From: Acetofilamentum sp.
GTDB taxonomy: Bacteria > Bacteroidota > Bacteroidia > Bacteroidales > JAFGXI01
Length of the DNA: 32,041 nucleotides
NCBI GenBank assembly: GCA_020720565.1
Contig: DYOK01000006.1
Span: 1 to 32,041, forward strand
Direction of reading: 5' to 3'
Position 1 is the first letter of the stretch. Every line of letters starts with the position of its first letter. A program made the translations under genes and the position numbers. A model generated the notes under the pieces. It saw only the letters and a list, made by a program, of their open reading frames with translations, ran no database searches and was not told the DNA's origin. Shown here in pieces: positions 1-32,041 of the stretch.

Positions 1-414
1 ATGCAAAAAGTGTAAAGTATAATTTTTTCATATGGTTATGGTTTTAAATGTTTCAAGCGCATTCAAGTAATAAATGCAATTTATCCTTTATTATTAATAA
101 AGTGTAAATATACTTGATTTGGCGATAAAAAACCAAATCATTTTCTTGGTCTGATATTTAGTTTATTTTCTACCATATTTTATATCATTTTCTGTTAATT
201 AACAGAACGTAAAGTTAATTAAGAGCTATTTATAGTAGTGGGTTAAGTAATTTCGGAATTAAATTGCAAGTTTTCATATCGGACAGCGATATGTTTTTGT
301 TGCCGATTTCGGAGCATGTCACTGTCAAGCCACGATGAAGTTTGAAGCGAGCCACAGACGTTGATTTCAGCACTATCTCGGCAATAAAAAATACCGCATG
401 TTACCAGTAGGCAT
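1..414. other. Non-coding stretch rich in small inverted repeats
   Basis: I find no credible coding region. The first 240 bases are plain AT-rich sequence with stop codons in all frames. From about 270 the composition becomes more GC-rich and structured: arms CATATCG (275-281) and CGATATG (287-293) form a perfect 7-bp hairpin followed by five T on the plus strand, and TTGCCGA (about 300) is mirrored by TCGGCAA (about 378), enclosing a segment with GCCAC repeated at about 328 and 350. This may be a dispersed repeat or the remnant of a mobile or cassette-like element. No known family is recognised. Confidence 0.45.
275..298 (+). terminator. Possible intrinsic terminator-like hairpin
   Basis: A perfect 7-bp stem (CATATCG/CGATATG) with a 5-nt loop is followed by TTTTT on the plus strand. 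No plus-strand gene is visible upstream within the window, so it may end a gene that starts before the window or be part of the surrounding repeat-rich element. Confidence 0.3.
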
Positions 415-1086
415 TTATTCATGTTTTAAGTTATATCTGAGTCCAAAATTTACTGTCAACCATTTTGTCAACCAAGGATAATCCCAACCACCCATTTCAT
501 GTGCAAATGTGCCATAAGTTATTAATCCGGCATTTATTCTTGAAAAAAGGCTTATTCTTTCAACCACAACTGATTTTATTTCAAATTCAATAAATATGTC
601 CAATCCTATTCGATTATTTTTATTATAGGTTGATTCTGATACAGTCTGTCGAATAAAGTTGTCTGGATATGGTCGGTAATGTGTCAATTCTGTTTTTCTG
701 TCATAAAAAAAGTAGTAGTAAGACAGTCCCGATCCAATTCCTAAAGATGAATTATCATTTTCTATCAAATTGTGGCAGAAATTGATATGCAAGCCAAGTC
801 TCTGATTCTTGGAATTTATTTTATAAAAATAATACTCTGGAAATTGAGGACCATTACTTTCTTTATCTACATTTATGTCGTTATACAATGCGTCCTTTAA
901 GCAATGTGTGAAATGAAAAGAAATTCGATTTTGATTGTGGTTTTTTAAACCATAGCCTAAGTCATAACCAAATGCATTCTTAAAATCATTTATTTCAGTT
1001 GTGGTAAAGAGTCCTGATAATTCAAATGATTGTCCTGTCAGGGAGCAATAACTTATGGCAAATAATATGGTCAATAAATTTTTCAA
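415..1086 (-). CDS. Exported protein of unknown function, probably outer-membrane beta-barrel-like
   Basis: The predicted protein has 223 aa if the TTG at 1086 is used. I chose this start because the next upstream in-frame ATG codons (1158, 1203) lie before the likely promoter element at 1120-1127, and the one at 1203 sits inside the DUF3467 terminator. From this start the N-terminus is a typical signal peptide (LKNLLTILFAIS..., likely cleavage LTG|QS, a common Bacteroidota pattern). The mature part is rich in aromatic residues and alternating hydrophobic strands (for example GLSYYYFFY and the C-terminal LTVNFGLRYNL), as in small outer-membrane beta-barrels. It stands alone, convergent with nothing, next to the repeat-rich stretch. 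I do not recognise the family; the barrel assignment is inference from sequence pattern only. Confidence 0.6.
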   Translation of the reverse strand: MKNLLTILFAISYCSLTGQSFELSGLFTTTEINDFKNAFGYDLGYGLKNHNQNRISFHFTHCLKDALYNDINVDKESNGPQFPEYYFYKINSKNQRLGLHINFCHNLIENDNSSLGIGSGLSYYYFFYDRKTELTHYRPYPDNFIRQTVSESTYNKNNRIGLDIFIEFEIKSVVVERISLFSRINAGLITYGTFAHEMGGWDYPWLTKWLTVNFGLRYNLKHE

Positions 1087-1119
1087 ATCTGTCTGTCTTT
1101 TATGCTTACTGGTAACTAA

Positions 1120-1127
1120 CAAATATA
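1120..1127 (-). promoter_or_regulatory. Bacteroidota-type -7 element for the exported protein gene
   Basis: The minus strand reads TATATTTG, matching TAnnTTTG. No clear TTG lies 19-21 bases upstream, so only the -7 half is supported. It would place the transcript start near 1113, about 26 nt before the TTG start codon at 1086. Confidence 0.4.
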
Positions 1128-1193
1128 AGGATATAAATAAATTACCCACCGCTCTCATTTTTATGTTTAACAGCAGGTTTTGTAAAAACATAA

Positions 1194-1227
1194 AAGAAGC
1201 CATCTACAAAAGGGTAGATGGCTTCTT
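1194..1227 (-). terminator. Intrinsic terminator of the rpo operon
   Basis: A perfect 12-bp stem GAAGCCATCTAC/GTAGATGGCTTC (1196-1207 and 1214-1225) with a 6-nt loop lies just past the DUF3467 stop codon. It is followed on the minus strand by TTTTATG and preceded by AAAGAA, so it could work in both directions. It ends the long secE-to-DUF3467 transcript. Confidence 0.85.
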
Positions 1228-1244
1228 TATTTCACGGATTACGA

Positions 1245-1553
1245 CTATGCTTGTCCCTTTGGTGTTCCAAAGTTTAATGGCATCATTGGGGCGGAGTCTA
1301 CTTTAATGGTACCATGAGTCGATTCAAACTTACGAATATTGTCTTGCAGTGCCATCATTAAACGTTTTGCATGTTCGGGTGTCATAATAATTCTCGACTT
1401 TACCTTTGCTTTGGGAACGCCTGGCATTAATCGAACAAAGTCGATTACAAATTCGCTGTGCGAGTGTGTAATAACAGCCAAATTAGAATAAGTACCTTCG
1501 GCAACTTGCTCATCTAACTCAATGTTAATTTGTTGTTCTTTATTCTCGCTCAT
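1245..1553 (-). CDS. DUF3467 domain protein
   Basis: This 102-aa protein matches the DUF3467 family (PF11950), a small family commonly found directly behind rpoC in Bacteroidota. Its sequence has an acidic start (MSENKEQQINIELDE), a central NLAVITHSHSEFVIDF segment and a conserved helix MTPEHAKRLMMALQDNI. Its function is not established; position alone suggests a link with transcription or simple operon conservation. It starts 2 nt after the rpoC stop codon and is followed by a strong terminator, so it is the last gene of the operon. There is no signal peptide or membrane segment, so it is probably cytoplasmic. Confidence 0.9.
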   Translation of the reverse strand: MSENKEQQINIELDEQVAEGTYSNLAVITHSHSEFVIDFVRLMPGVPKAKVKSRIIMTPEHAKRLMMALQDNIRKFESTHGTIKVDSAPMMPLNFGTPKGQA

Positions 1554-1555
1554 AT

Positions 1556-4500
1556 TTATTCAGAATCGGTATAATTAGCACTTACTAAAATATTATCGTA
1601 GATACGAGCCCCAGTACCAGCGGGGATTTTGTGTCCAACAATAACGTTTTCTTTCAAACCTTCTAAACCATCGACTTTACCGCTAATAGCTGCTTCGTTA
1701 AGCACTTTGGTAGTCTCTTGGAACGATGCTGCAGAAATAAAGCTTTGTGTTTGAAGCGCTGCTCGAGTAATACCTTGTAAAATCTGATTCGATGTGGCAG
1801 GTACTGCATCGCGAGCATCAACTGGTTTTAAATCTTTACGTTTAAGTTGCGAATTTTCGTCGCGTAATTTACGTGCAGAAATTATTTGACCAGCTTTGAA
1901 ATTCTCAGAGTCACCAGCATCTACTACTACTTTCTTTCCATAAATTGAATCGTTCTCTTCGAAGAATTCCCATTTATCGACAATCTGATTTTCCAAGAAG
2001 ATGGTATCGCCTGGTTCAACAATGCTAACTTTACGCATCATTTGTCGAACAATGACTTCGAAGTGTTTATCGTTAATTTTAACACCTTGTAAGCGGTAAA
2101 CGTCTTGAACCTCGTTAACGATGTATTCTTGAACTTTTGTAGGTCCTTGAATCGCTAAGATATCGGCTGGCGTAATGGCTCCATCAGAAAGTGGTATTCC
2201 AGAACGAATGTAATCGTTTTCTTGAACCAAAATCTGTTTTGATAAGGATACCAAATACTTTTTAATTTCACCAGTTTTCGATGTAATTACAATTTCGCGG
2301 TTACCTCTTTTAATTTTACCAAAAGTAACTTCTCCATCAATTTCGGAAACAACTGCGGGGTTAGAAGGGTTACGTGCTTCGAATAATTCGGTTACACGAG
2401 GCAAACCTCCAGTGATATCGCCTGCTTTACCAATTGCTCTTGGGATTTTAACCAAAACCTGTCCTTGTTCAACTTCAGATTTTTCGTTCACCACAATGTG
2501 AGCACCCACTGGCAAGTTGTAAGTTTTCAAAGTATCTTTCGACTTACTTACAATCAATAACTCAGGGTTTTTAGTTTTATCTTTAGTTTCGATAATTACT
2601 TTCTCGGTAAATCCAGTTTGCTCGTCCGATTCTTCGCGGAAAGTAATCCCTTGAATCAAATTTTCAAAAACAATACGTCCAGAAGTTTCTGCAATAATAA
2701 CCGCGTTATAGGGATCCCAATCGCAAATGGTGGTACCTTTTTTAACTTCGGAATTATTTTCGACATACAATTTAGATCCGTAAGGCACAGAGTGAGTCGA
2801 ATAAACCACTTTAGTTTTCTTATCAATCAATCGTAATTCGCCCATTCGACCAATAACAACTTTCGAAACTTCGCCTTGTTCAGAGGTTGAATCGATGGTA
2901 CGTAGCTCGTCAATTTCGACAAATGCATCATAATTTGATACGATACTGGAGTTGGTTCCGATGTTACCGGCAGTACCCCCAACGTGGAATGTTCGAAGAG
3001 TCAACTGAGTACCTGGCTCACCAATTGATTGAGCGGCGATTACACCAACAGCCTCTCCTATCTGTACTTTTCGTGCTGTGGCTAAATTTCTACCATAGCA
3101 TTTTGCACAAGCACCTTTACGAGCTTCGCAAGTTAATACCGATCGAATCTCGACTTGGTCGATAGGTGATTGGTCTATTAATGCGGCAATATTTTCTGTA
3201 ATTTCTTGACCAGAATGTACCAATACGTCTCCTGTTAAAGGATGAATCACATCGTGTACACTGGTTCTACCAACGATACGCTCATTAAGGGTTTGAACCA
3301 CGTCTTGGTTCTTTTTAATGGCTGTTGCCACAATACCTCTTAACGTTCCGCAATCGTCTTCGTTAATAATCACATCTTGAGCCACATCGACCAAACGACG
3401 TGTTAAATATCCTGCATCGGCAGTTTTAAGTGCTGTATCGGCCAAACCTTTACGAGCACCGTGAGTTGAAATAAAGTACTCTAATACAGAAAGGCCTTCT
3501 TTAAAGTTCGAAAGAATTGGATTTTCGATAATCTGACCAGTGGTAGCACCCGACTTTTGTGGTTTCGCCATCAAACCCCTCATACCCGAAAGCTGACGAA
3601 TTTGTTCGCGTGAACCCCGTGCACCAGAATCCAACATCATGTAAACAGAATTAAATCCTTGATTGTCAGATTTCAACTGATTCATTAATGTGGTTGTTAA
3701 GCTGGCGTTAACGTGTGTCCAAATATCAATAATCTGATTATAACGTTCGTTGTTGGTAATGAAACCCATGTTATAGTTGTTCAATACCTCTTCGACTTGC
3801 TCGTATCCATCTTGAACCATCGCCTCTTTTTCTTCTGGAATAATAATATCCCCTAAGTTAAACGACAGACCGCCTTTAAAGGCCATGAAATAACCCATGT
3901 CTTTGATGTCGTCGAGGAATTTAGCCGCTTTGGCAGTTCCCGAAACTTGAAGAACAAGAGCAATGATATCGCGCAACGATTTTTTTGTTAATACGGTATT
4001 AATAAAACCTACCTCGTCGGGTACATGTTCATTAAATAGAACTCTACCAACTGTCGATTCGATAATGGTCGTACCTTTTTCCCCTTTTTCGTTGTAAGGA
4101 TAACGTACTTTAACGCGAGCATGCAAATCTACAGCTTTCTCGTTGTACGCAATAATAACCTCTTCGGGTGAATAAAAAATAAGACCTTCTCCTTTAGCAC
4201 CAGGACGTTCTTTGGTGATGTAATATAAACCTAAAACCATGTCTTGCGAAGGAACTGTAATAGGTGCTCCGTTGGCAGGGTTTAGAATGTTGTGCGACCC
4301 CAACATCAACATTTGAGCTTCCATAACAGCAGCGTTACCCAAAGGTAAGTGAACAGCCATTTGGTCACCGTCGAAGTCGGCGTTGAATGCAGTACAAGCT
4401 AAAGGATGGAGTTGAATGGCTTTACCCTCGATCAATTTAGGTTGGAAAGCCTGAATACCCAGACGGTGCAGTGTTGGAGCACGGTTTAGCAATACAGGAT

Positions 4501-5800
4501 GACCTTTTAAAACATTTTCGAGAATGTCCCAAACGACTGCATCTCTACGGTCGATAATTTTTTTAGCTGATTTAACGGTTTTTACAATACCACGTTCAAT
4601 CAACTTACGAATAATAAATGGTTTATATAATTCGGCAGCCATATCTTTTGGCATACCGCATTCGTGCATTTTTAAATCTGGACCAACGACGATAACCGAA
4701 CGAGCCGAATAATCGACACGTTTACCGAGCAAGTTTTGACGGAAACGACCTTGTTTACCTTTCAAACTATCGCTCAAAGATTTCAAGGGTCTGTTGGCAT
4801 CTGTTTTTACAGCGTTCGATTTACGTGAGTTATCGAACAAAGAATCAACTGCCTCTTGTAACATACGTTTTTCGTTACGTAAGATGACTTCTGGTGCTTT
4901 AATTTCGATAAGTCTTTTCAAACGGTTGTTTCTGATGATAACACGACGGTACAAATCGTTTAAGTCGGAAGTTGCAAAACGGCCACCATCGAGAGGCACC
5001 AAGGGGCGTAACTCAGGAGGAATAACAGGAACGATTTTAATTACCATCCATTCTGGTCTGTTTTTGCCTTTAGATGCACGGAAAGCCTCAATAACTTGTA
5101 GTCTTTTAAGTGCTTCATTTTTACGTTGTTGCGAAGTTTCTGTATTGGCTTGATGTCTTAAATCGTAGGATAATACATCGAGGTTAACACGAGACAGCAA
5201 CATATGTAAAGCATCGGCACCCATTTTGGCAATAAATTTCTCGGGATCTGCGTCATCTTTATAATGGTTATCGGCAGGGAGACGCTCTAAAATATCGAGA
5301 TATTCCTCTTCCGATAAAAATTCAAGATACTTAATGGGTTCTCCATCGGCAGTTACTGCTCTACCCGCTTGAATAACTACATACTTTTCGTAGTAGATAA
5401 TTGAATCGAGTTTTTTAGATGGTAAACCTAATAAGTAACCAATTTTATTTGGTAAAGAACGAAAATACCATATATGAGCTACAGGAACCACCAATTCGAT
5501 GTGTCCCATACGCTCACGTCGTACTTTCTTTTCGGTTACCTCAACCCCGCAGCGATCGCATACGATACCTTTGTAGCGAATACGTTTGTATTTACCACAA
5601 TGACACTCATAGTCCTTAACAGGTCCAAAAATCTTTTCGCAGAAAAGACCTTCGCGCTCAGGCTTATAGGTTCTATAGTTAATCGTTTCGGGTTTGAGCA
5701 CTTCGCCTTGCGAACGCTCTAAAATTTCTTCTGGAGAAGCCAAACCGATACGGATTTTTGAAAAACTTTGGTTTGTTTGTTTATCCTTTCTAAATGCCAT
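1556..5800 (-). CDS. rpoC: DNA-directed RNA polymerase subunit beta'
   Basis: This is the beta-prime subunit of RNA polymerase, forming the active-site cleft with RpoB. At 1414 aa it has the usual length for Bacteroidota. The N-terminal zinc site is visible (CHCG...CDRCGV, about residues 66-84), as is the catalytic NADFDGDQ motif whose three Asp residues bind the catalytic Mg2+ (about 473-480). The second zinc cluster ([11 protein letters not shown]) is near residue 890, followed by [14 protein letters not shown] of the trigger-loop region. The C-terminus with the GRVEELFEAR-like segment (here [12 protein letters not shown]) is intact. It lies 54 nt downstream of rpoB, separated by a hairpin, and 2 nt upstream of the DUF3467 gene. 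Confidence 0.98.
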
Positions 5801-5825
5801 GTGAAGGAAAAGTTTATGGATTAAG

Positions 5826-5849
5826 GGAGCAAGCCAAAGGGCTTGCTCC
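5826..5849 (-). promoter_or_regulatory. Hairpin in the rpoB-rpoC spacer
   Basis: A perfect 10-bp GC-rich stem GGAGCAAGCC/GGCTTGCTCC closes a 4-nt loop. It is not followed by a T-run on the minus strand, so it is not a standard terminator. It may be a processing or stability element between the two large messages. Confidence 0.5.
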
Positions 5850-5854
5850 TAAAA

Positions 5855-8800
5855 TTATTCTTCTAAATTGATACTTAGGCCTAAACCTCGTAATTCGTGC
5901 ATCAACACGTTGAACGACTCAGGGATACCAGGTGCTGGCATACTTTCGCCTTTAACGATTGCTTCGTAAGTTTTAGCACGTCCAATCACATCATCGGATT
6001 TGACGGTCAAAATCTCTTGTAGAATATTAGACGCTCCGAAAGCTTCGAGGGCCCATACCTCCATCTCTCCAAATCGCTGACCTCCAAAGTGTGCTTTACC
6101 ACCAAGCGGTTGCTGTGTAATAAGCGAATAGGGGCCAATAGAACGTGCGTGCATTTTGTCGTCAACCAAGTGACCTAACTTAAGCATGTAGATGACACCA
6201 ACAGTTGCTGGTTGGTCGAATCGCTCGCCAGTACCACCATCGTGTAGATAGGTTTTACCAAATTGAGGTACACCCGCTTTGTGGGTATAACTAGTAATCT
6301 CGTCTAAAGTTGCTCCATCAAAAATTGGTGTCGAAAACTTCATACCTAATTCCAATCCAGCCCATCCAAGTACAGTTTCGTAAATCTGTCCAAGGTTCAT
6401 ACGCGAAGGTACACCAAGTGGGTTAAGTACAATGTCAACAGGCGTTCCGTCTTCGAGGAAAGGCATATCTTCTTGGCGAACAATTCGCGATACAATACCT
6501 TTATTTCCGTGGCGACCTGCCATTTTATCACCTACTTTTAGTACACGTTTTTGTGCAATGTATACTTTAGCTAATTTAATAATTCCTGTGGGGAGCTCAT
6601 CACCTACTGTAAGATTGAACTTTTTACGTTTGGCTTCACCTTCAATTTCTTTGAATTTTAATAAGAAATTATTGATTAATCGAATAATCAAATCGTTTTT
6701 ATCTTTATCGGTAGTCCACTTAGTCGGGTCGATATTCATATAATCGATTTCTTGTAAGGCTTTAAGAGTAATTTTAGAACCTTTTGCAATAATTTCGATA
6801 CCTAAGAAATCGGTAATTCCTTGTGAAGTTTTTCCGTTTACAAGACCAAACAATTTTTCGATAAATACAGAACGTAAATCGGTAATTTTCGCAATTGCTT
6901 CGTCATCGATTCTATCCATCAATGGTTTCTCGAGTTTTTTCGACTTACGATCTTTATTGGCTCTAGAAAATAATTGTTTTCCAATGATAACACCTTGCAT
7001 CGATGGAGTGGCTTTAAGCGAAGCATCTTTCACGTCGCCAGCCTTGTCACCAAAAATTGCACGAAGTAATTTTTCTTCAGGTGTAGGGTCAGATTCGCCT
7101 TTTGGAGTAATCTTTCCTATTAGAATATCGCCTGGTCTAACTTCGGCACCAATACGAATGATACCATTTTCGTCGAGGTCTTTTGTGGCCTCTTCGTTAA
7201 CGTTTGGTATATCGGACGTTAATTCTTCAACCCCTAGCTTGGTATCACGTACTTCCAAGGTATGTTCCGAAATATGGATAGAAGTGAAAATATCATTTCT
7301 AACAATTTTTTCAGATATTACAATTGCATCCTCAAAGTTATAACCTTTCCATGGCATAAACGCCACTTTTAGGTTACGACCCAATGCCAACTCGCCATCT
7401 TGTGTGGCGTAACCTTCGGTTAATACGGTACCCTTGCTTAATTTTTGACCCCTTGTTACAATTGGAATCAAATTCATGCAAGTGTTTTGATTGGTTTTGC
7501 GATATTTTGGCAAATTATATATGGTAGCTTCGTCGACAAAGGAAACAAATTTTTCTTCTTCGGTTCTTTCGTAACGAACTACAATTTTATTAGCATCAAC
7601 GTACTCAACAACGCCATCGCCTTCAGCTACAATCTGAATACGAGAATCGTGAATCACATGACGTTCGATACCCGTTCCAACAATTGGAGATTCTGCTTTG
7701 AGCAACGGTACAGCTTGACGCATCATGTTTGATCCCATCAATGCACGGTTCGCATCATCATGTTCCAAAAAAGGAATTAAAGAGGCTGCAATTGAAGCGA
7801 TCTGATTAGGTGCAACGTCCATAAGTGCAACTTCTTCGGGAGTCGAAACTGGGAAATCTCCGTTGAAACGAGATTTGATACGATTATTTAAGAAGTTACC
7901 ATGATCGTCAATTGCGGCATTGGCTTGTGCAATAACTACACCTTCTTCGTTTTCGGCACTCAAATAAACCGTATTAGAATCCTCTAAATTGACCACTCCT
8001 GTTTCAACTTTACGGTAGGGAGTTTCGATAAAACCTAACACATTAATTTTAGCATAAACGCACAACGAAGAAATCAAACCAATATTGGGTCCTTCAGGAG
8101 TTTCGATGGGGCACAAACGTCCATAGTGTGTATAGTGAACGTCACGAACCTCGAAACCTGCACGCTCTCTCGATAAACCACCTGGTCCGAGTGCAGACAA
8201 ACGACGTTTATGAGTCATTTCTGCCAATGGATTGGTTTGATCCATAAACTGAGACAGCTGATTGGTACCAAAGAACGAATTAATAACTGAAGATAAGGTT
8301 CTTGAATTAATCAAATCGACTGGTGTAAACACCTCGTTATCACGTACATTCATGCGTTCGCGAATGGTACGAGCCATACGAGCTAAACCTACGCCAAACT
8401 GGTTGGCCAATTGCTCGCCAACTGTTCGTACACGGCGATTACTTAAGTGGTCGATATCATCTACCACCGTTTTGTCGTTGATTAATTGAATAAGATACTT
8501 AATAATTTCTATGATGTCAGCTTTGGTTAAAATACTCACATCCATTTCGACATTAAGACCTAATTTTTTATTTATACGATAACGACCTACGTCACCTAAA
8601 TCGTAACGTTTATCAGAGAAAAATAGTTTATCAAATACGTCACGAGCAGTAGCCTCATCTGGTGGTTCAGAATTACGCAACTGTCGATAAATATGCATTA
8701 CTGCTTCTTTTTCCGAGTTACAAGGGTCTTTTTGTAATGTATTATATATTATTGCAAAGTCAGATGTATTAACATCTTCTTTGTGTAATAAAATCGATTT

Positions 8801-9667
8801 TACACCTGCATCAACAATAAGATCGATATGATCTTTATCGAGAATGGTTTCGCGATCGATAATCAATTCGTTACGTTCGATAGATACCAATTCACCAGTA
8901 TCTTCGTCGACGAAGTCTTCGATCCAAGATTTTAAAACTCGAGCAGCAAGTCTACGACCCACTACTTTTTTAAGTCCAGTTTTGGACACTTTGAACTCGT
9001 CGGCCAAATTAAAAATTTCGAGGATATCTTTATCACTCTCGTAACCGATTGCACGAAGCAAGGTAGTTACAGGTAATTTTTTCTTACGATCGATATAAGC
9101 GTACATCACATTATTAATGTCAGTAGCAAATTCAATCCAAGAACCTCTAAAAGGGATAATACGTGCCGAGTAAAGTGTTGTACCATTGGCATGGACATTT
9201 TGGCCAAAAAATACACCAGGAGAACGGTGTAATTGGGACACAACAATACGTTCAGCACCGTTAATCACAAAGCTACCAGCAGGAGTCATATATGGCACAG
9301 TACCCAAGTAAACATCTTGGATAACAGTTTCGAAATCTTCGTGATCTTCGTCTGTACAATATAACTTTAGCTTAGCTTTGAGCGGCACACTGTACGTGAG
9401 TCCTCTGTCGATACATTCGTCAATTGAATAACGAGGCGGTTCGACTTGATAGTCCAAAAACTCTAATACAAAGTTATTTCGGGTATCGGAAATTGGAAAG
9501 TTCTCGGCAAAAACTTGATACAATCCCTCGTGTTTACGTTTTTCGGAAGTTGTATCTTGTTGGAAAAAATCTGCAAATGATTTTAATTGAACCTCGAGAA
9601 AATCGGGATAGTTCAATTTCTTTTTAATCGAAGCAAAATCGATTCTTTCGTGACTTGTTATTGGCAT
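5855..9667 (-). CDS. rpoB: DNA-directed RNA polymerase subunit beta
   Basis: This is the beta subunit of RNA polymerase, 1270 aa, the usual length in Bacteroidota. The rifampicin-pocket segment is intact and of wild type: [17 protein letters not shown], then [14 protein letters not shown]. The Asp, His and Ser residues most often changed in resistant mutants are all present. Further C-terminal are [14 protein letters not shown], with the Lys and His residues near the active site, and the clamp segment [21 protein letters not shown]. The protein ends with [14 protein letters not shown]. It is separated from rplL by 92 nt holding an 11-bp hairpin, and is followed by rpoC. Confidence 0.98.
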
Positions 9668-9699
9668 TTTAGAATATTTTAAAGAACTTAAAGAAATAA

Positions 9700-9736
9700 C
9701 GACAAAAGGTTTAGAACCCTAAACAGGTTCTAAACC
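9700..9736 (-). terminator. Attenuator-like hairpin between rplL and rpoB
   Basis: A perfect 11-bp stem GGTTTAGAACC/GGTTCTAAACC (9708-9718 and 9726-9736) with a 7-nt loop is followed on the minus strand by TTTTG. In E. coli the same spacer holds a partial terminator and an RNase III site that lower rpoBC expression relative to the ribosomal proteins. By position this hairpin is a candidate for the same role; that is inference. Confidence 0.65.
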
Positions 9737-9759
9737 CCTAAATATTGTAAAAGATACAA

Positions 9760-10131
9760 TTATTTAAGTTCAACTTCTGCTCCTGCTTCTTCAAGTTTAG
9801 CTTTCAATGATTCAGCTTCTTCTTTAGAGCAACCTTCTTTAATGGCTTTAGGTGCAGCGTCAACTACTTCTTTAGCTTCTTTTAATCCAAGACCAGTTAA
9901 TTCTTTAACTAATTTTACTACTTGTAACTTTGCAGCACCACCGTTAACAAGAATTACATCGAATTCAGTTTTTTCGGCAACAGCGGCACCAGCAGCAGCA
10001 GCAGGAGCAGCTACTACAGCAGCAGCAGCAGGTTCAATACCGTACTCATCTTTAAGTACATTAGCTAACTCGTTTACTTCCTTAACAGTTAAATTAACCA
10101 ATTCTTCTGCAAGTTTTTTAATATCTGCCAT
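9760..10131 (-). CDS. rplL: 50S ribosomal protein L7/L12
   Basis: This is the acidic stalk protein of the large ribosomal subunit, 123 aa, which recruits translation GTPases. The N-terminal dimerisation helix ([18 protein letters not shown]) is followed by an Ala/Gly/Val-rich hinge (about residues 35-52). The C-terminal globular domain has the conserved [20 protein letters not shown] helix region and the final [12 protein letters not shown]. It lies 30 nt behind rplJ, whose product L10 anchors it to the ribosome. Confidence 0.98.
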
Positions 10132-10161
10132 TTTATAAAAATTTATTTATTTCTACTTTAA

Positions 10162-10686
10162 TTATTTTTCAGCTCTTTCTTGTAATGTTTTAACTAGGCC
10201 ACCAATAGTATTGGGTGCTGATTGTAATGCTCCAAGTACATTTTTGATAGGAGACTGTAAGATATTGATAATATCCCCAATAACCTCTTCTTTCGACTTG
10301 ATGCTAACAAGTGTATCAATTTGGTTGTCACCAATATAAATACCATCTTGTACAAAAGCGCCTTTTAAAATAGGTTTATCACCAGTTTTACGTAGTTCTT
10401 TGATCATTTTAGCCGGCTGAGTGGCATTTTCAGAGAACATAATGGTGGTATTGCCTTTAAGAATCGTGTAAAGTTGTTCGAAATCGCCATTGGCTTGCTC
10501 TAAAGCTTTTTTGACTAAAGTGTTTTTAGCCATTACCAATTCAACATTATTTTCGTAACAACTACGACGTAGGGAGGTAGTACGTGCAGCATTTAAACTT
10601 TCGATATCTGTGATATAGAAATGTGCTGCATTATTGATCTGCTCGGTTAAGCTGTCGATAATGATTGTCTTTTCTGCTCTATTCAT
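10162..10686 (-). CDS. rplJ: 50S ribosomal protein L10
   Basis: This is the base of the ribosomal L7/L12 stalk, 174 aa. The N-terminal rRNA-binding domain includes VELVMAKNTLVKKAL and GNTTIMFS. The C-terminal helix that carries L7/L12 dimers is IGGLVKTLQERAEK. Its start lies 11 nt after the rplA stop codon, so there is no room for the long L10 leader seen in E. coli. Autogenous control, if present, would have to work through the rplA end or the start region. Confidence 0.97.
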   Translation of the reverse strand: MNRAEKTIIIDSLTEQINNAAHFYITDIESLNAARTTSLRRSCYENNVELVMAKNTLVKKALEQANGDFEQLYTILKGNTTIMFSENATQPAKMIKELRKTGDKPILKGAFVQDGIYIGDNQIDTLVSIKSKEEVIGDIINILQSPIKNVLGALQSAPNTIGGLVKTLQERAEK

Positions 10687-10697
10687 GTTGATTCAGA

Positions 10698-11393
10698 TTA
10701 AAGATTCATAGATTTAGGATCAACTTGAATGCCCGGGCTCATTGTAGACGATAAGTATATACTAAGTACATAAGTTCCTTTTGCTGCAACAGGTTTTAAT
10801 TTCTGTATAGTTTGTAAGAACTCGTGGACATTTTCTTCTATTTTTAAAGCCTCGAATGATACTTTACCAATATTTGAATGTACAATACCGTATTTGTCTA
10901 CTTTAAAATCGATTTTACCAGCTTTAACTTCTTGTACGGCTTTACCGACTTCCATTGTAACTGTACCAGTTTTGGGGTTAGGCATTAAACCACGTGGTCC
11001 TAAAACTCGACCTAGTTTACCTACTTTGGCCATAGCCGAAGGCATAGTAATTACTACGTCGAAGTCGGTCCAACCCTTTTCGATTTTTTCGATCATGTCA
11101 TCCATACCCACAAAGTCTGCACCAGCTGCGGTAGCCTCTGCTGCTTTATCGGGAGTACAAAGAACAAGTACTTTAGTATCTTTACCTGTACCGTGTGGTA
11201 AAGTAACGATACCTCTAACCATTTGATTAGCTTTACGTGGATCGACACCTAAACGAACTGCTACATCAACCGAGGCATCAAATTTTGCATAGTTAACTTC
11301 TTTAACTAATTTTGATGCTTCTTGTAATGTGTATTGTTTGTTCGGCTCAATCTTAGCGTTTGCTAATTTTTGCTTTTTTGTTAATTTTGCCAT
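10698..11393 (-). CDS. rplA: 50S ribosomal protein L1
   Basis: This is the L1-stalk protein that helps release tRNA from the E site, 231 aa. Family features seen are [20 protein letters not shown] (about residues 41-60), then LPHGTGK, and [18 protein letters not shown] (about 128-145). The C-terminus [21 protein letters not shown] is also typical. It lies 12 nt behind rplK. In E. coli L1 represses its own rplK-rplA message; no site for this was confirmed here. Confidence 0.98.
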
Positions 11394-11405
11394 TGCCTTT
11401 ACCTT

Positions 11406-11852
11406 TTAGTTAATTTCTGCAGGTACATTGCCTTCGACACGTAAACCCATACTTCGCGCTGTTCCGGCAACCATTTTCATGGCTGAACCGATAGTAAAAG
11501 CGTTTAAATCGGGCATCTTATTTTCGGCAATTGCTCTCACTTGTTCCCAAGTTACGTTACCTACTTTTTTACGATTCGACTCAGGTGATCCTGATTTAAT
11601 CTTGGCGGCTTCTAGCAATTGAACAGCTGCAGGTGGTGTTTTTACCACGAAATCGAAAGACTTATCACTGTAATATGTGATTAACACTGGTAATACTTTA
11701 CCGGGTTGGTCTTGAGTTCTGGCATTAAACTGCTTGCAAAATTCCATAATATTCACACCTTTAGAACCCAATGCTGGTCCTACTGGAGGAGATGGATTTG
11801 CGGCGGCACCTTTAATCTGTAGTTTGATAAAACCTAGTACTTCTTTCGCCAT
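11406..11852 (-). CDS. rplK: 50S ribosomal protein L11
   Basis: This is the L11 protein of the GTPase-associated centre, 148 aa. The N-terminal domain carries [19 protein letters not shown] with its conserved Pro residues, then [14 protein letters not shown]. The C-terminal rRNA-binding domain ends with [19 protein letters not shown], followed by LRVEG. It is the first ribosomal protein gene of the block, 28 nt behind nusG. Confidence 0.98.
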
Positions 11853-11880
11853 AATTTATAATTAAAATAATTCAAGTTGA

Positions 11881-12432
11881 TTAATTTTCTTTTTCAACTT
11901 GTAAAAAACTTAGCTCTACAGGTGTTTTACGATTGAAGATTTTAACAGTAACCGTGAGTTTTTTCTTCTCATTGTCAACCTCTTCAATTATACCAGTAAA
12001 GGTGTTGAATGGACCATCAATAACTTTGACAGTTTCTCCAACGAAAAACGGAATGGTTATCTCTTCGGAACTATCAGAAAGCTCGTCGACTGTACCTAAA
12101 ATTCTTTTAACCTCTGCAGGCCTCAAGGGTACAGGCTGACCACCTCTTTCTTCTCCAAGAAATCCAATCACGCCAGTGATACTTTTGATAACGTGCAGTA
12201 CTTCTCCTTCGATGTTGGCTTCAACCAAAATATAACCAGGAAAAAAACTTCGTTCTTTACTAATTTTTTTTCCGTTACGAATTTGGTACACCTTCTCTTT
12301 TGGAATAAGTACTTGAGATACTTGATTAACGAGATTAAATGCAGCAACTTCACTTTCGATGAGTTCTTTCACCTTCATTTCTTTGCCACTAACCGCACGA
12401 ACCACGTACCATTTTTTATCGATATCTGCCAT
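11881..12432 (-). CDS. nusG: Transcription termination/antitermination protein NusG
   Basis: This RNA-polymerase-bound elongation factor has 183 aa. The N-terminal NGN domain begins KKWYVVRAVSGKEMKVKELIE and includes FFPGYILVEA and the GFLG.....P turn. The C-terminal KOW domain is seen at about residues 128-180 (VGETVKVIDGPFNTFTGIIEEV). It couples RNA polymerase to the ribosome or to Rho. It lies 17 nt behind secE, in the order widely conserved in bacteria. Confidence 0.97.
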   Translation of the reverse strand: MADIDKKWYVVRAVSGKEMKVKELIESEVAAFNLVNQVSQVLIPKEKVYQIRNGKKISKERSFFPGYILVEANIEGEVLHVIKSITGVIGFLGEERGGQPVPLRPAEVKRILGTVDELSDSSEEITIPFFVGETVKVIDGPFNTFTGIIEEVDNEKKKLTVTVKIFNRKTPVELSFLQVEKEN

Positions 12433-12449
12433 GATAATTTTTTAAATGA

Positions 12450-12641
12450 TTAAAACATGGAATATACCACCTGCATAGCATTGCGGAAAGAGTAATCCAT
12501 GAGCGCGATAACTATCGCAATCATGAAGGAAGCAACCATCACCACAATACCACTACTTTGTAATTCCTTCCAAGTAGGCCAAGTCACTTTGTTGACCAAC
12601 TCGTTATAGGACTCTTCAAAATAAGCTTTTATTCTCAACAT
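12450..12641 (-). CDS. secE: Preprotein translocase subunit SecE
   Basis: This is the small clamp subunit of the SecYEG channel, 63 aa in the single-membrane-span form. I chose the ATG at 12641 (MLRIKAYFEESYNELV...) because the upstream ATG at 12686 lies inside tRNA-Trp. The conserved amphipathic helix KVTWPTWKELQSS is followed by one transmembrane helix (GIVVMVASFMIAIVIALMDY). It lies 15 nt after tRNA-Trp and 17 nt before nusG. Confidence 0.95.
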   Translation of the reverse strand: MLRIKAYFEESYNELVNKVTWPTWKELQSSGIVVMVASFMIAIVIALMDYSFRNAMQVVYSMF

Positions 12642-12655
12642 ATTGAATAATTTTG

Positions 12656-12728
12656 CACGGGCGGAGAGGCTCGAACTCCCGACCAACGGTTTTGGAGACC
12701 GCTATTCTACCAACTGAACTACACCCGT
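12656..12728 (-). tRNA. tRNA-Trp (CCA anticodon)
   Basis: The minus strand folds into a full cloverleaf: acceptor stem ACGGGTG/CGCCCGT, anticodon stem-loop with CCA, and T arm with TTCGAGC. The CCA tail is not encoded. It lies between tuf and secE and is probably processed from the same transcript, downstream of a terminator-like hairpin. Confidence 0.96.
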
Positions 12729-12764
12729 ATAAAAACTCCTACCCAAAGATTTGAGTAGAAGTTT
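12728..12764 (-). terminator. Hairpin with T-run between tuf and tRNA-Trp
   Basis: In the minus-strand transcript, arms 12764-12751 and 12746-12733 pair over 14 bp with two G-U wobbles and a 4-nt loop, followed by TTTTTAT. This looks like an intrinsic terminator. Because no promoter is visible between it and tRNA-Trp/secE, it is probably leaky and lowers expression downstream of the very abundant tuf message. Confidence 0.65.
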
Positions 12765-12777
12765 AATATTATAATAA

Positions 12778-13962
12778 TTACTTAATAATTTCGATAACCT
12801 GACCAGCACCAACTGTACGACCACCTTCGCGGATAGCGAAACGTAATCCTTTGTCGATAGCAACTTCGGTAATCAATTCTACAGTAATGGTTACGTTATC
12901 ACCTGGCATTACCATTTCAACACCATCACCTAAAGTAATTTCACCTGTTACGTCAAGCGTACGCAAGTAGAATTGAGGACGGTATTTGTTATGGAATGGA
13001 GTGTGACGTCCACCTTCTTCTTTTTTCAAGATATAAACCTCAGCTTTAAAGGTAGTGTGTGGAGTAATAGAACCTGGTTTGGCCAAAACCATACCTCTTC
13101 TAATATCTTTTTTATCTACACCACGAAGTAAAAGACCAACGTTATCACCAGCTTCGCCAGTATCGAGAATTTTACGGAACATTTCAACACCAGTACAAAC
13201 TGTTTTCTTGTTCTCTGCACCTAATCCGATAATGTGGATTTCGTCTCCAGTGTGAACAACACCAGTTTCGATTCTACCAGTAGCAACAGTTCCACGACCA
13301 GTGATTGAGAATACGTCCTCAACAGGCATCAAGAAAGGTTTTTCGATATCACGAGGAGGAATTGGAATCCATGAGTCTACAGCATCCATTAATTGCATAA
13401 TGCTATCAACCCATTTAGGATCGTTGTTCAATCCACCAAGTGCCGAACCACGAATGATAGGTGTCTCACCTTCGTATCCGTAGAACTCCAAAAGGTCAAT
13501 CATTTCCATTTCGACAAGTTCGAGCATCTCTGCATCATCAACCATGTCTACTTTGTTCAAGAAAATAACCAATTTTGGTACGTTAACCTGACGAGCTAAA
13601 AGAATGTGCTCGCGTGTTTGTGGCATTGGACCATCGGTAGCAGCAACTACAACAATAGCACCGTCCATTTGAGCCGCACCAGTAACCATGTTTTTAACAT
13701 AGTCAGCGTGACCTGGACAGTCTACGTGAGCGTAGTGACGCTTCTCAGTAGTGTACTCTACGTGAGCGGTATTGATGGTGATACCTCTTTCTTTTTCCTC
13801 TGGTGCGTTATCGATTGAATCGAATGAACGCAATTCTGACAAACCTTTGCTAGCTAAAACGGTTGTAATAGCGGCAGTTAAGGTGGTCTTACCGTGGTCA
13901 ACGTGACCAATAGTTCCAATGTTTACGTGTGGTTTGGATCTATCAAATTTTTCTTTAGCCAT
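12778..13962 (-). CDS. tuf: Elongation factor Tu
   Basis: This GTPase delivers aminoacyl-tRNA to the ribosome; 394 aa, standard length. G1 is GHVDHGKTT (residues 19-27), followed by [12 protein letters not shown] (switch I), [20 protein letters not shown] (G3) and NKVDMVDD (G4). Domains 2 and 3 are complete, ending in [21 protein letters not shown]. It is the first protein gene behind a four-tRNA cluster, the same arrangement as E. coli tufB. Confidence 0.98.
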
Positions 13963-14037
13963 AACTTAAATTTATTTAACTACTTTTAACAATTTACTAT
14001 TTAATATCTTTAAAATCAATTACTTGATAAAAAAAAG

Positions 14038-14109
14038 AGCCAACGATGGGAATTGAACCCATGACCTTTTCCTTACCAAGGAAACGCTCTACCCCTGAGC
14101 TACGTCGGC
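14038..14109 (-). tRNA. tRNA-Thr (GGT anticodon)
   Basis: The cloverleaf on the minus strand has acceptor stem GCCGACG/CGTTGGC, anticodon stem TTTCC/GGAAA with loop TTGGTAA, and T loop TTCAATT. No CCA is encoded. A run of eight T follows one base past the 3' end, in the 75-nt spacer before tuf. Confidence 0.96.
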
Positions 14110-14119
14110 TTGTAATAAG

Positions 14120-14192
14120 AGCGGGCAACGAGGTTCGAACTCGCGACCCTCAGCTTGGAAGGCTGATGCTCTACCAACTGAGCTACACCCGC
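14120..14192 (-). tRNA. tRNA-Gly (TCC anticodon)
   Basis: The cloverleaf on the minus strand has acceptor stem GCGGGTG/TGCCCGC, anticodon stem TCAGC/GCTGA with loop CTTCCAA, and T loop TTCGAAC. It lies 10 nt upstream of tRNA-Thr(GGT). Confidence 0.96.
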
Positions 14193-14202
14193 TTATTACT
14201 CG

Positions 14203-14285
14203 TGGGAAGAGCAGGGTTCGAACCTACGTAGGCGTATGCCAACAGATTTACAGTCTGCCCCGTTTAACCACTTCGGTATCTTCCC
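14203..14285 (-). tRNA. tRNA-Tyr (GTA anticodon)
   Basis: This is a class II tRNA of 83 nt with a long variable arm. The acceptor stem is GGGAAGA/TCTTCCC, the anticodon loop carries GTA within CAGACTGTAAATCTG, and the T loop is TTCGAAC. It lies 10 nt upstream of tRNA-Gly. Confidence 0.96.
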
Positions 14286-14312
14286 GGTTATTTTTACTAT
14301 CTTAAAGAACTG

Positions 14313-14386
14313 AGCCGGTGGAGGGATTCGAACCCCCGACCAGCTGATTACAAATCAGCTGCTCTGGCCAACTGAGCTACACCGGC
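14313..14386 (-). tRNA. tRNA-Thr (TGT anticodon)
   Basis: This is the first gene of the tRNA-tuf transcript. The acceptor stem is GCCGGTG/CACCGGC, the anticodon stem GCTGA/TCAGC has loop TTTGTAA, and the T loop is TTCGAAT. Order and anticodons of the four tRNAs match E. coli thrU-tyrU-glyT-thrT. Confidence 0.96.
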
Positions 14387-14413
14387 ATTCCTTTTCCATT
14401 TTCAAAAGGTTTG

Positions 14414-14444
14414 CAAATTTATTAAATATTTTAATTGTAAACAA
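14414..14444 (-). promoter_or_regulatory. Promoter of the tRNA-tuf-secE-rpl-rpo block
   Basis: On the minus strand TTG (14444-14442), a 20-nt spacer and TAAATTTG (14421-14414) fit the Bacteroidota -33/-7 consensus. The expected start point lies about 20 nt before tRNA-Thr(TGT). No comparable promoter is visible further down, so much of the block may depend on it. Confidence 0.75.
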
Positions 14445-14481
14445 GGTTTTGTAATCTTTTTTCTTGCTATTTATTAACCAA

Positions 14482-14526
14482 AGCAAATTCCTTAGTTATA
14501 CTATGGTAATAACTAAGGAATTTGCT
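14482..14526. repeat. Perfect 18-bp inverted repeat (hairpin)
   Basis: Arms AGCAAATTCCTTAGTTAT (14482-14499) and its exact reverse complement (14509-14526) flank a 9-nt loop. Such length and perfection are unusual in this window. Neither side has a T-run longer than three, so it is a poor standard terminator, although it overlaps the stop codon of the small minus-strand frame. Confidence 0.85.
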
Positions 14527-14689
14527 CCCAATAAATATCGAAAAAAATTGATGGGATCACCCACTCTTGTTTATTCCTATTATACTTATTCAAGTGTAAC
14601 TCGTCACAAAAGTACACTTTTAAATTGAATTCGAAAGCATCTTTTTTCAATTTGATTGTTCCCTTTAGCTTAAAACTACCATTTTTCAA
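14513..14689 (-). CDS. Small open frame, 58 aa, possible gene or gene remnant
   Basis: Translation from a TTG at 14689 gives a 58-aa peptide with a protein-like alternation of charged and hydrophobic residues: GTIKLKKDAFEFNLKVYF in the first half and EWVIPSIFFDIYWEQIP at the end. A stop codon lies immediately before the TTG, so it is either a complete small protein or the 3' part of a decayed gene. No TAnnTTTG element is visible upstream. The family is not recognised, and chance cannot be excluded at this length. Confidence 0.3.
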   Translation of the reverse strand: MKNGSFKLKGTIKLKKDAFEFNLKVYFCDELHLNKYNRNKQEWVIPSIFFDIYWEQIP

Positions 14690-14836
14690 TTATGATTTTA
14701 AGCCCGTTTCAACAACAGCACATTTCTACGCTTAGTGTTATTCTTTGTTCAAATGTTGTATCTATTTGTATTTCTTATCATTATATAATGATATTAAAAA
14801 TTTAACTATTTTTTATCAAAATTATAGTACTATGTA

Positions 14837-14868
14837 TTGCACAATACTATTGTTTGTATATATCTTTG
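14837..14868 (+). promoter_or_regulatory. Promoter of the PadR-PspC operon
   Basis: TTG (14837-14839), a 21-nt spacer and TATCTTTG (14861-14868) fit the Bacteroidota consensus. The start point would fall about 15 nt before the ATG at 14890. Confidence 0.65.
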
Positions 14869-14889
14869 CATTATAAAATTTAAAAGCGT

Positions 14890-15222
14890 ATGTCGGAACG
14901 TCAAAACTTTGAATCGCAAATTCGAAAAGGAATTTTGGAATATTGCATCCTCAGCGTTCTTGGGAACGAGAGGGCTTATGCATCAGATATCATAAAAAAA
15001 TTGAAAGAAGCTAAACTGATAGTGGTCGAAGGAACGCTTTATCCACTTCTTACCCGCATGAAAAATGCCGAACTTTTAACCTACGAATGGGAAGAAAGCA
15101 ACTCAGGGCCACCGCGTAAATATTATTTTTTGACTGCTAAAGGCGGCGAATTTCAAAAAGAATTACACCAATATTGGCAAGAATTAGTAGAATCGGTTGC
15201 ATTAATCACTCAAAAACAATAA
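14890..15222 (+). CDS. PadR-family transcriptional regulator
   Basis: This is a 110-aa winged-helix DNA-binding protein of the PadR family. The domain covers most of the chain: KGILEYCILSVLGNERAYASDIIKKL, then VEGTLYPLLTRMKNAELLTYEWEES and GPPRKYYFLTAKG, which are the recognition helix and wing signatures of the family. It lacks the long C-terminal dimerisation helices of larger members. It lies 5 nt before a PspC-domain membrane protein gene, a pairing common in Bacteroidota, and probably represses its own operon in response to envelope or drug stress; the signal is unknown. Confidence 0.92.
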   Translation: MSERQNFESQIRKGILEYCILSVLGNERAYASDIIKKLKEAKLIVVEGTLYPLLTRMKNAELLTYEWEESNSGPPRKYYFLTAKGGEFQKELHQYWQELVESVALITQKQ

Positions 15223-15227
15223 TCACC

Positions 15228-16727
15228 ATGAATAAAACTTTTAACGTCAACATAGCAGGCCAAGTGTTTCATATTAACGACGACGCCTATCAAAATTTGG
15301 AACAGTATTTAGACAATATTAAGCGGCATTTCGAAACAGAAACTGGAGGGCAAGAGATTGTAGCCGACATTGAAAGCCGTATGGCCGAAATATTTACAGA
15401 ACGTTTTGCAGGACGACGCTCAATAATTGAATTTGCCGATGTCGAAGCCGCAGTTGTAATATTGGGAAAGGTAAACGACATGGAATCTAACGGGGTCGAA
15501 GAAAATGGCAATCCTACGTCAAACGAAACTCAAGATACAGAAGAAAAGAAATTGTTTCGCGACATCGACGATAAATATTTTGGAGGCGTGTCGACTGGCT
15601 TGTCGCATTATTTTGGTTTAGACGCCAACATTATCAGAATTATATTTGTGATTTTGGCATTTAGCACCGCTGGGATTTTAATTTACTTAATTTTATGGGC
15701 TGCCATACCAGGTGCAAAAACGAATCTCGAAAAAATGCAAATGAAAGGCGAACCCATTACCTTATCGAACTTAGAAAAGAACATCACTAAACAAATAAAC
15801 GAGGTTGCTGATGGATTTAAAAAGAAAAATATTGGGATAACGATTAGCTCTCTTATATCAAGAATTATCAAAGGAATTGTAACAATATTAAATGGGATCT
15901 GGAAAATTGTCAGTAAGATATTTGGAATATTCTCTATATTAATAGGTATTATATTGCTTGCTATCATGGTTAATATTTGGTTTTTCGATGCTCAAGCCAT
16001 GGTACACATTAACGACAGCGAATTGGAATTTGTTGCGATTAAGCCTTTTGTAACACATTTTTTCCAACCCAATTCGAGTACCTTATTTATATTGACTACT
16101 TTGGGATTGGCCTTGATACCTATTATCAGCATGTTGTCGGTGGGGGTCAAAATTCTTTTGAATATCAAAAAATCGTTTAAAGCATTTTATCTAAGTCTAG
16201 GAATGGCTTGGTTTTTCTTAGCCATCATGTTGGCTTTTTACATGATACCATTTGCCAAGGAGTTTAAACACGAACGTGTCGTGACACAAGTTATCCACGA
16301 TTCACTAGAGCACTCTAAAATTTATGTACAGTTTAACGATAATAAGGCAAATCTAACGAACCCTCATTGGATATTATCGCTGTCGGATGACGCTTTGTAT
16401 ATGAATGAAAGTTCGACATGGATGCATCCGGAGATGGAAATTTTGGAAAGTGAAGACAGTTTATGGCATTTCGAATTGGTAAACGAATCGAAAGGAAGGT
16501 CGGTAAAAGATGCATTAAAACGTGCCGAATCTATTCAAAACTCAATGGTTTTTCGGTCGGATACCTTGTTTGTTAACGAATTTACAGTATTCCCTAATCC
16601 TTACCGTGGGCAAATGAGTCGATTAAAGATATATAAGCCATTTTCATCTGAAATTCAGAGCAATAGGCCAGAGCTGATTATTGAAGCACTTGAAGATTGT
16701 AACAATGATGTCGAAATGGATTTCTAA
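15228..16727 (+). CDS. PspC-domain membrane protein
   Basis: The predicted product has 499 aa. I chose the ATG at 15228, 5 nt after the PadR stop codon, over an earlier in-frame ATG inside padR. The soluble N-terminal part (about 1-85) is followed by a PspC domain (about 108-167, FRDIDDKYFGGVSTGLSHYF, then a hydrophobic helix ending LILWAAIPGA). Further membrane helices follow near residues 225-255, 285-315 and 325-345, and then a mostly soluble C-terminal domain of about 140 aa. PspC proteins take part in envelope stress responses of the phage-shock type. It is transcribed with the PadR gene and ends at a strong terminator. Confidence 0.85.
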   Translation: MNKTFNVNIAGQVFHINDDAYQNLEQYLDNIKRHFETETGGQEIVADIESRMAEIFTERFAGRRSIIEFADVEAAVVILGKVNDMESNGVEENGNPTSNETQDTEEKKLFRDIDDKYFGGVSTGLSHYFGLDANIIRIIFVILAFSTAGILIYLILWAAIPGAKTNLEKMQMKGEPITLSNLEKNITKQINEVADGFKKKNIGITISSLISRIIKGIVTILNGIWKIVSKIFGIFSILIGIILLAIMVNIWFFDAQAMVHINDSELEFVAIKPFVTHFFQPNSSTLFILTTLGLALIPIISMLSVGVKILLNIKKSFKAFYLSLGMAWFFLAIMLAFYMIPFAKEFKHERVVTQVIHDSLEHSKIYVQFNDNKANLTNPHWILSLSDDALYMNESSTWMHPEMEILESEDSLWHFELVNESKGRSVKDALKRAESIQNSMVFRSDTLFVNEFTVFPNPYRGQMSRLKIYKPFSSEIQSNRPELIIEALEDCNNDVEMDF

Positions 16728-16806
16728 TCGTGACATAATGCAAAATTCAATCCTCTAAAATAAATTGAGTCAAATCGACAATAGGTGGATAATTCCATTT
16801 GCTTAC

Positions 16807-16843
16807 AATCCGTTTTAGAAAAAACTAAAGCGGATTCTTTTTG
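16807..16843 (+). terminator. Intrinsic terminator of the PadR-PspC operon
   Basis: Arms AATCCGTTTTAG (16807-16818) and CTAAAGCGGATT (16825-16836) pair over 12 bp with one G-U wobble around an A6 loop, followed by CTTTTTG. Confidence 0.85.
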
Positions 16844-16883
16844 CAAGCATGTTTAAGGCATATCGACAATCCACACAAATGAT

Positions 16884-16891
16884 TATCTTTG
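16884..16891 (+). promoter_or_regulatory. -7 element of lepA
   Basis: TATCTTTG matches the TAnnTTTG consensus 32 nt before the lepA ATG. A matching TTG element at the expected distance is not seen. Confidence 0.5.
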
Positions 16892-16923
16892 CAAATTATT
16901 TGAGTTAAAGCATACATCCACAT

Positions 16924-18711
16924 ATGAAGCACATTAGAAATTTTTGTATTATAGCCCACATCGACCATGGCAAAAGCACTTTAGCCGACAGGCTTTTGGA
17001 ATATACAGGCACTGTTACCGGACGCGATGCCCAAGAACAAGTTCTCGACAACATGGATTTAGAGCGTGAACGAGGCATTACCATTAAGAGCCACGCCATA
17101 CAAATGGATTATAAATACAATAACGAAAAATATGTTCTTAATCTAATCGATACCCCTGGACACGTCGATTTTTCGTACGAGGTATCACGTTCTATTGCGG
17201 CATGCGAGGGCGCTTTATTGATTGTGGATGCTACTCAAGGTATTCAAGCACAGACCATTTCTAATTTATATCTGGCCATCGAAAACGATTTGGAGATTAT
17301 TCCAGTTATGAACAAAATGGATCTTGACAGTGCCATGCCCGACGAAGTTGAAGAGCAAATAATCGACTTAATCGGATGCAAGCGCGAAGACATTATCAGA
17401 GCTTCTGGCAAAACGGGCATGGGTGTGATGGATATTTTGGCACAAATAGTTGAACGTGTCCCCTCGCCTTCTGGAGACCCCAACGCACCGCTTCAAGCTT
17501 TGGTTTTCGATTCGGTTTTCAACTCGTTCCGCGGCATTATCGCTTATTTTAAAATCACCAATGGCGAAATTCGCAAAAATGATTTGGTTAAATTTTTCAA
17601 TACCAAAAAAGAGTACAATGCAGACGAGGTTGGAATTTTACGTTTAAAACCAGAACCCCGCGATGTAGTCAAAACAGGCGATGTAGGTTATATTATTTCG
17701 GGTATCAAAACCTCGAAAGAAGTTAAAGTTGGCGATACCATTACCCACCCCCACCGCTCTTGCGACAAAGCTATTGATGGTTTCGAAGATGTAAAGCCAA
17801 TGGTATTTGCAGGGGTTTACCCGATTGACGCCGAAGATTATGAAGACCTGCGTGCTTCGCTCGAAAAACTACAATTAAACGACGCCTCTTTAACATTCGA
17901 GCCCGAATCGTCGGCCGCATTGGGTTTTGGATTCCGTTGCGGTTTTTTAGGTCTTTTGCACATGGAGATAATTCAGGAGCGTCTCGACAGAGAATTCGAA
18001 ATGAATGTAATTACAACAGTTCCCAACGTGTCGTATTTGGTTTACACCAAAAAAGGCGAAGTTACGGAAGTTCATAATCCTTCGAGCTTACCCGATTTAA
18101 ACTTGCTCGAGAAAATTGAAGAGCCATTTATTAAAGCCCAGATTATCACCAAATCGGACTATTTGGGAAATATTATGACACTTTGTTTATCGAAAAGGGG
18201 GATATTGAATAACCAAACATTTATAACGGGTAATCGTGTCGATTTAAGTTTTGATATGCCATTAGGCGAAATTGTGATCGACTTTTACGATAAACTCAAA
18301 AGCATTTCGAAAGGGTATGCTTCGTTCGACTATTACAGAATTGGATACCGACCAGCTAACCTGGTCAAATTAGATATTTTACTCAACGGCGATGGCGTCG
18401 ATGCTCTTTCTGCCTTAATCCACCAGGACAATGCTCAAAACTTTGGCCGAAGAATTTGCGAAAAACTAAAAGATTTAATTCCTAGGCAACAATTCGACAT
18501 TGCCATACAAGCGGCCATTGGCGTCAAAGTGATTGCTCGCGAAACCATTAAAGCCGTTCGTAAAGACGTTACCGCAAAATGTTATGGTGGCGACATTACT
18601 CGTAAGCGCAAACTACTCGAAAAACAGAAAAAAGGTAAAAAACGAATGAAACAAATTGGTAATGTCGAAGTGCCACAAAATGCCTTTTTAGCGGTATTAA
18701 AACTAGATTAA
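16924..18711 (+). CDS. lepA: Elongation factor 4 (LepA)
   Basis: This ribosome-associated GTPase (595 aa) acts in translation under stress and in subunit biogenesis. G1 is AHIDHGKS (residues 11-18), followed by [12 protein letters not shown] (switch I), [15 protein letters not shown] (G3) and NKMDLDSA (G4). The family-specific C-terminal domain is complete, with [20 protein letters not shown] and the final [16 protein letters not shown]. It stands alone between a terminator upstream and a weaker hairpin downstream. Confidence 0.97.
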
Positions 18712-18728
18712 GGTTTTTAAATTTGACT

Positions 18729-18762
18729 TCTATACATACCTTAAATCATGGTATAGATTTTT
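18729..18762 (+). terminator. Probable terminator of lepA
   Basis: TCTATAC (18729-18735) and GTATAGA (18751-18757) form a 7-bp AT-rich stem with a long loop that can pair further (ACC/GGT), followed by TTTTT. The stem is weak. Confidence 0.4.
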
Positions 18763-18788
18763 GAAATTGCAGTTAACTTGTCAAAAAT

Positions 18789-18923
18789 ATATCGTTGATT
18801 TCGACGATAATCTGAAATATCGTTAATTTCGACGATAATCCGAAATATCGTTAATTTCGACGATAATCTGAAATATCGTTGATTTCGACGATATTTTGAA
18901 ATATCGATAATTTAAACGATATT
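18789..18923. repeat. Five contiguous 28-bp dyad repeats upstream of satD
   Basis: Copies begin at 18789, 18817, 18845, 18873 and 18901 with a period of exactly 28 bp and no spacers. Copies 1-4 differ at only a few positions; copy 5 is diverged and truncated. Each copy holds an imperfect palindrome with arms TATCGT and ACGATA separated by 8 bases (copy 5 has TATCGA as left arm). The array ends 6 nt before the satD start codon. The fixed period, close to 2.7 helical turns, and the dyad in every copy look like an array of protein-binding sites. Confidence 0.9.
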
Positions 18924-18929
18924 TGTTGC

Positions 18930-19574
18930 ATGATAGCAGTTATTACAGGCGATATAATCGCGTCGAGGCATTTGGTGAACCAAGAAATATGGTTAGCACC
19001 ACTTAAAACGCTATTATCTACATGGGGTGAAAGACCCAAAACATGGAATCTGGATCGTGGTGATTTCTTTCAAATTGAGATTTCTAATCCAGAAGATGCT
19101 CTTATAAAAGCGTTTGAAATAAAGTCGTTAATCAAAAAAGCAACTCCACTCAATAACCACAAGAAAATAAGCACTATAGATGTTCGAATGGCTATTGGAA
19201 TAGGCGATAAAACATATTCTGGCGAAACCATATCGGAGAGTAACGGCCAAGCGTTCATATATTCTGGCGAAAAGTTTGATGTTTTAAAAAAAGAAGGCAT
19301 AACGATCGGCATTAAAACGCCATGGATAAATTTAGATGAAGAAATCAATTTATACCTAAAATTATCTCAAACTTTTATCGATAGTTGGTCGGTTTCATCA
19401 GCCGAATTAGTTAATCTAATCTTAAAAAACGGAAACACAAGCCAAGAAGAAATCGGACAAAAATTAAGTATAAAACAAAATTCTGTAAGCGGCCGATGGA
19501 ATAGATCTCATGCTGAAGAATTATTGGAGGTTGAAAAGATGTTTCGAAAAAAAGTAATGACGATACTCAAGTGA
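18930..19574 (+). CDS. SatD-family protein with C-terminal helix-turn-helix
   Basis: This 214-aa protein resembles the SatD family (PF16264). The N-terminal part carries the family signature AVITGDIIASR and, about 35 residues on, LDRGDFFQIEI; the conserved GD pairs resemble a nucleotide- or metal-binding fold, which is inference. The C-terminal segment (about 156-214, NTSQEEIGQKLSIKQNSVSGRW) is a helix-turn-helix, so the protein probably binds DNA. The ATG sits 6 nt after the 28-bp repeat array, so these sites are a natural candidate target for self-regulation. The stop codon overlaps the GTG start of the next gene by 4 nt (GTGA). The biochemical role of the family is not settled. Confidence 0.8.
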   Translation: MIAVITGDIIASRHLVNQEIWLAPLKTLLSTWGERPKTWNLDRGDFFQIEISNPEDALIKAFEIKSLIKKATPLNNHKKISTIDVRMAIGIGDKTYSGETISESNGQAFIYSGEKFDVLKKEGITIGIKTPWINLDEEINLYLKLSQTFIDSWSVSSAELVNLILKNGNTSQEEIGQKLSIKQNSVSGRWNRSHAEELLEVEKMFRKKVMTILK

Positions 19575-20296
19575 TAATACTCATCAAACTAATATTAGCA
19601 CATTTAATTGGAGATTTTCTTCTACAGCCAAAATCTTGGGTAGAGGACAAAGAAAGAGCCAAAATCAAATCAAACAAATTATACCTGCACACATTAATCC
19701 ATGGGCTATTAATCTTAATATTATTATGGAGTTTTAACAATTGGCTTTTAATGATATCTATAATGCTTAGCCACTATTTTATAGATCTTATAAAAGTATA
19801 TGCCCAAACTAAAAAAAATAATGCAAAATGGTTTTTGATCGATCAAATATTGCATTTTATTAGTATTTTAATTCTTTGTAAATTATTATTAAAGTGTGAT
19901 TTGCAATTGATTACGTTATTTCAAGATGTTACTATATGGATATATTTAGTGGCATTACTATTAATTACCAATGTTTCAAGGATACTTATACAAACCGTCT
20001 TACAAAATTGGGCAAAAGCATTAGAAACAAATAATAACGAAGCCTTAAACGATGCTGGTAAATATATAGGAATATTAGAACGCTTATTTGTCTTCATTTT
20101 TGTAATTACTAACAATTGGGAAGGAATTGGATTTTTATTGGCTGCAAAGTCGGTCTTCCGCTTTGGCGATTTAAAAGAATCAAAAGACCGAAAATTGACA
20201 GAATATGTACTTATTGGGACATTATTAAGTTTTGGACTGGCAATTCTAACGGGCTTAGCAGTGTTAAAATTAATTACAATAGTTAATGCTTTGTAA
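19571..20296 (+). CDS. DUF3307 integral membrane protein
   Basis: This 241-aa protein starts at a GTG that overlaps the satD stop codon by 4 nt, so the two are translationally coupled. It matches DUF3307 (PF11750): LILAHLIGDFLLQPKSWVED at the N-terminus with the conserved HL.GDF..Q pattern, then LYLHTLIHGLL and LSHYFIDLIKVY, which place His and Asp residues close to membrane helices. About six or seven hydrophobic segments span the chain. The conserved His/Asp set could bind metal; no function is established. SatD and DUF3307 genes occur together in other bacteria as well. Confidence 0.85.
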   Translation: MIILIKLILAHLIGDFLLQPKSWVEDKERAKIKSNKLYLHTLIHGLLILILLWSFNNWLLMISIMLSHYFIDLIKVYAQTKKNNAKWFLIDQILHFISILILCKLLLKCDLQLITLFQDVTIWIYLVALLLITNVSRILIQTVLQNWAKALETNNNEALNDAGKYIGILERLFVFIFVITNNWEGIGFLLAAKSVFRFGDLKESKDRKLTEYVLIGTLLSFGLAILTGLAVLKLITIVNAL

Positions 20297-20551
20297 ACAA
20301 TTTCCAAACAACAGAGATCTTTTTAACAAACGTTTAAATGAAATGAAACGAGAGATAAAATGAATATTTATGAACTAAAAACTTGAAACATTCAACGTAT
20401 AACAAATTAACAATAAAACCATTTAAGACATAAGAATCATTAGGAACTTCTGAATTAACACTTAGAACTTTCAACAAATAAACAACTCAATCTACCTAAG
20501 GTAGACGGGCAACTCAACAATCGTCAATCAAAAATCGTAAATTACAAACAG
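20297..20551. other. Low-complexity spacer with a 15-bp palindrome
   Basis: No gene is seen in this AT-rich spacer of short repeated words. TCTACCTAAGGTAGA (20491-20505) is a perfect palindrome around TAA, flanked by TTCAACAAAT and CAACTCAACAA. A closely related arrangement occurs at 30564-30624, also shortly before a gene starting ACAAACAGATG. Confidence 0.6.
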
Positions 20552-21127
20552 ATGAGACTTGTACTGGCATCAAATAACGCACACAAACTGGAGGAAATAC
20601 GTTCTGCCGTAGGTTCGAAACACGAGATTTTAAGTTTAAGCGACATTGGTTTTGTTGGCGAAATACCTGAGACCCACGACACATTGCAAGGCAATGCTTT
20701 CGAAAAAGCCGAATATATTTATAGCCGATTTGGATTAAACTGCTTTGCAGACGATACTGGTCTCGAAATAGAAGTATTGAATGGCGAGCCTGGAGTCTAC
20801 TCGGCACGTTATGCAGGAGAAAAACCAAGTTTCGACGACAACATGAACAAAGTGTTGCTAAAAATGGAAGGCAAAAGTAACCGTAAAGCTGTTTTCCGTA
20901 CTATAATTTCGTGTATTATCGAAGGAAGAGAATATACTTTTGAAGGCAAGTGCCCAGGTCAAATTGTAACCAGTAAGCAAGGTGAAGTAGGTTTTGGTTA
21001 CGATCCTATTTTTCGACCCGATGGATTTGAACAAACCTTTGCTCAAATGTCGATTGAAGTTAAAAATAAAATTTCGCACAGAGGCTTAGCTATGGTGCAA
21101 CTGATTCAATTTTTAAATTCGATTTAA
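20552..21127 (+). CDS. rdgB: XTP/dITP diphosphatase (HAM1/RdgB)
   Basis: This is the house-cleaning pyrophosphatase that removes non-canonical purine nucleoside triphosphates such as dITP and XTP; 191 aa, normal length. Family motifs are LASNNAHKLEEI at the start, DTLQGNAFEKA, FADDTGLEIEVLNGEPGVYS with the catalytic acidic residues, GFGYDPIF, and the closing NKISHRG. It is cytoplasmic. The PqqD-like gene follows after 57 nt with no terminator, so they may share a transcript. Confidence 0.96.
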   Translation: MRLVLASNNAHKLEEIRSAVGSKHEILSLSDIGFVGEIPETHDTLQGNAFEKAEYIYSRFGLNCFADDTGLEIEVLNGEPGVYSARYAGEKPSFDDNMNKVLLKMEGKSNRKAVFRTIISCIIEGREYTFEGKCPGQIVTSKQGEVGFGYDPIFRPDGFEQTFAQMSIEVKNKISHRGLAMVQLIQFLNSI

Positions 21128-21184
21128 GCCACATTTTATTATTTACATCCAACAACATCCACCCAAAACACATCAATTAAAACC

Positions 21185-21475
21185 ATGAATCAAATTCAAT
21201 TAAACGATAGAATAATACCTCGCCAAGATATGATCGAAAGCAAGATTGATGGCGATTTAGTGATGATGAATCTCGAATTAGAACATTATTTTGGTTTAAA
21301 TTCTGTCGGGACAGCTATTTGGGACATGTTGCCTAAACAACCCACTTTTAACAGTTTGATAGAACAATTGATGCTCAAGTTTGAAATTGACCACGATACT
21401 TGTGTGAAAGAAACATCGGATTTTATAACGCTTCTCGAAACTCAAAAGTTAATAAGCATTGAAAAAGCGCATTAA
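21185..21475 (+). CDS. PqqD-like small protein (RRE fold)
   Basis: This 96-aa protein belongs to the PqqD superfamily (PF05402). PqqD-like proteins are RiPP recognition elements that bind leader peptides for modifying enzymes; in lasso-peptide clusters the same fold is the B1 protein. Seen here are a short N-terminal strand region (NDRIIPRQD), the typical DGDLVMMNLELEHYFGLNSVGTAIWDML segment (residues about 19-46) and the C-terminal helices. It overlaps the next gene, a lasso-B2-like protease, by 17 nt, which strongly ties the two. No precursor peptide gene is visible on either side. Confidence 0.85.
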   Translation: MNQIQLNDRIIPRQDMIESKIDGDLVMMNLELEHYFGLNSVGTAIWDMLPKQPTFNSLIEQLMLKFEIDHDTCVKETSDFITLLETQKLISIEKAH

Positions 21476-21881
21476 ATGGAGCCGTTTTTCAAAATGGTCG
21501 AGCATAGAGTACCGATACTGGTTAAAAGGTCTTGGCTTAAGCATATGGTATCTCATAGCTATCAAAATTTTAAGTTTTAAAACCATTGCCCAAAACAAAA
21601 AAAACAGTTCGATAGTTACAAACAGCATCTCTACAGAATTACTCATCAAAACCCTTGGGCGAGTAGAACGAACAGCTCCTTGGCCAGTTACCTGCTTAAG
21701 TATTGCCCTTGTGGCACGCAATTTATTTCGTTCTCAAGGATTAGATTTGACCATACATTTAGGAGTTTCGAAACAAAAAACCGACACTTTAGCAGCACAT
21801 GCTTGGACCATTTCGAACGAACACATTATTACAGGAGGAGGTAATTTGCAAAACTACACAGAACTGTTTACCTTTGAATAA
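21459..21881 (+). CDS. Lasso-peptide B2-like transglutaminase-fold protein
   Basis: This 140-aa protein matches the lasso-peptide biosynthesis B2 family (PF13471), cysteine proteases that remove the leader from a precursor bound by the PqqD-like B1 partner. The start is a TTG at 21459, because the chain contains no internal Met; it overlaps the PqqD-like gene by 17 nt. The catalytic Cys is Cys79 in WPVTCLSIALVAR and the His is His114 in LAAHAWTI. The acidic third residue of the McjB triad is not obvious: the stretch after His reads SNEHIITGGG. A hydrophobic segment (about 24-40) may bind it to the membrane. No asparagine-synthetase-like cyclase or transporter lies next to it. Confidence 0.82.
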   Translation: MKKRIKWSRFSKWSSIEYRYWLKGLGLSIWYLIAIKILSFKTIAQNKKNSSIVTNSISTELLIKTLGRVERTAPWPVTCLSIALVARNLFRSQGLDLTIHLGVSKQKTDTLAAHAWTISNEHIITGGGNLQNYTELFTFE

Positions 21882-21930
21882 CAAAGTTTTAGTTTTTGCT
21901 AATTCACTCGCTTAATCAATCTTTAGGAAC

Positions 21931-22731
21931 ATGTCTGGTAAGAATTTTCGTATTGCTGTAGTATTGCTTCAAATTGGCATAAATACTCATCTGCTGACTG
22001 GTCAGGTTTTATACAACAAAGCACCAGAGAATAAAGGGGTTGACCATTTAAAACAAATTTATCAACTCGACCAACAAATATTAACGAAATATACCGAAAA
22101 AGACACACTTTCTTATCGGAATATCATGTTGGGCACCATAGATGCAGTTGACATAAGTAATCCTTTACGAATTTTAGTTTTTTCGAAAAGTTCAAATTCT
22201 TTGGTCTTTTTAGATAACACCTTGTCGCCAATTGGCGATGTTATTTTACTCGATCAATTAAATGCGTTTGATGTAGCGGCGGTCTGCAATGCCCAAACAA
22301 ACGGCTTTTGGCTATATAATACTCACAAAAGATGCTTAGAGCATTACGATAGCCAACTTAAACTGACCCATCAAAGTGCACAAATTGCGTCCGAACAAGC
22401 ATTTAAATTCTCAGACATGATGCTTCAAAGCCAGAATGGCAATGTGTTCTTGTATCAACCCAATAAAGGAATCTTAAAATTTGACCGATTTGGATTGTAT
22501 CTTAAAACTTATTTTTTAAACAATGTGACCTATTTCGAACCTTTAGAAAAAGGTTTACTAATTGTTCTCGGCCAACAAATTTTGTTTTGGGCCTGGCAAA
22601 ATGCCGATTCTGAGGTTATATTAGAGTCGGAAAGTACAATTACTTGGGCTAGCAGAATCGGAAATCAGGTATGGTATACCGAAGGTAACACCTTAAAAAG
22701 CAAGCTGATAAAAAAAGCTGAACTTGAATAA
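21931..22731 (+). CDS. Exported protein of unknown function, possibly beta-propeller-like
   Basis: The product has 266 aa with an N-terminal signal peptide (FRIAVVLLQIGINTHLLTG|QV). After it come repeated strand-like units such as NPLRILVFSKSSNSLVFLD, NGFWLYNTHKRCLEHYD, GNVFLYQPNKGILKFDRFG and GNQVWYTEGNTLKSKL, which resemble blades of a propeller; this is a pattern judgement only. It lies 49 nt after the B2-like gene on the same strand but shows no link to peptide maturation. Its stop codon lies inside the loop region of the tRNA-His terminator of the opposite strand. Confidence 0.65.
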   Translation: MSGKNFRIAVVLLQIGINTHLLTGQVLYNKAPENKGVDHLKQIYQLDQQILTKYTEKDTLSYRNIMLGTIDAVDISNPLRILVFSKSSNSLVFLDNTLSPIGDVILLDQLNAFDVAAVCNAQTNGFWLYNTHKRCLEHYDSQLKLTHQSAQIASEQAFKFSDMMLQSQNGNVFLYQPNKGILKFDRFGLYLKTYFLNNVTYFEPLEKGLLIVLGQQILFWAWQNADSEVILESESTITWASRIGNQVWYTEGNTLKSKLIKKAELE

Positions 22732-22741
22732 GTCCAGCTTT
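22707..22741 (-). terminator. Intrinsic terminator of tRNA-His
   Basis: In the minus-strand transcript AAAGCTGGACTT (22741-22730) pairs with AAGTTCAGCTTT (22725-22714), 12 bp with one mismatch and a 4-nt loop, followed by a T-run of seven counted from the stem end. It begins 2 nt past the tRNA and lies within the 3' end of the opposite-strand coding region. Confidence 0.8.
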
Positions 22742-22742
22742 G

Positions 22743-22817
22743 GGTGAAAAATGGGGCTCGAACCCACGACCCCCGGAACCACAATCCGGTGCTCTAACCA
22801 ACTGAGCTATTCTCACC
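22743..22817 (-). tRNA. tRNA-His (GTG anticodon)
   Basis: The acceptor stem GTGAGAA/TTTTCAC, anticodon stem CCGGA/TCCGG with loop TTGTGGT and T loop TTCGAGC make a full cloverleaf. The extra 5' G (position -1, base 22817) faces C73 as expected for tRNA-His. No CCA is encoded. Confidence 0.96.
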
Positions 22818-22830
22818 ATTTTTGCGGCTG

Positions 22831-22861
22831 CAAATATAGAAGGATTTATCGACGCTTCAAA
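22831..22861 (-). promoter_or_regulatory. Promoter of tRNA-His
   Basis: On the minus strand TTTG (22861-22858), a 19-nt spacer and TATATTTG (22838-22831) match the Bacteroidota consensus exactly. The start point would lie about 8 nt before the tRNA, so the tRNA is an independent unit with its own promoter and terminator. Confidence 0.8.
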
Positions 22862-22881
22862 ATTTAAACAGAATATTTTTA

Positions 22882-22889
22882 TACATTTG
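22882..22889 (+). promoter_or_regulatory. -7-like element upstream of rlmH
   Basis: TACATTTG matches TAnnTTTG, but no TTG is found at the right distance and the leader to rlmH would be about 135 nt. Support is weak. Confidence 0.3.
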
Positions 22890-23031
22890 TTTCAAGTTTA
22901 AAAATCACTCTAAAATCTGGTTGCATCAGACCAGAATAATGTTTAAAAGTAACGAACTGTATTTTTCGAGAACCAACACTTAACCAAACCGCTTAAGCAT
23001 CATCACCCAAAACGATACAGATCTAAAACAA

Positions 23032-23505
23032 ATGAAAATAAGACTGATACAAATAGGGAAAACCGACGATAAATCGATTCAAGCATTAGTCGATTTGTAT
23101 CATCTGAGAATAAAAAAATATCATCCTTTCGAAAGCCTGATTATTCCCGACATTAAAAATTCGAAAAATCTACAAGCCGAACAACAAAAAAAACTCGAAG
23201 CCGAATTAATACTGAAGCAAATATCGACCACTGACCGCGTGATACTTTTAGACGAGAATGGGCTTACACCCGATTCGGTAGGTTTTGCAAAATTTATCGA
23301 ACAACAAGCTTTGCAATCGGTCAAAACACTTGTTTTTATTATTGGAGGCCCCTATGGTTTCGACCAAAGTGTATACCAACGAGCCAATGAGCGTATTGCT
23401 TTATCTAAAATGACATTTTCGCATCAATTGGTGCGAGTGATTTTTGCAGAGCAATTGTATAGAGCCAATACCATCATCAAAAAAGAGCCTTACCACCATG
23501 TTTAA
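23032..23505 (+). CDS. rlmH: 23S rRNA (pseudouridine1915-N3)-methyltransferase RlmH
   Basis: This is the SPOUT-class enzyme that methylates pseudouridine 1915 in helix 69 of 23S rRNA using S-adenosylmethionine; 157 aa, standard length. Seen are MKIRLIQIGKT at the start, RVILLDENG (about 64-72), the cofactor-knot segment VFIIGGPYGF (about 101-110), and the C-terminal LSKMTFSHQLVRVIFAEQLYRA ending in PYHHV. It overlaps the following histidine-kinase gene by 8 nt. Confidence 0.96.
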   Translation: MKIRLIQIGKTDDKSIQALVDLYHLRIKKYHPFESLIIPDIKNSKNLQAEQQKKLEAELILKQISTTDRVILLDENGLTPDSVGFAKFIEQQALQSVKTLVFIIGGPYGFDQSVYQRANERIALSKMTFSHQLVRVIFAEQLYRANTIIKKEPYHHV

Positions 23506-26500
23506 CTATTTAAAAATATCGGGACTGATTGTAGGTATTATGCTTGGTTTGTTTGTGGCTTCATACCTATCGAACCACCCAATAAATTGGATGTACGAAC
23601 ATCTCGATGTACAGTTGGTACAACAAGAAATTATTGAAAAAACAGAAACTTCGAAACCCTTTGAAGTGCTATTAATTTCGAAAAAGTCTGAATATCATAT
23701 TCGCCAATTGCGTCAAGAAAGTGACTGTATTTATGTGTTGTACGAACATCAAAAATTACTGTATTGGACTAGTAATGAGCTCAATTTCGAAGTGTTACCC
23801 ACCATTAGCACCGACGGATTGTACAATTTAGCCGGTCGGGTTTATTTGGTTTGGATTAAACGAGCCGAAAATAGAATTTTGTATAGTTTGTTACCTCTAA
23901 AAACAAATTTTAGAATCGAAAATGCTTTTCTCAAAAACAAAGCCTTATCGGGTTTAAGTATTCCCGATAATTTCTTACCCACCGCACATGCGGGGTCGCA
24001 AAAAATCACCATTCCCATCAATGGGAAATCGACCCGATTTAGTTTTATTCAAACTTCCGAGAATAAAATTTATCCCTATATTTATTACACGTTAAGCGGC
24101 TTGTACCTGCTATTGGCTGCTCTATTTTTGATTATACTTACTCGATTTGTTTTGTATCAAAACAATTTAAACCATTGGCTCAAGCTACTTATCTGGACCG
24201 TATTGTATCTAATCCTATTTACCTTTGTGCTTAATACAGAACAAATCCCATTCTCAAGTACCTATCCCATATTTAATGCTTTTGATTTTGCCAATCTATA
24301 CATCAGTTCTTTGGGGCAGCTGTTTATTTATGTCATTGGTTTCTTTATATGGGTATTTATCATTTTAAATTTTTGCAAAACATTCTGCATTTTTCCAAGA
24401 TTTTCGTCTTGGTTGATTCACGCTGGTGCAATGCTGTTATTGATTTTATGGAGCATATTTATCGAAAATATTATTCAAAATTCGACCAGTCAATTTGTCA
24501 ACTTTGATTCGGTCATTATGCGATGGCAAGATATTTTGCTTTTAATTTTATTTGGTCTGCCCATACTGTCAATCATCAGAATCCAACAATTTGCCATTAA
24601 TCAACAGAAGATTTTAAAACGAACCGATTGGTATGTGTATTTTGGTTTAATAACAGTTTTTGGGCTGATGCTTTACATTTTTCAAAAACAACTCATGGTT
24701 GTGATTGTGTTGAGTAGTTTAACGGCATTCTTACTTCACATTCATCAAAACCGCCCCAACAACAAAGAAACGTGGCGACTTATCATCATCATGCTGGTAA
24801 GCTTTTTCTTGACCATTCATATTTTGCACATTGCCAACATTAAAGATGCAAAGCAAAGCGATTTGTATCTTGAAAAAAGCAAAAGCGATTACAACCGTCT
24901 GGCCGAATATTTATTGCACGAACTCGATCACAAAATAAGTAGCGACACAGAGCTTTCGCTTTTAATGGAACAGCTTCCTGGTAATGAATCGGATATTTAT
25001 CAATATATTAGGATGCAATACCTGACGGGTTATTGGTCGCAATTTCTGTCAGAGATTACAATATGTGGTTCAAAAGAAATATACGAGTCGCCCAATGACT
25101 TAAGCAGTTGTGATGCTTTTTTTGAGCATAAAACCCAAAACCGCGAAAAACAAATAGAAAAAACACAATTTGTGTCGATTAACGAAGGTGGTGTTTCGCA
25201 TTATTTGGGTCGGTTTGCATATAAAATTAAAAACAATTCGATCGATATCAACCTTTATGTGTTTCTGCAAGCCAACGAGACCCACAAAAGCATGGGCTAT
25301 CCATCGGTTTTGCTTAACCACGAAATTGATTTAAATTATCAATCTGATCGACAGTCGTTTGCCAAATATGTCGATGGTGTTTTGGTAAACCAGCAAGGGG
25401 CCTACAATTACTCGACGCGGTTTAAGTCCAATTCGAAAGACGCCGTTTATGCTTTCGAAGAAAACAATTACGAACATTTGGTCGAGAACGTCGACAAACA
25501 TGTGGTGAATATCGTCAGCAGACCTAAACTCAATTTCTGGGCTTTGGTGGTGGCTTTTTCTTATATCTTTATACTATACACAGCCATTTTCTACAGTATT
25601 GGTTTTGTGATTAAACTCTTTAACTTTAACACAAAAGTCCAAAATACAAGTTTAAAAGATAAGCTAAGATGGTCGTTTATTGGCGTTTTAAGCGTCTCTT
25701 TTGTTTTGACCGCAACGGCCATTCTCTACAAAAGCACCGAAATATCGGAAAACAAAGAGCAACATTTGTTGAACGAAAAAATGCAGTCGATTTTGGTCGA
25801 AATCAAACATAAATTTTCGGAAAATAACACCATCAACACCAATAACGCCAACTATTACAATTACCTGCTTACCAAATTTTCGTATGTGTTTTTTTCCGAC
25901 ATTAATTTGTACGATTTAAACGGTAAAATTTTAGCTTCGTCGAGACCCGAAATCTTCGAAAAAGACCTAATTGGCAATCAAATGCACCCCGAAGCATACG
26001 AGCATATGCACTTTAAAAACGAGTCTGAGTTTTTACATCACGAGCAATTGGGAGAGCAAAATTATTTGTCGGCCTATATTCCCGTTAGAGACTCTAAAAA
26101 CGTGACCGTTGCTTATCTTAATTTGCCATTTTTTGCCAGAAATAACGAAATACAACGCGACATAAAAGATTTGATAACAGCCTTTCTTAACCTTTTTATT
26201 ATTCTGTTTATCATTACAGGTGTGTTTACTGTGTTTATTTCGAGTCGGATTACATCGCCTTTAAGCATCATACAGCAAAAGCTTAAAACTTTTAGTTTAG
26301 ACCAACCCAACGAACCTATTGCCTATCAATCGAAAGACGAAATTGGAGATTTGGTAAAACAATACAACTTAATGGCCGAAGAACTTAATAAAAACATTGC
26401 TCTGTTAGCTCAAAAAGAACGCGAAGGCGCTTGGAAAGAGATGGCCAAGCAAATTGCACATGAGATTAAAAATCCGCTCACACCCATGAAGTTAAGCTTG

Positions 26501-27088
26501 CAACACCTGCAATATATTTGGAATTCTGACAAGCCCGATAAAAACGAAAAAGTGATTAGTACCACCGAATTGGTTATTAAACAAATCGACCGCTTAGCCG
26601 AAATTGCTTCGGCATTTTCCGATTTCTCGAAAATGACCCAATCGAACCGAAAACCAATGGAATTGTGGCCTCTAATCATCGAAACAGCCGAACTATACCA
26701 TAACGAAATCGAAATTATTTTTGATGCTCAACTAAACCAAAAAGCACTGATTCTTGGCGACGAAAAACAAGTATCTCGCGTGTTGCAAAACCTAATTACC
26801 AACGCCATTCAAGCGGCACATCCAGAACGCAAACCCGCATTAACCATTCGACTGATGGCTTTGGAACCCAGTTGGCGGCTTTCGTTATGCGACAATGGAA
26901 TGGGAATCGAGGCCCAAGTGATGGAACATATTTTTGAGCCCAATTTTACGACCAAAACCAGCGGAATGGGGCTTGGCTTGGCTATCGTAAAACAAATAAT
27001 CGACCATCACAATGGAAAAATATATATCGAGTCGATCCCCGAAAAGGGTACTTGTATTACCATAGATTGGCCAATTTTTGAGGGGTAA
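23498..27088 (+). CDS. Large membrane-bound NtrY-like sensor histidine kinase
   Basis: The product has 1196 aa. I chose the ATG at 23498 because an earlier in-frame ATG (23444) lies deep inside rlmH. One membrane helix (about 4-24) precedes a periplasmic part. A cluster of about seven helices follows (about 195-447), then a second extracytoplasmic domain (about 450-675), two helices (678-705, 723-745), a third extracytoplasmic domain (about 745-890) and a last helice pair region to 914. The cytoplasmic part has HAMP (about 914-965), HisKA with the phosphorylated His988 in KQIAHEIKNPLTPMKLSL, and HATPase_c with NLITNAIQAA, DNGMGI and GLGLAIVKQII. HEIKNPLTP is typical of NtrY-type kinases. No response regulator gene lies next to it, and the sensed signal is unknown. 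Confidence 0.88.
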   Translation: MFNYLKISGLIVGIMLGLFVASYLSNHPINWMYEHLDVQLVQQEIIEKTETSKPFEVLLISKKSEYHIRQLRQESDCIYVLYEHQKLLYWTSNELNFEVLPTISTDGLYNLAGRVYLVWIKRAENRILYSLLPLKTNFRIENAFLKNKALSGLSIPDNFLPTAHAGSQKITIPINGKSTRFSFIQTSENKIYPYIYYTLSGLYLLLAALFLIILTRFVLYQNNLNHWLKLLIWTVLYLILFTFVLNTEQIPFSSTYPIFNAFDFANLYISSLGQLFIYVIGFFIWVFIILNFCKTFCIFPRFSSWLIHAGAMLLLILWSIFIENIIQNSTSQFVNFDSVIMRWQDILLLILFGLPILSIIRIQQFAINQQKILKRTDWYVYFGLITVFGLMLYIFQKQLMVVIVLSSLTAFLLHIHQNRPNNKETWRLIIIMLVSFFLTIHILHIANIKDAKQSDLYLEKSKSDYNRLAEYLLHELDHKISSDTELSLLMEQLPGNESDIYQYIRMQYLTGYWSQFLSEITICGSKEIYESPNDLSSCDAFFEHKTQNREKQIEKTQFVSINEGGVSHYLGRFAYKIKNNSIDINLYVFLQANETHKSMGYPSVLLNHEIDLNYQSDRQSFAKYVDGVLVNQQGAYNYSTRFKSNSKDAVYAFEENNYEHLVENVDKHVVNIVSRPKLNFWALVVAFSYIFILYTAIFYSIGFVIKLFNFNTKVQNTSLKDKLRWSFIGVLSVSFVLTATAILYKSTEISENKEQHLLNEKMQSILVEIKHKFSENNTINTNNANYYNYLLTKFSYVFFSDINLYDLNGKILASSRPEIFEKDLIGNQMHPEAYEHMHFKNESEFLHHEQLGEQNYLSAYIPVRDSKNVTVAYLNLPFFARNNEIQRDIKDLITAFLNLFIILFIITGVFTVFISSRITSPLSIIQQKLKTFSLDQPNEPIAYQSKDEIGDLVKQYNLMAEELNKNIALLAQKEREGAWKEMAKQIAHEIKNPLTPMKLSLQHLQYIWNSDKPDKNEKVISTTELVIKQIDRLAEIASAFSDFSKMTQSNRKPMELWPLIIETAELYHNEIEIIFDAQLNQKALILGDEKQVSRVLQNLITNAIQAAHPERKPALTIRLMALEPSWRLSLCDNGMGIEAQVMEHIFEPNFTTKTSGMGLGLAIVKQIIDHHNGKIYIESIPEKGTCITIDWPIFEG

Positions 27089-27147
27089 ATTCATTAATTA
27101 AAACTTTGTGATTATTTATCCTAATGACAAGGCATATGCCCGTAACA

Positions 27148-27178
27148 TTTTGCGTATGTATGTCGTCAAAACGCAAAA
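27148..27178. promoter_or_regulatory. Inverted repeat upstream of the ABC exporter ATPase gene
   Basis: TTTTGCG (27148-27154) and CGCAAAA (27172-27178) are exact inverted copies 17 bases apart, ending 8 nt before the ATG at 27187. It could be an operator for the exporter operon. Seven-base arms are short, so support is modest. Confidence 0.3.
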
Positions 27179-27186
27179 CTTTGAGA

Positions 27187-27849
27187 ATGGTCCATTTAAA
27201 AAACATTCATAAATACTACCAGACGGCTAGTTCGTCGTTGCATGTCTTAAAAGGTATCGATTTAACTATTGAACAAGGCGAACTGGTTTCGATTATGGGT
27301 GCATCGGGCTCAGGCAAATCGACCTTATTAAATATTCTTGGTATTCTTGATAATTACGACCAAGGCTTGTACGAACTCGACCGCATACCCGTACTCAACC
27401 TGAGCGAAAAGAAAGCGGCAGAATACCGCAACCAATATATTGGTTTTGTGTTTCAATCGTTTAATTTAATCAGTTATAAAACCGCCGTCGAAAATGTGGC
27501 GCTGCCCCTCTATTACAGAAAAGTTTCTCGTAAAAAAAGGAATCAAATTGCATTAGAATACCTCGAAATGTTAGGTATAGCCGACCGAGCCAACCACTTA
27601 CCCAACGAATTATCGGGTGGACAAAAGCAAAGGGTCGCTATTGCGAGAGCCTTGATTTCGAATCCGAAAATTATTTTGGCCGATGAGCCCACTGGGGCAT
27701 TAGATAGTCAAACGTCGGTCGAAGTAATGGATTTATTCAAACAAATACACCGGCAAGGTAAAACCGTCATAATCGTAACCCACGAAGCCGACGTAGCCTC
27801 GCAAACCGATCGAATTATTCGCATAAAAGACGGTCTAATTCAAGATTAA
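27187..27849 (+). CDS. ABC exporter ATP-binding protein (MacB/LolD type)
   Basis: This 220-aa ATPase starts at the ATG at 27187; the earlier in-frame ATG at 27124 would add 21 residues not expected for the family. Walker A is GASGSGKST (residues 38-46), the Q-loop lies in YIGFVFQSFNLI, the ABC signature is ELSGGQKQRVAIARAL, Walker B is IILADEPTGALD, and the H-loop is IIVTHE. It powers the two FtsX-type permeases downstream, which act mechanically on periplasmic substrates or an adaptor rather than by alternating access. It lies 97 nt before the first permease. Confidence 0.94.
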   Translation: MVHLKNIHKYYQTASSSLHVLKGIDLTIEQGELVSIMGASGSGKSTLLNILGILDNYDQGLYELDRIPVLNLSEKKAAEYRNQYIGFVFQSFNLISYKTAVENVALPLYYRKVSRKKRNQIALEYLEMLGIADRANHLPNELSGGQKQRVAIARALISNPKIILADEPTGALDSQTSVEVMDLFKQIHRQGKTVIIVTHEADVASQTDRIIRIKDGLIQD

Positions 27850-27912
27850 GTATGATAGTCGTGTTTTTTATATTAGAAGGCTGATATATGGCAAGTTATA
27901 ATAACAAAAAAT

Positions 27913-27931
27913 AGGTCGAAGACCTTAATTT
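27913..27931 (+). terminator. Weak hairpin between ATPase and first permease
   Basis: AGGTC-GAA-GACCT is followed by TAATTTTT. The 5-bp stem is short, so it may only reduce read-through into the permease genes. Confidence 0.25.
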
Positions 27932-27946
27932 TTAAACTATTCGAGC

Positions 27947-29176
27947 ATGTTCGATTACGACAAATGGACAGAGGTCTATTATTCGATAAAACAAAATAAA
28001 CTCAGAGCTTTTTTGACGGGGTTTAGCGTAGCATGGGGAATTTTTATGCTCATAATCTTGTTAGGAGCAGGACAAGGTTTGCAAAATGGGGTCGAAAAAC
28101 AATTCGAATCGGATGCTGTCAATAGCGTTTGGATTGGAGCTGGCACCACCGAAAAACCATTCGAAGGCTATAAATCGGGTCGTCAAATTATATTTAAAAA
28201 TAAAGATTTCGAAAGTGTAAAAGCCGATTTCCCTGAGGTTAGCAACGTTTCTGCTCGATTAAACGTTTGGGGAGGTAGCTCTATTGTTTACAAAAACGAA
28301 TACGCCACTTTCGATTTAAAGGCGGTTCATCCAGACCACAGATATGTCGAAAATGTTAAAATAAGTAGTGGCCGCTTTATCAATCAAACCGACATTGACG
28401 ATTATAGAAAAACGGCTGTAATTGGTAAATTAGCTGCCGAAATATTGTTTAAGGAAGAAGACCCTATCGGGAAATTTGTTCAGATTTATGGCATTAACTT
28501 TTTAATTGTCGGTGTTTTTGTCGACAAACAAGAACAAGAAATGAAGCGATTGTATTTGCCCATTTCTGTGTTTCAAAAACTGATGTCGGGCAACGAAGAC
28601 ATTGGACAAATTTCGATGACAGCCCCATTACAAAACCAATCCGAAATGGATAGTTTAGAAAAAACCCTTCGCACCTATTTGGCTACACGCCATCAATTTG
28701 ACCCTACCGACCAAAGAGCTATTTGGGTTTGGAGCAATTTTAAAGAATATTTACAAGTCATGAAGTTGTTTGGTGGGATTAAAATGTTTGTTTGGATTGT
28801 GGGCTTACTCACCATTATTGCAGGTATTGTAGGCGTCAGTAATATTATGCTGGTAGTAGTTAAAGAACGAACTAAAGAGATTGGGATAAGGAAAGCCATT
28901 GGTGCACAACCATCGCATATTATAGGTCTGATTGTTTTCGAATCTGTTGTGATTACTTCGGTAGCCGGATATATGGGCATGTTGCCTGGAATATTAATTT
29001 TAGAATTGATTTCGAAAAATCTACCTGCAGGAGATTTTTTTGCCAATCCTTCGGTCAGTCTCGAAGTGGTATTATTAGCTATGTTTATTTTAGTTGCGGC
29101 TGGTGTAATAGCAAGTTATCTTCCTGCTCGGCACGCAGCACTTATCAAACCAATTGAGGCCCTCAACGAAAAATAA
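27947..29176 (+). CDS. ABC transporter permease, MacB/FtsX type (first copy)
   Basis: This 409-aa protein has one N-terminal membrane helix (about 22-44, FLTGFSVAWGIFMLIILLGAG), a large periplasmic MacB_PCD-like domain (about 45-270) and a C-terminal FtsX domain with three helices. The FtsX signature is VGVSNIMLVVVKERTKEIG (about 294-312), followed by IRKAIGA. It probably forms a heterodimer with the next permease, 8 nt downstream, with which it shares its whole layout. The substrate is unknown; this class exports peptides, lipids, lipoproteins or drugs. Confidence 0.92.
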   Translation: MFDYDKWTEVYYSIKQNKLRAFLTGFSVAWGIFMLIILLGAGQGLQNGVEKQFESDAVNSVWIGAGTTEKPFEGYKSGRQIIFKNKDFESVKADFPEVSNVSARLNVWGGSSIVYKNEYATFDLKAVHPDHRYVENVKISSGRFINQTDIDDYRKTAVIGKLAAEILFKEEDPIGKFVQIYGINFLIVGVFVDKQEQEMKRLYLPISVFQKLMSGNEDIGQISMTAPLQNQSEMDSLEKTLRTYLATRHQFDPTDQRAIWVWSNFKEYLQVMKLFGGIKMFVWIVGLLTIIAGIVGVSNIMLVVVKERTKEIGIRKAIGAQPSHIIGLIVFESVVITSVAGYMGMLPGILILELISKNLPAGDFFANPSVSLEVVLLAMFILVAAGVIASYLPARHAALIKPIEALNEK

Positions 29177-29184
29177 AAACCAAC

Positions 29185-30450
29185 ATGATACTATTCGAAA
29201 GAGACACCTGGCACGAAATCTACATCTCACTAAAAAAGAACAAATTACGTACTTTTTTAACTGGATTTGGGGTATCATGGGGCATTTTTATGTTAGTACT
29301 GATGCTTGGTGCTGGCACTGGCTTGAAAAATGGGGTAACAGCCGGATTTGGTCAATTTGCAACCAATAGTTTTTTTGTATGGACACAAACCACTACCATT
29401 CCGTACAAAGGTTTTCCGCGAGGACGAAATTTTAATTTCAATACCGACGACATCAAAGCTATTAAAGAACAAGTTCCCGAAGTTGGTTTATTAGCACCCA
29501 AATTAACCGCTGGTAATTGGGGTTCGGAAGGAGGCAATGTCATTCGAGGTAAATTCAATGGAACTTTTACCATTAACGGCGATTATCCTGAGACTTTTTT
29601 AATCGACCCCGTTCATGTGGATGCGGGAAGAACTTTAAATATTAAAGATATTGACCAAAACCGAAAAGTAGCTGTAATTGGTATTCGTGTAAAAGAACTA
29701 TTATTTGAGCCAAACGAAGATCCCATAGGCGAATTAATCACCATTCAAGGCGTCTATTTTACAGTTATAGGCATCATTTCGCCCAAAGGTAACGCCAACA
29801 TGAATGGTGACAAAAAAGAAATGATATGGGTGCCTTTTAGCACCTTGCAACAAGTGTTTAACTATGGCAATATTGTGGGCTATTTTGCTATAACAAGCAA
29901 AGACCATATTCCGGCATCGGTTGCAGAAGCCAAAGTTAGGGCGCTTTTAGCCGAACGTCACCAAATTTCGCCCGAAGACCATATGGCCCTGGGTGGTTTT
30001 AATATCGAAAACGAATTCAACAAAATGAATGGCTTATTTATGGCTATCAACCTGATTATTTGGCTTGTAGGCAGTGGCACATTAATGGCTGGTGCCATTG
30101 GCATCAGTAATATTATGTTAATTGTAGTGAGAGAACGAACCAAAGAAATCGGTGTCAGACGGGCTATAGGTGCAACACCACGTTCGATTATTGTTCAAAT
30201 TATGGCCGAATCGACCACATTAACCATCGTAGCCGGACTAGCCGGAATGCTAATTGGGGTTTGGATTCTGGAGGCTATCAGTCCATTTTTCGCAGGTGGC
30301 GAGGACAGTTTTTTTAAAAACCCGAGTGCCGATATTGGTGTAGTAAGTACTTCATTGGTTATTTTGGTTTTTGCAGGTGCTTTCGCCGGTTTTTTACCAG
30401 CCCGACGTGCGCTTAAAATCAAGGCTATCGATGCACTCAGAGATGAATAA
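29185..30450 (+). CDS. ABC transporter permease, MacB/FtsX type (second copy)
   Basis: This 421-aa protein is laid out like the first permease: N-terminal helix (FLTGFGVSWGIFMLVLMLGAG), periplasmic domain, and FtsX domain with IGISNIMLIVVRERTKEIGV and RRAIGA. The near-identical N-terminal and FtsX motifs point to an old tandem duplication, while the periplasmic domains have diverged. With the ATPase upstream and the adaptor downstream it makes a tripartite exporter lacking only the outer-membrane factor. Confidence 0.92.
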   Translation: MILFERDTWHEIYISLKKNKLRTFLTGFGVSWGIFMLVLMLGAGTGLKNGVTAGFGQFATNSFFVWTQTTTIPYKGFPRGRNFNFNTDDIKAIKEQVPEVGLLAPKLTAGNWGSEGGNVIRGKFNGTFTINGDYPETFLIDPVHVDAGRTLNIKDIDQNRKVAVIGIRVKELLFEPNEDPIGELITIQGVYFTVIGIISPKGNANMNGDKKEMIWVPFSTLQQVFNYGNIVGYFAITSKDHIPASVAEAKVRALLAERHQISPEDHMALGGFNIENEFNKMNGLFMAINLIIWLVGSGTLMAGAIGISNIMLIVVRERTKEIGVRRAIGATPRSIIVQIMAESTTLTIVAGLAGMLIGVWILEAISPFFAGGEDSFFKNPSADIGVVSTSLVILVFAGAFAGFLPARRALKIKAIDALRDE

Positions 30451-30721
30451 TTTTTGAATTATCAATTTTCTATTATGAATTAAAGATTAAAGATTTAAAA
30501 TTAAAGATTAAGAATTAATAATGAATCAACAAAAGAATTACCCTGCAACATTAAACCTGAAACCTTCAACAAATCGATCTACAAGAGGTAGATTTATCGA
30601 CCGAAGGTAGACCAGCAAATCAACAAACTAATCACGACAAACTTTTAACTTGAAACTTTAAACAAAACAACAAACCGCACTCAATTCCCCATTCGGGGGT
30701 CAGGGGGCTAAATACAAACAG
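30451..30721. other. Low-complexity spacer with palindromes and G-tracts
   Basis: No gene is seen. The first part repeats the word ATTAAAGATT with small variations (about 30477-30518). A hairpin ATCTAC/GTAGAT follows (30577-30593), then a second GGTAGAC word near 30606. Near the end CCCC-ATTC-GGGG (30688-30699) is followed by a second run of five G (30704-30708). Parts resemble the spacer at 20297-20551. Confidence 0.6.
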
Positions 30722-31807
30722 ATGAAAAAGATTATTAGAATTTCGGGAATTGCATTGTTCTTTATTACAGTTATTTATACCATTTACTACTTATACCAAA
30801 AAGACCAAAAGTCGCCGATAAAATACGAATTGGTAAATGTTGAAAAAAACGTAATCACTAAAAGAACTGTGGCTACAGGATCGGTGGTGCCAAGAAAAGA
30901 AATCGAAATTAAGCCTAAGATTTCGGGAATTGTCGAAGTGCTCTATGTGCAACCCGGCGACTTGGTTAAAGCAGGCGATTTAATTGCTAAAGTAAGGGTA
31001 ATCCCTAATATGCTCAGTTTGAACGAAGCCGAGTCGAGACTCAATCGTGCAAAGCTCAGTTTAAAAGAAGTTGAACTCGAATTCAACAGAAAAAAACTGC
31101 TTTACGACCAAAAAGTAATTGCAAAAGCCGAATTTGAAACCATCGAACTCAAATTAGACAACACCAAAGAAGAATTAAGTACTTCGGAATCGAACTTACA
31201 ATTGGTAAAAGAAGGTGTCGCTAAAAGTCAAGGTGCAATTACCAACACGCTAATTCGTTCGACCATAACCGGAATGGTTTTGCAAGTGCCTATCGAAGAG
31301 GGAAATTCAATAATTGAAAGTAATAACTTTAACGACGGAACAACTATTGCGACAGTGGCCAACATGAGCGAAATGATATTTAAAGGCAAAATCGACGAAT
31401 CGGAAGTCGGAAAACTAAAAATTGGCATGGATCTTATTTTGCGTATTGGTGCACTCGAAGGCCACGATATCGAGGCCAAATTAGAATACATCTCGCCCAA
31501 AGGGGTTCAAGAAAACGGTGCGATACAGTTCGAAATTAAAGCAGCCGTAAAATTGACCGATGCTGCATTTATTCGGGCAGGATACTCGGCCAACGCCGAC
31601 ATTGTACTGGCTAAAACCGACAGCGTTTTGGTAATTCCTGAGCGTCTTTTGATTATCGAAAATGGAAAAAATTATGTCGAAATCGAAATCAAACCACAAG
31701 TTTTCGAACGAAAAGAAATTCAAACGGGCCTATCGGATGGCATATCGGTTGAAATTAAATCGGGCTTACAGCTTAACGACAAACTCAAAGGTAAAAGCTT
31801 AGAATAG
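30722..31807 (+). CDS. Periplasmic adaptor of the ABC exporter (HlyD/MacA family)
   Basis: This 361-aa membrane-fusion protein has an N-terminal membrane anchor (IIRISGIALFFITVIYTIYYL, split across residues 4-24). A lipoyl-like domain carries VVPRKEIEIKPKISGIVEVL and VQPGDLVKAGDLIAKV; a coiled-coil hairpin spans about 98-165 with regular charged heptads; and beta-barrel domains follow (SEMIFKGKIDESEVGKLKIG). It links the inner-membrane permeases to an outer-membrane channel. No TolC-like gene is present in the remaining 230 bases. Confidence 0.92.
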   Translation: MKKIIRISGIALFFITVIYTIYYLYQKDQKSPIKYELVNVEKNVITKRTVATGSVVPRKEIEIKPKISGIVEVLYVQPGDLVKAGDLIAKVRVIPNMLSLNEAESRLNRAKLSLKEVELEFNRKKLLYDQKVIAKAEFETIELKLDNTKEELSTSESNLQLVKEGVAKSQGAITNTLIRSTITGMVLQVPIEEGNSIIESNNFNDGTTIATVANMSEMIFKGKIDESEVGKLKIGMDLILRIGALEGHDIEAKLEYISPKGVQENGAIQFEIKAAVKLTDAAFIRAGYSANADIVLAKTDSVLVIPERLLIIENGKNYVEIEIKPQVFERKEIQTGLSDGISVEIKSGLQLNDKLKGKSLE

Positions 31808-32041
31808 GGCTGTTGACTGTATTAATGAATTAACGGGAGTTCTAAAAATTGCTTTTTCTCCGTTGGACTTCAGAATTTATAAACGTAGCAAGCTACACGC
31901 AGGTGGAGATTCAAAAGAGCAAAATTTTCAAGTTAAAACTAATGAACTTAATAATTCAGAACTCCCCTTAACACATAACTCCCTATTGGGTTTGTGCCTT
32001 TGTTAGCACCTGGACTTTTATTTACCTTGAAAGTTGATAAT
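31808..32041. other. Non-coding end of window with an inverted-repeat element
   Basis: No gene is seen. The segment 31830-31971 is bounded by inverted repeats and contains a GTAGC/GCTAC palindrome; it is listed separately. The remainder is AT-rich sequence without clear features. Confidence 0.5.
31830..31971. repeat. 142-bp element bounded by 14-bp inverted repeats
   Basis: TTAACGGGAGTTCT (31830-31843) is mirrored by AGAACTCCCCTTAA (31958-31971) with one mismatch. Inside are the palindrome GTAGC-AA-GCTAC near 31884 and a looser pair GCTTTTTCTCC/GGAGATTCAAAAGAGC. It could be a MITE-like or other dispersed repeat, or a structured RNA. No coding frame is seen. Confidence 0.55.

Follow-up and report, generated by a model that had tools for sequence, protein, structure and literature searches.

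The satD-DUF3307 gene pair found in the 32,041-nucleotide stretch of DNA analysed here (the window) is preceded by a periodic array of dyads, which is conserved across the family and whose half-site covaries with the recognition helix of SatD. We propose, as the likely reading of these data, that the array would be the operator of SatD, that SatD would repress the DUF3307 gene under the control of a signal nucleotide bound by its palm domain, and that the whole unit is a mobile cassette. The coordinates of its components are given in Table 1.

Table 1. Components of the satD-DUF3307 cassette, with positions in the window.
Feature	Position	Strand	Description and basis
Cassette, approximate extent	18712..20551	+	Between the lepA stop (18711) and the rdgB/HAM1 start (20552)
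Putative operator array	18789..18921	.	Five 28-bp units; a periodic array also occurs in relatives
GATATTTG, near-match to the Bacteroidota -7 element TAnnTTTG	18918..18925	+	Read from the sequence; same position in many relatives
satD	18930..19574	+	214 aa; class III cyclase-like palm domain (residues ~1-130) and C-terminal helix-turn-helix
SatD helix-turn-helix (residues 155-193)	19392..19508	+	AF2 helices, profile matches, covariation
SatD recognition helix (residues ~183-191)	19476-19502	+	Candidate specificity residues N184, S185 and G188
DUF3307 gene	19571..20296	+	GTG start; 4-nt overlap with satD; PF11750, E=4e-31

An earlier note, made from the sequence of this stretch, had described five 28-bp repeats with dyad arms upstream of satD, and these are real: Tandem Repeats Finder, run on the window, reported a period of 28, 4.8 copies, 90% match and a score of 210, and dyad matches with up to two mismatches numbered eight against 1.5 expected, a count that none of 100 shuffles reached. 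The arms TATCGT-N8-ACGATA, which the earlier note attributed to each repeat, are exact in four of them (18790-18809, 18818-18837, 18846-18865 and 18874-18893), the fifth (18902-18921) reading TATCGA-N8-ACGATA, with one mismatch; likewise, the distance from the array to the satD ATG is 8 nt and not the 6 nt given there. The half-sites are evenly spaced in the window array, so that two dyad centres are possible, and the one originally chosen is the right one because, in relatives with a period of 29, the TATnnn-N8-nnnATA spacing is unchanged and the extra nucleotide falls in the other gap. Across the whole genome, all exact matches to TATCGT-N8-ACGATA fall inside the array, so the repeat is not scattered far from satD, and we saw no second array of the dyad; single dyads with one mismatch numbered 17 outside the array, against seven for a reversed-pattern control. 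Elsewhere, the window contains an AT-rich tandem repeat of 7/14/21 nt (30478-30518), a GCA triplet run (9977-10031) and a gene for a PqqD-like protein (21185-21475), the closest model to which is that of the Bacteroidota lasso-peptide PqqD chaperone, matched under its cut-off.

Searches among relatives retrieved SatD from 11 of 99 genomes, and a scan of public genomes added 80 loci, all from Bacteroidota. To avoid SatD seeding, a second sample was seeded from DUF3307 alone, and SatD was found upstream in 48 of its 50 Bacteroidota loci. DUF3307 lies directly 3' of satD in nearly all loci, mostly with a 4-nt overlap identical to that previously described for the window, which we confirmed. Across 87 regions upstream of satD, we counted 1223 direct 6-mer repeats at offset 28 against 15 expected, around 80 times the shuffles, and 210 inverted ones at offset 14 against 13 expected; for the direct repeats, 77 of the 87 loci exceeded all 30 of their own shuffles. 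The earlier note had proposed aligning the regions upstream of satD-DUF3307 pairs, and arrays are indeed present in the great majority of them (109 of 138 loci at a 1% shuffle threshold, with gaps left free), with a period of 28 in most loci, 29 in some, and a mostly fixed inner spacing. This layout crosses phyla, because a Vibrio lentus conjugative plasmid carries the gene pair together with TTAGCC-N6-GGCTAA units placed 28 bp apart.

No significant upstream array was detected in the other 29 loci, several of which have arrays placed after satD. In locus L014, satD directly follows an ABC-F gene, and an array with a period of 29 sits between satD and DUF3307; the same gap harbours an array in L146, L150, L151, L153 and L155 (chance ≤0.014 each), and one that is weak or falls short of significance in L145, L148, L152 and L154. 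A clade that we had thought to be devoid of arrays was thus wrongly classed for most of its members, whose arrays are also found between the two genes. Since the array shifts to this gap in lineages where satD belongs to another operon, DUF3307, and not satD, seems to be what it constantly targets; the feature common to both layouts is an array preceding DUF3307.

The half-site varies by lineage, including ATCGT, ATTGC, ATCACC, ATTACC, ATCGGC and others, with constant outer A/T bases and a constant period. Each class of recognition helix has its own half-site: NSVSGR is paired with ATCGT, S[GA]VSGR with ATTGC, NSVSKR with ATCACC, S[GA]VSRR with ATTACC/ATTCC and SSVSER with ATCGGC. By residue, N184-S185 occurs with ATC and S184-G/A185 with ATT, and position 188 is G with GT/GC, K with ACC, E with GG/GT, R with ACC or CCT, and A/V with TA. 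When all 214 SatD columns were ranked by mutual information, the top predictors of the half-site were residues 184/185 for base 3 and residue 188 for bases 4 and 5. Relatedness was partly controlled with a tree of SatD residues 1-150, which leaves out the helix-turn-helix; in independent pairs, which make small and underpowered sets, joint change was seen in 5-6 of 7 for residue 188 (p 0.03-0.06 typical) and in 3-4 of 4 for residue 184, with almost none opposed in either case. Out of sample, the learned code beat shuffled pairing on 29 DUF3307-seeded loci (p=0.009; p=0.10 when only the 18 unique helices were used), and a Flavobacteria-like QAAVSRR was again paired with ATTACC. Additionally, in eight whole genomes the ATCACC dyad is confined to satD loci, namely those whose SatD has Lys at residue 188.

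Since half-site differences follow its recognition helix, SatD is the likely reader of the array. The idea that SatD binds its own array is hence well supported, at the level of sequence, by the upstream arrays, by their lack of scattering and by this covariation, and we consider it very likely that SatD is an array-binding regulator. The array could conversely be bound by some other regulator, or be an RNA-level or transposon-derived repeat, with SatD being incidental; the dyad could form an RNA hairpin, and iterons are another instance of periodic repeats, but we find this explanation highly improbable in view of the tracking of the recognition helix by the half-site, of the position of the main-group array upstream of the likely transcription start, and of an array that has no other copy in the genome and accompanies the cassette through differing neighbourhoods.

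Two arrays of differing half-site coexist in a single intergenic region upstream of satD in six loci (L017, L018, L019, L024, L025 and L028), where the proximal array is of the ATTACC/ATTCC type, in keeping with the R188 of the local SatD, and the distal one is of the ATCGT type; L030 contains only the distal (ATCGT) type, with a matching SatD. These loci look like operator turnover caught midway.

The -7 element of Bacteroidota has the consensus TAnnTTTG (PMC7366714). In the window, its near-match GATATTTG overlaps the last half-site (18916-18921) and ends 4 nt before the satD ATG, and a transcript starting from it would be a leaderless mRNA. In 36 of 73 loci, a distance of 4-12 nt separates the last half-site from the ATG, and many of these also read GATATTTG; in around half of the loci this half-site reaches the -7 box, either overlapping it or lying directly next to it, and others show an exact TAnnTTTG just past the array. 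The position of the array over the core promoter suggests repression, which is also favoured by the overlap of the last dyad with the -7-like box in the window. Alternatively, SatD might be an activator, recruiting RNA polymerase once assembled on an array that lies upstream of the promoter: in the L017-L033 type, an exact TAnnTTTG begins 6-8 nt past the end of the array, which covers the -33 region, where activators can work. We nevertheless consider activation unlikely, both from the loci in which the last half-site reaches the -7 box and because satD, in the form of a distant SatD, was reported as essential in S. pyogenes though accessory in the species (PMC11323703), which is easier to reconcile with losing a repressor that keeps something harmful in check than with losing an activator.

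As a repressor, SatD would bind the TATnnn-N8-nnnATA dyads as dimers, through its C-terminal helix-turn-helix, and these dimers would fill consecutive units of the array over the promoter and block it, so that DUF3307 would be repressed, usually along with satD; the binding or the loss of a ligand would then free the array and switch DUF3307 on. That SatD represses DUF3307 and has a nucleotide-sensing palm domain is, in our opinion, moderately probable. The promoter overlap and the essential but accessory satD of S. pyogenes are also compatible with an autoregulated pair resembling toxin-antitoxin systems.

The SatD family (PF16264) takes its name from the sat operon of Streptococcus mutans. 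The window SatD gives a weak full-length match to this family (E=0.004; 17.4 bits, under the curated cut-off of 29 bits), with the same domain order over ~195 positions, and 61 of 78 of its relatives match it (E up to 0.05), the best with E=4e-14; we thus treat it as a probable divergent relative of the family. Neither SatD nor the DUF3307 protein had a match in NCBIfam. The AF2 model of SatD (pLDDT 83) shows a palm domain, with a b-a-b-b-a-b-b-a-b fold, followed by the C-terminal helix-turn-helix that the earlier note had recognized, and which is borne out both by the modelled helices and by profile matches to HipB and sigma-70 region 4. A SatD-like protein in L016 (1252-1914) is lacking in GD motifs and in an accompanying DUF3307, and is encoded beside a glycoside hydrolase-like gene.

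All the leading PDB matches in structure searches with SatD were class III cyclases or GGDEF proteins, marginal though uniform in kind (best Foldseek match, E=0.0024, TM ~0.4), and profile searches with the N-domain placed class III adenylyl cyclases first, also with marginal values (Ma1120, E=0.006; 3mr7, E=0.009). In the alignment, D8, G44-D45 and R86-xx-IGIG match the metal and strand motifs of cyclases; the two metal aspartates, which align with those of Ma1120, are present in 89 of 89 (D8) and 88 of 89 (D45) SatD sequences, and the RxxIGxG strand is near-invariant. The two methods agree, with marginal statistics, in that the N-domain is probably a divergent class III nucleotidyl-cyclase fold. 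This gives content to the previous suggestion of a ligand at the N-terminal domain, which would be a nucleotide. SatD shares fold topology and aligned metal aspartates with class III nucleotidyl cyclases (Ma1120, 4wp8) and differs from them in being fused to a helix-turn-helix within 214 aa and in the absence of the canonical transition-state Asn/Arg pair, in place of which most Bacteroidota SatD have Ile/Val at 110 and Glu at 114 (motif-based alignment).

It is because of this absence that we do not file SatD as an active cyclase, and nucleotide sensing seems preferable to catalysis from the conserved residues; as both aspartates are kept and the canonical pair is missing, the N-domain would most likely bind a Mg-nucleotide as a signal instead of making cAMP. 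SatD could otherwise be an active nucleotidyl cyclase, or a related palm enzyme, with a second messenger acting on DUF3307 and with DNA binding only setting its own dosage. Such an enzyme would agree with the near-invariant aspartates and RxxIGxG strand and with a two-gene, palm-plus-membrane layout that resembles Panoptes (PMC12657218, PMC12657230), and Ma1120 itself is active with Ala replacing the Asn (PMC4215837). The substrate-specifying pair is not recognisable in SatD, however, with mostly Glu at the Arg position and Ile/Val at that of the Asn, and we regard enzymatic activity as quite improbable.

The second gene product is a membrane protein and a clear member of DUF3307 (PF11750; 108.3 bits, curated cut-off 23), with an all-helical model (pLDDT 92), a series of invariant His, Asp, Lys and Gln residues (H11, D15, Q19, H40, H68, D72, K75, D91, Q92 and H95) and no solved relative of its fold in a PDB search (best E 1.1). 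We found DUF3307 in 100 of 393 sampled Bacteroidota genomes, around a quarter, with exactly one copy in each. In Bacteroidota, SatD nearly always lies ahead of DUF3307, whereas phage contigs contain only the N-terminal half of the latter, mostly without SatD. Although a tblastn search of phage records with DUF3307 yielded no match, IMG/VR viral contigs (L166-L180) encode a divergent N-terminal half (~100-165 aa), with SatD not found there; this half could be a decoy used by phages or a minimal version of the protein.

The cassette occupies an insertion site that is empty in a same-genus genome (G001), where rdgB/HAM1 starts ~24 nt after lepA with nothing in between. The genes upstream of the cassette fall into 58 clusters among 87 loci, and hsdR follows it in nine loci, in seven of which hsdS precedes it, as identified by sequence match. 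Some of the loci within L017-L038 carry the cassette inside a type I restriction operon, flanked by hsdS and hsdR, and L017 and L021 also have a RhuM gene in the vicinity. Likewise, an IMG/VR contig (L144, 2992-4379) contains SatD-DUF3307 and a 29-bp repeat, and its other open frames are phage-like by eye. The cassette is mobile, because of the empty lepA-rdgB site, the varied neighbours, its presence on plasmids and on a phage-like contig, and its insertion in type I restriction operons; array, satD and DUF3307 travel together. This mobility, the genomic context and the S. pyogenes report suggest a guarded, possibly harmful effector, a role that DUF3307 would fulfil, and we hypothesize that the cassette functions in defence.

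Among known systems, RptR is a 9-kDa repressor of a restriction-modification defence island, with three 9-bp repeats and a conserved TAGCTA site (PMC12255303). The SatD unit resembles it as a putative autorepressor with a palindromic repeat series that overlaps the promoter and is tied to type I restriction genes, but it differs from RptR in the cyclase-like domain of SatD, in its units of 28/29 bp and in a site that has diversified. Panoptes, made up of mCpol and a 2TM effector, likewise combines, in two genes, a palm-type nucleotide domain with a membrane protein; SatD, by comparison, is not mCpol/Cas10 and contains a DNA-binding domain, and its partner DUF3307 is a different protein from the 2TM effector. 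Indeed, neither SatD nor DUF3307 matched mCpol or 2TM in PADLOC-DB 2023 (E 0.1), and a SAVED match, only at chance level, was discarded. The open-access literature that we searched names DUF3307 in one paper and the 'SatD family' in one, and for SatD it contains only an association with acid tolerance and essentiality; it does not describe the array, the half-site code or the cyclase-like fold of SatD, and we found in it no relevant paper treating SatD together with cyclases.

In its broadest form, which we offer tentatively, the cassette may be a mobile switch of the defence or stress type, in which a cyclase-derived nucleotide sensor silences a harmful membrane effector via a private operator array, with operator and helix having re-evolved together many times to yield a natural recognition code. 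Our results join two widespread families in a single regulatory unit that is open to testing and has a defined, predicted operator, and the changes in helix and half-site constitute a natural data set for reading a recognition code. They also provide a concrete hypothesis for why satD is essential though accessory in a Streptococcus species, and suggest that operons of restriction systems may harbour a new membrane effector.
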